From: a bacterium
GTDB taxonomy: Bacteria; Planctomycetota; Planctomycetia; Planctomycetales; Planctomycetaceae
Reading direction: 5' to 3'
NCBI GenBank assembly: GCA_016125225.1
Contig: WGME01000012.1
Location: 62,001-126,000, forward strand
Length of the DNA: 64,000 bases
Shown here: one piece after another, positions 1-64,000 of the stretch
How the letters are laid out: every line of letters begins with the position of its first letter
Numbering within the stretch: position 1 is the first letter of the stretch
Program-made: the position numbers and the translations under genes
The notes under the pieces: model-generated
The model's database searches: none
Seen by the model: only the letters and a program-made list of their open reading frames with translations
What the model was told of the DNA's origin: nothing

Positions 1-454
1 AAAGGCGTCTGGGTGCAGGGTCAGGATGCCGCAAATCATTGGGCGAACCGACCACGCCCCACGATCGACTGAGCGCGAACCGCCAGAAGGCGAAGCCACC
101 GTCAGCGTGCGACTGTATTCTGCGGGCAAAAGACAATCTCTGAACACCTGGGGATAGTGAACAGGGCCAGGTTCGTTCCGCGCAGTGCGGAGGGGTTCCG
201 CACCAACGGATGATTTTGACAATTCCGATAGTGACATATTTTCCGTCAAAAAACGGGAGGTTATACCCTTATAGTATAAGAGCTTGGTGTTTTTACTGTG
301 CTATTGTTTTTATTAGAAAACGGCTGCGACGGTCAGTAATTGACTGACTCCGCGTCCGGAACTGCTCATCGTAAGATAGGGGTGCCGAGTACTGATCTAT
401 CATCAGAGACTCGCGGTGATGCTTTGCCCTTGCACTGACTTAGAATGTGAAAAC
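1..454. other. non-coding leader upstream of the response regulator
   Basis: No convincing gene is seen here. Short open frames at the left edge (one ending near position 72) could be the tail of a gene outside the window, but nothing in them is recognisable. From about 215 to 310 the DNA becomes clearly AT-rich compared with its surroundings. It contains a TTGACA at 216-221 and TATAGT/TATAAG-like boxes near 270-280, but no pair has normal 16-18 bp spacing. This is a plausible promoter region for the gene at 455; no precise promoter is called. Confidence 0.4.
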
Positions 455-841
455 ATGCTTCAGCGTCCGCGGCTACTCCTGGTTGATGATGATGCGAGTT
501 TTCGACGTCTGGTTTCCCATCACCTGCGGCGACACTTTCTGGTAACCGAGGCGTCGAACGGGGAAGAGGCCCTGAATCGCGTGATGGCCATCACGCCGGA
601 GTGCGTCTTGCTGGACATGGAAATGCCAGGCTGGTCGGGCATCGAAACGTTAGAGCAGATGCGATCTCTGCCGCGCATGGAACATGTGCCTATCATCATG
701 TTGACGGGCAATTCTGACCGGGACAAAGTGATCGCCTCTCTCGGAGCGGGTGTTTCCGATTACGTATTGAAGCAAAGCTGTAACGGGGCAGAACTTGTGA
801 CACGTATTCTGCATATGTTGCCGCAGTACGCTCAGGCTTGA
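455..841 (+). CDS. single-domain response regulator (CheY-like receiver)
   Basis: This is a stand-alone phosphoacceptor receiver domain of about 128 residues with no DNA-binding or enzymatic output domain, so it probably acts by protein-protein contact in a two-component pathway. Visible receiver signatures are the acidic cluster DDD at residues 11-13, the phosphorylatable Asp54 in LLDMEMPG, the switch Thr84 in MLTGNSD and Lys106 in YVLKQS. The ATG at 455 is chosen because the receiver fold begins right after it. In-frame starts at 416 (GTG) and 419 (ATG) would add 12-13 residues, and none has a clear Shine-Dalgarno. No histidine kinase is adjacent; the nearest one lies at 42.6 kb. Confidence 0.85.
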   Translation: MLQRPRLLLVDDDASFRRLVSHHLRRHFLVTEASNGEEALNRVMAITPECVLLDMEMPGWSGIETLEQMRSLPRMEHVPIIMLTGNSDRDKVIASLGAGVSDYVLKQSCNGAELVTRILHMLPQYAQA

Positions 842-949
842 ACCTGACGCCACAGCTGGCAAGAAGCCTCGGACTCAACCGCTCTTTCCGCATCCGGTCC
901 GCACCTGCTATTCTGCACCTCATGACAGGCACGCAGGGAGGCTGGAACA

Positions 950-2107
950 ATGCGCGTGGGGCTGGTGATTTTGCATGCTGATCCGGCACGGGGTGGGGCC
1001 GAACGGTATACCGTCGATCTCGCGGCTGCGTTAGCTCGTCGCGGCATTGAGTCCTCGCTGATCTCTTCGACCCCCGGGCCTGAAATTCCCGGAGTCACGC
1101 CCGTCGTTTTGCCGGCCCGTGGACTTTCTCGCAGTGGTCGCTATCTCCGTTGGCTGCGTGCTGTGGAGACCCATCGGGCCGCCGCGAATTATGACATCGT
1201 GCATGCGGCGTTGCCGATTCGTGATTGCGATGTCTATCACCCGCATGCCGGACTGGCTGCCGAAGCCGTCGAGAGGGGGCATCTCAAGCGAACGGGCTGG
1301 TCGCGACTGGGATCGTGGATGGGTAACCAGTTAAACGGACGCCGGCAAGCCTTCGCGTTTGTCGAGAGAAAATTGCTGTCAGGGTCACGGCGACCGATTG
1401 TGATTTCCCTGTCGAGTTACGTTCAAACGGCCATCCGCCAGTTCTACCGCCTTCCCGAAGATCGGCACGCCTGCCTGTTTAATGCCGTTGATTTGCAGCG
1501 GTTTGACCCGGCAGCGACGCACTCTGCTGGAACCACATGGCGGCAAAGTCTGGGATGTTCCGACCAGGATGTGCTCGCGTTGATGATCGCCCAGGATTTC
1601 GCACGAAAGGGGCTTTCGGAAGCCATTGCCGCCGTGGCTCAGGTTCCAGACCCGCGACTCAAACTGGTTGTGGTCGGCAAGCCCGATCCGACAGCCTGGC
1701 AGCAACAGGCCCAATCCCTGGGCGTTACGCACCGAGTCATTTTTTCCGGGCCCACGACTCAGCCCGCGGCCTGTTATCGAGGGGCAGACTTCTTTGTGCT
1801 GCCGACGAAACATGATCCGTGCAGCCTTGTCGTGCTGGAAGCCCTCGCCATGGGCTTGCCCGTCATCACGACAACGCGGAACGGAGCCGCCGAAGCGATG
1901 ATTGCAGGACAGCACGGCGAAGTTCTTGCGGACCCCGACGATGTGCCCACCCTGGCCGATGCGATGAATCACCTTTGTCAGGATACGGTCCGGTCAGCCA
2001 TGGCGGAACGGTGTCTCGCGTTGCGGACGCGGCTGTCTTACGATCATCACGTCGAAACCCTGCTGGGAATCTACGGACGTGTTCAGCCTCAGAGACGCGC
2101 TGCGTGA
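950..2107 (+). CDS. glycosyltransferase family 4 (WaaG/RfaG-like)
   Basis: Predicted cytoplasmic retaining GT-B glycosyltransferase of 385 residues that would transfer a sugar from a nucleotide sugar during cell-surface glycan or lipopolysaccharide core assembly. The N-terminal GGAERYTVDLA loop is typical of GT4 acceptor domains. The C-terminal half has the nucleotide-sugar region DPCSLVVLEALAMGLPVITT with the conserved second Glu. A strong GGGAGG at 936-941 precedes the ATG by 8 bases. The stop overlaps the start of the kinase gene at 2107 (ATGA-type overlap), so the two are probably translationally coupled. Pairing of a WaaG-like transferase with a WaaP-like kinase is known from LPS core loci; the exact acceptor here is inferred. 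Confidence 0.88.
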   Translation: MRVGLVILHADPARGGAERYTVDLAAALARRGIESSLISSTPGPEIPGVTPVVLPARGLSRSGRYLRWLRAVETHRAAANYDIVHAALPIRDCDVYHPHAGLAAEAVERGHLKRTGWSRLGSWMGNQLNGRRQAFAFVERKLLSGSRRPIVISLSSYVQTAIRQFYRLPEDRHACLFNAVDLQRFDPAATHSAGTTWRQSLGCSDQDVLALMIAQDFARKGLSEAIAAVAQVPDPRLKLVVVGKPDPTAWQQQAQSLGVTHRVIFSGPTTQPAACYRGADFFVLPTKHDPCSLVVLEALAMGLPVITTTRNGAAEAMIAGQHGEVLADPDDVPTLADAMNHLCQDTVRSAMAERCLALRTRLSYDHHVETLLGIYGRVQPQRRAA

Positions 2108-2973
2108 TGAGTACCTCGTGTTCCCCCTCGCAGACGCTGCCAACTTCTTCAGCCGGGCAGACTCTTGCTATTGATGCTTGGGGTGCGGGCCGATTGCTGG
2201 TGAATGCAACGGAAGCGGCTTGGCTGACTGAACAGGGGCTGACCACCATTGACGCGGTCTTCCACTTGAAGGCCGATGATGTCTATCGGCAGGTAGGCGA
2301 GCGGGTCACGTCACGCCATGAATTGCCCTCAGCGAGCGGCCCGCGCGTGGTCTACATCAAACGGCACGGTGCCATCACTTGGAAGGAACGTTTGAAAGCC
2401 TACTCGCGGTTGAGTTGGCCGGCTTGGGGTGCCCGCCCCGAATGGGAGGCCATCGTGGCGTTTCATCGTCTGGGGGTGCCAACGATGACGCCGATCCTCT
2501 GTGGCGAACAGGCCGGGCGATCCATCCTGATGACCGCGTCTCTGGAAGATTGCACGCGACTGGATCACTGGTTCGCCTCAGCGGAATCCCGCGACGTGTC
2601 GCAACGTTCCGTTCGTCAACAGATTCTGTTATCCCTCGCCGACATGGTGCGGCGGATGCACACCGCTGGCTATCACCATCAGGATTTGTATTTGTGTCAT
2701 GTGCTGTGGGCAAAGGCCGAGCATCCCGTTCGGTTATATCTCATTGATCTGGGGCGAGTGCAACGGCATTCCGCATGGACGGCCCGGCGGTGGAGAGCCA
2801 AAGATCTGGCACAACTGCTTTACTCAGCGAAAGACTGCACGCGGGCTGAACAACTGCGGTTTCTGCGAACCTATTTGCAGCGCCCTTTGCGGAAGTCCGA
2901 TCGCCGCCTGATCCGCTGGTTGATGTGGAAGGCTCAGCGGATTGGACGACATACTCGACGACATGGTTTGTGA
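2107..2973 (+). CDS. WaaP/InaA-type lipopolysaccharide (heptose/Kdo) kinase-like protein
   Basis: Kinase-fold protein of 288 residues related to the LPS sugar kinases (WaaP, InaA, KdkA), which phosphorylate core sugars on the cytoplasmic face. The N-lobe Lys lies in VVYIKRHG. The catalytic loop reads YHHQDLYLCHVL, with the HxDxxxxH pattern seen in the WaaP branch, and the metal-binding Asp is in YLIDLGR. The ATG at 2107 overlaps the preceding stop by one base. The same frame stays open upstream to 1819, but that stretch lies inside the glycosyltransferase. The stop at 2971-2973 abuts exactly the stop of the convergent gene. The sugar it phosphorylates cannot be read from the sequence. Confidence 0.85.
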   Translation: MSTSCSPSQTLPTSSAGQTLAIDAWGAGRLLVNATEAAWLTEQGLTTIDAVFHLKADDVYRQVGERVTSRHELPSASGPRVVYIKRHGAITWKERLKAYSRLSWPAWGARPEWEAIVAFHRLGVPTMTPILCGEQAGRSILMTASLEDCTRLDHWFASAESRDVSQRSVRQQILLSLADMVRRMHTAGYHHQDLYLCHVLWAKAEHPVRLYLIDLGRVQRHSAWTARRWRAKDLAQLLYSAKDCTRAEQLRFLRTYLQRPLRKSDRRLIRWLMWKAQRIGRHTRRHGL

Positions 2974-4434
2974 TTACGCCTGACGATGTAGCGATTCCAA
3001 GGCACACCAGGCCAAAGTTTGCCCGTCGGATGAGGTTCGCATGGCATCGATTGCCGTGGGATCAATCGAAAATCCAGCAGCGCGGATCTGCTCGGAGAGT
3101 GCTCTGCAGCGTTCATCGTTCTCTTGGAGTTTCGGGCAGGGCATCGAACCCAATGGTTCACAGGCGATAAGGAATTCTGTTTGGCCCTCGGCATAAAGCA
3201 ACCAAGGGACGGCGACCACCACACCGCGACGATGCAGGGCATGCCCATTCTCCCAGGCTCTGCGACCCGGTGACCATGAGCCCTTCACTTTTGAATGCTG
3301 GAATCGCCACATCCGGAGGCTGCGTGTGCCCCACGGTGTCGGGCCGGTCCAACGCCGAATGTCGCACTGGTCCGTTGTTGCGATCGGTGTTGATTGTGTC
3401 CACCACTGGTCACAGTGAGACATGGCCGTCTGAATCCACGATTCCCCCAGCGACCGAAGTGCACGACCCCGTGACGTGATCCAGACGCGTCGTCCGCCCC
3501 GTTGCCACGCTTGATCGGCCTGGTGGTGAATTGGTGCCACGGCACGCTGAGTGGCTGTGAGCAACTCCTGCGTGGCTGCGGGAACCGATGTGCCCAGCCG
3601 GTGGGCCAAGCCCGAATCGTGTTTCTGCAACTCGAACCAATAATCGCGAATGAACTCCTCGCGGTCTGTCGCCGTCCAGGCCCGCTCAATCGACAACCAG
3701 AACCGCGCCAGATTGTTGATGATCTGCGTTTTGGGGCAATGAGAACCGCCACGAATGGCCGCGAGATCAATGATCCACGGCTGTGCGGATGAAGACGATG
3801 TTTGTAGCAGAACATTCCCCCCATGCAGATCGCCATGCCAGAGTCCGCGACCGTGCATCTGAGCCAGCAGACGAGCCACTGCGGGAACCCAGGTTCCTTG
3901 TGGTATCTGTGCCGAAGCTGGTGGAACAACATCCGGAAATTCCGCAGGAGCACACATCTCCGCCAGGGAAATTACAGGCTCGATCGCCGCGAGAAACAGA
4001 CGGCTCTCGACCGTCAGCGGTCCGATGCATCGCTCACCATATCCCAGCACCTCTGCGGTGGGCAGCCCTCGTGACAAGGCCAGTTGGATGCGAGAATTCT
4101 CCCAGCGGGCGGGTGAGCCCCGGAGCAGAGTACGCGCATGGTCGGCCCAGCCGACATTCAGGAATCGCTTGCAATAAACCGGAGGAGATTCGTCGGTGGC
4201 AGCGATGCGGATGACGGTCCGACGCTCGCCCGGTTTCACGATGCGGATCGCGGGATGTTCGAGCCAGTCGCGCCAATCAGCCGTTTGCCAGAAGGCCTGT
4301 GTCGTCGCGGAAACACCAGCAGCAAAGTGCCACCGCCAGACACCCGAGCGACCGGGTTTTTCCGATGAAGGTGCGTTGTGACCGCCTGTGCCAGGATTCT
4401 GTCCGTTGCTATTCCGTGCTGGGTCTCCGGTCAT
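2974..4434 (-). CDS. LPS-kinase-like protein with an apparent second, incomplete kinase lobe
   Basis: Predicted kinase of 486 residues. A complete WaaP/InaA-like domain is seen in the first two thirds: N-lobe Lys in PVYCKRFLN, catalytic loop HGRGLWHGDLHGGNVLL and metal-binding Asp in WIIDLAAI. The last ~160 residues look like another kinase N-lobe, with RAWENGHALHRRGVVVAVPW matching the layout of ARWENSRIQLALSRGLPTAE in the first lobe, but no second HxDxxxxN loop follows. The first codon of the open frame is GTG at 4437, followed immediately by ATG at 4434, which is preferred. It converges on the other kinase gene with abutting stops. It probably serves the same envelope-glycan pathway; its substrate is unknown. 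Confidence 0.78.
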   Translation of the reverse strand: MTGDPARNSNGQNPGTGGHNAPSSEKPGRSGVWRWHFAAGVSATTQAFWQTADWRDWLEHPAIRIVKPGERRTVIRIAATDESPPVYCKRFLNVGWADHARTLLRGSPARWENSRIQLALSRGLPTAEVLGYGERCIGPLTVESRLFLAAIEPVISLAEMCAPAEFPDVVPPASAQIPQGTWVPAVARLLAQMHGRGLWHGDLHGGNVLLQTSSSSAQPWIIDLAAIRGGSHCPKTQIINNLARFWLSIERAWTATDREEFIRDYWFELQKHDSGLAHRLGTSVPAATQELLTATQRAVAPIHHQADQAWQRGGRRVWITSRGRALRSLGESWIQTAMSHCDQWWTQSTPIATTDQCDIRRWTGPTPWGTRSLRMWRFQHSKVKGSWSPGRRAWENGHALHRRGVVVAVPWLLYAEGQTEFLIACEPLGSMPCPKLQENDERCRALSEQIRAAGFSIDPTAIDAMRTSSDGQTLAWCALESLHRQA

Positions 4435-4467
4435 CACGTATCGAAATCCATTTCGAAGGCAGCCCCG

Positions 4468-5433
4468 TCAGTCGCCCTGTTGACGAACGTCCAACCGATC
4501 TCGCTGCATCGCGTCCGCCAATTCCGCCGACGTCAAGATACCTGTCGTCGCACCGATCGCCTGCACGCAACTGGCTCCCAACGCGGCACCGGAACGAAGG
4601 CAATCCGCCGCCTCAAAACCTCGCAGCCAACCATACACAAATCCCGCGACAAAGGCATCGCCGGTGCCCGTCGGGTCGACCACCGGAACGTTGTGCTTCC
4701 CGATGGAGAGTCGTCCGGCCGGGCCATCATAAATCGCTCCGTCCGCACCACAGGTGATTACGACGGTGCCACAACCGGCGGCCCGCAATCGGGCGGCTTG
4801 TTGCCACGGTTCAGATTCACCGGTGATCACGGCGGCTTCGTCGTTGTTCGGCAGAAAGACATCGGTCATCGGCAGCACCGGCGCCACCCAGTTCCAGTTG
4901 TCCTGGCGATCGCCCACCACGACATCGAGCACGGTCCGAACGCCGAGATTTCGCGCTCGTTTGAAAAGCTGCTCCACCCGTGCGGGGGTCATGCAATCCA
5001 GCAGGCAGTACCCGCCCACATACACCACCTGATACTGCCGCAGTTCATCATCGGAAATCTGTTCCGGGTCGTAATGGGCATTGGCACCGAGGCAGTGAAT
5101 GAACCGCCGGTCTTCCCCTTGCACATTGATGACGAACGTGCCCGAGGTCGGGATGTCTGACAACACCGCGAGACCGTCGGTCATGACGTGCCGTGCATTC
5201 AGCATGTCGACCAGGGCCCGCCCGAACAGATCGTCGCCGACACAGCCACTGATGCCGACCGACAACCCCAACCGGGCCATATCGACCGCGACATTCGCCG
5301 CACAGCCACCAATGGTGAACGACAGCCGCGGCGTCAGCACCAGTTGGCCAGACGCGGGGAGCTTCGCAATCGGTTCACAAACCTGATCGGCAACAATAAT
5401 GCCCGCGCACAGGCAATCACGTCGGTTGGTCAT
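4468..5433 (-). CDS. PfkB-family carbohydrate/nucleoside kinase
   Basis: Ribokinase-fold sugar kinase of 321 residues, expected in the cytoplasm and to use ATP to phosphorylate a sugar or nucleoside. PfkB signature 1 is visible as TIGGCAANVAVDMARLG near residues 40-56. Signature 2 is DPTGTGDAFVAGF near residue 255, containing the catalytic Asp of GTGD. Length is normal for the family. It follows the MoxR gene by 40 bases on the same strand and may be co-transcribed with it. Substrate specificity (ribokinase, fructokinase, adenosine kinase-like) cannot be decided by eye. Confidence 0.88.
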   Translation of the reverse strand: MTNRRDCLCAGIIVADQVCEPIAKLPASGQLVLTPRLSFTIGGCAANVAVDMARLGLSVGISGCVGDDLFGRALVDMLNARHVMTDGLAVLSDIPTSGTFVINVQGEDRRFIHCLGANAHYDPEQISDDELRQYQVVYVGGYCLLDCMTPARVEQLFKRARNLGVRTVLDVVVGDRQDNWNWVAPVLPMTDVFLPNNDEAAVITGESEPWQQAARLRAAGCGTVVITCGADGAIYDGPAGRLSIGKHNVPVVDPTGTGDAFVAGFVYGWLRGFEAADCLRSGAALGASCVQAIGATTGILTSAELADAMQRDRLDVRQQGD

Positions 5434-5473
5434 GGGAGGATGAGCGCTCAGGGTGAGGGCGGATTGACAGAGT

Positions 5474-6490
5474 TTACTGATACTTCTTCACGGTCGGTTC
5501 GGGGATTTCATCGAGCAAGCGCTGGATGATGGTGTCGTTGGTCATGCCTTCAGCCTGGGCCTGGAAGTTGGTCGAAATGCGGTGCCGTAACACCGGCACG
5601 GCGACCTTGCGAATGTCGGCCAAAGAGACGCTAGGGCGGCCATCCATGGCGGCAACGGCTTTGCCGCCGGCAATCAGGAATTGTCCGGCGCGTGGTCCGG
5701 CTCCCCAGTCGATCAGTTCGCGAATGAATTTCGGTGTGGCCTCATCACGCGGACGGGTGGCTCGGACCAGCCTAGCGACATAGTTGATGGTCAGCGGGCC
5801 GACTTCAATGGAGTTGATCTGCTTCTGCAGATAGAGAATCGCTTTCGCCGACAGAACTTTGCGGATTTCCTTCTTCTCGGCAATCGTAGTCGCCGCGAGA
5901 ATCTGTTCCTCTTCCGCCAGATTCGGGTAGTCGACTTTCACGTTGAACATGAACCGGTCGAGCTGGGCTTCCGGCAGCGGATAGGTCCCTTCCTGTTCGA
6001 TCGGGTTCTGAGTAGCAATGACGAAAAACGGCTCCGGCAGTTTGTAGGTGGTCTGGCCGACTGTTACTTCCCGTTCCTGCATCGCCTGCAACAGGGCCGC
6101 CTGCGTTTTCGGCGGCGTACGATTGATTTCGTCCGCCAGCAGAATGTTCGTGAAGACCGGGCCTTCGACAAAGCGAAACTCGCGGCGACCAGCATCGTTT
6201 TCATCCAGCACATTGGTGCCGGTGATGTCCGAGGGCATCAGGTCGGGAGTGAACTGAATCCGCTTGAAGTTGACATCGAGAATCTGGGCGATGGTGGCGA
6301 CGACCAGCGTTTTTGCCAGCCCCGGCACTCCCACCAGCAGACAATGCCCCCCGGTGAAGATCGCCGCCAGGATCTGCTCGATCACGGCATCCTGCCCGAT
6401 GATCACCTTGTGCAGTTCCTCGGTCATCAGTTCGCGATGTTTGCGAAACTTATCGAGAAACTCGTCAAAATCACGCTTTTCTACAGCCAC
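5474..6490 (-). CDS. MoxR-family AAA+ ATPase
   Basis: AAA+ chaperone-like ATPase of 338 residues. MoxR proteins help mature or activate metal- or von Willebrand-domain-containing partner proteins. The Walker A is VGVPGLAKT near residues 55-63 and the Walker B is ILLADEINR, followed by the MoxR-typical PPKTQAALLQAMQE. Sensor 1 is FFVIATQNP. The start is GTG at 6490, supported by an AGGAAG ribosome-binding site just upstream; the next Met is 21 residues in. It sits between the RDD membrane protein and a PfkB kinase. The usual DUF58 and von Willebrand partner genes are not adjacent, though a von Willebrand-type protein occurs at 40-42.5 kb. Confidence 0.92.
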   Translation of the reverse strand: MAVEKRDFDEFLDKFRKHRELMTEELHKVIIGQDAVIEQILAAIFTGGHCLLVGVPGLAKTLVVATIAQILDVNFKRIQFTPDLMPSDITGTNVLDENDAGRREFRFVEGPVFTNILLADEINRTPPKTQAALLQAMQEREVTVGQTTYKLPEPFFVIATQNPIEQEGTYPLPEAQLDRFMFNVKVDYPNLAEEEQILAATTIAEKKEIRKVLSAKAILYLQKQINSIEVGPLTINYVARLVRATRPRDEATPKFIRELIDWGAGPRAGQFLIAGGKAVAAMDGRPSVSLADIRKVAVPVLRHRISTNFQAQAEGMTNDTIIQRLLDEIPEPTVKKYQ

Positions 6491-6582
6491 GGACGACTTC
6501 CTGAAGAGACCTGCCAGGAACGATGCGAACCCTTACGGTACCCGCCGAACCGCAGCATGTCACGCGCGTCGTACGGGATCGG

Positions 6583-8343
6583 TTACGAGGTCGCTTCGGG
6601 TTTCAGATCGACCAGCGAACTCGCCTCGACGACGATACTATCGGCCACCAGGTCGCCCAGGCGTTGGCATTTGACGAGGAAGGCGATCATCAGCACGCCA
6701 ACGATGAACTGAAACTGTGCATCGATCATCATCAGCAGTTCCCGCGCAATTCCACGCAGGATCGTGATTCGCTCGAAATTGGTGCGAATCACCCGTAGCC
6801 CGCAGAGCCACTTGCCCGGGGTTAACCCCCACAGTCCCTGCATCGCACCCATGATCACCGTGTAGGCGATGGAGTAGACGAAAAAGACGACAAATACCAG
6901 CAGAATGGTCTTCATCGAACCCATCACGTCGGCGGTGAATTTCTGAAAGAGCTTGTCGACTTCCACGTATTGAGCGACCCAGACACCTACGGGAATCAAA
7001 GGGAGCCAGAAGAGCATGGTATCAAGGGCCCGTGCAATGGACCGACGACCTAACGTTGCCAGTTGCACCCGCCCATGCCCAAACGCATAGCGCCGTTGCC
7101 GATGATACAGCATGATGCCGTGGATAGTCGCCACGAAGACCAGGGGCAAGGCCAGGCTGACACCCCAAACGATGGAATATGTTTCCAGAAAGTTCTCGCC
7201 GAACATCGGGAAGAGTGAGGTGTTGCCGACAGAGATCCCATCCACCAGTGTGGACCCTTCCAGCACGAGGGTACGAAGACCGCCGGGTGGAAACGTATCG
7301 ATCAGCACGGTGGCCGTCTGGTTGGAGTCCGCGAGGATTTGAAAGTGTTCAAAGAACAGGCCCGAAGAGGTGGTGACTTGTCCTGCCTGCCCTGTGAGAT
7401 CCCAATGGAAGAGCTGGATCTGATTGTTGATACCCCGGCCATTGACCGCGGCGATCAACATGCGGTCGTTTTCCAGCAGCACACGCCAGTCGGTATATGA
7501 CTTCCAGTTGAGCGGTAGCAGTTCCCAGGGGCCGGTGTTGACCGGCATCAGAGCCGAAACTGGTTCATCGGCCGCGGCTTCGGGATCGCTGTCGGTCAGC
7601 AATAGGCCTCGGGTTCGCCAAAGCTGTGTTCCGTTGGAATAGATGACCCAGGGAACATTGTCCTGCATCACCACCTGCAATTTGTCCGTCCGCGGGAGCG
7701 TGGGCAGAGCCGGAGTTGTGGTGACAGCCGAGGCTGGTGGCATGATCAACCACCCCGTTACCACCCATTGTCCGTTGACATAATCGAGACAACGCCACGA
7801 CCCTTTCGGACCGGCATCGATCACACGGAGTTGTCCGTCATGCAGAAACGCCGATGCCGAAGGCGAGATCGGTGTGGAGGGATAGATCGTGGTGAGTTGC
7901 TCGTTGACCCAGTGACTGACGCAATTGCTCGACACAATCCATAGGGATGTGCCATCGGCGTCGATCACCAGGCTTTGCACGTCACTCGGTAACTTGATGT
8001 CTCCTTCTTTCTGGAAGGAACCATCGGCATTGATGAACCGCAGGGCATACCCCGGCCTGGTTCCGGAGAGCTGCATGACAGGAACCACAAATTGTTCGCC
8101 ATAGGAAATGGCCTGCGAAAGTTGCAGGGTTTCCATGACCATCCGCCCGGGCATCATCTTCGGATTCATCGCATACATGATCATCTGTGGCAAGAAGATC
8201 TGCAGGATGAAGTAGGCAACCCCAATTGAGGCGACGATCCCCACGAACCGATTTTTTGCCGCTTCCGAAAGGTAGCCTTCGGGGGCGTCCTCCAGGAAAT
8301 CGTCTTCGAAGTCGTCATCGGATAATGCGACCGGGGTCTCCAT
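6583..8343 (-). CDS. RDD-family membrane protein with large extracytoplasmic insert
   Basis: Membrane protein of 586 residues. After an acidic N-terminal tail there is a transmembrane segment at about 30-57. A long soluble stretch follows (about 60-385) rich in short beta-strand-like repeats of the type DGTSLWIVSSN and VPWVIYSNGTQLW, perhaps a beta-propeller. A second helix lies at about 393-415, then a C-terminal RDD domain (RRSIARALDTMLFW; GLTPGKWLCGLRVIR) with further helices. RDD domains are usually 130-200 residues, so the insert is unusual. It starts 35 bases after the floA stop on the same strand and precedes moxR by 92 bases. The function of the insert is unknown. Confidence 0.8.
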   Translation of the reverse strand: METPVALSDDDFEDDFLEDAPEGYLSEAAKNRFVGIVASIGVAYFILQIFLPQMIMYAMNPKMMPGRMVMETLQLSQAISYGEQFVVPVMQLSGTRPGYALRFINADGSFQKEGDIKLPSDVQSLVIDADGTSLWIVSSNCVSHWVNEQLTTIYPSTPISPSASAFLHDGQLRVIDAGPKGSWRCLDYVNGQWVVTGWLIMPPASAVTTTPALPTLPRTDKLQVVMQDNVPWVIYSNGTQLWRTRGLLLTDSDPEAAADEPVSALMPVNTGPWELLPLNWKSYTDWRVLLENDRMLIAAVNGRGINNQIQLFHWDLTGQAGQVTTSSGLFFEHFQILADSNQTATVLIDTFPPGGLRTLVLEGSTLVDGISVGNTSLFPMFGENFLETYSIVWGVSLALPLVFVATIHGIMLYHRQRRYAFGHGRVQLATLGRRSIARALDTMLFWLPLIPVGVWVAQYVEVDKLFQKFTADVMGSMKTILLVFVVFFVYSIAYTVIMGAMQGLWGLTPGKWLCGLRVIRTNFERITILRGIARELLMMIDAQFQFIVGVLMIAFLVKCQRLGDLVADSIVVEASSLVDLKPEATS

Positions 8344-8378
8344 CGACTGTTCTCCCGCCTCGGCCGCAGCACGACGAA

Positions 8379-9326
8379 CTATGCCGCAGACCCGTTGGAA
8401 CTGCGGAGAACACCATTGCGGTAGGCTTCGGCCATGGCCATTGGAATTTCTGCTTCGGCGAGGACCACTTTGGCCTGATTTTCGACGGTGAGCGCTTTCA
8501 TTTCCTGTTCACGAGCGACGGCACGAGCCCGGCTTTCTTCAGCTTTGGCTCGGGCGATACGCATGTCGGCTTCCGCCTGATCGGCCTGCAGCCGAGCACC
8601 GATGTTGTCACCGACATCGATATCGGCGATGTCGATCGACACAATCTCGTAGGCCGTCTGCGAATCGAGACCCTTGGCGAGCACAGCGCGGGCAATCAAC
8701 ATCGGGTTGGCGAGCACTTCGGCGTGCGTCGCACAGGAACCGATGGCCGAGACAATGCCTTCCCCCACGCGGGCGATGATGGTTTCTTCTGTGGCACCGC
8801 CGACCAGTTGCTGCAGATTGGTCCGCACCGTCACACGGGCACGGGCTTTGAGCTGAATGCCGTTCTTCGCGACCCCATCGAGCGTACTGCGGGCCTGGCG
8901 TTGATCCGGGCAGTCGATCACTTTCGGATTCACGCTGGTATTCACGGCTTCCAGCAGGTCACGGCCAGCGAGATCAATGGCGGCGGCGGTGTTCCAGTCG
9001 AGCTTGATTTTCGCCCGGTGAGCGGCGATTAACGCCCGCACGACCCGCAGAATGTTGCCTTCCGCGAGGTAGTGGGCTTCCAGTTGCCGGATGGAAATGT
9101 CCTTAATTCCCGACTGCACCGCCATGATTTTGGCATCGACGACAACGTTGGGGTTCACCTTCCGCAGGGACATGAACAGCAGCGTAAACGGGCTGACCCA
9201 CACGCGGGTGAAGTAGGCCCGCAGCCACAGCCGGAAGTACATCGCAAAGACGGCGAGGAAAATGATCGTCAGCAGGGCACCAAAGCCCACGCCGACCAAC
9301 ACCAGAATGCTCCAGAAGTCGTCCAT
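8379..9326 (-). CDS. floA: flotillin-like protein FloA (YqfA/UPF0365)
   Basis: Membrane scaffold protein of 315 residues that in other bacteria organises functional membrane microdomains. The N-terminal hydrophobic hairpin (about residues 7-35) is followed by the family-specific [20 protein letters not shown] region. The rest is a long SPFH-like, Ala/Glu-rich region with [20 protein letters not shown] and a coiled-coil tail ending in [16 protein letters not shown]. Length matches the 320-330 residue family. ATG at 9326. It heads a minus-strand group with the RDD and MoxR genes, and is an intact, confident member of the family. Confidence 0.93.
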
Positions 9327-9524
9327 GTCTCACGATCCTCACAGAAGGGCCAACATCGTCTGGACGATTGTACCGACCCGCACGACCGATCTCCAGCGGG
9401 ACAACGGCCCGGACTGCGGGCCGGATCACGGGATTGTGGGGAATAAGGTGTCAGGGATCAGGAGTCAGGTCTCAGGACAGGCGATTGAAACGCAGAGATC
9501 GCGGCAGAGGGCATTCTCTGTGAA

Positions 9525-9863
9525 TCAATAGGTCCGGCTGTTCGGGTAATGGATGCGGAGCAGCCACCAGCGTAGGCGCAGGATTCCGGCGAGTACGATC
9601 GCTTTCACCCACAGCAACCACGACTGCAGGATGGTCGCCTCGTGGAAATCGGTCCAGGCAAAGGCCAGGAACAAGGCGGCATACACCCATTCCCAACCCG
9701 AGCGGCGATGCTTCTTCCAGCGAATCAGCACCAGTGCTGCAAACACCACCCATGCCGTCGCTTCCAGAAGATTGAAATAACGGGTGGTATTCTCGGTCCA
9801 ATCCCGCGCGGGGTCGTACTGCCATAAGGTTCGATAAAAGAGCAGGTCGATCAACTCGTGCAT
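9525..9863 (-). CDS. small integral membrane protein, function unknown
   Basis: Hypothetical protein of about 112 residues. Three hydrophobic segments are visible: LLEATAWVVFAALVLI, WVYAALFLAFAW and SWLLWVKAIVLAGILRLRWWLL, joined by basic loops such as RWKKHRRSG. The composition, with many Trp, is what is expected of a membrane protein rather than a chance frame. ATG at 9863 is preferred; an earlier in-frame start at 9893 has no support. It lies 198 bases upstream of floA on the same strand. No known family was recognised. Confidence 0.6.
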   Translation of the reverse strand: MHELIDLLFYRTLWQYDPARDWTENTTRYFNLLEATAWVVFAALVLIRWKKHRRSGWEWVYAALFLAFAWTDFHEATILQSWLLWVKAIVLAGILRLRWWLLRIHYPNSRTY

Positions 9864-10002
9864 ACGTGGTCCCGGTACGGCGTCCAGAACCACAACGCAG
9901 AGCGTGTCGACGATTCAACGGAAGTCGAAAGTCGAAAAATGCCCGCCACTCGGCGGTGGCGGCTTTTGGCCATCGACTATCAGCACTCAACCATCGACCT
10001 TG

Positions 10003-12768
10003 TCAGTCCACGAAGATGAATTCGTTCGTCAGCAGCAACACCTGCGATAGTTTGTCGTAGTTGTTGAGCTGGCCTGTGTGTGGCGAATCTTTGAGGAAGT
10101 GCAACGCGAATTCACGTTCCTCGCTGGTCGGGTCGCGTGACAAGACCCGGCGGAACAACGCGGTGACGCGGGCCGTATCGTCGGGTTCCTTCTGGATCGC
10201 CGTCGAGACATGCCGTGACTGTTCGATGAGGAAGTGGGCGTTGAGGCCGAACAAGGCCTGCTGCGGGACGGTGGTCTCCGGTCGCTCGGCCATGCTGGTA
10301 TCAACGTCGGCCATGTCGAATGAACGGAACACGCCCGGCAGATCGTTGCGGTTGAGGAAGGCATACAGCGTCCGCCGGACCGCGTTCGGGTCATTGATGT
10401 TATCGAACGGCCGCCCGCCCAATGTCGTATCCAATCGACCGGCGACCGCCAGCCAGGAATCGCGCAAGGCTTCAAATTCAAGACGCTGCCGGGGCTTCTT
10501 CCACAGCAGGCGATTTTCGGGATCAATCTCGAGGGCTTCCGGACGATCGAGACTTTGCTGGCCGTAAACCGACGAGGTCATAATCCGGCGGTGCAGGGCT
10601 TTGAGCGACCAGTTGTTCTGCATGAACCAGGTGGCAAGATGGTCGAGCAATTCCGGATGGGTGGGGGCTTCACCACGGATACCGAAGTCACCCGGCGTGC
10701 GGACCAGACCTTCCCCAAAGTGATGCTGCCAGACGCGGTTCACGATGACGCGTGAGGTCAGGGGATTGCTGGGATCGACGATGGCCTGAGCCAATTCCAA
10801 CCGACCGCTCCCCTTGGTGAAGGGCTTGCGTTCGGGGCCAGCGACCACTTGCAGAAACTGACGTGGCACCTGATCGCCCGGCCGTCCCGGATTGCCCCGG
10901 ACGAGAATGCGGGGTTCTTCCGGCCGGTCTTTGTCATTCATCACCATTGCACGGGGCGGTGCGCCCGGCGACGTGGCATTCAGGTTCTCGATCTTCTTCA
11001 CGAGATCGCGTTGCTTGTTACGTTCATCCCGCAGATACGACTTCTTGGAATCTTCCACGGTGATATTCGTCGGCATGTTCTCGGCATAGAGCACCTGCCG
11101 AAGTTCTTCAGCGGCGGCATCGGGCAAGGCGGTGGCATCGGCCTGCTGTGCCTTCAGTTCCTGCCATCGCTTTTCGACATCGGCCAGCACCGCTCCATAT
11201 CGTTGGGCGACTTCGATTTTGTTGGCCGGCGGTTGATCGAGCAGCGATTGACGGATCAACACGTTCACACTGCCTGCGCCTTCGGTTGGCAAGTCGGCGG
11301 CAGAGAGGCGAGCTTTCACCGCGTCCCATTTGGCGGCGAATTGATCATCAGGGCCACAGGTCAATTCGATCCAAGGGCCGAAGACGCGATCCTGCGAATC
11401 TTTCTTGCCATCGAGGAATCGTTTCCAGCGTTGAATGATTTCACGACGCGGTTCCCCGGTGATCAGCGCTTTCAACGCCTCGCCCGGATTCGCCGCTTTC
11501 GGTTCGACGACGAGAATCAGATACGATGCCACATCGGAACGCAGCTTGGCGACGATGGCGGCATGGGTTGCCTGTTCGTAGTCCGCGAGGGCTTTCTCAC
11601 GCTCGGCCAGATCTTTCTGGAACTTCTCGTACTCGGCCCGATTCTTCGGGGTGCCAATGATCGGCAAGTCACCCGGTTCCTGACTCGAATTGAAGACGCC
11701 GAACAGCGAGTAATAATCGGCGGTCGGAATCGGGTCGTACTTGTGGTCGTGACAGCGGGCACAACCCACGGTGACCGCCATCAGTCCGCGTGTCACCACG
11801 TCAATCCGGTCGTCTATGATGTCTTCCCGCTTGTTGAGGAAGCGGCGGCCGACGGTCAGGAAACCCATCGCCGCCAGTTCCGCCTGATCTTCGCCGATGT
11901 CGAGTTGATCCGCTGCGATCTGCTCCATTACAAAGCGGTTGTACGGCTTGTCGGCATTGAAGCTGTCGACCACATAATCGCGGTAAGTGTAGGCGTAGGG
12001 ATAACGGGGTTCCTCGGTGAAGACGTAACCCTTGGTGTCGGCATACCGGGCGATATCGAGCCAGTGCCGAGCCCAGCGTTGACCATACAGCGGCGAATCG
12101 AGTAGCCGATCAATCAACCGCGGCACCGCTTCGGTGCTGGTATCAGCGAGGAAGGCCTGCACTTCATCATAAGTGGGTGGGATGCCCCACAGATCGAGCG
12201 TGGCCCGGCGGATGAACGTCGCCTTGTCAGCCGGGTCAGACAATGTGAGCTGGTTCTCTTCCAGCTTCGCGATGACGAACGCATCGATCGGGTCACGCAC
12301 GCGGTCGGTGGCTTGTACCGTCGGCACCGGTGGATCAAGGATTGGCTGGAACGACCAGTGGCCCGCGGCGTCGGCTGCCTTGTTCATCGCCTGAGCATCG
12401 CCGTCCCCTTGCGGCCACGGGGCTCCCATCTCTATCCACTTGGTGATCGCGGCGATCTGATCATCGGGCATCTTGCCCGACGGCGGCATCTGGATGTCGT
12501 CGTTCGAGTACTTGATCACCTGCACGAGCCGACTGTCGCCCGGTTTGCCGGGGACCAATGCCGAGGCCTGATCCATCGCGGTGCGCGAATCGAGGCGGAC
12601 GCCCCCCTGCTGCTTCTTGTCGCCATGACAGGAGACGCACTTTTCGACGAGGACCGGCCGCACATGCTTTTCAAAATATTCGAGCTGCTCGGGCGATGGT
12701 TTCGCCTCTTCCGCGAGGGCGACGGGAGCAAACGAGATGAGTGCCAGCAGGCAGCAGGAATATCGCAT
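10003..12768 (-). CDS. planctomycete DUF1549/DUF1553 protein with N-terminal cytochrome c (PSCyt1)
   Basis: Secreted protein of 921 residues. A signal peptide (RYSCCLLALISFAPVALA) is followed by a planctomycete-type cytochrome c domain with haem motif CVSCHGDKKQQGG near residue 50. A DUF1549 block contains RRATLDLWGIPPTYDEVQAF, and a second haem-like motif CARCHDHKYDPI lies in the middle. The C-terminal DUF1553 block has NPLTSRVIVNRVWQHHFGEGLV and ends in LLLTNEFIFVD. These families are abundant in Planctomycetota; their biochemical role is unsettled. ATG at 12768 is chosen because the signal peptide starts there; the frame stays open to 12864. The usual DUF1501 partner is not adjacent. Confidence 0.92.
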   Translation of the reverse strand: MRYSCCLLALISFAPVALAEEAKPSPEQLEYFEKHVRPVLVEKCVSCHGDKKQQGGVRLDSRTAMDQASALVPGKPGDSRLVQVIKYSNDDIQMPPSGKMPDDQIAAITKWIEMGAPWPQGDGDAQAMNKAADAAGHWSFQPILDPPVPTVQATDRVRDPIDAFVIAKLEENQLTLSDPADKATFIRRATLDLWGIPPTYDEVQAFLADTSTEAVPRLIDRLLDSPLYGQRWARHWLDIARYADTKGYVFTEEPRYPYAYTYRDYVVDSFNADKPYNRFVMEQIAADQLDIGEDQAELAAMGFLTVGRRFLNKREDIIDDRIDVVTRGLMAVTVGCARCHDHKYDPIPTADYYSLFGVFNSSQEPGDLPIIGTPKNRAEYEKFQKDLAEREKALADYEQATHAAIVAKLRSDVASYLILVVEPKAANPGEALKALITGEPRREIIQRWKRFLDGKKDSQDRVFGPWIELTCGPDDQFAAKWDAVKARLSAADLPTEGAGSVNVLIRQSLLDQPPANKIEVAQRYGAVLADVEKRWQELKAQQADATALPDAAAEELRQVLYAENMPTNITVEDSKKSYLRDERNKQRDLVKKIENLNATSPGAPPRAMVMNDKDRPEEPRILVRGNPGRPGDQVPRQFLQVVAGPERKPFTKGSGRLELAQAIVDPSNPLTSRVIVNRVWQHHFGEGLVRTPGDFGIRGEAPTHPELLDHLATWFMQNNWSLKALHRRIMTSSVYGQQSLDRPEALEIDPENRLLWKKPRQRLEFEALRDSWLAVAGRLDTTLGGRPFDNINDPNAVRRTLYAFLNRNDLPGVFRSFDMADVDTSMAERPETTVPQQALFGLNAHFLIEQSRHVSTAIQKEPDDTARVTALFRRVLSRDPTSEEREFALHFLKDSPHTGQLNNYDKLSQVLLLTNEFIFVD

Positions 12769-12910
12769 GGCGGGAACCAGTTCGGTGGGACCAACGGGCA
12801 GTAGCCGGAAATCGGGTGAAATCAGGCCACTCTCAAGTGTCGCACATCTGATATCGGCAGGCAACTGGTTCTCTGGAAAGTCGCCGGATCGACAAGAGGA
12901 TTAAGAGGGT

Positions 12911-13000
12911 TGGGTGGCGGGGGCGCTCCGTCAGGAAGCCCCCGAATTCGCAGCATCGATCCACGGGGGCTACCGCTCTGCGGAGCGCCTCCGCCACCCA
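12911..13000. repeat. intergenic hairpin repeat (GGGTGGCGG..GGCGCTCCG family)
   Basis: The left arm at 12911-12943 and the right arm at 12964-13000 are near-perfect inverted repeats. Each carries TGGGTGGCGG, GGCGCTCCG and AGCCCCCG blocks, forming a long potential stem with a ~20-base loop. A second copy of the same design lies at 33215-33279. It sits between two minus-strand genes. Confidence 0.7.
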
Positions 13001-13018
13001 GTGGCCATGCAACAGCAG

Positions 13019-13252
13019 TTAGGGCCACAACGACCTGAAAAACGTGCCGTGAGTGTAGAAGTCAAACGGTAGTAGCAGGAACGAAAGTAGCAGGAGCGAA
13101 CCTGCACACATCAGCATCAGCAGGAGCGATGAAAGCAGCACAACCGCTTTTCCTTCTCGTCTTTGCCAATGCGATAGTCCATAGTAGATTATTCCCAACA
13201 AACCCAGTGAGATCAGGAACAGAGCCGGAGCGATGAGCGTTAAAAAAGCCAT
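13019..13252 (-). CDS. small two-helix membrane protein, function unknown
   Basis: Predicted 77-residue protein with two hydrophobic stretches (LIAPALFLISLGLLGIIYYG and a Leu/Met-rich one after REGKAVVLLSS) separated by a basic turn HWQRREGK, and an aromatic tail ending FFRSLWP. The strongly amphipathic layout and the ATG at 13252 suggest a real gene, but there is no recognised family and no clear ribosome-binding site. It lies between two repeat-bearing intergenic regions. Confidence 0.5.
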   Translation of the reverse strand: MAFLTLIAPALFLISLGLLGIIYYGLSHWQRREGKAVVLLSSLLLMLMCAGSLLLLSFLLLPFDFYTHGTFFRSLWP

Positions 13253-13377
13253 GCAGTGAATGATACCGCCAACGCCATAAAAGTCACTGATTTCGTTGCC
13301 AGATCCGCACAGCCGACATATGTGCGCCAGGAGTCAGCCCTTTTTCAATGTTGTGACTTTCGAGATCCTTGGCATCT

Positions 13378-13554
13378 GAGCCCCGGAGGGGCCGCAGATT
13401 GTAGCCCCAGGCGCGAGCCTGGGGACGAGAGGGTATGCCACACGGAATCAGCCCCGGAGGGGCGTCAGATCAGGTTGCCGTTTGATCCTGACGCCCCTCC
13501 GGGGCTGGGATGTTATGGCTCGTATTCGATCCCCCAGGCTCGCGCCTGGGGCTA
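13378..13554. repeat. nested palindromic intergenic repeat
   Basis: Two short palindromes recur in opposite orientations. GCCCCGGAGGGGC is at 13380-13392 and 13451-13463, with its complement near 13493-13505. GCCCCAGGCGCGAGCCTGGGG is at 13404-13424, with its complement at 13532-13552. The 13450-13471 block (with GGGGCGTCAGATC) pairs with 13484-13506 across a short loop, and the flanking CAGGCGCGAGCCTG blocks pair outside it. The whole can fold as a nested hairpin of about 150 bases. The surrounding 13253-13837 stretch holds no convincing gene. Confidence 0.7.
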
Positions 13555-13837
13555 AGGTCTTTCGCTCGTCCGGGGGACATCACAGAAAACATTGCCTGAT
13601 CCGTATAACGGTCATACGTCTGACACAGAACCAGTTCCCTATCCAAAAGTTCCGATTTTTGAGACTCCACCAGTTGCCCCGGGTTCCGGCTTGGAAGGCG
13701 GGGGACGGCGGCGTAAAATATCGGATGCTGCTGATGAATCGGCGAGTTGCGGCCGCGACTTGCCCGACACCTTGACTCCACTGATGAGGGGTTCGTCTTG
13801 AACCGATCGTCAGCCCCACCGGAACGGATCGCCCGCC

Positions 13838-16126
13838 ATGAAATCTGTCTGTCATGCCGGTCTCGCTGCCTTGATGGTGGTCAGCCACGTTGTGCCAACT
13901 ACCGCCGCCGAGGAACCGAATCGCGGGGCGGAGATCTACAAACAGCAGTGCGCGAGTTGCCACGGGGGCAAGGGCGAAGGGGTGGCCGATGCCTATGCCA
14001 ACCCTCTGCTGGGTGACCGTTCTATCGGCGAACTGGCCCGGTACATCGAAAAGACGATGCCCGAAGGCGAGCCAGAAAAATGTGTCGGCGACGATGCCAA
14101 GGCCGTCGCGGCCTACATTCATGAAGCGTTCTATTCTCCCACTGCTCAGGCCCGCAACCAACCGGCCCGTGTCGAACTGTCGCGGTTGACGGTGCGGCAA
14201 TACCGGCAATCGCTCACCGACCTCGTCGAAAGTTTCCGCTGGTCGAACCGTGTCAAAGAGGAGCACGGCCTGAAAGGCGAATACTGGAAGGATCGGAAAA
14301 CCCGCAAGGAGGACCGCGTGCAGGAACGCCGTGATCCCGTCATCAGCTTTCAGTATGGCGAAGAGAGCAGCGTGCCCGGCCAGATCGAAGCCAAGGAATA
14401 CTTCACCCGCTGGACCGGTTCGCTGATTGCTCCGGTGACGGGCGAATACGAATTCGTGGTTCGTTCGGAAAACGCCGTCGGCTTGTGGCTCAACGACATG
14501 TGGGGCAAGGCGGTCATCGATGCCACGGTGAAATCGGGCGATGAGAAAGAGTTCAAAACCTCGATGTTTCTGATGGGGGGGCGGGCGTATGGCCTGCGGT
14601 TGGAGCACTTCAAATCACGTGAGAAAACCGGCTCGATCGAACTGTTGTGGAAGCCGCCGCATCAGCAACTGGAAGTGATTCCGGAACGCTGCTTATCTCC
14701 CGAGCACTTCGCGGAACAGTTTGTGGTGACAACGACATTCCCGCCCGATGACCGCAGCGTCGGTTATGAACGTGGCACTGCAATTTCCAAGGCCTGGGAA
14801 GAGGCGATCATCTCGGCATCGCTGGAAGCATCGGTTTATATCGATGAGCATCTGAACGAACTGGCAAAAACGAAGTCCGATGCGGGCGATCGCGTCCAGA
14901 AGCTGCAGGAATTCTGTGCCACCTTTGCGGAGCGGGCGTTCCGGCGTCCCCTCACCGACGAAGAACGGCAGGTCATCGTCACGAAGCAGTTCGAGACGGC
15001 GAAACATCCCGATGCCGCCGTGCAGCGCTCGGTGTTACTGTCGTTGCAATCACCCTACTTCCTGTACCGTGAATTGAGTGGCGACAACAGCCCGTACAAT
15101 GTGGCCTCGCGGTTGTCGTACAGTCTGTGGGATTCGATTCCCGATCGCGAGTTGTTTGAAGCGGCCCGTAAAGATCAATTGAAAACGCCCGAGCAGATTC
15201 GCAATCAGGCGGAGCGCATGAGCCGCGATCCACGGGCTCAGGCCAAACTCCGCGAGTTTCTGCATCAGTGGTTGAAGCTCGATCAACTGCAGGACATCTC
15301 GAAGGACTCGGAAGCTTTTCCCGATTTCACGGCCGACCTCGTTTCCGACCTGCGGACCTCGCTCTACCTCTTCATTGATGATGTGCTGCAAAGTGAGTCG
15401 AGTGATTTTCGGCAGTTGCTACTGTCCGACGCCCTCTTCCTGAACGGTCGGCTGGCGAAGTTCTATGGGGCCGATGTGCCCGCCGACGCCGGTTTCCAGA
15501 AGGTGTCGTTCGAGCCGCAATCGCGAGCCGGGGTGTTGTCGCATCCCTTTCTGCTGGCCGGGCTCGCCTATCACAGCACGAGTTCGCCGATTCACCGCGG
15601 TGTGTTCATCTCCCGGCATATTCTGGGCCGCTCGTTACGAACGCCGCCGGTCGCGGTGGCTCCGCTAGCTCCCGACCTGCATCCCGATTTGACGACCCGG
15701 GAACGGGTGATCGTGCAGACCAGCCCGGAGATGTGCCAGTCGTGCCATAGCCTGGTCAACCCGCTCGGTTTCGGACTGGAACACTTCGACGCCGTCGGCC
15801 GCTTCCGCGATCAGGAAAAAGGAAAGTCGATCGACGCGAAGGGGACTTACATCACTCGCTCGGGGCAGGAAGTCCCGTTCAACGGAGTCCGTGAACTGGC
15901 CGAGTTTCTGGCGAAAGATGGCGAAACCCATGCGGCGTTTGTGGAACAACTGTTCCAATTTCTCGTCAAACAGCCGATTCGGGCCTACGGCGACACAACT
16001 CGGGATGAATTGACGCAACACTTTGTTGAGAATGGGTTTAACATTCGCCGTTTGCAGGCCGACATCGCCGCCAAGGCGTCCTGGGTCCCCGCGATCGAAA
16101 AAACTGCCGCGAATGTGTCGCCATGA
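13838..16126 (+). CDS. planctomycete cytochrome c / DUF1587-DUF1592-DUF1588-DUF1585 protein with PA14-like region
   Basis: Secreted protein of 762 residues. A signal peptide (to about residue 24) precedes a cytochrome c motif [11 protein letters not shown] near residue 39. DUF1587-like [19 protein letters not shown] follows, then an inserted PA14-like beta domain (GLKGEYWKD to GLRLEHF). DUF1595/DUF1592 come next ([20 protein letters not shown]). DUF1588 contains a second haem-like [19 protein letters not shown], and DUF1585 closes the protein. Known planctomycete neighbours are DUF1552 proteins, and one follows here 187 bases downstream. The pair probably forms a secreted or periplasmic redox module; the substrate is unknown. 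Confidence 0.92.
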
Positions 16127-16313
16127 ACGGATCAACTCTCGCAAATTGATCGCCGAAAGAGTAAGTAATAGAGTGGGGAAAGCTGAAAGCGAAAAGCAGA
16201 AAGCCAGACAAAGAAAATTCCGGCGAATTCTGGCTTTATGCATTCCGCTGTTAGCTTTCCGCAAGTCGTTTGAAATTGCCTCGCCTGCCCTCACGCCCCA
16301 CCCGGAGCCCGCC

Positions 16314-17636
16314 ATGAGCCGATTTGCTTCCCGCCGTGAATTCCTGCGCGACCTGGGTTTGAGTGCGGCTGCGTTGCCGTTTGTGCTCAATTTGCCCAGC
16401 TTGGCGTTCGCGAATCAGGGGCAGCGGAAGCAGCGGCTGGTCGTGCTCTTCAGCCCGAACGGCGTGATCCCCAAGAACTTCTGGCCGGATGAAGAAGGCC
16501 CGCTCGCGGCATTCAAGCCGATTCTCGCCCCCCTCGAACCGTATCGTGATCGCACGCTGGTGCTGAATGGCGTTTGCGACAAAATTCAGGGCGATGGCGA
16601 CAACCACATGCGCGGCATCGGTTGCCTCCTCACCGGCACCGAGCTCTTCCCCGGCAACATTCAAGGGGGCTCGCACACCCCAGCCGGTTGGGCCAGCGGC
16701 CTGTCGATCGACCAGGAAATCAAAAACTTCCTGCAAGCCACGCCAGAAAGCCGCACCCGCTTTGGTTCGCTGGAATTTGGCGTGATGGTGCCCGACCGGG
16801 CTGATACCTGGACCCGTATGTCCTACGCCGGTCCGAACAAGCCGATCGCCCCCGTCGATGATCCGTACCAGATGTTCGGCAAGCTGTATGGCCGTCTGCG
16901 GGATCAGGCGACGCTCCGCAGCGTGCTCGATGATTTGCAGGGCGATCTGAACAAGGTGAAAACACTTGTCTCGGCGGCCGATCGTCAGCTGCTCGAAGAA
17001 CATGCGACCTTCGTCCGCGAGATGGAAACCGAGCTGCAAAGTGCGGGCGATCTCACGTTAAATCATCCGGTGCCGGAACTCGATCCGGGCATCAAGGAAG
17101 AGAACGACAACATGCCGACCATCAGTCGCATGCAGGTCGAACTGCTGGTCAACAGCTTCGCGAATGATTTTGCCCGCGTGGCAACCTATCAGATTACGAA
17201 CTCGGTCGGTCAGGCCAAGATGCGGTGGATCGGGATCGACGAAGGACATCACGAACTGTCGCACGAACCCGACAGCAACGAAACCGCTGTCGATAAGCTG
17301 ACCCGCATCAACACCTGGTACTGCGAGCAACTCGCTTACCTCGTCAAACGGCTCGCCGAGACGCCGGAACCGGGCGGGCAGGGTTCGCTGCTCGATAACA
17401 CCACCGTGGTCTGGACGAACGAACTCGGCCAGGGGAACTCGCACACCCTCAACAACATTCCGTTTGTGATGGTGGGCAACGGCCTCAACTTCGAGATGGG
17501 CCGCTCGCTGAAGTACAACAAGGTGCCGCACAACCGGTTGCTGCTGTCACTGGCCCACGCCTTCGGCCATCGCCTCGAACGCTTCGGTAATCCAGACCAC
17601 TGCGGCGACGGCCCATTGGACAAGTTGACCGCGTAA
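16314..17636 (+). CDS. DUF1552 protein (Tat-exported)
   Basis: Protein of 440 residues. A twin-arginine type leader [20 protein letters not shown] at the N-terminus indicates Tat export. The mature part contains [29 protein letters not shown] and the C-terminal [22 protein letters not shown], all in the style of DUF1552, a family distantly like DUF1501/alkaline-phosphatase folds. The open frame extends upstream to 16023, but that part overlaps the previous gene and is ignored; ATG 16314 is placed by the Tat motif. It is the usual genomic partner of the DUF1592-type gene just upstream. The catalytic activity is not established. Confidence 0.92.
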
Positions 17637-17663
17637 TTGTATCTCGCACACCGACATCATTTA

Positions 17664-17689
17664 GCCCCCTGTTGCTCGCAACAGGGGGC
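17664..17689 (+). terminator. perfect 11-bp hairpin after DUF1552, likely terminator and repeat copy
   Basis: GCCCCCTGTTG and CAACAGGGGGC flank a CTCG loop, and CATTTTCATT follows on the + strand. The hairpin lies 27 bases after the stop of the DUF1552 gene. The same core with the same outer ATCATTTAG flank is found inverted at 43369-43394. Confidence 0.75.
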
Positions 17690-17721
17690 ATTTTCATTGA
17701 TGACGTTCTGACACCCCTCGG

Positions 17722-18060
17722 TTATTCACCCACCTGCTTGAGCAACTCGTCATAGCTCTCGCCAAGATCGTCGCGCCAGATTTCGAGGGCATTCAGTATC
17801 TTCTGCCGCTGAGAATGTCGCTCAGCTTTCATTCGAGTGGTTTCAGAAATCAGGACAGGCCAACCCACCGGAATAATCGCACACAGAACCCGCAACAACC
17901 ACGTTCCATCTTGCTGGATTTTCAACGCCTCATATTCCGCGATGGCATTGGCAATGTAGAGTCGCTTGGCTTTCCGTATCTCGTCGGGACTGAGCGCCGC
18001 GAGGTTTGCCGTAAAAGCCATCAAGGATGAGAGGTCGGCATTAGAATTCGACTTTGACAT
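17722..18060 (-). CDS. small protein of unknown function
   Basis: Predicted protein of 112 residues starting at ATG 18060 (MSKSNSNADLSS). An alpha-helical segment ALSPDEIRKAKRLYIANAIA is followed by one moderately hydrophobic stretch, WLLRVLCAIIPVGWPVLI, and a charged C-terminal helix RMKAERHSQRQKILNALE. It could be a membrane-associated regulator or anchor. No family recognised. The frame is open to 18162, but the extra 34 residues look non-coding. It is convergent with the DUF1552 gene. Confidence 0.5.
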   Translation of the reverse strand: MSKSNSNADLSSLMAFTANLAALSPDEIRKAKRLYIANAIAEYEALKIQQDGTWLLRVLCAIIPVGWPVLISETTRMKAERHSQRQKILNALEIWRDDLGESYDELLKQVGE

Positions 18061-18417
18061 ACCACCCCGTCCTGGCAGGCTAACTCCATCAAAAAGCACA
18101 TCGGCACACATGTTGCTCCACCGTTCGATCGTTGGCAACCGACCTCTGGGAGACAACGCCAACTGCGTGGAAGGAGATCACGATTACGATCAGATTCCCT
18201 GAAAGTGAGCGGAAAGGACAGCCACACTTACCCAGGCCGCACGATGTGCTCGCCTGACCTGACTCATACGACTGCAGGCAGACCCGCAGTTTCTGCCGAA
18301 GGAACATGAGTCCCCACGGTAGGAGTTACCATTCAATTGTAAGATTGGACACGGGCGGAGGGTGGCACTGCGCCTCTGCCTGCAATGATCCACGTTTTTT
18401 CAGGAGTCAAACACCCC
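18061..18417. other. non-coding divergent intergenic region
   Basis: About 357 bases between the starts of two divergent genes. No gene with believable composition is seen. It must hold the promoters for both neighbours, but no clear -35/-10 pair was found. An AGGAG at 18402-18406 is the likely ribosome-binding site for the gene at 18418. Confidence 0.4.
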
Positions 18418-20190
18418 ATGTGTGACTGGCAACGGTCATTCCGGCTCATGATGGCAGCCGGCGTCGTGGGGGCAGGGATGCTCACAACCGTTTCCGCAGA
18501 CGAAAAGCCAGCGGATGATGCCGCCCGGCGATCGGCTGCGGTCGCGCTCAACTACAGCCGGGCCGCATTCCATCGCATCCGGCGGAATCCATCGCTGCGC
18601 GTCTTGGAAGAGGAACAGGAGAAGATCCTCAATCATCTCAATCTGAATGAGATTGCCGATGAAGAGGTGCTGAAGCTTTATTCCTCGGTGCTCGACGAGA
18701 TCGCACAGATTCAACTCGCTGATCGTGAACGTGAACTGCTGAAAGGGAAACATCGGCAGCAGTTTCAGTCGCAACTGGCCTTCAGTGCGCTCGCCTTATC
18801 AACGCAGATGGCGACCGCCCAATTCTCGTCGGCGGTGAAGACCGGGGCCACGAGCTGGTGGGACTTCCGCAACTTCTCGACCAATCGCGATCTCGATCTG
18901 CACCGCATCGATAAAGAGCGGATGAACAAACTGGTCGAGAAGTCGTCGAAGTTTCTCGATGTCTCATGGAAGATGGCCCGTGATCGGCAGATTCCCGATC
19001 GCTGGCTGGTGCGCGGTGATGATCTCGATCAGCTTGAAACGGCCTGGCAGGAACCCGACCCGACGGTGCGGCTGCGTGTGCTGAAGCGCATGGAACCGTT
19101 TATGGAATGCTATCCGCCGTATTGGTATTACGTCGCGCGGACCGAGCAGGCCTTGGGGCAGATGTCGCATGCGTCGCAGACCTATCAGCGGCTCGCCGTG
19201 ATTGGCAAGGGCCACTTCCGCAAAGACGAAATGCTCGCCGCGGGGCTGGCCAATCGGGCCTTGATATTGGCCTATTTGCAAGATGATCAAGCGGCGGAAG
19301 TCGCACGGCAGGCATTGGCTGCCTCTTCGGAAGTCTGGGAAGCGAACCTGATTTGTGCGTCGGTATTGCAACGGCATCACGACTATGACACCGCCGAAGA
19401 TGCCATCTTGCGGAATCTCGACGTCGAACTGGAAAGCCAGCAGAGCCGCATCGCGCTCGTCACTTTGTATCACGACTCCAATGATCGGACCAAACTCGCT
19501 CAGCAGATGTCGCAACTCGATGTGGTCAAGGCGTTGCCTGCCAATGTGCTTGCCCAATGTGCTGCCAAACTCGATGAATCGGAGACGCCGCCGTTGTTGG
19601 CGCAGGTGCTGGAACGGTCGCTGCAGGCCGCACCGCGTTACAACCTCGGCCGCGATGACCTCGTGATTCAGGCGACATCCAACTGGCAGTTGGAACGAGC
19701 CAGCCGGATTGCTTTGCAATGGGGCGACGGTGTGATCATCAATCCGAAACTGTCGCCGCAAGCTGACGTCATGACGGCGACCTTCGAGGGCATCGGTGAG
19801 TTCGCGTCGTACAATGGCCGCAATGAGGTGCCGATGTTATCGCTCACCATCGAATACCCCGACGCGGCGCCGGTGACGTTAACGCTGCAACTGGGTGCCC
19901 CGGCGGGTGCCGTTGGCGAAAATGGATCATCGCTTTTGATCGCAGCTCGTCGCGCTCCGGTCTATCGAGTCTCCAAATATGAACAGGAGCGGGTGCAACT
20001 CGCCGTGCATGCGGGGAGCATTCGAAATCTCCGGAGCGACGGTGTGCCCCAGATGGCCCGACCCGATCGCACTGAATCGGTGCCCTCCGCTCAACCGGTG
20101 GGCGTGACCTCGTTCCGGAATCTGAAGGCTGATGACCCGTATTTCATCACGCCGGAGATCGAGATTCCGCTTAGTTCACCCCTGAACTGA
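18418..20190 (+). CDS. secreted helical-repeat protein, function unknown
   Basis: Protein of 590 residues. A Sec-type signal peptide (RLMMAAGVVGAGMLTTVSA) is followed by a long alpha-helical region. From about residue 215 it has TPR-like helix pairs, for example YVARTEQALGQMSHASQTYQ, ADQAAE-type segments and DYDTAEDAILRNL. The C-terminal ~130 residues appear beta-rich (SPQADVMTATFEGIGEFASY). ATG 18418 is preferred to 18385 because AGGAG lies 11 bases upstream and the signal peptide starts there. It is followed on the same strand by the alpha/alpha-toroid protein. No function can be named. Confidence 0.75.
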   Translation: MCDWQRSFRLMMAAGVVGAGMLTTVSADEKPADDAARRSAAVALNYSRAAFHRIRRNPSLRVLEEEQEKILNHLNLNEIADEEVLKLYSSVLDEIAQIQLADRERELLKGKHRQQFQSQLAFSALALSTQMATAQFSSAVKTGATSWWDFRNFSTNRDLDLHRIDKERMNKLVEKSSKFLDVSWKMARDRQIPDRWLVRGDDLDQLETAWQEPDPTVRLRVLKRMEPFMECYPPYWYYVARTEQALGQMSHASQTYQRLAVIGKGHFRKDEMLAAGLANRALILAYLQDDQAAEVARQALAASSEVWEANLICASVLQRHHDYDTAEDAILRNLDVELESQQSRIALVTLYHDSNDRTKLAQQMSQLDVVKALPANVLAQCAAKLDESETPPLLAQVLERSLQAAPRYNLGRDDLVIQATSNWQLERASRIALQWGDGVIINPKLSPQADVMTATFEGIGEFASYNGRNEVPMLSLTIEYPDAAPVTLTLQLGAPAGAVGENGSSLLIAARRAPVYRVSKYEQERVQLAVHAGSIRNLRSDGVPQMARPDRTESVPSAQPVGVTSFRNLKADDPYFITPEIEIPLSSPLN

Positions 20191-20335
20191 GCTGGAAAAT
20201 TGTCAGAATGGCACTGTGCCTTTGCGGGATTCACGGGAATGGTACCGGACGAGATGGACGGCTTTGCAATCGGGCCGATACGATGAAGGCCTCGTCGCTC
20301 GGTACCCATATCATCCTGAAACCTGTCTCGCTGAC

Positions 20336-21910
20336 ATGGCTCCAGTCAATTCGGATTCCATTGAACAAGTGGAAAGCGAGCCAGTCACGGACTCGCCTGC
20401 GGCCGAATCGTTGCCTCGTCGTCGGCGACGGTTGTCCCCGTCGGTCCTCGAAACTGTCAGACGTTTGCAAGACCGCAAGGTCGATTGGAAACGCTGGCTC
20501 AGTACCACGGCACTCAGTGCTCTGGTTCACGCCATAGTTCTATTCGTCTGTGCGCTGGTTGTGATTCAGCATCCCGATTTTGAGGAACTGGTGTCATCGA
20601 TTGTCCGTATGGAAAATGGCCGCGATGATCCGCTGGTGGAACAGGTCGAGATTACGCCGGACAACCTGTTGGATGAGGTACAGGAAAGCCAGCCGGTGAT
20701 GAATGTCTCGGAAGTTCTCGCGAATTCCCAGTCTCCCGTGGCATTGAACATCAATGATCTCGATCCGACGGTGATGATCGATGAAACGTCGCTGGAAGGG
20801 CTGGCCAAGCTCGACTTCAGCAACGAAACCTCCGGGCGGACCGCCGCTGCCCGGGCCGCGATGGTGAAGAAATTCGGTGGCAATTCGGCGAGTGAAGCGG
20901 CGGTGGCCTCAGGTTTGAAATGGCTGGCGGCCCATCAGTTTGAAGATGGCGGCTGGTCCTTCGATCACGGGGCTCACCCCGACTGTAACGGGGAGTGCAA
21001 CCAGCCGGGCACCATGACGGAGTGCCGCATCGCCGCCACCGGGTTGGCGTTGCTGGCCTATCTGGGCGGGGGACACACACCGACCGAAGGGAACTATCAG
21101 CGGCAGGTCAAATCTGGTCTGGAGTTCCTCGTGAAGTCCGGGAAACTGACCTCCGGCGGTTTCGATCTGCGTGGAGAACTCGCCTCGAATCATGGGCATG
21201 CCGCGTTCTATTCGCATGGCATTGCCACGATTGCCTTGTGTGAAGCCTATGCTCTCACCCATGACGAAACCTTGAAGGCCCGTGCTCAGGCAGCCATCAA
21301 TTTCATTCTGGCGTCGCAAGATTTCCGTTCGGGAGGGTGGCGGTATCAGCCGCAGGAAGCCGGTGATACTTCCGTCGTCGGCTGGCAGATGATGGCCTTG
21401 CAAAGTGGACGGAATGCCGGTCTGCAGGTGCCCTTCCAATCCATCAAAATGGTGGAACGCTATCTGAATTCGAAGCAGAGCAACCGCGGCTCACAGTATG
21501 CCTATCTGGAAGCGGATCAACCGACACCCCCGATGACGGCTGTTGGTCTGTTGTGCCGGATGTATCTCGGTTGGAATCAGCGTGAAGCTCGGTTGCGTTT
21601 GGGAGTGTTGTACCTCGATGGTCAGAAACCCTCCCGGAATAACATGTACTACAATTACTACGCGACGCAGGTACTGCATCACTGGGGTGGGGAAGAATGG
21701 ACCCGGTGGAATAATGTGATGCGTGATCAACTCATCCAGACGCAACGGACCGAAAAGGACGGCCACCTGGCGGGAAGCTGGGATATTGCCGATCCCCACG
21801 GCAGCAGCGGCGGACGACTCTACATGACCTGCCTCGCGGTGATGACACTCGAAGTCTACTACCGGCACTTGCCGTTATACCAACGCGACAAGTTGAAGGT
21901 GGAGTACTGA
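20336..21910 (+). CDS. membrane-anchored prenyltransferase/squalene-cyclase-like alpha/alpha-toroid protein
   Basis: About 524 residues. An Arg-rich cytoplasmic segment (PRRRRRLSPS) is followed by one transmembrane helix (LSALVHAIVLFVCALVVI) and a linker of about 100 residues. A C-terminal toroid domain then shows repeated QW-like motifs: AAHQFEDGGWSFD, ASQDFRSGGWRYQ, GDTSVVGWQMMALQSG and YYNYYATQVLHHWGGEEW. The DxDD acid motif of squalene-hopene cyclases is not seen, so terpene cyclase activity is doubtful; such planctomycete proteins are usually annotated only by fold. The start is uncertain: GTG at 20216 is also in frame, and no strong ribosome-binding site supports either. Confidence 0.78.
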   Translation: MAPVNSDSIEQVESEPVTDSPAAESLPRRRRRLSPSVLETVRRLQDRKVDWKRWLSTTALSALVHAIVLFVCALVVIQHPDFEELVSSIVRMENGRDDPLVEQVEITPDNLLDEVQESQPVMNVSEVLANSQSPVALNINDLDPTVMIDETSLEGLAKLDFSNETSGRTAAARAAMVKKFGGNSASEAAVASGLKWLAAHQFEDGGWSFDHGAHPDCNGECNQPGTMTECRIAATGLALLAYLGGGHTPTEGNYQRQVKSGLEFLVKSGKLTSGGFDLRGELASNHGHAAFYSHGIATIALCEAYALTHDETLKARAQAAINFILASQDFRSGGWRYQPQEAGDTSVVGWQMMALQSGRNAGLQVPFQSIKMVERYLNSKQSNRGSQYAYLEADQPTPPMTAVGLLCRMYLGWNQREARLRLGVLYLDGQKPSRNNMYYNYYATQVLHHWGGEEWTRWNNVMRDQLIQTQRTEKDGHLAGSWDIADPHGSSGGRLYMTCLAVMTLEVYYRHLPLYQRDKLKVEY

Positions 21911-22068
21911 TGAGTCGAGAGCTGAGAGTCAAGAGCTAAGTGGCAGAGGCAGGAATCAAACTCAGATCAGGACATCGTCTTCCTGTCGGGGCCGAGATAC
22001 CGGCAGTCCCGCCACCTTGTCACTTAGCTCTCAGCACCGGCCACTCGCCACTTGACCGTATCGCATGC

Positions 22069-23166
22069 TCATGCCGTCAGCCCGAGATCTTCATAGATCG
22101 CTTCATTCAGTTGGCGGCAGCGGCGGTTGTGCTGGGGTTCGCCTGGGCGTCCGTTGAAGACGTAGGCGACAATCAGGTCCCGTTGCGGATCGTAAAACCC
22201 TTGCGAGGACTGGGCACCGCCGTGACCGAAGGTGTCCGGCGAGGCGTATTTCCCGTAGCCATAGGGAACTGTGGCAGCTCCGTAGGTGTTGGAATCAATC
22301 ACGAAGCCGAGGCCGAAGTCGACCTTGTGCTGAAAAGTGAGATCAAACTGCCCAATGCGATGTCGTCGTGTGATTTCGGCGACGGTCGTAGGTTGTAGAA
22401 CCCGACCATTCATCCCTTGGCCCTGTTGCCGGAGCATATCATAAAATTTAGTCAGATCACGGATTGGCCCGCAAACGCTGCTGCCGGGCGAAGGGCGGGA
22501 AACACGCGGCGGTTGATGCCAGTCGAGCGGTTTCAATCCCTCGGGAGTGCGTTCATACATCGGGGCCAGTCGGTTACCAAGGTTGGCTTGTTCTTCCGGC
22601 GAAAGGGCCAACCGGGTCTCGGTCATCCCAGAGGGAGTGAAGATGCGGTTGGCCAGGATTTCGACAATCGGTTGCCCATCGCAGCGCTGCAGGATTTCGC
22701 CCAAAATAAACCACGTGGAGGCCACATGGTAACCCGGCGTCTCTCCCGGAATGGCGCCGGGATCGAGAATGGCGGCGCAAACTCGACGAACGCTTTCTTC
22801 CCAATCGCATTCGGGCCAACCATAGTCGACCTGGCGTAAGCCGGCCGTGTGAGTGAGCAGGTGCTGAATGGTGATCGCCTCTTTGCCTCCCGCTGCAAAC
22901 TCCGGAATGAACTCACAGACTCGGCTATCCCATTGACAGCGGCCCTGTTCCACAAGTTGGGCAATCGCCACAGCCGTGAGTGGTTTCCCGGCAGATAACC
23001 ACGGCAGCCAGTCATCGGTCGTTAAAGGGCACCCGGGAAAAGCCTCGCCCCAGGCGAGATCGGCAACGGTCATACCACGGTGCGAGACCCACAATTGCAG
23101 CCCATAGTGAAGTCCCCGGTCACGGCCCGTCTCAAAGACGTTCAAGGTGTGCGACCACTGGCTCAT
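22069..23166 (-). CDS. serine hydrolase, beta-lactamase class C / esterase-like
   Basis: Protein of 365 residues with the fold of class C beta-lactamases, DD-peptidases and family VIII esterases. The nucleophile motif SxxK is Ser58-Ala-Gly-Lys61 in WLSAGKPLTAVAIAQLVEQG. A possible YxN/YxS-type element occurs at GYHVASTWFILGEILQ, and an HGG triad near the end (FGHGGAQSSQGFYD) stands where KTG is found in lactamases. No signal peptide is seen, so it may be cytoplasmic. ATG 23166 is used; the frame starts at a TTG 12 bases earlier. It is monocistronic on the minus strand. True beta-lactamase activity is unlikely on motif grounds. Confidence 0.85.
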   Translation of the reverse strand: MSQWSHTLNVFETGRDRGLHYGLQLWVSHRGMTVADLAWGEAFPGCPLTTDDWLPWLSAGKPLTAVAIAQLVEQGRCQWDSRVCEFIPEFAAGGKEAITIQHLLTHTAGLRQVDYGWPECDWEESVRRVCAAILDPGAIPGETPGYHVASTWFILGEILQRCDGQPIVEILANRIFTPSGMTETRLALSPEEQANLGNRLAPMYERTPEGLKPLDWHQPPRVSRPSPGSSVCGPIRDLTKFYDMLRQQGQGMNGRVLQPTTVAEITRRHRIGQFDLTFQHKVDFGLGFVIDSNTYGAATVPYGYGKYASPDTFGHGGAQSSQGFYDPQRDLIVAYVFNGRPGEPQHNRRCRQLNEAIYEDLGLTA

Positions 23167-23927
23167 CGGCAAAGTCAAATCCGCATCTCCCGGAAGGAGG
23201 CAATAACGATTCGGGTTTCAGTGGGCATCATCAACGGGAGCGGGCGGGTTGGTCAACCGCCCGGATGTCTGATTGAGACGACTGGATTCGTTGACTCTGC
23301 GGGTTGCGGCGAGATTGCAAGCGGGGGATGGGCTGCTCTCGTATGAGGGACGCAAGGCTGACACGGATTTTCCTGTTAATCTTGGGGTGTCATAACAGGC
23401 ACGTTCGGAACTTCAGGAAAGGGCGCTAGGAAGTCCCCTAGTTTGCGTCTTCGTGTCTATTGTGATTGGCCTCGCTCGGAAAAAACGGTCTTTTTGCCGT
23501 CAAAGTCGCATGCATTTTAACCAGGTGGCACAGGCGACAATGTCGCGTTAGAAATCGACGTAAGTAATTTGCAATTTAACGACTTGCGAGATTCAAGGCG
23601 TCTTGCATGGGAATCCGATCATTGGGGCTAGTCCCGCCATATGCAAACTGCCTCGAAACCGGATTGTGATCACGGAGCGAGCCAGGCCGGGACTGCCAGG
23701 TCCAACGGGCAGGCTCGCCCGTATCACCTGCGGTTACGTGTTAACGGTCGGAGCTTGGTGAAAGCGTGAAGGGAAGGTCGCTGTCGGAATTCGACGCGCG
23801 TCGCCAGTGGCGACAGACCAGAGGCGGAATGGTTCGTTGCCGCCGGGTGTTCTGACAGAGGACCGCACGACTTTCACAGGTCATGACGACCAGGTTCGAG
23901 ATTCCCAAGGGAAGGAGACGTTGCTCT
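23167..23927. other. long non-coding region upstream of the Cys-rich protein
   Basis: About 760 bases with no believable gene. A hairpin ACGGGC-AGGCTC-GCCCGT is at 23705-23722. Short AT-rich patches (around 23510-23580) may contain the promoter of the strongly structured gene that follows. The ribosome-binding site AAGGAG at 23912-23917 lies 10 bases before ATG 23928. Confidence 0.4.
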
Positions 23928-25142
23928 ATGTGGATCAAGATGAGTGGCGCACTGCTCGCCGCGATGAGCATGATCAACCTGGCGAACGCCGGGCTGCTCG
24001 GCTCAAAGATGAGCTGCGGTGCCGAAAAGGGATGTGGTTGTGCATCGACATGCCAACCTGCTTGTTGCAAGCCGGTGATTGTGAAGCCTTGCTGCCCGAA
24101 CGTGTATACGTATCAGCGCAAGTGCTCGGACATCAAGCCGCCTTGCTGTGACACCTGCTGCCCGCCGGCCACCTGCTGTGCCCCGGCTGCTGCCCCGACC
24201 GCTTGCGGTCCTGCTGCTTGTGCCCCGGCTTGTGCGGCTCCTGCCGCCTGTGCTCCGGCTTGTGCAGCTCCCGCTGCCTGTGCCCCGGCTCCTGCTGCTT
24301 GTGCCCCGGCCTGTGCGGCTCCCGCCGCCTGTGCTCCGGCCCCGGCTGCTTGTGCTCCGGCCTGTGCCGCTCCTGCTGCTGCCTGTGCTCCGGCCGCTTG
24401 TGCCCCGGCTTGTGCAGCTCCCGCTGCCAGCTGTGCTCCCGCGACCTGTGCTGCTCCGTGTGCCCCGGCCTGTGCCGCTCCGGCGACCTGTGCCCCGGCT
24501 TGCTGCAGCACCAAAGTTAAGGGTGGCCTGCTGAGCGGTCTGTTCAAGAAGACCAAGATGGACTGCGGTAGCTGCAACACCTGCGCTGCTCCGGCTGCTT
24601 GCACCCCGGCCTCTTGTGCCGCTCCGTGCGAAACCCGCTGCTGCAACGCTGATCCTTGCGAAGTTGCGACGCTGATCTACCAATCGCAAACCGCTTGCTA
24701 CGCCAAGGATCGTCGCTCGGCCATCCACAAGCTGGGTGACAAGTTCGACTGCATCTGCAACCCCGAAATCATGACGGCCTTCATCGTTGGACTCAACGAT
24801 TGCGACGAACGCGTTCGCCGCAAGGCCGCCGACGAAATCGGCGATCAGATCCGCAAGAACTGCTGCTGCTGCCCCGAAGTGGTTGCCGCTCTGACCTGTG
24901 CTCTGGCTGACTGCGACAAGCACGTTGTCAAGCAAGCCACCGAAGCCCTGGAACTGTGCGGTTACGAAGTGGTTGACGGCTGCTGCGATCCTTGTGCCGC
25001 TACCTGCACCACCGGTGCTTGTGGCAGCAACGGTTGTGCTCCCGCCGCCGCTCCGATGGCCCCGGCCGCTCCGGCTCCGGTGCCCCCGATGACCACCAAT
25101 CGCAACAGCGGTTTGGGTCAGCTCCTCGGTCTCCTGGACTAG
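23928..25142 (+). CDS. secreted Ala-Pro-Cys repeat protein with HEAT-like C-terminal region
   Basis: About 404 residues with roughly 60 cysteines. A signal peptide (MSGALLAAMSMINLANA) is followed by a Cys-cluster region (CCPNVYTYQRKC, CCDTCCPPATCC). Next comes a low-complexity block with six copies of CAPACAAP, a second small Cys-rich block, and a helical segment resembling HEAT repeats (RRSAIHKLGDKFDC; DERVRRKAADEIGDQIRK; DKHVVKQATEALELCG) that is itself studded with Cys. It ends in a Pro/Ala tail. ATG 23928 is fixed by AAGGAG 10 bases upstream. Planctomycete cell walls are known to be proteinaceous and Cys-rich; a structural envelope role is inferred, not shown. A terminator follows the stop. 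Confidence 0.85.
   Translation: MWIKMSGALLAAMSMINLANAGLLGSKMSCGAEKGCGCASTCQPACCKPVIVKPCCPNVYTYQRKCSDIKPPCCDTCCPPATCCAPAAAPTACGPAACAPACAAPAACAPACAAPAACAPAPAACAPACAAPAACAPAPAACAPACAAPAAACAPAACAPACAAPAASCAPATCAAPCAPACAAPATCAPACCSTKVKGGLLSGLFKKTKMDCGSCNTCAAPAACTPASCAAPCETRCCNADPCEVATLIYQSQTACYAKDRRSAIHKLGDKFDCICNPEIMTAFIVGLNDCDERVRRKAADEIGDQIRKNCCCCPEVVAALTCALADCDKHVVKQATEALELCGYEVVDGCCDPCAATCTTGACGSNGCAPAAAPMAPAAPAPVPPMTTNRNSGLGQLLGLLD
24180..24513 (+). repeat. degenerate tandem coding repeat (Ala-Cys-Ala-Pro units)
   Basis: Tandem DNA units built on GCTTGTGCCCCGGC, GCTCCTGCC and variants encode CAPACAAP and CAPAPAA. Unit lengths alternate, and third positions differ between units. The protein repeat is therefore better conserved than the DNA, consistent with selection on the protein. 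Confidence 0.8.
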
Positions 25143-25192
25143 TTCCAGCAGATCGATGACCAACCCGGTCCATCGTGATTGATTGATAACGG

Positions 25193-25230
25193 AAGCCCAG
25201 AGATTTCGGTCTCTGGGCTTCTGTGTTTTT
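25193..25230 (+). terminator. rho-independent terminator of the Cys-rich protein gene
   Basis: The inverted repeat AAGCCCAGAGA / TCTCTGGGCTT flanks the loop TTTCGG at 25193-25220. CTGTGTTTTT follows on the + strand, about 50 bases after the stop. Confidence 0.85.
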
Positions 25231-25282
25231 GGGGCCAATAATGAAAAGCCGCCACCGCCGCATGGCGGGCATTCCGCGTCTG

Positions 25283-26500
25283 TCACTCCGTGTCATTCAC
25301 AACCGCTTCCACCCGGCTGATCACTTCGCCATCGGGCAGCAAGGTCGAGAGCGCATCGCCAATTCGTACCTGTTCGACGGAACGAATCAGCTCCCCGTCA
25401 GGATGCTGCTTGGTCAGCGAATATCCCCGGCTGAGGACGCCCAACGGGCTGAGTGCTTCCAACTGAGCGGCGGCGGCTTCTAGTTGCTGTTGAGCCAGCA
25501 CGACCTTCGCGCGACTCGCCCGTTGCAACCGTTGCTGCAACTCGTCCAGTAACCGCTGTTGCTCATGAATGCGGTCCATCGGTCGTGTGAAACAGCGGCG
25601 ACCGGCGATCCCATCCAGTTGCAGCCGTGCCCGTGCTGCCCGTTGCTTCAAGCCATTCGGCAATCGGCTGCGAATCTGATCCAATTGCTGCCGCATCTCC
25701 TCACACGAGGGGACCACCAACTCGGCAGCTTCACTCGGTGTCAACGCCCGGCGATCGGCCACGAGGTCGGCAATGGTCACATCGATCTCATGACCGACGG
25801 CACTGACCACGGGAATCTTGCAGGCTACAATCGCGCGAGCGACCAGTTCGGTATTGAAGGCCCATAAGTCTTCGAGACTTCCCCCGCCGCGACCGGTGAT
25901 TACCACATCCACCTCAGGGATGCGATGCACATAAGCCAGGGCGGCGGCGATTTGCGGGGCCGCTTCATCACCTTGAACAGCGACAGGCAGCACAACGATA
26001 TCGACTAGCGGCCAACGGCGTGACAACACCTGCAGCATGTCGCGGACCGCAGCCCCCTGAGCACTGGTGATGAGTGCGACCCGACGAGGAAACCGTGGCA
26101 ACGGACGTTTTCGATCGGGTTCGAAGAGTCCTTCCGCAGCCAGTTTTTCCTGCAACTGCCGCAACGCGAGCTCAAGCGCACCCATGCCCTGCGGTTGCAG
26201 CGATTGACAGACAATCTGATAGTTGCCCCGGGGCGGATAGACTTCGATGCCCCCACGTGCGATCACCTCCATGCCATCACGCAGATCGAACTTGAGGCGT
26301 TGAGCGGCGGTTCGCCACATCACGGCTTTCAACTGAGCCGCTTCATCTTTCAAAGTGAAGTACAAATGCCCCGACCCGGCACGCGTCAGGTTGGACACTT
26401 CCCCCGCAACCCACACATCGGGAAAGCACTGTTCAACAACCCCGCGCAAGACCTGCGTCAAATCATGAACGGAGAGAATGACCGGGGCATCATCAGACAT
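25283..26500 (-). CDS. xseA: exodeoxyribonuclease VII large subunit
   Basis: Catalytic subunit of exonuclease VII, 405 residues, which with XseB degrades single-stranded DNA in repair and recombination. The N-terminal OB-fold shows DVWVAGEVSNLTRAGSGHLYFTLKD in pieces. The catalytic core has RVALITSAQGAAVRDMLQVL, PAVQGDEAAPQI and the hallmark DVVITGRGGGSLEDLWAFN, then VVSAVGHEIDVTIADLVADRR. A coiled-coil C-terminal part (QQRLLDELQQRLQRASRAK) and the conserved LSPLGVLSRGYSLT close it. Length is slightly shorter than E. coli XseA (456). The small subunit xseB is not adjacent. Confidence 0.96.
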   Translation of the reverse strand: MSDDAPVILSVHDLTQVLRGVVEQCFPDVWVAGEVSNLTRAGSGHLYFTLKDEAAQLKAVMWRTAAQRLKFDLRDGMEVIARGGIEVYPPRGNYQIVCQSLQPQGMGALELALRQLQEKLAAEGLFEPDRKRPLPRFPRRVALITSAQGAAVRDMLQVLSRRWPLVDIVVLPVAVQGDEAAPQIAAALAYVHRIPEVDVVITGRGGGSLEDLWAFNTELVARAIVACKIPVVSAVGHEIDVTIADLVADRRALTPSEAAELVVPSCEEMRQQLDQIRSRLPNGLKQRAARARLQLDGIAGRRCFTRPMDRIHEQQRLLDELQQRLQRASRAKVVLAQQQLEAAAAQLEALSPLGVLSRGYSLTKQHPDGELIRSVEQVRIGDALSTLLPDGEVISRVEAVVNDTE

Positions 26501-26570
26501 GGGTTCGAATCAACTTATGGAAGCAGTTTTGTGGCACGCCCTGACTTCAGGAGCGGTGTGGTCGTTCCGT

Positions 26571-27362
26571 TTACGTGCCCAGCAATATGCGGCGGACATG
26601 CCGCAGTCCTCTGGCGATGTCGCCCGGTTGATCGTCTCCTTGAGAGCGGAGAGCGGTGACCCAGCCGCGGTAATCCATCTCGCCCAACAGGGCGATCACC
26701 TCGGCCCAATCGACGACACCTTGACCAACCGGTACTTCCGCACCACCGCCGGCCAGATCCCGCAGGCCATCCCGCAATTGCAGATGGACGACGCTGTCGT
26801 GGACTTCCCGCAAGGCATCCGGGACCGATAACCCCATCATCGCACAATGGGCTGGATCGAAATCGATGCCCACCGGTCCGGTTTTGATGTGGGACAGTAA
26901 CGAGCGGACCGCTGCCGGTGATTCGACCGTGGGAGTGATTGCGAGGACGACGCCCACGTGGTTGCCGTGGGTCGCCAGATCATTCAGCACTTCCCGCAGA
27001 ATCTGTCCCGGGCCTTCATCTAGCGATTCCGGAATCCGACCAATGCGGAAGCAGAGGGTGCGGATTTTCAATTGGGCAGCGAAGTTCATCGCCTGTCTCA
27101 GAAATGCGAGGCGTGGTTCCATCGTCGCCTGGTCGTACAGCGGATGCCGTAACGGAATCCAGCCCGATGCCAGTTCCAGACCCCGTTCACGTAGCCGATG
27201 CAGAAAATCGCGCCGGCCGCTTTCGGTGAGAGAGTCCGGGGGATATTCGTTGCGTAAATCGAGCTGCAGCCCGGCGACATCCAACGACTGCACAGCCGTC
27301 AGCAAGTCGGCGAAGGGGAGTTTCCAGCAGCGCGAAGCCACTGCGAGTCGTAACGGTTGCAT
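26571..27362 (-). CDS. sugar phosphate isomerase/epimerase-like TIM-barrel protein
   Basis: Protein of 263 residues resembling the AP-endonuclease family 2 / xylose-isomerase-like TIM barrels. It begins RLAVASRCWKLPFADLLTAV, continues with GLQLDLRNEYP and has VGIDFDPAHCAMMG, the characteristic late strand with Asp/His ligands. SVVHLQLRD and MDYRGWVTALRS end the barrel. Metal-dependent sugar isomerisation is the usual role; some members are dehydratases. ATG 27362 is chosen because the barrel starts there; the open frame upstream to 27521 is unsupported. It is divergent from the secreted glycosidase-like gene, suggesting a shared promoter region and common carbohydrate theme. Confidence 0.8.
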   Translation of the reverse strand: MQPLRLAVASRCWKLPFADLLTAVQSLDVAGLQLDLRNEYPPDSLTESGRRDFLHRLRERGLELASGWIPLRHPLYDQATMEPRLAFLRQAMNFAAQLKIRTLCFRIGRIPESLDEGPGQILREVLNDLATHGNHVGVVLAITPTVESPAAVRSLLSHIKTGPVGIDFDPAHCAMMGLSVPDALREVHDSVVHLQLRDGLRDLAGGGAEVPVGQGVVDWAEVIALLGEMDYRGWVTALRSQGDDQPGDIARGLRHVRRILLGT

Positions 27363-27519
27363 AAGACCGATCGGTTGTAGGGGAATGGGGAACAGGCAGC
27401 GGTTGCAATCGTCATAGCCGCTGCAAATCCTGTCATGAACACACCTCTGGAGGTGGCGTCGGATCTGGTCGATACCCCTCGATGCGTGTCCATCGATCAC
27501 AACACATGAATTCCCCGCC

Positions 27520-30138
27520 ATGGTATCCGTTTGGTGGCTGACATGTCAGGTAACGGCAGCGGTCTGGTCGGTTTCCGCTGTCCAGCCGGTGCAGCCCCAT
27601 GAACTGACACCCGTCTGCCAGTACAACTTTCAGCGTGAGAACGACCTCGACCTGGATGGCCAGCCCGATGACTGGGTCCGTCGCCAGGGTATCGAGTTTC
27701 CGCCGTATGTGACTGCGGAAATCGATGGCTCAACCGGAGTCGATGACCTCGCCAGCCTGAAGTTCTCCGCGAACGGTGCCGCCGCGGCCTATTATTCCCC
27801 ACTGATTCGCATCGACGATCTGCATACCTATTTCTTCTCGGGACAGATCCGAACCGCCGGAATGAAGCACGATGCCGCCATCATTTCCGTCTCGCTGCTG
27901 GATCATAAACGGCATCGGTTGCAGCGATTTCTCTCGAAGCCGGTGCTGGGCGAACACCGCACCTGGGTCGAAATCAAACTCGGGCCGATGGTACCCGCCG
28001 ACAACGTGCGCTTTGCCGTCATTGGCTGTCATCTGGCACCCGGTTCGGGAGAGATTCACGATATCGGCGGCTCTGTCTGGTTCGACAACCTGGAACTGGG
28101 GCGTTTGCCCCGGATGGAACTCGACAGCAATTTTTATCGCCACTTTGTGAGTGCCGGGGAACCCGTCGAAGTTTCGTGTCAGGTGAGCGGCCTCGATCCG
28201 GGGCATCGTTATGAACTCGATTTCCGGTTCATGGATCTCGAAAACCGCGTGCTGCAGCAATCACTGCAAGGGCTCGATGAAGATGAAAGCGTGATGGATG
28301 AACGCCTGACCGACTTTCTGAAACCGCGGCTGGTCAGTTGGCAATTGAAGCCGCAACCTCCGGGGTATTACACCGTGTATGCCATGTTGCTGCGGGATGG
28401 TTCACCCGTTGCGTCACAACATACGTCACTTGTTACGTTGTCGCTGGTGAATCACGTACGCAAATCGGGCGAGTTCGGCTGGACGTTATCGCAACCGTTG
28501 CAGGAACGCGAGCAGAGAGAACTACCGCAGATTGCCGCTCAGGCGGGCATCAACTGGTTGAAGTATCCCTTATGGTCGACCGCGTTGGATCGCAACCCAC
28601 GGGTCGCTGTCGACAATGCCCAGATGTTCGATCAACTCTCGGGGTTCCACATTTCGCCCATCGCATTGCTGGCAGAACCGCCGCCGGTTTTGCGCTCGCA
28701 ATTCTCTCGCAACTGGCATGGCGTGAATGAAGTCTTCAGCCTGCCGCCCAAATTCTGGCAGGGTTCACTGGAACCCGTCCTGGCCCGGTATTCGTCGACG
28801 GTGCGGAGTTGGCAGCTTGGCAGTGAAAGTGACCGCAGCTTCATCGGGTCGGCTTCGCTGCCATCGACGCTGCAGAAAGTCCGGCAGGAAATTGAGTCGA
28901 TCAGCCGCAATGTGAATCTTGGGATGGCTTGGGGTTTCGACGATGGTCCACCGAACCCTGCCACGCAGTTCGTCAGTATCGGTTCCGACACGCCCTGGAC
29001 ACCGCAACAACTCGGCCAGCTTTTGAGTGCGGCACCCCACTCGCTGACGCAACGCTGGTTGCTGCTGAGGTTGGCCCATTTGCAGGGAACAACGCCGACC
29101 GAGCGTGCCACGACTCTGGCTCAACTGATGATTACAGCCCGCATGGGCGGAGCCGATCGGGTCTTTGTCGATGATGTGTACCACGATGAGCATGGATTGC
29201 TGCACACCGACGGTTCGCCGCGAGAACTCTTTATCCCCTGGCGAACAGCCGCATTGATGTTGCAGGGGAAACAGTATCTGGGGCAGTTTGTCTTCCCACA
29301 TGGCAGTCCGAATGCGGTCTTCGCCGGGGAAGGGCAGGCGATGGTGGCCATCTGGAATCCTGAACCCACTCAAGAAACGTTGTATCTCGGACCGCATGTC
29401 CATTTGATTGACATCTGGGGAACCTCGCACGAACTTGCCCGTGATCCCAATACTGGCGAATCGATCATCGATGCCGGACCCATTCCCAAGTTTCTGGTCG
29501 ATTGCTCGGAACCGGTCGCACGCTGGCGAATGGCCACGCAATTTGAAATCGGACGCATGCGCAGTGAGTACGGCGGTCACGAAGATGCCTTGCTGGTAAC
29601 CAACACCTTCGCCCAGGGCGTGAGCGGCGAAGTCAGTCTTGTCTTGCCTCCGGAATGGGAAGCCGAACCGCGAACCTGGTCGATTGCCGCCGAAGCCGGG
29701 GAACAACTCCGCTTTCCCACGTTTTTGCGGTCTCCCCCAAATGCATCACTCGGAGCCTTGTTGATGCATGTCGATTTTCAGATTACGGCCGATCGACCTT
29801 ATCGATTTCGTGTCTATGCCCCTTACACCATGGGGTTGAATGACATTACGATTCAGGTGGTGGATCGCAAGCTGCCCGATGGTCGGCTGGAAATCGAGCA
29901 AACGGTCATCAACCGTACCGATCCGCTGGAAAAGCTCGACTTCCGCTGCAGCCTGTTCGTCCCCGACTCGAAACGTCAGAAGCTGCAAATCACGAAGCTG
30001 GGGCAAGGGTCGGATCGCAAACTGTACTACCTGCCCAACGCCGACAAATACAAGGGGCAGGAACTCTGGTTGCGTATGGAACAGGACGGCGGACGGCGAG
30101 TTATGAATTATCGCTGGAAGGTTGGAGCCGACTGGTAG
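27520..30138 (+). CDS. large secreted protein, possible clan GH-A glycosidase
   Basis: Protein of 872 residues with an N-terminal signal-like segment. Residues ~30-210 look like a carbohydrate-binding beta-sandwich (YYSPLIRIDDLHTYFFSGQ, GSVWFDNLELGRLP). A beta domain comes next, then a probable TIM barrel at ~340-620 with AAQAGINWLKYPLWST, VRSWQLGSESDRSFIG and MGGADRVFVDDVYHDEHGLL. The C-terminal domains are beta-rich. The SWQLGSESD segment sits where GH-A enzymes carry the acid/base after the fourth strand; assignment of catalytic residues is a guess. A ROK sugar kinase follows 50 bases after the stop, and a sugar isomerase-like gene is divergent, so a role in glycan breakdown is inferred. 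No known GH family could be named. Confidence 0.7.
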   Translation: MVSVWWLTCQVTAAVWSVSAVQPVQPHELTPVCQYNFQRENDLDLDGQPDDWVRRQGIEFPPYVTAEIDGSTGVDDLASLKFSANGAAAAYYSPLIRIDDLHTYFFSGQIRTAGMKHDAAIISVSLLDHKRHRLQRFLSKPVLGEHRTWVEIKLGPMVPADNVRFAVIGCHLAPGSGEIHDIGGSVWFDNLELGRLPRMELDSNFYRHFVSAGEPVEVSCQVSGLDPGHRYELDFRFMDLENRVLQQSLQGLDEDESVMDERLTDFLKPRLVSWQLKPQPPGYYTVYAMLLRDGSPVASQHTSLVTLSLVNHVRKSGEFGWTLSQPLQEREQRELPQIAAQAGINWLKYPLWSTALDRNPRVAVDNAQMFDQLSGFHISPIALLAEPPPVLRSQFSRNWHGVNEVFSLPPKFWQGSLEPVLARYSSTVRSWQLGSESDRSFIGSASLPSTLQKVRQEIESISRNVNLGMAWGFDDGPPNPATQFVSIGSDTPWTPQQLGQLLSAAPHSLTQRWLLLRLAHLQGTTPTERATTLAQLMITARMGGADRVFVDDVYHDEHGLLHTDGSPRELFIPWRTAALMLQGKQYLGQFVFPHGSPNAVFAGEGQAMVAIWNPEPTQETLYLGPHVHLIDIWGTSHELARDPNTGESIIDAGPIPKFLVDCSEPVARWRMATQFEIGRMRSEYGGHEDALLVTNTFAQGVSGEVSLVLPPEWEAEPRTWSIAAEAGEQLRFPTFLRSPPNASLGALLMHVDFQITADRPYRFRVYAPYTMGLNDITIQVVDRKLPDGRLEIEQTVINRTDPLEKLDFRCSLFVPDSKRQKLQITKLGQGSDRKLYYLPNADKYKGQELWLRMEQDGGRRVMNYRWKVGADW

Positions 30139-30187
30139 ACAATCGGGAGCCACACCTTCGGGTCATTCTTCCAGAGAGTCAACAGCG

Positions 30188-31153
30188 ATGTATCTCGGTA
30201 TTGAAATCGGTGGCACCAAACTGCAACTCGGCGTGGGTGTCGGACAGGATGCCACATTGGTCGACCTTGTCCGTTGCGATATCGATCGAAGTCGCGGCGC
30301 TCCGGGAATTCTCGAACAGATTCAGTCCGCAGGGAAAGATCTCGTCACAAAGTACGACATTGCCCGCATTGGTTACGGCTTCGGTGGCCCCGTCTTCGGT
30401 GATCGGGGCATCGTGCAGACCAGCCATCAGGTACACGGTTGGGACAATTTTCCGTTAGCGGAATGGACGCAGCAGCAACTCGGCGTGCCTGCCCAACTTG
30501 GGAACGACTGCGATGTCGCCTCGTTGGCTGAAGCCTGTTACGGTGCAGCCCGCGATGTACGAACCTCGTTCTATGTCACCGTTGGAACGGGTATCGGTGG
30601 CGGTTTTGTGATCGATCGGCAGATTTACGGTACTCATCGACCAGCCACAGCGGAGATCGGGCATTCGCGGCCGGGACTGGCTGCCAGCGATCGGCATGAC
30701 ACTGTGGAATCGATTGCCGCCGGTCCGGGCATCTCAGACCGTTTGATTCCCCGATTGAAAGCTGCGGCCGATACCGATGCCGCGGCGAACGCACTGAAAG
30801 ACGCAGTGGCGGGCAAACTGGAGCAATTGACGACGAAGCACATCGGGCAAGCCGCCGTTGCAGGAAACTCTTATGCCATTGCGGTTTATCGTGAAGCGAC
30901 CGACGCGTTGGGCTGGGCGATCGCACAGATGATCACCCTTCTGGCTCCGGAAATGGTGGTGGTTGGCGGCGGCGTTTCTCTGGTGGGGGAAGACGTCTTT
31001 TTCGAACCATTGCGGCAATCCGTGGCGAAGTATGTCTTCCCGCCTCTGGCACAAAGTGTTCGCATCGTTCCCGCCGGATTGGGGGAAAGCGTGGTGGTGC
31101 ATGGGGCCTTGGCCTTGGCGGCCACCACCGATCCGTCAAAATCTCAAAAGTGA
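30188..31153 (+). CDS. ROK-family sugar kinase / transcription-factor-like protein
   Basis: About 321 residues, actin-like ATPase fold. The phosphate-1 motif is YLGIEIGGTKLQLGVG at the N-terminus, the catalytic region has LGNDCDVASLAEACYGAA, and FYVTVGTGIGGGFVIDRQIYG is typical of ROK kinases. GAGKD-type segments and MVVVGGGVSLVG lie near the end. Unlike most ROK proteins, no CxCGxxGCxE zinc motif follows AEIGHS; the stretch reads RPGLAASDRHDTVES. There is no helix-turn-helix, so it is a kinase (glucose, fructose or N-acetyl sugar) rather than a repressor. ATG 30188 starts the domain. It is probably co-transcribed with the secreted glycosidase-like gene. Confidence 0.88.
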   Translation: MYLGIEIGGTKLQLGVGVGQDATLVDLVRCDIDRSRGAPGILEQIQSAGKDLVTKYDIARIGYGFGGPVFGDRGIVQTSHQVHGWDNFPLAEWTQQQLGVPAQLGNDCDVASLAEACYGAARDVRTSFYVTVGTGIGGGFVIDRQIYGTHRPATAEIGHSRPGLAASDRHDTVESIAAGPGISDRLIPRLKAAADTDAAANALKDAVAGKLEQLTTKHIGQAAVAGNSYAIAVYREATDALGWAIAQMITLLAPEMVVVGGGVSLVGEDVFFEPLRQSVAKYVFPPLAQSVRIVPAGLGESVVVHGALALAATTDPSKSQK

Positions 31154-31314
31154 GACGGCAGGCCAGTCAGATCGCCGATCTTATTGCAGGAACGGGAGTT
31201 GCCGCATAAACTGAAGCCGTCGGAGAGTTGTCTGTCGAGGGGAGAGCCGTAGAGCGATCCAAGCCGCCGGACTATACTTTCCGATAGTCGTAGAGATCCT
31301 TATTTTCGAGATCG

Positions 31315-31722
31315 ATGGCGGGAGCCGCAGGCATGGCGAAGGCTGGTGGACGCAAAAAGCTGCCCAAAGAAGTGGCGGTGATCAATGCCGACAACTGCAC
31401 CGGGTGCGAATCGTGTCTGGAAGTCTGCCCGGTTGATTGCATCGTCAAAGTTCCCGGCCGCGACATTTCGGTGCTGCAGTCGTTCTGCGAAATCGATGTC
31501 GAGCGTTGTGTGGGTTGTGAAGTCTGCGTCCACATTCCGACCAAGAAGTCGGACCCATATGAGTTGACGGTCTGTCCGTGGGACGCCATCGAGATGGTGC
31601 CAACCGTTCAGGTGGCTCAGTACGTCGCCGCCAAGGGTGGCCCGCCCGATTATCTGTTGGAAAACTGGGATCGGCTGGTGGTTCCGGCTCAGCGGATGGC
31701 CGAACTCGCGGCTGCTAAGTAA
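31315..31722 (+). CDS. 4Fe-4S dicluster ferredoxin-like protein
   Basis: Electron-transfer protein of 135 residues. The first cluster motif is canonical: CTGCESCLEVCPVDC near residues 28-42. The second reads CVGCEVC, and its fourth Cys is displaced about 16 residues to CPWDAIEMVP, so the second cluster has an insertion (HIPTKKSDPYELTV). The last ~30 residues are an alpha-helical tail. Start ATG 31315 is used; Met7 at 31333 is an alternative and has GGAG about 10 bases upstream. It stands alone between the ROK kinase and the transporter. Its redox partner is unknown. Confidence 0.88.
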   Translation: MAGAAGMAKAGGRKKLPKEVAVINADNCTGCESCLEVCPVDCIVKVPGRDISVLQSFCEIDVERCVGCEVCVHIPTKKSDPYELTVCPWDAIEMVPTVQVAQYVAAKGGPPDYLLENWDRLVVPAQRMAELAAAK

Positions 31723-31838
31723 AAACCAGAATTTCGGTTCTCCGAACGCTTGCCCCGTGTCGCTCTGGCAGGCATTATCATCACCACGTGTTGATGGATT
31801 CCCGCCAAAAAGTGTGACCTGCCGAAGGGGCTGGCGTT

Positions 31839-33191
31839 ATGCAGCGTTCTGTGATCGCGCGTCTGTCTGTGATGATGTTCCTGGAGTTCTTCATCTGGGG
31901 CGCGTGGTTACCCCCGAGCTTTGGTTACTTTGGTGCCGGGGCTCTCGGGTTCAGTGAGTGGCAGCAGTTCGGTTTGAACATCGCGTTCCCGGTCTCTGCG
32001 ATCATTGCGATGTTTTTCGGTAACCAGTTTGTGGACCGGAATTTTGCTGCCGAAAAGTTTCTCGCCTTTAGCCATCTCGTCGGTGGACTCGCGATTCTCG
32101 GTTTCGGCGTGATGTCGTGGCAGGCTTTCCAAGGGGAAACCCCGCAGCCTGCGAATTACTGGCTCTTCTTTGCCTGCATGGCGATCCACTGCCTGTTCTA
32201 TGTGCCGACGATTTCGGTGACTAACGCAATTGCCTTTGCCAACATTCAGGACGCTCAGAAGGACTTCGGATTTGTCCGCTTGTGGGGCACCATTGGCTGG
32301 ATCGCGGCGGCTTGGCCGTTTGTCTTCATCCTGCTTGATTGGGCCAAGATTCCCCCGATGGCTGAAGCTGGCGGTTTTGTCGCCTGGTTGGGCACGGCGT
32401 TCAAAACCGGTCTGAGTGGTCAGGCATTGAATCAGGCCAAGAGCTGGGCCTTCATTACCTCGGGTATTGCCTCGCTGATCTTCGCCGGATTTAGCCTGAT
32501 GCTGCCCCATACGCCGCCGAAGCCGGCCAAAGCGGGAGATGCCCAGTTTGCCTGGCTGGAAGCGATGTCGCACCTCAAGCATCCGTTTCTGCTGGTGCTG
32601 TTCATCGTGACGTTTATCGATGCCACCGTGCATGACGGCTTTTTCTTCTTCGCCTTCACCTATCTCGCCAAAGTCGGCGTCCCCGAAAACTGGGTGCAGG
32701 CGGCGATGAGCGTCGGTCAGTTGGCCGAAATCGGCACAATGGCGTTCCTCGGTGTGGTGCTCAAGAAACTCGGCTGGCGAACCACGATGATCCTCGGCAT
32801 CCTCGGTCACACCGTGCGGTTCACCGTCTTCGCACTCTGCCCCGATCCATATGCAGCCGTCGCGGTGAACATCCTGCACGGCGTGTGCTATGCCTTCTTC
32901 TTCGCCACGTTGTACATCCTGGTCGACGAAGTCTTCCCGAAAGACACCCGCACCAGTGCCCAGGGGCTGTTTAACCTGCTGGTGCTCGGGCTGGGTCCGA
33001 TTGCGGCCCGTTACACGTGGCCAGCACTGCAGGCGGCCTATACTAATGCGGACGGTGAAGTCAATTATCGCCAGTTGCTGCTCTTTCCGGCCGCTGCGGG
33101 GTTTGCCGGGGCCTTGATTCTGGCGTTGTTCTTCCACCCGCCGAAACACACGCACACCGAACCGGTGCCGCTGGGCACCTCCGAGCCGTAA
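31839..33191 (+). CDS. MFS transporter, nucleoside:H+ symporter (NupG/XapB-like)
   Basis: Inner-membrane transporter of 450 residues with about 12 hydrophobic segments. The N-terminus MFLEFFIWGAWLPPSFGYF, the HCLFYVPTISVTNAIAF segment and FGFVRLWGTIGWIAAAWPFV closely follow the NHS/NupG family pattern (aromatic-Gly-Ser/Ala-Trp near the start, RxWGTIGW in the middle). Members import nucleosides with protons; planctomycete relatives may carry other compounds. The ATG follows a GAAGGGG purine stretch. The stop is followed by the hairpin repeat at 33215-33279. Confidence 0.9.
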   Translation: MQRSVIARLSVMMFLEFFIWGAWLPPSFGYFGAGALGFSEWQQFGLNIAFPVSAIIAMFFGNQFVDRNFAAEKFLAFSHLVGGLAILGFGVMSWQAFQGETPQPANYWLFFACMAIHCLFYVPTISVTNAIAFANIQDAQKDFGFVRLWGTIGWIAAAWPFVFILLDWAKIPPMAEAGGFVAWLGTAFKTGLSGQALNQAKSWAFITSGIASLIFAGFSLMLPHTPPKPAKAGDAQFAWLEAMSHLKHPFLLVLFIVTFIDATVHDGFFFFAFTYLAKVGVPENWVQAAMSVGQLAEIGTMAFLGVVLKKLGWRTTMILGILGHTVRFTVFALCPDPYAAVAVNILHGVCYAFFFATLYILVDEVFPKDTRTSAQGLFNLLVLGLGPIAARYTWPALQAAYTNADGEVNYRQLLLFPAAAGFAGALILALFFHPPKHTHTEPVPLGTSEP

Positions 33192-33214
33192 TCCGCAGTG
33201 GGATCTTCCCAAAA

Positions 33215-33279
33215 GGGTGGCGGTGGCGCTCCGCATAGCGGAAGCCCGGGGGCTTCCTATCGGAGCGCCCCCGACACCC
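33215..33279. repeat. intergenic hairpin repeat, second copy of the GGGTGGCGG family
   Basis: The arms GGGTGGCGGTGGCGCTCCG...GGAAGCCC and GGGCTTCC...CGGAGCGCCCCCGACACCC are inverted repeats meeting at a very short loop. It matches the design and most of the sequence of 12911-13000. It lies just after the MFS gene and before parB. Confidence 0.7.
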
Positions 33280-33421
33280 CGGTCGTCTGAATCGCTCTTG
33301 TCCGCAAACGCATCCCACGCTACAACTCCGCTGCCTCTGCCCGGCGGTCGGTTGACCGGGCTGACGTTCGCAGTGCGCACACTCGGCGAACGTTTCCGCT
33401 CAAATGCAAGGGAATGCGATC

Positions 33422-34339
33422 ATGGACGATCAGCACGCACAGGAGCCCCAGCGTCGGCGACTGGGTCGTGGACTGAATGCACTGCTGGGCACCGGTTCAT
33501 TTGGAGACGCCGAAACCAATTCCGAGCAGGATCAGTCGCAGATTCATGTCGACCTGATCGATCGCAATCCGTTTCAACCTCGGCAAGACTTTGAGCCTGA
33601 AGCGCTCAACGAACTGGTCGACAGCATTCGTCAGCACGGCATTCTGCAATCCCTGCTGGTCCGCCCGGTGGGTGACGGTTACCAACTCATCGCCGGTGAA
33701 CGCCGCCTGATTGCCGCGAAGAAGGCCGGGCTGGAACTGGTTCCGTGCCGGGTTCTCGAACTGAGTGATCAACAGGTCTGCGAAGTTTCTCTCGAAGAGA
33801 ATCTGAAGCGGCAAGACCTGAACGTGCTGGAAAAGGCCATTGCCTTCCAGGACTACCTGAATCGTTTTCAATGTCCGATCGAAGAACTCGCCCGTCGTCT
33901 GAGTCTCGATCGGTCAACGGTCAGTAACATGCTGCGACTGCTCGAATTGCCGGATGCGATCAAAGACGATGTGCGATCGTCCCGCATCACGGCCGGTCAT
34001 GCTCGAGCGCTGCTGTCTTTACAGGAAGCGGATCAGTTGCAGTTGTCGCAACAGATTCAGCAGGAACACTGGTCGGTCCGCCGGACTGAAGAAGCCGTGC
34101 GGGCCCTGCAGAACGACGGCAGCACCGTGCCGTTCCCCACGGGCGATCAAGCGACCGGCAAGAAATCCAAAGCCGAAGTCACCAACCACATCCTGTCGCT
34201 GCAGGATCAGTTGCGGGACTGGCTGGGCACCAAGGTCGAAATCAAACTCAAAGGCAAGGAAGCAGGCAAGATCGTCATCGAGTTCACCTCGAACGACGAC
34301 TTCGAACGACTGCTAGGCCATCTGCGTCGCGCGGCATAA
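33422..34339 (+). CDS. parB: ParB/Spo0J-family chromosome partitioning protein
   Basis: About 305 residues. The N-terminal LGRGLNALLGTG tag is typical of ParB. The CTPase/ParB core has NPFQPRQDFEPEAL, the GERR motif at residues 92-95 and EENLKRQDLN at about 126-134. A helix-turn-helix follows (EELARRLSLDRSTVSNMLRLLELP, about 155-178), and the basic C-terminal dimerisation domain ends in GKIVIEFTSNDDFERLLGHL. ATG 33422 is preferred over 33404 because the conserved start and a purine-rich AAGGGAA precede it. parA, expected next to it in most bacteria, is not in the neighbourhood. No convincing parS site was found in the window. Confidence 0.93.
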   Translation: MDDQHAQEPQRRRLGRGLNALLGTGSFGDAETNSEQDQSQIHVDLIDRNPFQPRQDFEPEALNELVDSIRQHGILQSLLVRPVGDGYQLIAGERRLIAAKKAGLELVPCRVLELSDQQVCEVSLEENLKRQDLNVLEKAIAFQDYLNRFQCPIEELARRLSLDRSTVSNMLRLLELPDAIKDDVRSSRITAGHARALLSLQEADQLQLSQQIQQEHWSVRRTEEAVRALQNDGSTVPFPTGDQATGKKSKAEVTNHILSLQDQLRDWLGTKVEIKLKGKEAGKIVIEFTSNDDFERLLGHLRRAA

Positions 34340-34359
34340 TCCTGCTCACCCATTCACAA

Positions 34360-34415
34360 CACACAGCGACCCGGACTGATGCAACAACCGCATCGCTCCG
34401 GGTCGTGTTGTTTTT
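34360..34415 (+). terminator. rho-independent terminator after parB
   Basis: CGACCCGGA at 34367-34375 pairs with TCCGGGTCG at 34397-34405, with further ACA/TGT pairing outside. TGTTGTTTTT follows on the + strand, about 25 bases after the parB stop. Confidence 0.8.
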
Positions 34416-34522
34416 CAGGCTGGTTTCTCACGGTGGCATGTCGTTGTGGTTCCCCGCGGCCTGTGACATACTGGCGAACGTTGATCTTTTATCACCTTGA
34501 GTCGCTTCACGAGGATTTCCCC

Positions 34523-35731
34523 ATGGTCGGACGTTGGTCGCAATTCATCGCGGGCTGGTGCCTGGTGCTGCCTGCCATGCTCTCTGCTGCCGATTGGCAA
34601 CGGGTCACCCTCGACACACAGTTTCGGGCCGAGGGAGTTGCTGCGGGCGACTTCAACCATGACGGCAAGATGGACGTCGCCGCCGGTGATGTGTGGTATG
34701 CCGCGCCGGAGTGGACCCGTCATGAATTCCGGCAGCCACTGGATCGCATGGCCAAACCGACCGACGCCTACGATGGCACCACGGGTTACAGCAACTGCTT
34801 CGCCAGTTGGGCTTGGGATATCAACGGGGACGGCTGGCAAGACCTGATTGTCGTCGGTTACCCCGGGGCTCCGTTCCACTGGTATGAGAATCCGCAGAAC
34901 AAGGAAGGCCACTGGAAAGAGCACGTCATCTGGCACAGTGCCTGCAACGAAACGCCGTTGTTCACCGACATCACAGGCGATGGCAAACCGGAAGTGATTC
35001 TCGGTTCGCAGCCGGAACGGCAGATGGGCTTTCTTGAACTGCCCTCCGTCGATAAATGCACCGAAAAATGGGCTTTCACGGCCATCAGTGAAGCCGGTGA
35101 GCCGAAAGAAAACGGCACCTTCATGTACTATCACGGCCTGGGGACTGGCGATGTAAATCGCGATGGTCGGCTCGATCTGCTCATTCCGCACGGCTGGTGG
35201 GAAGCTCCAGCTGATCGTCATAGCGGATTGTGGGACTTTCATCCGCTGTCGTTGGTGAAGACGAATGAGAAAGCGCCCGTTACCGCGTCGAACATTCATG
35301 TCCTCGACCTCGATCTCGATGGCGACAACGACATCATTTTGAGTTCTGCCCACTCGTTTGGTGTCTGGTGGTTCGAGAATCAGGGGCTCGATAAACCGTT
35401 CGTCTACCACCTCATCGACGAGAGCTTTTCACAGACGCATGCCCTTGATCTGGTCGACCTGTATGGCGATGGCAAATTGTGGCTGGTGACCGGCAAGCGG
35501 TACTTTGCTCATCAGGGGAATGATCCCGGTGGCCGCGATCCCGTGGTGATGCAGACCTACGAAATCCGCCGGACAGCCGGTCAACCGCCAGAGTTTGTGC
35601 GGCAGGAAATTCTTGCGGGGCAGGATACCGGCGTGGGCACCCAGTTCCAGACGGTCGATTTCAATGGGGACGGCCGCCTCGATCTGGTGCTATCGAACAA
35701 GAAGGGCGTGAACCTGCTGCTGCAGAAGTAG
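34523..35731 (+). CDS. secreted FG-GAP/VCBS repeat protein
   Basis: About 402 residues. A signal peptide (GRWSQFIAGWCLVLPAMLSA) precedes a beta-propeller-like protein with several Asp-rich calcium-type loops. Examples are DFNHDGKMDVAAGD, DINGDGWQDLIVVG, DITGDGKPEVILGS, DVNRDGRLDLLIPH, DLDLDGDNDIILSS and DFNGDGRLDLVLSN. Such FG-GAP proteins are extracytoplasmic and common in Planctomycetota. ATG 34523 is chosen from the signal peptide and a GAGG purine stretch upstream. The C-terminus ends with the last repeat, so no anchoring or sorting domain is visible. Binding partner unknown. Confidence 0.88.
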   Translation: MVGRWSQFIAGWCLVLPAMLSAADWQRVTLDTQFRAEGVAAGDFNHDGKMDVAAGDVWYAAPEWTRHEFRQPLDRMAKPTDAYDGTTGYSNCFASWAWDINGDGWQDLIVVGYPGAPFHWYENPQNKEGHWKEHVIWHSACNETPLFTDITGDGKPEVILGSQPERQMGFLELPSVDKCTEKWAFTAISEAGEPKENGTFMYYHGLGTGDVNRDGRLDLLIPHGWWEAPADRHSGLWDFHPLSLVKTNEKAPVTASNIHVLDLDLDGDNDIILSSAHSFGVWWFENQGLDKPFVYHLIDESFSQTHALDLVDLYGDGKLWLVTGKRYFAHQGNDPGGRDPVVMQTYEIRRTAGQPPEFVRQEILAGQDTGVGTQFQTVDFNGDGRLDLVLSNKKGVNLLLQK

Positions 35732-35763
35732 CCGATGAATGGCTCGTCAGGACGGCACCTGCT

Positions 35764-37563
35764 TTAACCCAGCGACACGCGTTCTTCCGGATAGGCGTAG
35801 GCACCGGGGCGGGTGAAGCCGGCGAGGGCGATGATTAACGTCAACGGACCCACGCGGCCGAGGAACATTGTGACTACCAGCAGGTATTGTGACAGCGGCT
35901 TGAGCTGAGGGGTGAGATTCGCGGAGAGACCCACCGTGCCGAAGGCACTTGCCGCTTCGTAGAGTTGATCGATCAAGCGGCCAGGGCGATCTTCAATGAC
36001 GACCAGCAGAAGGCTGGTTAACATCAACGTGGCGAGTCCCATGGTGATAATGGCCAGTCCCCGGAAAACTTGTTCCTCAGGAATGGTCCTTCCGCCGCAC
36101 TCGACGGAAGGTCGGCCGCGCAACACCGAGCGCAGTGTCAGCAGCGTAATCGCAAAGCAGATGGTTTTAACGCCGCCCCCCGTAGAACCGGCCGAAGCAC
36201 CGATGAACATCATGCCCATGCCAAAGAGCTTCGTGGCCGGGCGGAGTTCCTGGTGGTCGACGGTGTTGAAGCCCGCCGTGCGTAACGTGACCGAATGGAA
36301 CCACGCATTGGCCCACTGATTTCCTTCCTCTTGGGGGTGTCGTGGGTTATTGCGCTCCAGACAATACAGACACACCGTGCCGACGAGCAGCAGGCTGAGT
36401 GTGGTGATGGTCGAAATCCGGGTGTTCAATGTCAGCCGCTGAGTCTGGGCCGTGCCACCGAAGGGAATACGGGTGAAGCAGCGAAAGGTGATCACTTTCC
36501 GCCAGTTATCCAGCGAGGTGAAGCCAAAGCCGCCGAGGATAATCAGCAGGGGAATAGCCCCCCAGACCTGCCATTTCATCTCCCAGTGCAGCAGGCTTTG
36601 ATCGCGCAGGCCAAAGCCAGCGTTGCAGAACGCGCTGACGGAGTGAAACAGTCCATAGAAACAGCGATCACCAAACGGCCGTTCCGGCCACAAGGTGCAT
36701 AAGACGATTGCACCCAGAAGTTCAATGCCGAAGGTAAACCCGAGAATCGCGCGGATCATGCTGCCGATATCGCCCATGCGGTCTGATTCGAGGAGTTGTC
36801 GGAACGTCATCTGTTCGCGTACGGGCAAGCGTTGCCCGAGTGCATAAGCGAAGAAGGCACTGAAGGTCATGATGCCCAGTCCGCCACATTGAATCAGTCC
36901 CAGAATCACCGTCTGCCCGGTGCGGCTCCAGTAGCTGCCCGTCGGTTCCACAATCAGCCCGGTTACACAACTGGCACTGGTGGCGGTAAACAAGGCTACG
37001 CGAAAGGGGGCGGGTGGTTGACCTACGGGTCGGCAGCGGGGCGACATCAACAGCACCGTGCCAATACAGATCAATGCCATGAACGAGACGACCAGCACCA
37101 AAGCCGGGTTCAGGCCCGCATTGGCAGCCGCATGGATGGCCAGATACAACTCGTAGCCACCCCAGATGAGCGTCAGCAGTTCCGCCCAACTGGTCAGCAG
37201 CGTCCATGTGGAAGGCATTTCAGCCACGTCCAGTATGGAGACGACCGGCAGGATCACGACGCCCAACAGCCAGGCCGCGGAAAACGACAACTCGGTACGG
37301 TGTTCGCGCACATAGGAAGGCCGACGTCGGCTCCAGAGATAACGCAGCAGTTGAATGCCCACCGGCAGCGACAAGGCTGCCATCATCACCCAGGCAAGCT
37401 GGTTGGCCAGACTGCTCGCCAGATTTTGAAAGCCATACCGCGCGATCATGACGGCCATGTCCATCATGGCCGAAGCGAACTGCAGTTGACGCAAACGCAC
37501 ACACCAGTGCGGGTACAGCGTATCGTCAACGTCGAAATGGGGCAGATTGGGGGAAGACATCAT
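35764..37563 (-). CDS. TrkH/KtrB-type potassium transporter membrane subunit
   Basis: Potassium-translocating membrane protein of 599 residues. An extra N-terminal membrane region of about 130 residues precedes the superfamily core. All four pore-loop filters are visible: SASCVTGLIV, SAFCNAGFGL, SVTLRTAGFN and SAFGTVGLSANL, each with the essential Gly. Uptake is normally gated by a RCK-domain partner (TrkA or KtrA), which is not adjacent here. ATG 37563 (MM start) is used. A minus-strand neighbour upstream is glgX, 78 bases away. KtrB versus TrkH cannot be separated by eye; the TrkG/KtrB-like filter is certain. Confidence 0.93.
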   Translation of the reverse strand: MMSSPNLPHFDVDDTLYPHWCVRLRQLQFASAMMDMAVMIARYGFQNLASSLANQLAWVMMAALSLPVGIQLLRYLWSRRRPSYVREHRTELSFSAAWLLGVVILPVVSILDVAEMPSTWTLLTSWAELLTLIWGGYELYLAIHAAANAGLNPALVLVVSFMALICIGTVLLMSPRCRPVGQPPAPFRVALFTATSASCVTGLIVEPTGSYWSRTGQTVILGLIQCGGLGIMTFSAFFAYALGQRLPVREQMTFRQLLESDRMGDIGSMIRAILGFTFGIELLGAIVLCTLWPERPFGDRCFYGLFHSVSAFCNAGFGLRDQSLLHWEMKWQVWGAIPLLIILGGFGFTSLDNWRKVITFRCFTRIPFGGTAQTQRLTLNTRISTITTLSLLLVGTVCLYCLERNNPRHPQEEGNQWANAWFHSVTLRTAGFNTVDHQELRPATKLFGMGMMFIGASAGSTGGGVKTICFAITLLTLRSVLRGRPSVECGGRTIPEEQVFRGLAIITMGLATLMLTSLLLVVIEDRPGRLIDQLYEAASAFGTVGLSANLTPQLKPLSQYLLVVTMFLGRVGPLTLIIALAGFTRPGAYAYPEERVSLG

Positions 37564-37641
37564 GGGGCCGGATTTTAGCACATGCCCTCAGTCTACGGCA
37601 GCGACTGGCTTATGGTCCTGCATGGGGCCGCCTGATTGAGC

Positions 37642-39876
37642 TTAACGAGTCATCGCCGCTAGGGACGAGCGGGTTTCTGGCACCGGTTCATGGACGGGTT
37701 GGTCTTGCGTGGTGCGTTGGAACCAGCCGGGTAGCCAGCGTTTGAAGCGGGATTGCCAGAATGGAGTCAACTTCAACACCGCCAGTGACCGTCCCTGCAG
37801 CGGATATTGTGCGGCCCCCCAGCGACGCCTCGAAAACAGCGGCTGAGCCGTGTCGAGAATCGGCTTCCAGTAATGGTCCGCATCCGCAGCGGGCAGGCTG
37901 AATGGAATCGGTTCGTGATGGGAATTCATCAGAATCAGCAGGGTGTCGCCCGTGATCGCCCGGCCGTACTCATCGATTTCGTCCTCCATCTCGCCAGACA
38001 AGCGCATCCCAAGGCAACGGACAAAACCCAAATGCCAGTCGTCATCATTCATGGGGCGACCATGCGGCGTCAGCCAGAGAACATCGTGCACACCCGCGCC
38101 GTGTAACGCTCGGCCCTGAAAAAACTGCCGCCGTTGCAGCACCGGTTGCGACTTCCAGATTTCCACGCACTTGCGAGTAAACGTGAGGAAATCTTCCTGC
38201 GCCGGCGTGAGTTTCCAGTTGATCCAACTGAGAGGGGTATCTTGACAGTAGGCGTTGTTGTTGCCCTGCTGGGTGTGACAGACTTCATCACCCATGCGCA
38301 GCATCGCCACCCCTTGAGAGAGCAGCAGGGTCGCCATGAAGTTTCGCTTCTGCCGCTCGCGAATCATCAAGACTTTGGGGTCGCGCGTCAGCCCTTCAGC
38401 CCCGCAGTTCCAACTGTTGTTGTGACTGTCGCCGTCTTCGTTGTTCTGCCCGTTCGCGAGATTCTGTTTGTTGTTGTAGCTCACCAAGTCCTGCAGCGAG
38501 AAACCATCGTGACAGGTGACGAAGTTGATACTCGCATAAGGGCGGCGGCCGTTGTGTTCGTACAGATCGCTGCTGCCACATAAGCGTGTGGCGAATTCGG
38601 AAACGGTGTTGCCGTCTCCTTTCCAGAACCGGCGGACGCAGTCGCGGTACTTGCCATTCCATTCGGTCCACAAGACGGGGAAGTTCCCAACCTGATAACC
38701 CCCTTCGCCCAGATCCCACGGTTCGGCGATGAGCTTCACCTGCGACAACACCGGGTCTTGATGAATGATGTCGAAGAAGGCCCCGAGCTTGTCGACCGCA
38801 TGCAGTTCCCGCGCGAGAGCACTGGCGAGATCAAAGCGAAAACCGTCGACATGCATTTCCTGCACCCAGTAGCGCAGGCTGTCCATGATCAGTTGCAACA
38901 CCCGCGGGCAGAGCATGTTCAACGTGTTGCCACAGCCGGTGTAGTCCATGTAGAACCGGGGTTCTTTGCCGACCAGCCGATAGTACGAGGCGTTATCGAT
39001 ACCACGTAGGGATAACGTCGGCCCCAGGTGGTTGCCTTCGGCGGTGTGGTTGTAAACCACGTCGAGAATGACTTCCAATCCATGCCGATGCAGCGTCCGC
39101 ACCATGCGTTTGAATTCGAGGACCGCGGCCTGCGGATCTTTCTGCGACGCGTATCTCTGGTTCGGCGCGAAGTAACTCAGGGTGTTGTAGCCCCAGTAAT
39201 TCGCCTTGTTCTGATCGACCAGAAATCGATCATCGACGTGGTGATGCACCGGCATCAGTTCAACGGCGGTGACACCGAGGGATTTCAGATGCCGGATAGC
39301 CCCCGGCGAGGCCAGTCCGGCATAAGTCCCGCGGAGTGCGGCCGGAACCCACGGTGAAAGCTGCGTGAATCCTTTCACGTGCAATTCATAGATCAGCGTT
39401 TGATGCCATGGCGTGCGGAGCGGCTTGTCTCGTCCCCAGCGAAACCGGGGATCGATCACGGCTGCCAGCGGCGCAGCACCGGCACTGTCTCGCGTATCAA
39501 AGGAAAGATCGGCATCGGCATGGCCTACCGAGTAGCCGAAGAGGCTGTCATCCCAACGGAGATCGCGACCGATTGCCTTGGCATACGGATCGAGCAGAAG
39601 TTTGTGGGGATTGAACCGCTCGCCCTGCAGGGGTTGATACGGCCCATGCACGCGGTACCCGTAAAGCTGCCCGGGCTTCAAGCGTGGCACATACCCGTGG
39701 AACACATAGTCGGTTTGTTCGGGCAGGTTCAACCGGGCGATTTCGCGGTATTCGGGCCCATCCTCGAACAGGCAGAGTTCCACGCGCGTCGCGTGCTCGG
39801 AATACAAGGCGAAATTCACACCGCGTCCGTCCCACGTGGCTCCTAACGGAGACGGGCGTCCTGGCCAAACCTGCAT
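37642..39876 (-). CDS. glgX: glycogen debranching enzyme GlgX (isoamylase-type)
   Basis: GH13 enzyme of 744 residues that hydrolyses alpha-1,6 branches of limit-dextrin glycogen in the cytoplasm. The N-terminal CBM48 begins VWPGRPSPLGATWDGRGVNF. The TIM barrel shows VTAVELMPVHHHVDD, the nucleophile Asp in VDGFRFDLASALARE, the acid Glu in LIAEPWDLGEGGYQVGNFP and the stabilising Asp in NFVTCHDGFSLQDLVSYN. ATG 39876 is preferred because GGAGAGG lies 8-14 bases upstream; Met codons at 39891 and 39963 are alternatives. No glycogen synthase or phosphorylase gene is nearby. Confidence 0.95.
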   Translation of the reverse strand: MQVWPGRPSPLGATWDGRGVNFALYSEHATRVELCLFEDGPEYREIARLNLPEQTDYVFHGYVPRLKPGQLYGYRVHGPYQPLQGERFNPHKLLLDPYAKAIGRDLRWDDSLFGYSVGHADADLSFDTRDSAGAAPLAAVIDPRFRWGRDKPLRTPWHQTLIYELHVKGFTQLSPWVPAALRGTYAGLASPGAIRHLKSLGVTAVELMPVHHHVDDRFLVDQNKANYWGYNTLSYFAPNQRYASQKDPQAAVLEFKRMVRTLHRHGLEVILDVVYNHTAEGNHLGPTLSLRGIDNASYYRLVGKEPRFYMDYTGCGNTLNMLCPRVLQLIMDSLRYWVQEMHVDGFRFDLASALARELHAVDKLGAFFDIIHQDPVLSQVKLIAEPWDLGEGGYQVGNFPVLWTEWNGKYRDCVRRFWKGDGNTVSEFATRLCGSSDLYEHNGRRPYASINFVTCHDGFSLQDLVSYNNKQNLANGQNNEDGDSHNNSWNCGAEGLTRDPKVLMIRERQKRNFMATLLLSQGVAMLRMGDEVCHTQQGNNNAYCQDTPLSWINWKLTPAQEDFLTFTRKCVEIWKSQPVLQRRQFFQGRALHGAGVHDVLWLTPHGRPMNDDDWHLGFVRCLGMRLSGEMEDEIDEYGRAITGDTLLILMNSHHEPIPFSLPAADADHYWKPILDTAQPLFSRRRWGAAQYPLQGRSLAVLKLTPFWQSRFKRWLPGWFQRTTQDQPVHEPVPETRSSLAAMTR

Positions 39877-40136
39877 TCCAGTCCTCTCCATGGATGTCGG
39901 AATCTTGCTGCCGGGATTTACCAGCGAACGGCGTTCCCAGCCACCTGATCTTCGGTCACTCACCTCGAAACATCAACTGTAACTTCAAACCAAATATGGA
40001 GATTCGTTCATATTGACCTCTATGATGCAGGGCAGCGTTGCTGATCAATTGAGCGGTCTTATGCCCAGAAAACGATGCCGTGACAGACCTGCGAAAGCGA
40101 CTCGCCAAGTCTGCTTGTCACTCTGGTTTACCCGGC

Positions 40137-42539
40137 TTACGACAATTGCCACCGCCGCCTGAGTACCCACTCGGTAACCAGCAGGCCCATCATCAAGAGG
40201 AGAGGTTCCCAGCGACTCCAGAGGGGTAACCGGCGGCCCTGTTCGAAGGGGATCGGACGGCCAATTGGAATGCGGCTGGGAAGTTCCGCCAGATCCTCCA
40301 GTTCCACCACGGCACCCCCAGCCGTTTTGACCGCTGCTTGCAGATCCAGGCGATCAACCGCCCGGCGTTGCATTTCCCGATCGAGCGATTCCACGCGGAA
40401 GTCGGCGACAGGTGGCGCGACTTCAAAACTGGGTCGCGACATCCAGGCATGATAAAACCCCTCGGCCAACCCCGTCACTTGCGTCTCAAAGACCATTGGC
40501 AGATGAGGCAATCGATGCAAGGTGATTTCGCGACGTCCTTCACCTCGTCGTTCAAGGACCACCTGCACGCCATCATCGTCGGAAGGTGCCAGACGATCAT
40601 CCAGAAACCGGACTCGGAGCAGTACGGGCTCGCCTTGCAGGTAGGTCTGCCGATCCACCACCAACTCGGCCGATCGATCTTTGCCCAGCAAACGGCCGCG
40701 ACTCAAGTACCGGACCGCCTGTCCCCAGTAGCGGCCGAAATGCGTGTCGCCGGTGCGAAACCGCCAACGCCAGAGTTCATCGGTCGCATGATATAGCACT
40801 TTGCCGGCCCCGTATTGCTGCAGCAGAATGACGGGCAGTTTGCCGACTTCGGCGGGGCGATACGGATGCTCGGCCAACACTCGCGTGCCAGGTTTGACGC
40901 GGGTGATCGGAAGCAGCCCGAAAAAGCCGGGCAGGTTGTTCCACGTCTCCAGACTGGCCAGTTCCGATTCCGCCAGCCGAAACATCGGCACCCCTTTTTG
41001 TCCATCCAGTGTCAGCCGTGCGCGATATTCCTCGGCATTCGGTTCCTCAAAGGCAGAGGCATCGGCCGCGCTGACAACGAAGGGCAACAGCAATTCTAAT
41101 GGCGTGCGGGCCAATGTGGCGGGGTTCGATTGCGGCCCGGCAATGAAGACCAGCCCGCCCCCTTTTTCACGGACAAATGTCTCGATCCATTCCGCCGCAG
41201 TACTCCCCAACTCGGCGGGGGAAACATCGCCCAGAATGATCACGTCGTACTGCCAGAGTTCTTCTTTCACCACGGGGAAATAAGGCAAAGCGGTGCGATC
41301 TTCCTGGGCGTATTCCGGATCGGCATCGGTCAACAACGTACGCACGGTGACCGACTTGTCACGCTCCAGCCATTGCTTGAGATACCGGAATTCATAACGC
41401 GGTGCCGATTCAATCAGCAGCACATTCAGTCGCTCTTCACGAATGCTGATGTGCCGTCGTTCGCGATTATTGTTGAGGTCAGTTTCGCCAGTGACCGAGG
41501 GGACTTCGATCACCAGTTCCCAGTCGGCGGGTTGATCGGCCGTGAAGGTGACTTCAAACGTGGTTCCACCATCGCCGGCTTTGAGTGTGACCTGCTGCTG
41601 GACCAGTTGCTCCGGTTGACCTTCGACACTGACGCGGACTTGAGCCGTCTTCGCGTCCAGCCCCCTGGTACGAATCTTTCCTGAGATAACCACCGGATCG
41701 CCGACAAACGCCATGTCGTCCATCGCGACATCGAACAACTGCACATCACGACTGGGTTCGGAACTGCCGACCGGCACCGCATAAAGTTCCGTCCCGCGCC
41801 GGCGTAGCAGATCGGCAATCGTTGACAATCGATCGGCTTCCGATTCGCTCGCAATGCCATCGGTCAACACGATGATCGCCGCAGGGGGGCTGCCCCGCAG
41901 ATCGGACAGAACCTGCCGTACCGATTCGGCCGGACGTGTGGCTCGTCCCGTCGGACTTAACTGCCGGAGTTGCTCGACAAACGCCACGATGTCGGCGGAT
42001 TCGTCGGTGCGCTCCAGCGGCAAAGACGTGGCTGTTTGCGAGAACTGATAAAACCGGACGGGATGCGAATCGGTCAACTCCCGTAAGAACTGGCTGTCAC
42101 GCGTCGTGACGGCGGAGGCCACTTGTTCCCAACGACTCGGCACGGCTTCAGGAGAAGCATTCGCCGTCACCGAACTTGGCTGAGCGGCGGCGTCACGAAA
42201 TGTCATGCTCGCGGACGTATCAAACAGCACGATCACGGCCGGCAGACCCGAGCGGGCAATGACCAGTGTCGGTTGCGTCCAAAGCACCAATCCCACGCAC
42301 AGGGCCGCACACCGCAGGGCTGTCAGTAATAATCGTGCCCCGGCCGATAACCGAGCCGCTTCCCGGCGGTAAGACCACACCAGTCCCAGACCCAACGCAA
42401 TCGTCACCACCAGGGTCAGCCAGGCGGGCCAACCCGGCGGCCAGAACGGTTGCGACATCCATTCCCACTGCGTACCTTCCCCTCGACTGCTGGCAGGCAG
42501 CCCGAGGTACCACTCGCAGAAGGCTTTCCAACTGGTCAT
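40137..42539 (-). CDS. membrane protein with von Willebrand A and amidotransferase-like domains
   Basis: About 800 residues. Two N-terminal helices (LTLVVTIALGLGLVWSY; LLTALRCAALCVGLVLW) are followed by a von Willebrand A-like domain with VIVLFDTSASMTFRD and AAIIVLTDGIASES. A CARDB/Ig-like domain and a class-I glutamine amidotransferase-like region come next (LNVLLIESAPRYEFRYLKQW; GGGLVFIAGPQSNPA), with a last helix at the C-terminus (LLLMMGLLVTEWVLRRR). This layout is common in Planctomycetota and Bacteroidota near MoxR/DUF58 operons; here it stands alone, 98 bases divergent from a histidine kinase. The function is unknown; the Cys of true amidotransferases is not evident. Confidence 0.85.
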   Translation of the reverse strand: MTSWKAFCEWYLGLPASSRGEGTQWEWMSQPFWPPGWPAWLTLVVTIALGLGLVWSYRREAARLSAGARLLLTALRCAALCVGLVLWTQPTLVIARSGLPAVIVLFDTSASMTFRDAAAQPSSVTANASPEAVPSRWEQVASAVTTRDSQFLRELTDSHPVRFYQFSQTATSLPLERTDESADIVAFVEQLRQLSPTGRATRPAESVRQVLSDLRGSPPAAIIVLTDGIASESEADRLSTIADLLRRRGTELYAVPVGSSEPSRDVQLFDVAMDDMAFVGDPVVISGKIRTRGLDAKTAQVRVSVEGQPEQLVQQQVTLKAGDGGTTFEVTFTADQPADWELVIEVPSVTGETDLNNNRERRHISIREERLNVLLIESAPRYEFRYLKQWLERDKSVTVRTLLTDADPEYAQEDRTALPYFPVVKEELWQYDVIILGDVSPAELGSTAAEWIETFVREKGGGLVFIAGPQSNPATLARTPLELLLPFVVSAADASAFEEPNAEEYRARLTLDGQKGVPMFRLAESELASLETWNNLPGFFGLLPITRVKPGTRVLAEHPYRPAEVGKLPVILLQQYGAGKVLYHATDELWRWRFRTGDTHFGRYWGQAVRYLSRGRLLGKDRSAELVVDRQTYLQGEPVLLRVRFLDDRLAPSDDDGVQVVLERRGEGRREITLHRLPHLPMVFETQVTGLAEGFYHAWMSRPSFEVAPPVADFRVESLDREMQRRAVDRLDLQAAVKTAGGAVVELEDLAELPSRIPIGRPIPFEQGRRLPLWSRWEPLLLMMGLLVTEWVLRRRWQLS

Positions 42540-42637
42540 GATGGAGACGGCTGAGAAAATCGACCGTCGACCCGCTGTCCTTTCGTCAAGGGAACGATCC
42601 GGGCAACTATATCACATCGGGCAGCAGGAGCCGTAGC

Positions 42638-43360
42638 ATGAGTCATCACCAGGAATCGCCCGAGGCGGAACTTGCCGCGCTGGAGGCGGAGCGACTCCTG
42701 GCATCAGCCGTGCACGACCTGCGTTCCCCTTTGCTGATCATTCAGGGCTTTGCCGCCGGATTGGAGCCCGCAGCCCGACAAGGTGACTGGCCTCGTTTTG
42801 CGGGAGACATGGAGCGGATCGTCCGGACCTGTGGGCATATGCAACAGTTGTTGCACGAGTTAACGGACTTCGTTCGCAGCGGGCAGGTGCAGTACCACAT
42901 GCAGCCCGTGCCATTTCAGAATATCTGGCACCATGCCTGCGAACTCCTTGCCGTTCAAATGGCTGAAGCGGGCGTGCTGATGACCACGCCAGACGATTGG
43001 CCCCGCGTGCTGGGAGATGAAACAGCCCTAGTCCGCGTGGTGCAGAATCTGCTGGAAAATGCGCTGCGGCATCGCCGTGACGATGAACCTCTCCAGATCC
43101 GTTTGACGATTGATCTGTCTGAAACCGTTGTAACCATCGCCATCGAAGACAATGGCAGCGGCATCGAACCAGACCGCATTCCCGAGTTGTTTCAACCCTT
43201 CCGGCAACTCACCGGCCGAACAGGTTCTGTCGGACTGGGTTTAGCCATCGCCCGGCGGATTGTCGATGGGCACGGTGGCCAATTGGCACTGACATCAAGC
43301 GGCTCCGGCAGCGGCACCACCGCTATCTTCACGCTACCACTTGCCAATGACGGTTTGTGA
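42638..43360 (+). CDS. small soluble sensor histidine kinase
   Basis: Histidine kinase of 240 residues with no transmembrane or recognisable sensor domain. The H-box is SAVHDLRSPLLIIQGF with His26. The ATPase domain has the N-box VVQNLLENALRHR, the G1 box IEDNGSGIEPDRIPELF, the F-box PFRQLTG, and the G2 region GSVGLGLAIARRIVDGHGG plus GSGSGTTAIFTLP. An AGGAG at 42626-42630 supports ATG 42638. No response regulator gene is adjacent; the orphan receiver at 455 is a conceivable but unproven partner. Input probably arrives through protein contacts. Confidence 0.92.
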   Translation: MSHHQESPEAELAALEAERLLASAVHDLRSPLLIIQGFAAGLEPAARQGDWPRFAGDMERIVRTCGHMQQLLHELTDFVRSGQVQYHMQPVPFQNIWHHACELLAVQMAEAGVLMTTPDDWPRVLGDETALVRVVQNLLENALRHRRDDEPLQIRLTIDLSETVVTIAIEDNGSGIEPDRIPELFQPFRQLTGRTGSVGLGLAIARRIVDGHGGQLALTSSGSGSGTTAIFTLPLANDGL

Positions 43361-43365
43361 TGTGG

Positions 43366-43397
43366 AATGCCCCCGGTTGCGAGCAACCGGGGGCTAA
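43366..43397 (-). terminator. perfect 11-bp hairpin, second copy of the GTTGCTCGCAAC repeat
   Basis: On the minus strand GCCCCCGGTTG and CAACCGGGGGC flank a CTCG loop at 43369-43394, preceded by ATCATTTA as at 17653-17664. It lies between the convergent histidine kinase and phosphatidyltransferase genes, so it may terminate transcription from both sides. Confidence 0.65.
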
Positions 43398-43436
43398 ATG
43401 ATTGAGGAGTTGTAAATCAGCACGTCACGCGGCCAT

Positions 43437-43991
43437 TCACGTCCAGCGTTCGCGTTGTCGCCAGGCATGGCGGGCGACCCAGAGGTAATCGGCCGCGGCG
43501 ATGGCGCTCACACATCCCCCCCAGATCACTCCGGTGGTGCAACTCGACTTCTGATACAGAATGATCAACAGGACGACGAATTGTGCCCCGGTGGCGAACT
43601 TGCCTGACCAACGCGGCTTCAAATCCTGTGCACGCAACCGTGTACTACCCGCAGCAATCAGCGTCAGGATTAAGACCATAATGTCGCGAGAGGCCAGCCA
43701 GCCCAACTCCCAGAGATTCACCCAGCCTCGCTGCCAGACGGTATAGAGGACGGCGAGAATACAGGCCTTATCCGCTACCGGATCGAGCAGTTGACCAAAG
43801 GTCGAAACGCCGTCCCATTGCCGACTCAGCCAGCCGTCAATAAGGTCGCTCAATGCGGCATAGATCAGCAGTGGCAACCACAGAAATTCCGGGGCAAAGG
43901 GGAAGTACAAGCCGGTCGCGAGTCGCAATGCGGTGAGCGTATTGGGCAGCCACCAGGTTCCCCAGAGCCGTCGATTCCCCGGCGTCGCCAT
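43437..43991 (-). CDS. CDP-alcohol phosphatidyltransferase family protein
   Basis: Integral membrane enzyme of 184 residues that would exchange CMP of a CDP-lipid for an alcohol such as glycerol-3-phosphate (PgsA-like) in phospholipid synthesis. The signature is present as DLIDGWLSRQWDGVSTFGQLLDPVADK. This gives the DGxx[A/S]R...G...D...D pattern with Ser in place of the usual Ala and all Asp residues kept. About five hydrophobic segments follow. ATG 43991 lies 4 bases downstream of the next gene's stop on the same strand (43996), so the two are probably co-transcribed. Confidence 0.88.
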   Translation of the reverse strand: MATPGNRRLWGTWWLPNTLTALRLATGLYFPFAPEFLWLPLLIYAALSDLIDGWLSRQWDGVSTFGQLLDPVADKACILAVLYTVWQRGWVNLWELGWLASRDIMVLILTLIAAGSTRLRAQDLKPRWSGKFATGAQFVVLLIILYQKSSCTTGVIWGGCVSAIAAADYLWVARHAWRQRERWT

Positions 43992-43995
43992 GTGC

Positions 43996-44616
43996 TTATT
44001 CCGCCGTCAAAGGTTTGAGAGTGAGCTTGCGGAATTCGACCTGGAAGGGGCCGCCGCTGTGCACCTGCAAGGCAATGTGACCCGTACGGGCAATCTCGTC
44101 ATCCGGTTCGAGATAATCGACGGTATTCACGCCATTGATGGAAAGGGTGATGTGTTTGCCCACCGCGCGCACAACATACTCATTCCAGTCGCCAGGCTTG
44201 AGCGTCTTCTTGATCAGTTCCGGATCGGGAGCGGCGAGAATCTTGCGGCGGCGCGATTCATCATACAGTGCTCCCCAGTAACCTTGGCCAATATCGGCCT
44301 GATAGCCAATCATTTCGGTACTGCCGGGAATGCGCTGCGAGCGGAATTGAACACCCGAGTTGGCCCCGGAATCGTGCAGCTTGATCTCGAAGCGGAGTTC
44401 GAAGTCGCCGTATTCTTCCTTCGTCGCCAGAAAGTAGTTCTCTTTCAATCCGGGTGATGTGCCGACAATGGCGTCCTCTTTCACCGACCAGTAATCGAGC
44501 TTCCCTTCCCAGCCTGACAGGTCTTTACCGTTGAACAGGGCCTGCGGTTCCGCCGCGAAGAGAGGAAAAGCGGCACAGCAGACCAGAGACACAATGCCCC
44601 ACTGTGTGATCTTCAT
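43996..44616 (-). CDS. DUF1080 secreted protein (3-keto-disaccharide hydrolase-like)
   Basis: Secreted protein of 206 residues. A signal peptide (KITQWGIVSLVCCAAFPLFA) is followed by a concanavalin-like beta-sandwich with ALFNGKDLSGWEGKLDYWSVKEDAIVG, GDFELRFEIKLHDSGANSGVQFRS and GDWNEYVVRAVGKHITLSINGV. All are hallmarks of DUF1080, a family very expanded in Planctomycetota and linked to sugar hydrolysis. ATG 44616 has a GGAG-type ribosome-binding site and starts the signal peptide; the longer frame to 44781 crosses a terminator and is rejected. Confidence 0.92.
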   Translation of the reverse strand: MKITQWGIVSLVCCAAFPLFAAEPQALFNGKDLSGWEGKLDYWSVKEDAIVGTSPGLKENYFLATKEEYGDFELRFEIKLHDSGANSGVQFRSQRIPGSTEMIGYQADIGQGYWGALYDESRRRKILAAPDPELIKKTLKPGDWNEYVVRAVGKHITLSINGVNTVDYLEPDDEIARTGHIALQVHSGGPFQVEFRKLTLKPLTAE

Positions 44617-44710
44617 GAGGTGACTCCGAGCGCGAAAGATAAACCAGCGAATGAACCCAGCGGATAGGGTCGCGAATTCGTGGCGCTTCCGCAACTGCGG
44701 GTCGTAAAAG

Positions 44711-44746
44711 AAGCCGGCCCGGAGAAAGTGATCTCCGGGCCGGCTT
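44711..44746 (-). terminator. strong 15-bp perfect hairpin terminator
   Basis: AAGCCGGCCCGGAGA at 44711-44725 and TCTCCGGGCCGGCTT at 44732-44746 are exact complements. Reading the minus strand, a CTTTTACG tract follows. It separates the Cys-rich gene upstream from the DUF1080 gene. Confidence 0.85.
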
Positions 44747-44791
44747 GGTTGATTGATTCGCAGGGTTATCAGAGCGAACAACTCAAGATTG

Positions 44792-44819
44792 AAGCCCAGG
44801 GATGGCGATCCCTGGGCTT
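44792..44819. terminator. 12-bp hairpin, probable terminator
   Basis: AAGCCCAGGGAT at 44792-44803 pairs with ATCCCTGGGCTT at 44808-44819. It resembles the terminator at 25193 in its AAGCCCAG start. It lies 34 bases after the stop of the minus-strand Cys-rich gene; the T-rich side (CTTCTTTG) is on the + strand, so the direction is ambiguous. Confidence 0.65.
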
Positions 44820-44852
44820 CTTTGACAAATCACTGCCGATAAAGTTGCTGTG

Positions 44853-45308
44853 TTACCAGGCCACGTCTTCTGCAACGGGCACGCCGGGGATGGGGGCCAT
44901 CATCGCAGGCAGAGGTTGATGGTACTGGCTCATCAACGGTGTCGGCGAAGATGTCGACCACTGCGGATTGGCATCGACGGCACCGTCGTAGAACCATTCC
45001 CCCGTGGCACTCATCGGCATGCCGCTGACACCCGCACATGAGCCCACGCAAGACGTGGCACAGTTCAAGGGAGCACTGCAGCCCCAGCCGCCCGAACATC
45101 CGTAAGGCACCGCGCAGCCACGCTTGAAGTGCTTGGGCTTCGCGCAGTGATAGGGCGTCGCACACGATGGATAAGGTGACGAACAGGACGGATACGGAGT
45201 CGCACAACCAGCACAACCCGATTTCTTCCACTTGCCAGCACTCAGGTCGCTATTCGCGGTCCCCCATAGAATCACGATGGCCATCAGGCCCCACGCCAAC
45301 TGACGCAT
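44853..45308 (-). CDS. small secreted Cys/Pro/Tyr-rich protein
   Basis: About 151 residues. A signal peptide (RQLAWGLMAIVILWGTANS) precedes a Cys-rich segment with a short repeat: CATPYPSC, CSSPYPSC, CATPYHC. Further Cys pairs follow (GCAVPYGCSGGWGCS; CATSCVGSCAG) and then a Pro/Ser-rich tail with no Cys. ATG 45308 is set by GGAG upstream and the signal peptide. Codons upstream to 45461 are unsupported. The style resembles the Cys-rich gene at 23928 and suggests another envelope structural protein; the function is unknown. Confidence 0.75.
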   Translation of the reverse strand: MRQLAWGLMAIVILWGTANSDLSAGKWKKSGCAGCATPYPSCSSPYPSCATPYHCAKPKHFKRGCAVPYGCSGGWGCSAPLNCATSCVGSCAGVSGMPMSATGEWFYDGAVDANPQWSTSSPTPLMSQYHQPLPAMMAPIPGVPVAEDVAW

Positions 45309-45480
45309 ACCTTCAACTCCGCAGAGATTGGTTTGTGCACACCTGGCACCATGTCTGATGCCGTCTCTGCAACCTACCGGGAGTTTGACGGAACGCAAGA
45401 AAGATTGCGGCAGCTCCCTCAGAGGACTGGTGGGGTGATGAGGGATATGCCGGAAACACAAGTTGCAGATGCCAGCCAGC

Positions 45481-46854
45481 TCAAACCAGCTCTTTGAGCT
45501 TGCCGGTGATCATGCCGTCTGATGTGGGTTCTGTCAGCGCGACCGTCACTTCGTAGCCACCCTGCGGATAGGCTTCGGCGACGGGAATGTACCACGGACC
45601 GCCATCGCCATACGCCGCTGTCGCCACGAAGCGATCCGGGGCGGCGGCTTGTGCCCGCAACTGGTACTCCAGAAAACTTTCCGCCGGCAGATGCAGCAGC
45701 GAAGTCTGGTTGATATGCAAAGCCGATAGCACGATCGGTTCTTCCCGCAGGCAGCGGTGCAGCCAACCCAACGACATCGCTGGACGAATCCGGTTCGCCA
45801 GCGAGGCATCTTTGTTCGCGACCAGATCCATCAAGGAAGCTTCGGTCAGATTCGATCGGGGAGTAAGCAGCAAGGGAGATGTTTGCCAACTGGCGGACTG
45901 AATCGGCTGAGGCGACAGGGCGGCTTCACTGGCCATGATCGCGGTGTAGATGCGGTCGGTGAGTTGCACGCGGGCTTCGGGTGTGCCGTTGTTGTACTTG
46001 CCGGCCGCAATGTTGCCGGAGCATCCCGTGAAATAGATGTGCGTACAATCGGGGTCTTCGGCCTGTCGCCGCTTCCGAGCCAAGCCGACGAAATCGCTGC
46101 TGACCATGCCATCGCCGTAGTAGCTCATGGGATGGCAGGCGTAGTAATGACATGCGGCTAACTTGATCTCACCGTCATAAAAAGCGACCGTTTTCAACCA
46201 GGGATCGATCAGGCCTTCTGGCAGTTCGTGGTGCTTGGGGTTCTTGCTCGAACTGCCACGCCAGTCGATGATAGTGCCATCGGGGCCGACAAAGCGTCGG
46301 TTGCCCGCGACTTTCTCGACCTTCGCCTGACCCGAAGCGATATGCGTGACCGATCGCAATTCGGTCTTGGCCTGAGTCACGGCCTTGGCGGCTCGCTCCA
46401 GCACTTGTTCAAAGAAATCGGGAAAGACCACATGGGGCAGGTCGCCCTGGGCCATCACGATGCGGTCGGCCTCGGGACAGACGAAGGGAGCATTGTGCTG
46501 ATGAACACATTGAACTGCGACGCGTTCGGGAGTGGTCCCCGCTGCTTGGGCCATCACCGCCCGCCATTTCACATGGGCTTCGTTCAGCAGGCCGGTCCAG
46601 TCGACCGCACAAATGACAATCGGGTCACCCGCGCCGGTGAGAATGAAACCGATGGCTTCTTCCGGATCGTCCATCCCCACAACGGGCTTGATCCAACCCC
46701 CACACAAGGGGTGATTCATCGGGGGGCTGACATCGAAGCGGAATGTGGCCAGCTTCAAATTGGCCGGGGTCGCAGCCAACCCACTGTTGGGGGACGCCAT
46801 CAAAGTGGCCAGCGCACCGGCCAGAGAGGTGTGCAAAAATTCACGACGAAGCAT
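45481..46854 (-). CDS. neutral/alkaline ceramidase-like hydrolase (exported)
   Basis: Protein of 457 residues. A Tat-like leader LRREFLHTSLAGALATLM is followed by a domain resembling the N-terminal half of neutral/alkaline non-lysosomal ceramidases. It includes FRFDVSPPMNHPLCGGW, a metal-ligand His pair in VQCVHQHNAPF, HYYACHPMSYYGDGMVSSDFVG and FTGCSGNIAAGKYN. Planctomycete homologues are numerous and much shorter than true ceramidases (about 650-750 residues); their substrates are unknown. Start ATG 46854. It is divergent from the RND adaptor gene. Confidence 0.88.
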   Translation of the reverse strand: MLRREFLHTSLAGALATLMASPNSGLAATPANLKLATFRFDVSPPMNHPLCGGWIKPVVGMDDPEEAIGFILTGAGDPIVICAVDWTGLLNEAHVKWRAVMAQAAGTTPERVAVQCVHQHNAPFVCPEADRIVMAQGDLPHVVFPDFFEQVLERAAKAVTQAKTELRSVTHIASGQAKVEKVAGNRRFVGPDGTIIDWRGSSSKNPKHHELPEGLIDPWLKTVAFYDGEIKLAACHYYACHPMSYYGDGMVSSDFVGLARKRRQAEDPDCTHIYFTGCSGNIAAGKYNNGTPEARVQLTDRIYTAIMASEAALSPQPIQSASWQTSPLLLTPRSNLTEASLMDLVANKDASLANRIRPAMSLGWLHRCLREEPIVLSALHINQTSLLHLPAESFLEYQLRAQAAAPDRFVATAAYGDGGPWYIPVAEAYPQGGYEVTVALTEPTSDGMITGKLKELV

Positions 46855-47036
46855 GGCGCCTCCAGCGTAACGGGTCTCGTTTCTCTGATTGGCAGAATCG
46901 AACGGGAGAGCGTGGCCGGTCCGGCTTACCAGTTTGTCAGGAATACCATGTTTGACGGAAACATTTCAATCGTTTGACATGTGTTGTTCGGATATGATGG
47001 GATAGGAATCCCTCCAATTGTTTGTCCACCCCCGTG

Positions 47037-48293
47037 ATGGTACCTGCCATGCCGCTTCCTCCTCGAACCAATTGCCGATTGCTTGCGCTGGGATTGTTGC
47101 TCGGTGTTTTGAACGGTTGCAGTCACAGTGAGCCTACCCCCGAAGCTGCCGTTAAGCCCACCGCCAATCCGGCCAGTCAGACGCCACTGAAAACCGCAGT
47201 TGCCAAGGTGGAGCCACGCCCCTGGAGAACAAGCATTCGGTCACAAGGACAACTCGTGGCCGATGAGGCCAGCATCGTCGGAGCGAAAGTCGCGGGACGT
47301 GTGGCAGCGGTCTCTGTCGATCTGGGTGACTTTGTCCATCAGGGAGATGCGCTCGCTCAACTCGATGAAAGCGAGTTGAAACTTCAGTTGACTCAAGCCG
47401 CAGCTCAGCTGGCTCAAGCCCGTGCGGCGGTTGGGCTCGGTCCCGACCAGGCCGATGATTCCGTCAATCGAGAGAACTCTCCGGTTGTTCGCCAGGAGCG
47501 AGCCGTGCTGGTGGAAGCTCAGGCGAACCTGGCCCGTTTGATGCAACTGCAGGAACGCAATGCCGTCACACAGGCCGATCTGGAAACCAGCGCCGCAGCC
47601 GTGGCGGTCGCGGAAGCTCGCTATGCATCGGCGCTCAACGCGGTCGATGAAAAGCTCGCAATCATTCAGGTCCGCCGGGCAGAGTATCTGCTCGCGAAAG
47701 ACCGACTGGAACAAGCCACCATTCGGGCTCCCTACGATGGCCTTATTCAAACCCGGCAAGCCGCGCCCGGCAGCTATCTCAGCGTTGGTGATGCCGTCTG
47801 CACACTCGTGCGGTCCGATCCGCTGCGTTATCGCGGCACGGTTTCCGAACGTTATGCCTTGTCGTTACGGGAAGGGCAGGAAGTTCTCGTCCAACTCGAT
47901 GGCATTCCGGAACCGATTTCGACGCGGGTCACTCGCATCAGTCCGGTGCTGGAAGACTTCAGCCGGGCTTTGATTTTCGAAGCCGTCCTTTCCAATTCGA
48001 ATGGTCGTTTGCGTTCCGGATTGTTTGCGGAAGCCGATGTGGTGATCGACAGCCAGTCGGAAGCCTTGGCCGTTCCGGCATCGGCAATCATCGAGTTCGC
48101 TGGTGTGGAAAAGGTCTGGAAAGTCGCCGAGGGAACCGCGACGGAAGTCCCCATACAAACGGGTCGCCGGGAACACGGGCTGGTGGAAATCGTTTCCGGT
48201 TTGAATGCCGGTGATGCGGTGATTCGGGCCGGCGCTGATGGACGTAGTGGCCCAGTCGAACCCACCGTGACCAGTGACAACGTTGGCGGATAA
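47037..48293 (+). CDS. RND efflux periplasmic adaptor (HlyD/MFP lipoprotein)
   Basis: Membrane-fusion protein of about 418 residues linking an RND pump to an outer-membrane channel. A lipobox LLGVLNGC with Cys28 indicates lipid anchoring. The lipoyl half-motifs are VGAKVAGRVAAVSVDLGDFV and ATIRAPYDGLIQTRQAAPGSYL, separated by a coiled-coil hairpin (residues ~110-210). Beta-barrel and membrane-proximal domains follow (VSERYALSLREGQEVLVQLD). In-frame starts exist at 47022 (TTG), 47037 and 47049 (ATG). The pump gene follows 48 bases downstream. No TolC-like gene is present. Confidence 0.92.
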   Translation: MVPAMPLPPRTNCRLLALGLLLGVLNGCSHSEPTPEAAVKPTANPASQTPLKTAVAKVEPRPWRTSIRSQGQLVADEASIVGAKVAGRVAAVSVDLGDFVHQGDALAQLDESELKLQLTQAAAQLAQARAAVGLGPDQADDSVNRENSPVVRQERAVLVEAQANLARLMQLQERNAVTQADLETSAAAVAVAEARYASALNAVDEKLAIIQVRRAEYLLAKDRLEQATIRAPYDGLIQTRQAAPGSYLSVGDAVCTLVRSDPLRYRGTVSERYALSLREGQEVLVQLDGIPEPISTRVTRISPVLEDFSRALIFEAVLSNSNGRLRSGLFAEADVVIDSQSEALAVPASAIIEFAGVEKVWKVAEGTATEVPIQTGRREHGLVEIVSGLNAGDAVIRAGADGRSGPVEPTVTSDNVGG

Positions 48294-48341
48294 TAATCCC
48301 TCGCCGTCCTTCCTGATCCTCTTCCTCTGCAGGATGTCATA

Positions 48342-51300
48342 ATGCAGTGGCTTGCGAATGTCTGTGTCCGCCGCCCGGTCTTTGCGTTGATGCTCGTATC
48401 GGCCTTTGTGGTCGCGGGCATCGTGTCGTATCCGATGCTCGGCGTCGATCGTTTTCCGAATCTCGATTTGCCGTCTGTGTATGTGCGGACCACCTATCCC
48501 GGTGCGGCTCCACAGGAGGTTGAATCGGAAGTCAGTCAGGTCCTGGAAGACGCGATCGCGACTGTTGCGGGGATCGATGAACTGCGCTCCATCTCGAGCG
48601 AAGGTTCTTCGATTGTGATGGTCACATTCAATCTGAACCGCAATCTTGATGCCGCGGTGCAGGATGTGCGTGATGCCGTGGCCCGTGTCGGGAATCGCTT
48701 GCCGCCAGGGCTCGATCCGCCGGTGGTGCAGCAGCAGGACCTCGATTCTTCGCCGATCATGACGATTGCCGTCTCGGGTCCATTAACGAGTCGCGAGTTG
48801 TATGTCCTCGCCGACCGTTATGTTAAAAATATCATCGAGTCGGCACCGGGCGTCGGTGAAGTGCTGATCTCCGGGGCCTCGGATCGGGCCGTGCAGGTCA
48901 ACATCGATGCCCGACGGCTGGCGGCCCATCGTGTTTCGATCATGGACATTCGCGATGCATTGCAACGACAGAATGCGGAGATTCCTGGTGGTCGCGTCGA
49001 TGCAGGGAATCGAGAATTGACGTTGCGGACATTGGGCCGCTTCGATCATGCCCGTGATTTTCCCAATCTGGTGGTCTCCACGGTGAACGGGGCCACCATC
49101 CGTTTGAGTGACCTGGGAGATGTCGTTGATGGCACCAAGGAAGAGCGACGGCTGGCCCGCATGAATGGTCAACCCGCTGTGGTGTTGCAGGTGCAGCGGC
49201 AATCGGGTGCGAACACGGTGGAAGCGATCGCGGGGGTGAAAGAACGCCTGCCACGGTCGATGGAACTGCTGCCGAAAGATGTGGAAGTGACCGTCATCCA
49301 AGACCAGTCGCGGTACATCAATGCGGCCCTGCATGAAATCCAGGGGCATCTGATTTCCGGCAGTATTCTTGCCACGATTACCGTGCTGATTTTTATGCGG
49401 TCATGGCGTTCGACATTGATTGCCGCGGTGGCGATTCCGACCTCGATCGTCGCGACATTTGCCTTCATGAAACTCTTCGGCTTCACTTTGAACAACGTCA
49501 CCATGCTGGCGTTGGTGCTGATGGTCGGCGTGGTGATTGATGATGCCATCGTCGTTCTCGAAAACGTCTTCCGCTTCATCGAAGAGAAGGGGATGTCGCC
49601 GTTTGAGGCGGCGATTGAAGGGACGCGGGAAATTGGTCTCGCCGTGCTCGCGACCACTCTCTCGCTGGTCATCGTCTTCCTGCCGGTGTCGTTTCTCTCC
49701 AGCGTGACCGGTCGCATGCTCTTCCAGTTCGGCATTACAGCAACGGTGGCCATCATGGTCTCGATGCTCATCAGCTTCACCTTAACGCCGATGATGTGCA
49801 GCCTGATTCTCAAGCCGGTGGCGACACATACCGAGTCACCCGGCTCGCGCCGCGGGTTCTATGCCTTCATTGAATGGGGCTACCTGAAGATTCTGGGATG
49901 GTCGCTGCGTTTCCGTTGGCTGGTCCTGTTGCTCTCTGCGGGGGTTATCGGCTCAAACTTCTGGCTCTATCAACTTGTGCAGCAGGATTATATTCCGACC
50001 AATGTCGACGAGTCGGAATTCGAAGTCAGCCTGACCGCGAATGAAGGGGCGACATTGCAGACCATGTCGAACCTCATGCGGAATGTTGAACGCGAACTGC
50101 AGGACATGCCGGGGATTGATCTCGTCCTCGCCACCGTGGGTTCGCGCGGATTGGGAGCCGTTAACCGCGGCGAAGTCTATGTGCGGTTGCAACCGTTGGA
50201 GACCCGTGTCTTCTCGTTTGATCGCCTGTGGGAAGGTTTTCGACATGGCGATCCGGCTGCGGCTTTCCGGGGCAACTTCTCGCAGCGCGACATGATGCAG
50301 ACGGTCCGCAAACGTTTGAACAAGATGGAAGGGGTGCGCGTCGCGGTTCGCAATCTGACGTCATTGCGGCAAGGTGCCCCGGTCGATATCGACTTCTCCA
50401 TCACTGGGCCGAACGTTGAAGACCTTGTGGCCTTCAGTGAAAAACTCAGGGAGAAGGCCGCCGAAATTCCGGGGATCGTCGATGTCGATACGACATTGCG
50501 GCTCGATAAGCCGGAACTGCTGGCGAAGCTCGATCGTGAACGCATGGCGGCCCTCGGTGTCACCGTGCAGGAAGTCGCCGATACGTTGCGAGTCGCTGTC
50601 GGTGGTGATGACCGTGTGTCACGCTATCGCGACCGCAGTGTCGATGACGCCTACGATGTGGAAGTGCGGCTGGTCGGCATCGACCGCGGTGATGCCGAGT
50701 CGATCTCACAACTTTATGTCCGGGCGTATCCCGGTCGCAATGCGGGCAACATGGGCGACAACGCCCTGCGAAGTTCGGGCGGGGCCGTGCTCACCCGGCT
50801 CGATAACGTGGTCACCTTCGAATACTCCGAAGATTACGCCCGCATCGACCGTCTTGATCGTCAACGCATGGTGGCCGTTCGTGCCAATATCGCCCCCGGG
50901 TTTGCTCTTGCCGACCGGCTCGATGCGATGCATGCCGCCGCGGAAGATCTCGGCATCCCCCCCGGTTTCAGCACGCGCGTGCTCGGCCGTGGCCGTGAAC
51001 TGGAACGCACCCTGAACGACTTCCAATGGACGTTTCTGCTGTCATTCGTTTTCATGTACATCGTGCTCGCGGCCCAGTACGAACACCTGGTGCATCCGCT
51101 GACGATTCTGCTGTCGCTGCCGCTGGCCGTGCCGTTCGGTCTCATCAGTCTTTACTGGGGTGGTGAGAGTTTAAACCTGTATTCGGCGCTCGGCATTCTG
51201 GTGCTGTTCGGCGTGGTGAAGAAGGCGTCGATTCTGCAGATCGACCATACCAACCTGCTGCGATCGCATGGCATGGACCGGCACACCGCGATTCTTGCTG

Positions 51301-51584
51301 CCAACCGCGACCGGTTGCGGCCGATTCTGATGACCACCATCTCTTTCGTCGCCGGGATGCTGCCCTTGTTGATCGCGACCGGTCCTGGTGCCGAAGAGCG
51401 CCGCTCGATTGCCGTCTTGGCATGTGGCGGTCAAACGCTGTCGCTGCTGCTGACACTGATCGCCATTCCAGTGATTTACGATATCTTGGACGATATCAGT
51501 TTGTTGTTCATGAAGCGGATGTCGACAGTCTCTTCACCAATTGAACCGGTGATGCCAGGGACTGCAACTCCCGGGTCAGTATGA
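48342..51584 (+). CDS. RND efflux pump inner-membrane transporter (HAE1/AcrB-MdtBC type)
   Basis: Proton-driven drug or lipid exporter of 1080 residues with the usual 12-helix duplicated architecture. The N-terminus VCVRRPVFALMLVSAFVVAGIV is characteristic. The helix-4 proton-relay Asp pair is in VLMVGVVIDDAIVVLENV, and the GTREIGLAVLATTLSLVIVFLPV stretch follows. The second half has VFMYIVLAAQYEHLVHPLTI and ALGILVLFGVVKKASILQIDH. An AGGATG precedes the ATG. It forms an operon with the adaptor upstream. The substrate cannot be predicted. Confidence 0.96.
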   Translation: MQWLANVCVRRPVFALMLVSAFVVAGIVSYPMLGVDRFPNLDLPSVYVRTTYPGAAPQEVESEVSQVLEDAIATVAGIDELRSISSEGSSIVMVTFNLNRNLDAAVQDVRDAVARVGNRLPPGLDPPVVQQQDLDSSPIMTIAVSGPLTSRELYVLADRYVKNIIESAPGVGEVLISGASDRAVQVNIDARRLAAHRVSIMDIRDALQRQNAEIPGGRVDAGNRELTLRTLGRFDHARDFPNLVVSTVNGATIRLSDLGDVVDGTKEERRLARMNGQPAVVLQVQRQSGANTVEAIAGVKERLPRSMELLPKDVEVTVIQDQSRYINAALHEIQGHLISGSILATITVLIFMRSWRSTLIAAVAIPTSIVATFAFMKLFGFTLNNVTMLALVLMVGVVIDDAIVVLENVFRFIEEKGMSPFEAAIEGTREIGLAVLATTLSLVIVFLPVSFLSSVTGRMLFQFGITATVAIMVSMLISFTLTPMMCSLILKPVATHTESPGSRRGFYAFIEWGYLKILGWSLRFRWLVLLLSAGVIGSNFWLYQLVQQDYIPTNVDESEFEVSLTANEGATLQTMSNLMRNVERELQDMPGIDLVLATVGSRGLGAVNRGEVYVRLQPLETRVFSFDRLWEGFRHGDPAAAFRGNFSQRDMMQTVRKRLNKMEGVRVAVRNLTSLRQGAPVDIDFSITGPNVEDLVAFSEKLREKAAEIPGIVDVDTTLRLDKPELLAKLDRERMAALGVTVQEVADTLRVAVGGDDRVSRYRDRSVDDAYDVEVRLVGIDRGDAESISQLYVRAYPGRNAGNMGDNALRSSGGAVLTRLDNVVTFEYSEDYARIDRLDRQRMVAVRANIAPGFALADRLDAMHAAAEDLGIPPGFSTRVLGRGRELERTLNDFQWTFLLSFVFMYIVLAAQYEHLVHPLTILLSLPLAVPFGLISLYWGGESLNLYSALGILVLFGVVKKASILQIDHTNLLRSHGMDRHTAILAANRDRLRPILMTTISFVAGMLPLLIATGPGAEERRSIAVLACGGQTLSLLLTLIAIPVIYDILDDISLLFMKRMSTVSSPIEPVMPGTATPGSV

Positions 51585-51946
51585 CGGCCATTCGTTTTTG
51601 CCTCCGGTTTATGAATGGAAGCGGAAGAACGATTGATATCCTCATGTAATCAATGACCGTCGGTCACTCACAGAGTGATATGGTCACGTGATCGTCATCA
51701 TTTTTGATGAGTTCTTGATGTTATTGAATGACACTCGAAGACACGGTTGATATTATCGCCGGGGTCATTTCGACGTCCTCTCGTTCGTCTTCATTCGCAT
51801 TCAGTACTGCGGATCAGAAACTCCCTTCGGGGATGATATTCCGCAACGAATGATGTTTTTTCACGGCAACAAGGTCTGCTCTTTCACAACGTTGTGAAAG
51901 GGCAACGCGGCGCCGCGTGGCGCAATACCACTGTGGAGATTCCTTG
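51585..51946. other. non-coding region upstream of the sulfatase
   Basis: About 360 bases, AT-rich for this genome in its first two thirds, without a believable gene. It contains the perfect palindrome described at 51881-51900. It probably holds the sulfatase promoter and leader. No clear -35/-10 pair was identified. Confidence 0.5.
51881..51900. promoter_or_regulatory. perfect 20-bp palindrome, candidate operator
   Basis: CTTTCACAACGTTGTGAAAG reads the same on both strands. It ends 46 bases before the sulfatase ATG and precedes its ribosome-binding site. The symmetric form is what a dimeric regulator would bind; as RNA it is a loop-less stem, so a terminator role is less likely. No regulator gene is adjacent. 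Confidence 0.55.
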
Positions 51947-53611
51947 ATGAAATCCGTCCTGCGAACTTTGGTCCCCAAGGCGTTGATGGCCTGGGCGATG
52001 GCCGCCGGCTGCCTGGCAACGGTGCAACCGCTGCAGGCCCAATCGTCTGCCAAGCCGAACATCATTCTGATTGTCTCCGATGACACAGGCTATGGTGACC
52101 TGGGGCCGTATGGGGGTGGCGAGGGTCGCGGGATGCCTACGCCGAATATCGATCGCATGGCCAATGAAGGCATGCAGTTCTACACGTTCTATGCACAACC
52201 CAGTTGCACACCCGGCCGGGCCGCCATGCTCACAGGCCGCATTCCCAATCGCAGCGGTATGACTACCGTGGCGTTTCAAGGCCAAGGGGGCGGGCTTCCC
52301 GCTGCCGAATGGACGCTGGGGTCGGTTCTGAAGACCGCGGGCTACAACACATTTTTCACCGGCAAATGGCACCTGGGTGAAGCCGACTACGCACTTCCGA
52401 ATGCCCAGGGCTATGACGAAATGCGTTACTGTGGCCTGTACCACCTCAATGCCTACACCTACGCCGATCCCACATGGTTCCCGGATATGGAACCGGATCT
52501 GCGGGCGTTTTTTGCCAAAGTCACCAAGGGCTCGCTGTCGGGCAATGTCGGCGAAGCTGCCAAGGAAGACTTCAAGATCAATGGGCAGTATGTCGACACG
52601 CCGGAAAAAGGCGTGGTCGGCATTCCTTACTTCGACGGCTATGTCGAAAAGGCCACACTGGACTATCTCGATAAAGCTGCCAAGACACCGGACAAGCCGT
52701 TCTTTGCCCACGTCAATTTCATGAAGGTTCATCAGCCGAACCTGCCCCACCCGGATTACGTCCACAAGTCGCTGTCGAAGAGCAAGTATGCCGACTCGGT
52801 CGTCGAACTGGATGCCCGCATCGGCAGCATCATGGACAAAGTCCGCTCGCTGGGACTCGATAAAAACACCCTGGTCTTCTACACCACCGACAACGGTGCC
52901 TGGCAGGATGTCTATCCCGATGCTGGTTACACGCCGTTCCGTGGTACCAAGGGAACCGTCCGTGAAGGGGGCAACCGCGTGCCTGCCTTTGCCTGGATGC
53001 CCGGAAAAATCAAAGCGGGTGCCAAGAGCCACGACATCGTCGGCGGCCTGGACCTGATGGCCACATTCGCATCGGTGGCGGGTGTCAAACTCCCCACCAA
53101 AGACCGCGAAGGCCAGCCGATTATCTTCGATAGCTACGACATGTCGCCGTTGCTGTTCGGCACCGGAAAGTGTGCCCGCAAAGAATGGTTCTTCTTCACC
53201 GAGAACGAACTGACCCCCGGTGCCGCCCGCGTCTCCAACTACAAAGCCGTGTTCAATCTCCGCGGGGATAACGGAGCCCAAACCGGTGGCTTGGCCGTCG
53301 ATACCAACCTCGGCTGGAAGGGCGAAAGCAAGTACGTGGCCATCGTGCCTCAGATCTTCGATCTCTGGCAGGACCCCCAGGAACGCTATGACATTTTCAT
53401 GAACAACTACACCGAGCGGACGTGGACATTGGTGACCATCAGCCAATCCATCGAAACGCTGATGAAAACCTATGTTCAATACCCACCCCGGAAACTTCAG
53501 AGCCTGGGTTACGACGGACCGATTGAACTCTCCAAGTACCAGCGCTTCCAGTGGGTTCGCGAGCAACTGGAAAAAGAGGGGGTCAACATTCCGTTGCCCA
53601 CCGGCAACTGA
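51947..53611 (+). CDS. arylsulfatase-type sulfatase (formylglycine-dependent)
   Basis: Exported sulfatase of 554 residues. A signal peptide ends near QPLQA (about residue 31). The metal-binding Asp pair lies in IILIVSDDTGYGDLG (45-46). The formylglycine motif is Cys87-Thr-Pro-Gly-Arg91 in QPSCTPGRAAMLTGR, so a maturation enzyme is required. TGKWHLGE and FYTTDNGAW carry further catalytic and metal residues. ATG 51947 follows GGAG. Family S1 members of this kind cleave sulfate esters from organic or polysaccharide substrates and are very expanded in Planctomycetota. The substrate is unknown. A hairpin terminator follows. Confidence 0.95.
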   Translation: MKSVLRTLVPKALMAWAMAAGCLATVQPLQAQSSAKPNIILIVSDDTGYGDLGPYGGGEGRGMPTPNIDRMANEGMQFYTFYAQPSCTPGRAAMLTGRIPNRSGMTTVAFQGQGGGLPAAEWTLGSVLKTAGYNTFFTGKWHLGEADYALPNAQGYDEMRYCGLYHLNAYTYADPTWFPDMEPDLRAFFAKVTKGSLSGNVGEAAKEDFKINGQYVDTPEKGVVGIPYFDGYVEKATLDYLDKAAKTPDKPFFAHVNFMKVHQPNLPHPDYVHKSLSKSKYADSVVELDARIGSIMDKVRSLGLDKNTLVFYTTDNGAWQDVYPDAGYTPFRGTKGTVREGGNRVPAFAWMPGKIKAGAKSHDIVGGLDLMATFASVAGVKLPTKDREGQPIIFDSYDMSPLLFGTGKCARKEWFFFTENELTPGAARVSNYKAVFNLRGDNGAQTGGLAVDTNLGWKGESKYVAIVPQIFDLWQDPQERYDIFMNNYTERTWTLVTISQSIETLMKTYVQYPPRKLQSLGYDGPIELSKYQRFQWVREQLEKEGVNIPLPTGN

Positions 53612-53640
53612 GCCTCTCGTTCAACCCTCAATGGTCCCGT

Positions 53641-53680
53641 CATAGCCCTCGGTGTCGCACCGGGGGCTATGATGTTTTTC
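53641..53680 (+). terminator. hairpin terminator after the sulfatase
   Basis: CATAGCCCTCGGTG and CACCGGGGGCTATG pair around a short TCG loop (53641-53671, one G-T-type mismatch). GATGTTTTTC follows. The GCCC(C/T)CGGT core and CATAG/CTATG flanks loosely resemble the hairpins at 17664 and 43369. Confidence 0.75.
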
Positions 53681-53718
53681 AGCGTTGCAAATCACCATGC
53701 CGTTGTGGAGATCCGAAG

Positions 53719-54072
53719 ATGCCACTGGAACGTCTGATCTTAAGCAGCGTCATCGGCGGCACGGCTCTGTTACTGATGGGCCTGGCCCGCCCCCTGATCA
53801 GACGCCGCATCCGGCCGAACCGTTACTACGGATTCTGCACGCCCGCCACCCTGCGGGATGAGTCGCTGTGGTATGATGTCAACGCCCAGACCGGTACCGA
53901 TCTTTATCGAGTCGGAACCGGAACGCTACTCCTCACGGCGATCTACCTCATCGACATCATTTCGCTGTCCACTTTCACGCTGATCACCGCCGGATGGATG
54001 ACACTGGGGTCGCTATGGTCCGCGTTGCATGGCTTTGTCATCATCCATCGTTCCGCCAAGCGGGATGGGTGA
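53719..54072 (+). CDS. small membrane protein, possibly SdpI-like
   Basis: About 117 residues with hydrophobic segments ILSSVIGGTALLLMGLARPL, LLLTAIYLIDIISLSTFTLI and WSALHGFVIIH. Between them a conserved-looking segment RPNRYYGFCTPATLRDESLWYDVNAQTG resembles the GxRTPxTLxxxxxWxxxN pattern of SdpI-type immunity/membrane proteins. The match is by motif style only. ATG 53719 is set by a GGAG 8 bases upstream; the longer frame overlaps the sulfatase gene. It is probably expressed on its own. Confidence 0.6.
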   Translation: MPLERLILSSVIGGTALLLMGLARPLIRRRIRPNRYYGFCTPATLRDESLWYDVNAQTGTDLYRVGTGTLLLTAIYLIDIISLSTFTLITAGWMTLGSLWSALHGFVIIHRSAKRDG

Positions 54073-54095
54073 CGCGAAACCGCTCTTCCCCTGTA

Positions 54096-54169
54096 GGCTG
54101 GGTTAGCGCAGCGTAACCCAGCATCTCGGTCGAACCAAAGTTGGGTTACGCCCGTCGGCTTACCCAGCC
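54096..54169. repeat. inverted GCTGGGTTACGC-type intergenic repeat
   Basis: GGCTGGGTTAGCGCAGCGTAACCCAGC at 54096-54122 is itself a hairpin (described in parts: GCTGGGTTA with TAACCCAGC). A related, weaker hairpin at 54140-54169 runs from TTGGGTTACGC to GGCTTACCCAGCC. This type of sequence is widely dispersed in environmental bacteria. It lies between convergent genes. Confidence 0.65.
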
Positions 54170-54196
54170 AACGTGACTGGCAAGCGAGGAGATCCA

Positions 54197-54826
54197 TCAG
54201 GAAGGATTCGTGTCTCGGTACTTCCAACTCAGCCAGCCGGCGGTTGTTGCTCCGGAGAGTGATCCCAGCAACACGGGTGTCAGGCAGAGGTACAGGGCAA
54301 TGGGGTGTCGGGTTTGGATCACCGGCCGGTCTGTCACATGGCCGGGGCGTGCTTGTTTCTGGACTTGAACGGACGATGCCACCGGTTGTGAAGCAAAGGG
54401 GCTGTAGGCCAGCGAGAACCAGAAGACGAGCAGGTTTGCTCCCAGCATGAAGCCCAGAAAGCCTCCCGCGATACCACCCACGAAGATCCCTTTCAGGATG
54501 CCGCCGTGATCGGGAGCCTTGTCGCCACAGGTGCCGGATGTGCTCGTCTTTGATGGGCCGGTTGATGCCGTGTTCCGGAAATCGCTTCCCAGACCAGGCC
54601 CACTGAAGAATTTCAGACGGCCGCTGATGGCCCCGAGGCAGAACAACGCCGTACCCAGCGTCCAGCCAATGTGCGTCCACTGCTGCGTGGAGCCGTAGTT
54701 GTGCCCCCCGCGAAGGAGCAGCGTCGCGATGAGGCCGAGCAGGTTCGCCCCCACGATGCCCCCGATCGCCGTCATCCACAGCACGACAAATCCACGGATC
54801 ACACGCCGACCGATGGTCCACCACAT
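54197..54826 (-). CDS. multi-pass membrane protein of unknown function
   Basis: About 209 residues with four hydrophobic segments: FVVLWMTAIGGIVGANLLGLIA, IGWTLGTALFCLGAISG, GIFVGGIAGGFLGFMLGANLLVFWFSLAY and LYLCLTPVLLGSLSGAT. Gly-rich helices alternate with a Gly/Ser/Thr linker. No family was recognised. The first 47 codons and the upstream DNA (54686-54933) are duplicated in degenerate form at 56493-56742. ATG 54826 is preserved in both copies, supporting this start. Confidence 0.68.
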   Translation of the reverse strand: MWWTIGRRVIRGFVVLWMTAIGGIVGANLLGLIATLLLRGGHNYGSTQQWTHIGWTLGTALFCLGAISGRLKFFSGPGLGSDFRNTASTGPSKTSTSGTCGDKAPDHGGILKGIFVGGIAGGFLGFMLGANLLVFWFSLAYSPFASQPVASSVQVQKQARPGHVTDRPVIQTRHPIALYLCLTPVLLGSLSGATTAGWLSWKYRDTNPS

Positions 54827-54933
54827 TCTGAATACCCTGTCCTCAGCCTTGCCAGTCTTTGTGGCGATACGGCTGGAATCGCGAATTGGATCACAAGGAT
54901 TCGTGAATGACGATGATTTTGAGATGCCCCATC
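54686..54933. repeat. parental copy of a ~250-bp segmental duplication
   Basis: This segment covers the 5' end of the minus-strand membrane protein gene and about 107 bases upstream of it. It matches 56493-56742 with scattered differences; the shared stretch begins CGTGGAGCC(G/A)TAG and ends GAGATGCCCCATCA. Confidence 0.85.
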
Positions 54934-54975
54934 AGTGCCAGTCATGGCCGCACCCTAAGCATTGCCGTGCCTGCT

Positions 54976-55110
54976 TGTGTGCCACTGGCTGTGCCAGTGC
55001 TAATTGCTTTCGGCCGAGCACCCGCAGGGATGGTCACAAATGGACTTGAACTCTGGTCGATGTATGGGACTCGGGATGAAGAGCAGCACTGGCACAGCCA
55101 GTGGCACACA
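54976..55110. repeat. REPIN/MITE-like inverted-pair element, copy 1
   Basis: A perfect 25-bp terminal inverted repeat (54976-55000 and 55086-55110) encloses 85 bases. Each end contains its own small hairpin CACTGGC-TGT-GCCAGTG. A CAGTGCCACCCTGCCG tag lies outside the right end at about 55131-55146, directly before the stop codon of the next minus-strand gene. A related element lies at 56323-56458. No coding capacity. Confidence 0.8.
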
Positions 55111-55148
55111 TCAACTAACACCCTTGTCGTCAGTGCCACCCTGCCGCG

Positions 55149-56055
55149 TTAAGGTAAGGAGTTCGCTACACCATGCACCTTAACGACTCCATCGAGTCCA
55201 TAAATCCGAGTGCCCTTCATTGGCCTGGGAGGCTGAAAGAGGTGCGCTGCAACCGGCTGGTTCAATTCCACCGATTGCACTTCCCAATCGGAGAGCGGAT
55301 CCCCCGATAGGTTTCCCCACTTTCCGCTCCACGGAAACCACCAATCTGGAGACAACTCGCGCCATTCACGGCACGTCCAGTTGAAACCTTCCGTTTTCTT
55401 GTCGGGCACGGGATCCTGAGAATTGGGCAGGAAACCGTACTCAGGATCGAATGAGAATGCCTGGGCAGCATCTTCAAAACCTGTCGGCACGATCAACCGA
55501 CCTTCATTTGACCATCGTACATCCCGCTCAAACTCCACTATCTGTTCATCAAGCCATTTCCCACGGGTACAATCCCAGACGCCATCCAAAGGAACGCAAT
55601 TCATCCCTAACTTCACGCGTGAGGAATTAGCACGGCTGAGGCGCACACTCTTCAGGAACTCGCCAGCTCCTTGATCGGAAACTAATTCAGCCGCAAAAAA
55701 AAATCTTACCGTCTGAACCGTCCACGACACGTTTCTGAAGTTTCCCCCATAGATAGGTTGAGACCTCAATCCGGAACGACGCTTTGTCCGTCCAAATAAA
55801 ATCGTAAACGTGATAATTGCCGGCCAATTCCTCATCTGATCGTCCGGGGCTGTAGATCCGCCCACCGATCAAGTTACTCGTCTTCCAACTGACGTGGAGA
55901 ATAGCGACATTCGAGCGCCACTCGCGTATACTCTTAGCGATCTCTGAAACAGGCGGCATCCCCTCCGGCGACTCAGCTGCATCTGCCGTTGAATGAGGTA
56001 ACAGGCCGAGTGCGGCATGTAAGAGCACTGCAGACAAGAGCCGAGTCACATCCAT
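55149..56055 (-). pseudogene. frameshifted secreted protein gene, split at a run of nine T
   Basis: Two overlapping minus-strand frames form one protein of about 300 residues if one T is dropped from the T9 run (A9 at 55695-55703 on +). The upstream part (56055 to 55687) has a signal peptide RLLSAVLLHAALGLLPHSTADA and ends prematurely after DGSDGKIFFCG. The other frame continues AAELVSDQGAGEFLK and runs to 55149. With eight T the junction reads GKIFFAAELVSD, which is smooth. The order of beta strands (AILHVSWKTSNLIGG, FIWTDKASFRIEVSTYL) recalls LolA-like planctomycete proteins, a weak resemblance. It may be a decayed gene, a sequencing error or a transcriptional-slippage gene. Confidence 0.75.
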
Positions 56056-56281
56056 TCCAGAAGGTCCAGATAGGTCACGGGAAATCAATAGGCAGATGAG
56101 ATAAACAGCCTTTGATGCTCCAGCCCAATAAAGCTGCCCCGAGAAACGATATCCTCGGAATCAAAATGACGTGTCAGAGTTTTAGAGTATCGCGTTAAAG
56201 TGGCTTGTCAATCAGAAATCTCAGTAATCGTGAGGACAATCCACAGGTGAGCTAAAACTGGACTTTCCCACGTTTTGTGGG

Positions 56282-56494
56282 CGGCAGGGTGGCACTGTTG
56301 GTGCAAGTTGTCTACGTGCTAGTGTGTACCACTGGCTGTGCCAGTGCCCATCGCTATCGACCGGATATTCCGCCGGGATGATGACGAATCGTTGTGAACT
56401 CTGGTCAATGGTTGGACGTCTGATTTCGAACATGCACTGGCACAGCCAGTGACACACGTCAAATCCCACCATTGTCGACAGTGCCACCCTGCCG
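56282..56494. repeat. REPIN/MITE-like inverted-pair element, copy 2, with outer inverted tags
   Basis: Inner repeats at 56323-56347 and 56434-56458 share the 18-base core GCACTGGCACAGCCAGTG in opposite orientation. An outer pair CGGCAGGGTGGCACTG (about 56282-56297) and CAGTGCCACCCTGCCG (about 56479-56494) brackets the element. The internal sequence is related to copy 1 (shared GAACTCTGGTC). Confidence 0.8.
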
Positions 56495-56633
56495 TGGAGC
56501 CATAGTTGTGCCCACCGTGCCTGAGCAGCGTCGCGATGAGGCCGAGCAGGTTCGCCCCCACTATGCCCCCGACCGCCGTCATCCACAGCACCACAAATCC
56601 TCGGATCACACGCCGACCGATGGTCCACCACAT
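56493..56633 (-). pseudogene. truncated duplicate of the 5' end of the 54.2-54.8 kb membrane protein gene
   Basis: Reading from ATG 56633, 44 of the first 47 residues match the intact gene (differences at residues 21, 38 and 39). The homology then stops abruptly at GHNYGST and runs into the repeat element. The upstream homologous DNA continues to about 56742. The fragment is flanked by direct copies of CATTGTCGAC(A/T)GTGCCACCCTGCCG (about 56470-56494 and 56741-56765). Only the first membrane helix would be made. Confidence 0.8.
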
Positions 56634-56790
56634 CCCGAATACCCTGTCCTCAACCTTGCCAGTCTCTGTGGCAATACGGCTAGAACCGCGAATTGGATCA
56701 CAAGCATACGGGCATAACCAAGATTTTTGAGATGCCCCATCATTGTCGACTGTGCCACCCTGCCGGGGGCCTGCCCTACTCGCTGTGATT

Positions 56791-57516
56791 CTACTGTGTG
56801 CAACGACACTTGTAGGGTGTATCTGATTGCCAGATTGCATCCGAAAAAGGTCGAACCTCTTTTGCATTGATCTTCAGGTGCTTCTTCATTTCTTCTGGTG
56901 ACTCACTCCATTCTCCATTCCATCGTACCTCGATAATTAGGCCGTTAGAGACTGCGTCATCACCCTCTGCATACACAAATGCTCTGATGTGCTGATTCAC
57001 CGGGATTTCGACTTGAAGGTTTGCAACTGCGAAGGCAGTACATATTGTGAATGTTCGCGTCTCTTTCACCGCATGCCCGAAATCACAAATGCGAGCAGGG
57101 CCAAGATCTCGATACCAATGCGTCGGAGGATGTGTCAAACATTTATTGTCGGGGTTTTTCTCCCGTTGCTTTTCAAGCCAATTCACAAGAGTGAACTGCC
57201 ACAATAGCGGAACTGGGCCTGTCCTGAATACCCGGGTCACTTGGCCCTGCTGGTCTATGTACTCTACTCGTCTTAAGTAAACCATGACGTTGCTGACTGG
57301 GCGCCAGCGCTTCGAGTTTGAAACGGTAAGATGAATATATCGCCAGCGTTGATCGCAAATATCCTCGGCGATGCTTAGTGATGTGTCGACCGACAGTCGA
57401 ATCCTGTTTACGTACAACCAATGGTCAAATAATTTGCCACGAATGGCGTACAGAATTCCACACACTGTTGCAAGAGATGTAATAATTGCCCAAGTGTTGA
57501 CAAATCTATCAATCAT
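56791..57516 (-). CDS. membrane-anchored protein of unknown function
   Basis: Protein of 241 residues. One N-terminal transmembrane helix (TWAIITSLATVCGILYAIRG) precedes a soluble, beta-rich domain with RWRYIHLTVSNSKRWRPVSNVMVYL and HIRAFVYAEGDDAVSNGLIIEVRW. The first of these looks like an immunoglobulin-like strand pair. Five Cys are scattered, two near the end (YKCRCTQ). The gene is visibly lower in GC than the surrounding genes and lies beside the repeat elements, which suggests an acquired origin. No family was recognised. Confidence 0.65.
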   Translation of the reverse strand: MIDRFVNTWAIITSLATVCGILYAIRGKLFDHWLYVNRIRLSVDTSLSIAEDICDQRWRYIHLTVSNSKRWRPVSNVMVYLRRVEYIDQQGQVTRVFRTGPVPLLWQFTLVNWLEKQREKNPDNKCLTHPPTHWYRDLGPARICDFGHAVKETRTFTICTAFAVANLQVEIPVNQHIRAFVYAEGDDAVSNGLIIEVRWNGEWSESPEEMKKHLKINAKEVRPFSDAIWQSDTPYKCRCTQ

Positions 57517-57578
57517 TGTGATGGCCCGAGAAGTATATCGCGGCAGAAATCTCGTTAAATGATCCAGATTGGTTCATT

Positions 57579-59480
57579 CTACTCCAAGTACGTACTCCCG
57601 CCCGCGGCGCGGTCGTATTCTCCAGCGAGTTTTGTGGCGAGGTCTTCCGTTAAGCGGCCGCTGGTGACATGGGTGGTGAGTTTGCGGCGGAAGGCTTCGA
57701 CTAGTAGCGGTTGATCGTACCGGGCGAATTGCAGCATGTCGGTGATGCGGCTGCCGGGGATCAGCTTGGTGATGTGGTACTTGCCCCCGGCGTCGATCAC
57801 CACCTGGGCTTCGCTGGGAATGCCGAACAGGTTGTGGAAGCTCCCCATCACTTCCTGATACGCCCCCACCAGGAAGATGGCGAGGTAATACGGTTCGCCC
57901 GCTTTCCACTTGGGCATGTCGAGCGTTTCGCGGTCGTCTTTCAGGTCGACGAAGTGATCGATCTTGCCGTCCGAATCGCAGGTGACATCGACGAACGTCG
58001 AGAAGTCTTTCAGCGGTTCATTCAAACGATGAATCGGCACGATGGGAAAGAGCTGCCGAATGGCCCAGCTATCGGGAGCCGAGCGAAACAGCGAGAAATT
58101 GCAGAGATACTTCGCGGCGAGGGTCTTCTTGAGTTGCTCGAACTCGCCGGACGGCAGGCCGTCTTCTTCCGATTCCCGCAACGCCCGCGCACAGGTTTCC
58201 CAGAAGAGGACTTCCCCTTTGGCCCGGTCTTCGAGACTGATGAGGCCGAGGTTGAACTGTGTGTGCAGTTCGTCCTTGAGTTCGACGGCATCATGATAGA
58301 ACTCGTGATAATTCTTGCCGTTAACTTCATCGCACAACGTCTTCAGTTCGCTGATGACCTGCGGATCGTCGGCATCCACGGTCACCTGCGGTTCATCATC
58401 GGCGAAGGTTTCGATTTCGTCGCGGATGGTGGTGATGCAGACGGAATGATAGGCCGTCATCATCCGACCACTTTCGGTGACGAGATTCGGATGCGGCACA
58501 TGCTCTTCATCACAGATGGTGCGGATCACATAGACCACGGCATTCGCGAACTCCTGCACCGAGTAGTTGACCGATGATTCGGTACGGGTTTTCGACCCGT
58601 CATAGTCGACACCGAGTCCGCCGCCGATATCGAGGAATTCAATCTCAGCACCGACCTGTCGCAGCTTGGCATAGACGCGGCCCGATTCCTTCATGGCATT
58701 GCGGACCCGCTTGATGTCGGTGATCTGCGAGCCGATGTGCATGTGCAGCAGCTTGAGATGGCTGGCGAGCCCGGCCTCTTTGATGAGCCGCACACATTGC
58801 AGGATTTCAGACGTGGTCAGCCCGAACTTGGCGGCTTCACCCCCCGACGCGGCCCATTTGCCGGAGCCGCGGGTGTAAAGTTTGGCCCGTAGGCCGATCC
58901 ACGGACAGACGCCGGTGGCCTGATGCTGCTTGAGGAGCATCTTGAGCTCGTTCAACTTTTCGACGACGACGATCACCCGCTTGCCCGCCTGCATGCCGAG
59001 CGCGGCGAGTCGGACGAAGGTCTCATCTTTGAAGCCGTTGCAGATGAGCAACGATTCCGGCGTCTGTTCTTGAGCGAGGGCGGCATAGAGTTCCGCCTTG
59101 GAACCGCATTCGATACCGACACGGCAGCGGGCACTGTCACGCAGGAACTCTTCGACCACTTCGCGACGGGGGTTCACCTTCATCGGGAAGACGGGGTAGT
59201 GTTTGCCCGTGAGGCCGTACTCGGTGATCGCCGTAGAATAGGCGTCGCTCAGTTTGCGGAGCTGGCTGGTCAGAATTTGCGGGAATCGCAGCAGAATCGG
59301 TGTCGAGACTTTGCGTTTCTGGATGAGATCATCGACGAGAACTTTGAGATCAACGAACCGGGAATCGCCCGCTGCCGGCCGCGCGAGGAGATGACCTTCG
59401 GAACTGATTTCGAAGTATCCGGCCGACCAGTTTTCGACGCCGTAAACCTGCTGGACACGTTGAGCGACTTCATCGTTCAT
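57579..59480 (-). CDS. speA: biosynthetic arginine decarboxylase
   Basis: PLP-dependent enzyme of 633 residues converting arginine to agmatine, the first step of the agmatine route to putrescine. The PLP Lys is in HYPVFPMKVNPRREVVEEFL. LLHMHIGSQITDI, FLDIGGGLGVDYDGS and NLVTESGRMMTAYHSV are family hallmarks, and length fits SpeA (about 630-660). The start ATG 59480 (NDEVAQRVQQVYGVENWS) is right for the family. The open frame continues upstream to 60509, but that part is antisense to the adaptor gene and is not coding. Neither agmatinase nor agmatine deiminase genes are adjacent. Confidence 0.96.
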   Translation of the reverse strand: MNDEVAQRVQQVYGVENWSAGYFEISSEGHLLARPAAGDSRFVDLKVLVDDLIQKRKVSTPILLRFPQILTSQLRKLSDAYSTAITEYGLTGKHYPVFPMKVNPRREVVEEFLRDSARCRVGIECGSKAELYAALAQEQTPESLLICNGFKDETFVRLAALGMQAGKRVIVVVEKLNELKMLLKQHQATGVCPWIGLRAKLYTRGSGKWAASGGEAAKFGLTTSEILQCVRLIKEAGLASHLKLLHMHIGSQITDIKRVRNAMKESGRVYAKLRQVGAEIEFLDIGGGLGVDYDGSKTRTESSVNYSVQEFANAVVYVIRTICDEEHVPHPNLVTESGRMMTAYHSVCITTIRDEIETFADDEPQVTVDADDPQVISELKTLCDEVNGKNYHEFYHDAVELKDELHTQFNLGLISLEDRAKGEVLFWETCARALRESEEDGLPSGEFEQLKKTLAAKYLCNFSLFRSAPDSWAIRQLFPIVPIHRLNEPLKDFSTFVDVTCDSDGKIDHFVDLKDDRETLDMPKWKAGEPYYLAIFLVGAYQEVMGSFHNLFGIPSEAQVVIDAGGKYHITKLIPGSRITDMLQFARYDQPLLVEAFRRKLTTHVTSGRLTEDLATKLAGEYDRAAGGSTYLE

Positions 59481-59660
59481 GCGCTGTAACCTTTGGAGTG
59501 ATCCGTCCACAACTGGGCTGTTGGTCAGTGAGAGTCGGTGAGGGCGATTACTACTGGCACTGTGTTCTCTGTTGCCGCATGATAGAATACCCGAACGCTG
59601 ATGTAACCCGCACGTCTGGCCGTCCAGGTCCCAAGCTCTGGCTGTTGAAGGAATTACTTC

Positions 59661-60959
59661 GTGACCGAATCGCCGACAGCCACTCCTCCGGCGCGGGGAA
59701 CCGGCTCTCCCGGGAAACTTTCGGATCGGGTGCAAGCCCTGCGGATGCCGGCGGCTCCCACATCGCGACCGGCATCCCAGTGGCCGTGGTTCATTGCCCT
59801 GATCTTTGCCGGGGTAGCGGTGTATGCGTCGCTGGGCGGAACCATTCCGTTCATTCCCCGACCGCTGGCAACCCAGACAGCGGCGGTGTCGAGCGAGACT
59901 GACGAAGCGACGACGGATGGTCCGGAAGTCAGCGTGCTCGGCGCAGGTGGAACCGAAACGGCCACCGGCTCGCAGACACCGCCGCCAACCCCGGCGGGCA
60001 CCATCGTGCTGGAATCGAAGGGGTACATCATCCCGGAACAGCAGATTCTGGTCAGCCCGCAGGTGAGTGGCCGCGTGATCGAACTGAACTTTGATGCCGG
60101 TCAGCAGGTCGAGCAGGGCTTTGTGCTCGCGGTCATCGACAGCACCGAATATCAGGCCGATTTCGAACGGGCCCAGGCACAGACGGCGGCGGCTCGGCAG
60201 CGCGAGCGGGAAGCGCGGGAAGGGAACCGGCCCGATGAAATCCGTCAGGCCGAGGCCGAGTTGGCCGAAGCACAGACGCAACTGGAACAAGCCGAACGGA
60301 CCTACGAACGCAAACGCGATCTCTTCGAGAAGAAAATTGTCACGCCGCAGGATCTCGAAGATTCGCAAAGTGAATACCAGGCACTCACCCGTCGCGTCGA
60401 AAAGCTGAAGGCGATGGCTCAACTGATGATCGATGGTCCGCGCGAGGAACGAAAGCAGATCGCCAAGGCCGAACTGCAGGCGGCGGAAGCGGAACTGGTG
60501 CGGGCCCAATGGCGGCTCGATAACACCATCATCAAGGCCCCGATCCAGGGGACGATTCTTAAGAAGAATGCCGAGTTGGGCAACCTTGTGAACCCCGTGG
60601 CCTTCAATGGTTCTTACAGTCTGTGCGACATCGCTGACCTCTCGAAGCTGGAAGTCGAACTCGATATCCAGGAGCGCGACATTGCCAAGGTGAAAGCCTT
60701 TCAGAAGTGCCGCATTCGGGCGGAAGCCTTTCCCCAGCGAACCTATGAAGGCTATGTGTCGCGGCTGATGCCGATTGCGAATCGTGCGAAAGGGGCCGTG
60801 CCGGTGCGCGTCCGGATTGCTGTTCCGCCGGAAGAGCAGGGCCAGTATCTGAAACCCGAGATGGGGGCCTTGGTCACCTTCTTTAGTGAAACGGTCGACC
60901 CGGCGACGTTTGGCCCGGCGGCAGTGAGTCCGGCTTCAACCACCGAAGCCGTGCAGTGA
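59661..60959 (+). CDS. HlyD-family adaptor of an ABC efflux system
   Basis: Membrane-fusion protein of 432 residues. A Pro-rich cytoplasmic N-terminus is followed by one helix (WPWFIALIFAGVAVYASLG). Biotinyl-lipoyl halves are QILVSPQVSGRVIELNFDAGQ and NTIIKAPIQGTILKKNAELGN, with a long coiled coil between them (about residues 165-290). A beta-barrel region follows. The start is GTG at 59661, supported by AAGGA 8 bases upstream. It is followed by the ATPase gene after 55 bases, and is divergent from speA. It resembles MacA-type adaptors, although no lipobox is seen. Confidence 0.93.
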   Translation: MTESPTATPPARGTGSPGKLSDRVQALRMPAAPTSRPASQWPWFIALIFAGVAVYASLGGTIPFIPRPLATQTAAVSSETDEATTDGPEVSVLGAGGTETATGSQTPPPTPAGTIVLESKGYIIPEQQILVSPQVSGRVIELNFDAGQQVEQGFVLAVIDSTEYQADFERAQAQTAAARQREREAREGNRPDEIRQAEAELAEAQTQLEQAERTYERKRDLFEKKIVTPQDLEDSQSEYQALTRRVEKLKAMAQLMIDGPREERKQIAKAELQAAEAELVRAQWRLDNTIIKAPIQGTILKKNAELGNLVNPVAFNGSYSLCDIADLSKLEVELDIQERDIAKVKAFQKCRIRAEAFPQRTYEGYVSRLMPIANRAKGAVPVRVRIAVPPEEQGQYLKPEMGALVTFFSETVDPATFGPAAVSPASTTEAVQ

Positions 60960-61014
60960 CTTTGGCGGGTATCGAGTTTCGTAAGAACATTTCTCCTCAG
61001 AGTTGGTAGGTCTG

Positions 61015-61719
61015 ATGAATCCTGAGTATGTCCGCGTGCTGCATGTGCACAAATGGTTTCGCCGAGGCAGTGAGCAGGTCGATGTGCTCAACGATCTGAC
61101 ATTGCAGGTGGCGGAGGGGGAATTCGTCGGACTGATGGGGCCCAGCGGTTCGGGCAAGACCACGCTGTTGAACTTGATCGCCGGCCTCGATCGTCCCACC
61201 TCGGGCGAAGTGTGGGTGAAAGACCAGTGCATTTCAGCGATGAGTGAAGGTCAGCTCGCGGGCTGGCGGACCCGGGGCATCGGCTTCGTTTTTCAGTTCT
61301 ATCATCTGTTGCCGGTGCTCAGCGCTTACCGCAATGTCGAGATGCCGTTGTTGCTATTGCCGCTCACAGCCGCCGAGCGGAAGGAACGTGTCCTCACCGC
61401 GCTCGATCTGGTCGGACTCGCCGACCGCGTGCATCATCGACCGGGGCAACTTTCCGGCGGACAGCAACAGCGCGTGGGCATTGCCCGGGCCATCGTCACC
61501 GACCCCGATCTGATTGTCGCCGACGAACCGACGGGTGATCTTGATGCCAAATCGGCTGAGGAAATTCTGGCGCTGTTGTGTGAACTGAAAACATCATTGA
61601 ACAAAACAATTGTCATGGTGACACATGACCCGCGTGCTGCGGCTCGGGCCGATCGAGTGGTGCATCTCGAAAAAGGCCAGTTGGTGACAGAGCCCACACC
61701 CATTTCAGCGGCAATGTAA
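61015..61719 (+). CDS. ABC transporter ATP-binding protein (LolD/MacB type)
   Basis: ATPase of 234 residues. The Walker A is GPSGSGKTT at 42-50, the Q-loop lies in [13 protein letters not shown], the signature LSGGQ is at 146-150, the Walker B is LIVADEP at 166-172 and the H-loop is in [13 protein letters not shown]. The [20 protein letters not shown] region is typical of MacB/LolD/FtsE-type exporters coupled to FtsX-type permeases, two of which follow. ATG 61015 is used; an in-frame TTG at 61003 is less likely. Confidence 0.95.
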
Positions 61720-61743
61720 AGTGTGCGATTGAAAATGCGGTTA

Positions 61744-61878
61744 GCCACAAAGAGGCACAAAAATCGCAAAAGAGTTGAGAGTTAAGGGTTCAGAGTTGAG
61801 CGTCTTCGACAAGTGATGCGTGCTGAGATTGATGGATTGACCTCTCTCCTTTTTGCGACTTCTGTGCCTCTTTGTGGC
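61744..61878. repeat. long inverted repeat (GCCACAAAGAGGCACAAAAA type)
   Basis: GCCACAAAGAGGCACAAAAA plus TCGCAAAAG at 61744-61774 is complementary, with a few mismatches, to 61848-61878 (TTTTTGCGACTT, GTGCCTCTTTGTGGC). About 70 bases lie between the arms, including short AGAGTT-type direct repeats. It sits between the ATPase and permease genes on the same strand, so it would be transcribed as a large RNA hairpin inside the operon. Confidence 0.8.
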
Positions 61879-61926
61879 GAGATGAATCTGAGTTTGAAAT
61901 CTGAATCTTAACGAAGTGCCTTCGGT

Positions 61927-63186
61927 ATGAATCTGCTGCGACTCGTGATCGATAACCTCGTGCGCAATCCGATGCGGACGATTCTGACATCGCTCGCGAC
62001 CATGATTATGGTCCTCGTGGTGACCGGCGTGTTTTCGATTCTTTCGTTCCTCGCCGCCGCGACGACGGAAAAAGCGGAGAACATGAAAGGCATTGTCTCG
62101 GAGCGCTGGCAGATTCCCAGCCAGATGCCTTGGTCGTATGCCGCATCGCTCAAAGAGGGGGCACCCTATCAACCGGGCGATTTGAAAGTCGCTCCCAAAG
62201 ATTCCATGACCTGGAGCTTTTACGGCGGCTCCACCGATTCGAATCCCAAGAACCGTTCGGTCAACACCATCCTGTTTGCGTTTTGCCTCGAACCGCAGGC
62301 TTTGCTGACGATGATGGACGATCTCGATACGCTCAAGGGACCACCTCGGAAAGATCTGGAAGCCTCGGTCGCCAAACTGGAACAGAATCGCATCGGGATC
62401 ATTCTGGGACGCGAACGGGCCAAGAGCCTCGGCAAAGCCGTCGGGGACCGCTTCACCGTTTACAGCTTCAACTACAAAGACATCAACCTGGAATTCGAGG
62501 TGGTCGGGCTCTTTCCCCCGGGGCGATACGATCTGTCGTCGGCGATTCGGGGTGACTATCTGCAGTCGTCGCTCGATGCCTGGTCACGCGAGCATAACGG
62601 CCAGTTGCATCCGATGGCCGGGAAGTCGTTGAACCTGGTATGGCTGCGATTGAAGGATCAGAAAATCTTCAGCCAGGTTTCCGACCAGATTCTGACCAAC
62701 CCGAGTTTCACAAGTCCGTCCGTGAAGTTTGAAACGGCCTCTTCCGGCGTCGGCACGTTTCTGCAGGCGTATCGTGATCTCATCTGGGGTATGCAGTGGC
62801 TGCTGGCCCCGGCGATTCTCTTCACGCTGTCATTGGTGATCTCGAATTCCATCAGCATCAATGTGCGGGAACGGCGGACCGAATTCGCGGTGCTTAAGGT
62901 GCTCGGTTTTCGTCCCTGGCAGATCCTGTTGCTGGTGCTGCTCGAAGCTCTGTTGGTCGGCGTCACTTCGGGATTGGTGAGTGCCGGCGGAACCTATTTG
63001 CTGGTGAATAACGTGATGGGCGGCCTGCGGTTTCCGATTGCGTTTTTCGGTTCGTTTTATATTCCCGAGGCGGCTTGGTGGTGGGGCGTCGCGATCGGTG
63101 GCGGCACCGCCTTTGTCGGCAGTGTCTTCCCCGCCTGGTCAGCCCGTACCGTCAAAGTCGCCGAAGTCTTTGCAAAAGTGGCGTGA
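61927..63186 (+). CDS. FtsX-family ABC transporter permease
   Basis: Permease of 419 residues in the MacB/LolC/E layout. An N-terminal helix (RTILTSLATMIMVLVVTGVFSIL) is followed by an extracytoplasmic domain of about 240 residues (MacB-PCD-like). Three C-terminal helices complete the FtsX domain, with ISNSISINVRERRTEFAVLKVLGFRPWQILLLVLLEA (in parts), the conserved RxxExAxLKxLGFxxxxI motif. It is the first of two tandem permeases, which probably form a heterodimer. The C-terminus is complete, ending near VAEVFAKVA. Confidence 0.93.
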   Translation: MNLLRLVIDNLVRNPMRTILTSLATMIMVLVVTGVFSILSFLAAATTEKAENMKGIVSERWQIPSQMPWSYAASLKEGAPYQPGDLKVAPKDSMTWSFYGGSTDSNPKNRSVNTILFAFCLEPQALLTMMDDLDTLKGPPRKDLEASVAKLEQNRIGIILGRERAKSLGKAVGDRFTVYSFNYKDINLEFEVVGLFPPGRYDLSSAIRGDYLQSSLDAWSREHNGQLHPMAGKSLNLVWLRLKDQKIFSQVSDQILTNPSFTSPSVKFETASSGVGTFLQAYRDLIWGMQWLLAPAILFTLSLVISNSISINVRERRTEFAVLKVLGFRPWQILLLVLLEALLVGVTSGLVSAGGTYLLVNNVMGGLRFPIAFFGSFYIPEAAWWWGVAIGGGTAFVGSVFPAWSARTVKVAEVFAKVA

Positions 63187-63300
63187 TGCCTGAGGTATCA
63201 GGTTCAATGCATCAGGTGTCAGCCAATGCCAATTCCTGATGCCTGACACCTCTTACCTGATACCTGGCCTGATACCTTCCCAACTCCTGACCCGCTGAAA
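63187..63300. repeat. CAGGTATCAGG-type intergenic repeats
   Basis: Direct and inverted copies of TGAGGTATCAGG, CATCAGGTGTCAG, CTGATGCCTGACACC and CCTGATACCT fill this gap between the two permease genes and can fold as imperfect hairpins. A shorter trace of the same type (GGAGTCAGGTCTCAGG) is near 9460. Confidence 0.6.
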
Positions 63301-63304
63301 CTCC

Positions 63305-64000
63305 ATGACCCAACTCTTCGCTGTGCTCACGTTCTTCTGGAATCATCGGCCGGAAACACTTGCTGTGGCGTTGTTGGCCGTCGCTGGTCTGGGACTGATC
63401 TCGCGTGTGCCGGTGGCTTACAGCGCCATGAATCTGGTGGTGCGCTGGTGGACGGTGTCGCTCACCATCTTCGCCTTTGTGCTGGTGATTGGCCTCCTGA
63501 TCGTAATGCTGGCCTTCGTCAATGGCATGTATGCCCTGACGAAAACCAGCGGGCAACCGGGCAATGTCATCATTCTGGCCGATGGTGCCACCGATGAAAG
63601 TTTCAGCAACCTCGCCATCACCGATGTCTCTGACATTGCCAATCAGCCCGGTATCGTGCGTGTGGACAATGCCCCGCTGGTCAGCCGTGAGACCTATGTC
63701 ATCGTGAATCAGCCAATCATTGACGGGGCGGAAGGGCGGCCGAAGCGACGGTTCCTGCAGGTTCGCGGAGTCGATAACCCGGAGATCAGTGCGACCGTAC
63801 ATGGCTTGAAGCTGATGCCGGAGAGTCGTTGGTTTTCCGATGCCGGTGTGGGACCCTTGCCCGGAGCGCCAATTGATGCTGCTCCAGCTGTAGAAATCGT
63901 ACTGGGCAACGGCATCGCCAGGGAATTGGGGCTCGATCGCAAACCCGAGGTGCGAGCCAAAGCGAAAGACGCCGAACGACTGGTGCCCGGCGACACTTTT
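63305..64000 (+). CDS. FtsX-family ABC permease, second subunit (partial, cut by window end)
   Basis: An open frame of 232 codons runs off the right edge of the window with no stop. It starts at ATG 63305. An N-terminal region TLAVALLAVAGLGLISRVPVAYSAMNLVVRWWTVSLTIFAFVLVIGLLIVML (quoted in parts: two helices, the second VSLTIFAFVLVIGLLIVML) is followed by an extracytoplasmic domain beginning NGMYALTKTSGQPGNVIIL. The helix plus periplasmic domain layout matches the preceding permease and MacB/LolC-type proteins. Only the N-terminal half is visible; the FtsX core is expected beyond the window. Confidence 0.85.
   Translation, partial: MTQLFAVLTFFWNHRPETLAVALLAVAGLGLISRVPVAYSAMNLVVRWWTVSLTIFAFVLVIGLLIVMLAFVNGMYALTKTSGQPGNVIILADGATDESFSNLAITDVSDIANQPGIVRVDNAPLVSRETYVIVNQPIIDGAEGRPKRRFLQVRGVDNPEISATVHGLKLMPESRWFSDAGVGPLPGAPIDAAPAVEIVLGNGIARELGLDRKPEVRAKAKDAERLVPGDTF

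Follow-up and report, generated by a model that had tools for sequence, protein, structure and literature searches.

Disulfide-bonded protein walls were reported decades ago in budding planctomycetes. The wall of the group has been reported as a protein sacculus held together by disulfide bonds (PMC2754498), and that of Isosphaera pallida, which belongs to another lineage, was reported to be free of cysteine and proline (PMC3072084). The phylum as such is, contrary to older work, not peptidoglycan-free (PMC10632474). Cell-wall preparations from other planctomycetes have yielded cysteine-rich YTV proteins (PMC8567305), and Planctopirus limnophila has a YTV protein in its essential set (PMC10632474); in the literature searched, YTV proteins were the only ones tied to disulfide-bonded planctomycete walls. 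In another PVC lineage, the chlamydial OmcA and OmcB are cysteine-rich outer membrane complex proteins believed to underlie the structure of the envelope (PMC2811131), and the mammalian keratin-associated proteins are high-sulfur proteins that cross-link a scaffold via disulfides (PMC3107952).

The gene described here lies in a window of 64,000 nucleotides (the whole stretch of DNA that was analysed) and encodes a member of an apparently unnamed family of cysteine-rich HEAT proteins, which we consider to be, probably, structural and disulfide-cross-linked proteins of the envelope, counterparts to the YTV wall proteins without themselves being YTV proteins. Both groups are secreted or secreted-looking, cysteine-rich, repetitive and planctomycete-restricted, avoid CxC and CxxC, and always occur in the same genomes. 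The family differs from the YTV proteins (PF07639) of Planctomycetales in lacking the YTV repeat, in having a HEAT domain and an Ala/Pro/Cys linker, and in its far narrower distribution, which is one family as against 101 of 393 phylum genomes for YTV. Like OmcA and OmcB, the window protein is cysteine-rich and, probably, of the envelope, and its search against Pfam or NCBIfam revealed no sequence relation to them. To our knowledge, OmcA and OmcB have neither a HEAT domain nor a comparable repeat linker. Some family members (L004 and L040) have CCxP-like units that recall the keratin-associated proteins; the latter are unrelated eukaryotic matrix proteins without a HEAT domain, none of their Pfam models matched the window protein at E ≤ 1, and the likeness would be convergent.

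Reading Frame and Apparent Signal Peptide

The coding sequence and the protein segments within it are as follows:

23928 to 25142, plus strand: coding sequence of 404 amino acids with 62 cysteines, conserved in about 50 genomes
23928 to 23990, plus strand: apparent signal peptide (amino acids 1–21), cut between ANA and G, type I by inspection of the sequence
24015 to 24167, plus strand: cysteine-rich N-module (amino acids 30–80; CGAEKGCGCASTCQPACCKPVIVKPCCPNVYTYQRKCSDIKPPCCDTCCP), from alignment A4 and profile matches
24168 to 24644, plus strand: hypervariable Cys/Ala/Pro linker (amino acids 81–239), from member comparison and AlphaFold; the CAPACAAP region (amino acids 98–185) corresponds to nucleotides 24219–24482
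24507 to 24566, plus strand: internal segment STKVKGGLLSGLFKKTKMDC (amino acids 194–213), from sequence comparison of members
24654 to 24956, plus strand: HEAT domain (amino acids 243–343) of three helical hairpins, from AlphaFold, Foldseek and profiles
25104 to 25139, plus strand: C-terminal motif NSGLGQLLGLLD after a Pro/Ala spacer, family consensus L..LFGL

The frame was accepted as real coding sequence because it is open and conserved at the protein level over about 50 genomes. Its start was placed at ATG 23928 and not at ATG 23883, since five orthologues have in-frame stops upstream, at the leader position, which ruled out the N-terminal extension. Two antisense open reading frames (24003–25286 and 24113–24646) were judged to arise as by-products of the codon pattern for Cys, Ala and Pro, their cross-locus "conservation" mirroring that of the sense frame.

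Cysteine accounts for 15.3% of the protein, or about one residue in six, in line with the approximately 60 cysteines given in the preliminary description, which had also listed six CAPACAAP units, several CC pairs and a signal peptide. Exactly six CAPACAAP units were found, at amino acids 98, 108, 125, 142, 158, and 178, compared to a mean of 0.0005 and a maximum of one in composition shuffles, and the CC dipeptides numbered 11 (overlaps counted). The predicted signal peptide, MWIKMSGALLAAMSMINLANA followed by G, was assigned by eye; its Ala21 is invariant across a 28-member alignment (A3), and a signal-peptide-like N-terminus is kept across the family.

Protein Architecture

Judged from the member alignments, the order of modules is signal peptide, N-module, cysteine linker, HEAT domain, Pro/Ala spacer and C-terminal motif, and cysteine columns are conserved. 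The HEAT domain is the best-conserved part of the family. Pfam HEAT_2 (PF13646) matched 28 of 28 members at E ≤ 0.01, and in the window protein it aligned to amino acids 255–341 with 25.4 bits, below the cutoff of 27.7. For the region of residues ~240–370, which had been noted as a Cys-studded HEAT-like domain, AlphaFold predicted six helices at amino acids 243–343, stacked as antiparallel hairpins (pLDDT 91.5, pTM 0.85), and the earlier assignment was thereby borne out. Foldseek analysis of this model retrieved alphaRep, a designed HEAT protein (TM 0.69, E 3.9e-4), the family profile matched alphaRep chains with E-values down to 7.6e-23, and no viral fold matches to the model were significant. 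The fold is the same as that of HEAT_2 and alphaRep repeats, from which the window protein is distinguished by cysteines in the turns and by fusion to cysteine-rich modules: in the HEAT model, 12 of the 14 cysteines are outside the helices, and no inter-helix turn region is without cysteine. A CxC at amino acids 275/277 of this domain is conserved in 98% of members.

The N-module has the consensus CGxxKSCGCxxTCQPxCCKPxIxRPCxxxVYTYQRxCSxIKPPCC (alignment A4) and contains the stretch YTYQRKCS.IKPPCC. The linker, which contains little Lys or Arg, had a pLDDT mostly below 50, and is predicted to be disordered, ranges from 15 to 211 amino acids among members, and its identity to the nearest relative is 69%, compared to 93% in the HEAT domain. 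Its motif changes with the member: CAPACAAP in the window protein is replaced by CCAPEATCCPDPS in L004, CPPKCDCPPN in L009, GNACGNGC in L060, and CGPAAANC in L030. CAPACAAP, listed in the preliminary description, was therefore rejected as a family signature and is a local variant. A GLLxxLF/GLFxGLF stretch resembling the segment at amino acids 194–213 was found again in some members, and the C-terminal motif often reads YFPSRL...L..LFGL. One member from genus g8 (L068) is without the HEAT domain and keeps the N-module, the cysteine linker and the C-terminal motif. The genome of a relative also contains a second, shorter secreted-looking CAP-repeat protein (L069, G034:C1:1091500-1093300), a 240-amino acid frame with 36 cysteines that has neither the N-module nor the HEAT domain.

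Cysteine Density and Spacing

On comparison of the linker sequences, what is held constant in the family is cysteine density, not CAPACAAP. Cysteine makes up ~14% of most members, and its fraction in 46 linkers was nearly constant, with a dispersion of 1.35, barely above sampling, while the values for Ala, Gly, and Pro were, respectively, 8.2, 6.1, and 3.0. The longest cysteine-free run per linker had a median of 9.5 amino acids, and spacings of 4 to 7 were enriched. In the same 46 linkers, CxC was observed 11 times against 191 expected (z -16) and CxxC 23 times against 150 expected (z -11); the repeats and common descent of the linkers inflate these z-scores, and 14 distinct-motif representatives gave the same pattern. 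CxC and CxxC are likewise avoided in the YTV wall proteins that these genomes encode, and this common avoidance favours disulfide cross-linking over metal binding. An extracytoplasmic metal-binding or storage protein similar to metallothionein, whose thiols would chelate Cu, Zn or Cd, would agree with the very high thiol content, the CC pairs and the conserved HEAT CxC, but it is rather unlikely, given that the usual metal-thiolate spacings are precisely those depleted in the linkers, that the linker motif is freely replaced and that conserved neighbouring genes are lacking at the orthologue loci.

Of 49 members, 29 had an odd total of cysteines, and this does not agree with a closed set of internal disulfides. 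This result also bears on the idea of a secreted HEAT adaptor for protein binding, in which the cysteines would serve only for internal stabilisation or as a redox buffer. The strong conservation of the HEAT domain and its resemblance to alphaRep binders are consistent with such an adaptor, as is the retention of the domain in a Cys-poor member with 11 cysteines (L028, G011:C47:9329-9787); however, the conserved cysteine density of the linker, the odd totals, and the loss of HEAT in L068 with retention of its cysteine scaffold and C-terminal motif make it improbable.

Family and Distribution

The gene occurs as one copy in its own genome, and 32 of 59 relatives had a match, all within the Planctomycetaceae. 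In a phylum sample of 393 genomes (46 Planctomycetaceae and 347 others), the HEAT-domain profile matched 39 of the 46 Planctomycetaceae, once each, and none of the 347 others, while the N-module profile matched 40 of the 46, with only two marginal matches elsewhere; homologues, for which the preliminary description had proposed a search, are thus present across Planctomycetaceae. By both profiles, five of the 46 genomes (genera g5, g14, and g63) are without the family and, since a few members are moreover Cys-poor, it is not indispensable across the clade. A genome outside this sample (G025) carries three copies. The matches listed from the species collection belong to Gimesia, Schlesneria, Fuerstiella, and other Planctomycetaceae metagenome bins, and among the matches listed, an Omnitrophota bin accounted for the sole outside one, a generic HEAT protein; the distribution outside the phylum is less certain. 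No homologues were found on plasmids. On these profile and sequence matches, the family is clade-restricted and usually single-copy. The NCBIfam search of the 404-amino acid protein gave no match and Pfam only the below-cutoff HEAT_2, in accordance with the earlier view of an architecture outside named families; we regard it as an undescribed-looking family of a known kind, the cysteine-rich envelope proteins of planctomycetes, with a new architecture.

Expression Signals and Genomic Context

Two conserved elements flank the coding sequence:

23902 to 23918, plus strand: leader block TTCCCAAGGGAAGGAGA, an extended ribosome-binding site ending 9 nt before the start codon, from orthologue comparison
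25189 to 25224, plus strand: intrinsic-terminator-like hairpin of 16 pairs, with comparable hairpins in orthologues

The leader block consists of a palindrome-like TTCCC[AT]AGGGAA followed by GGAGA. GGAGA was present at the leader position in 41 of 49 orthologues and the full CCCWAGGGAAGGAGA in 20 of 49, and many of them carry the form TTCCC[AT]AGGGAAGGAGA ahead of the start codon. The core TTCCCWAGGGAAGGAG had one exact occurrence in the whole genome. The palindrome and GGAGA may form an element peculiar to this gene, either translational or an operator. A regulon governed by the element was rejected, because the exact element occurs once in the genome and a site with one mismatch (L114) is not oriented as a leader to any gene. 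Conservation of this leader and those of the orthologues seems to exceed the need of a ribosome site alone.

Genomic context analyses revealed a divergent beta-lactamase-family gene on one side, separated by a gap of 749 bp, and a convergent xseA on the other, and no operon or syntenic partner is shared across the orthologue loci beyond small groups of related genomes. Almost every orthologue has a strong hairpin downstream of its stop codon. The claim of a strong terminator therefore held, and the unshared neighbours and conserved solo signals supported that of an independent transcription unit; the long leader also claimed is the gap to the divergent gene. At the sequence level, the gene stands alone and its signals for translation and for termination are conserved, which suggests that its product may be abundant.

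Envelope Context

YTV wall proteins were detected in 46 of 46 Planctomycetaceae genomes, including that of the window, where they have 38–72 cysteines each. The window protein had no PF07639 match at E ≤ 1, nor had any of 28 members at E ≤ 0.01, and the cysteine contents of the family and of the YTV proteins were not correlated between genomes (Spearman 0.12). A repeat type shared with YTV proteins was rejected as a general property, being confined to L066. This YTV protein of the same genome (G000:C41 near 338813-338917) carries Ala-Pro-Cys patches of CAP type at each end as well as in the middle. One YTV protein from the genome of L028 was also the poorest of those compared, with 13 cysteines in 409 amino acids.

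An envelope role is plausible because the co-occurring YTV proteins are cysteine-rich and were recovered in wall preparations (PMC8567305); this recovery, the membership of a YTV protein in an essential set, the presence of YTV proteins in all 46 genomes and the disulfide-bonded sacculus favour a disulfide cross-linker of the envelope. From these data we infer export, a wall location, a disulfide-bonded state and partners for the protein, and the literature searched contained no proteomic evidence for it. After Sec export and cleavage of the signal peptide, docking on partners or on other copies would fall to the HEAT domain together with the modules at the N- and C-termini. The disordered linker, with about 20–40 regularly spaced thiols, would form disulfides between molecules, both among copies of the protein and, plausibly, to the YTV wall proteins. 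Its sequence could vary freely provided that cysteine density and spacing were kept, and the HEAT cysteines, mostly in turns, would be exposed for cross-linking.

The Planctomycetaceae are budding, attaching bacteria, and a distribution limited to this family, together with a secreted-looking protein whose low-complexity linker diversifies fast, would also suit a part of a surface appendage or of a matrix (stalk, fimbria or holdfast), still disulfide-cross-linked and distinct from the wall itself. The present evidence does not separate wall from appendage, and no appendage genes are linked at the orthologue loci; we consider this location unlikely.

A serious weakness of the favoured envelope cross-linker concerns how hundreds of exported thiols become oxidised without recognisable Dsb or VKOR. 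Pfam searches (E ≤ 0.001) for DsbA, DsbB, VKOR, and Thioredoxin_4 found none in the genome of the window, with control genomes positive, and the YTV proteins of this genome pose the same puzzle. An unrecognised oxidant may act, the thiols may become oxidised spontaneously, or they may stay reduced. As a clade-specific, usually single-copy cysteine scaffold, the family provides a concrete second wall candidate, testable in cultured Gimesia. More tentatively, it might represent a second, unrelated class of wall-building cysteine proteins specific to Planctomycetaceae, with a HEAT-docked linker under selection for cysteine density and spacing and not for sequence, oxidised without a recognised Dsb or VKOR, and cross-linking the YTV wall much as keratin-associated proteins cross-link their scaffold.

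Elsewhere in the window, an Acido-Lenti-1 RNA match (Rfam RF01687, 39.5 bits) was located at 13379–13424 on the minus strand, inside inverted GC-rich repeats around 13376–13560.
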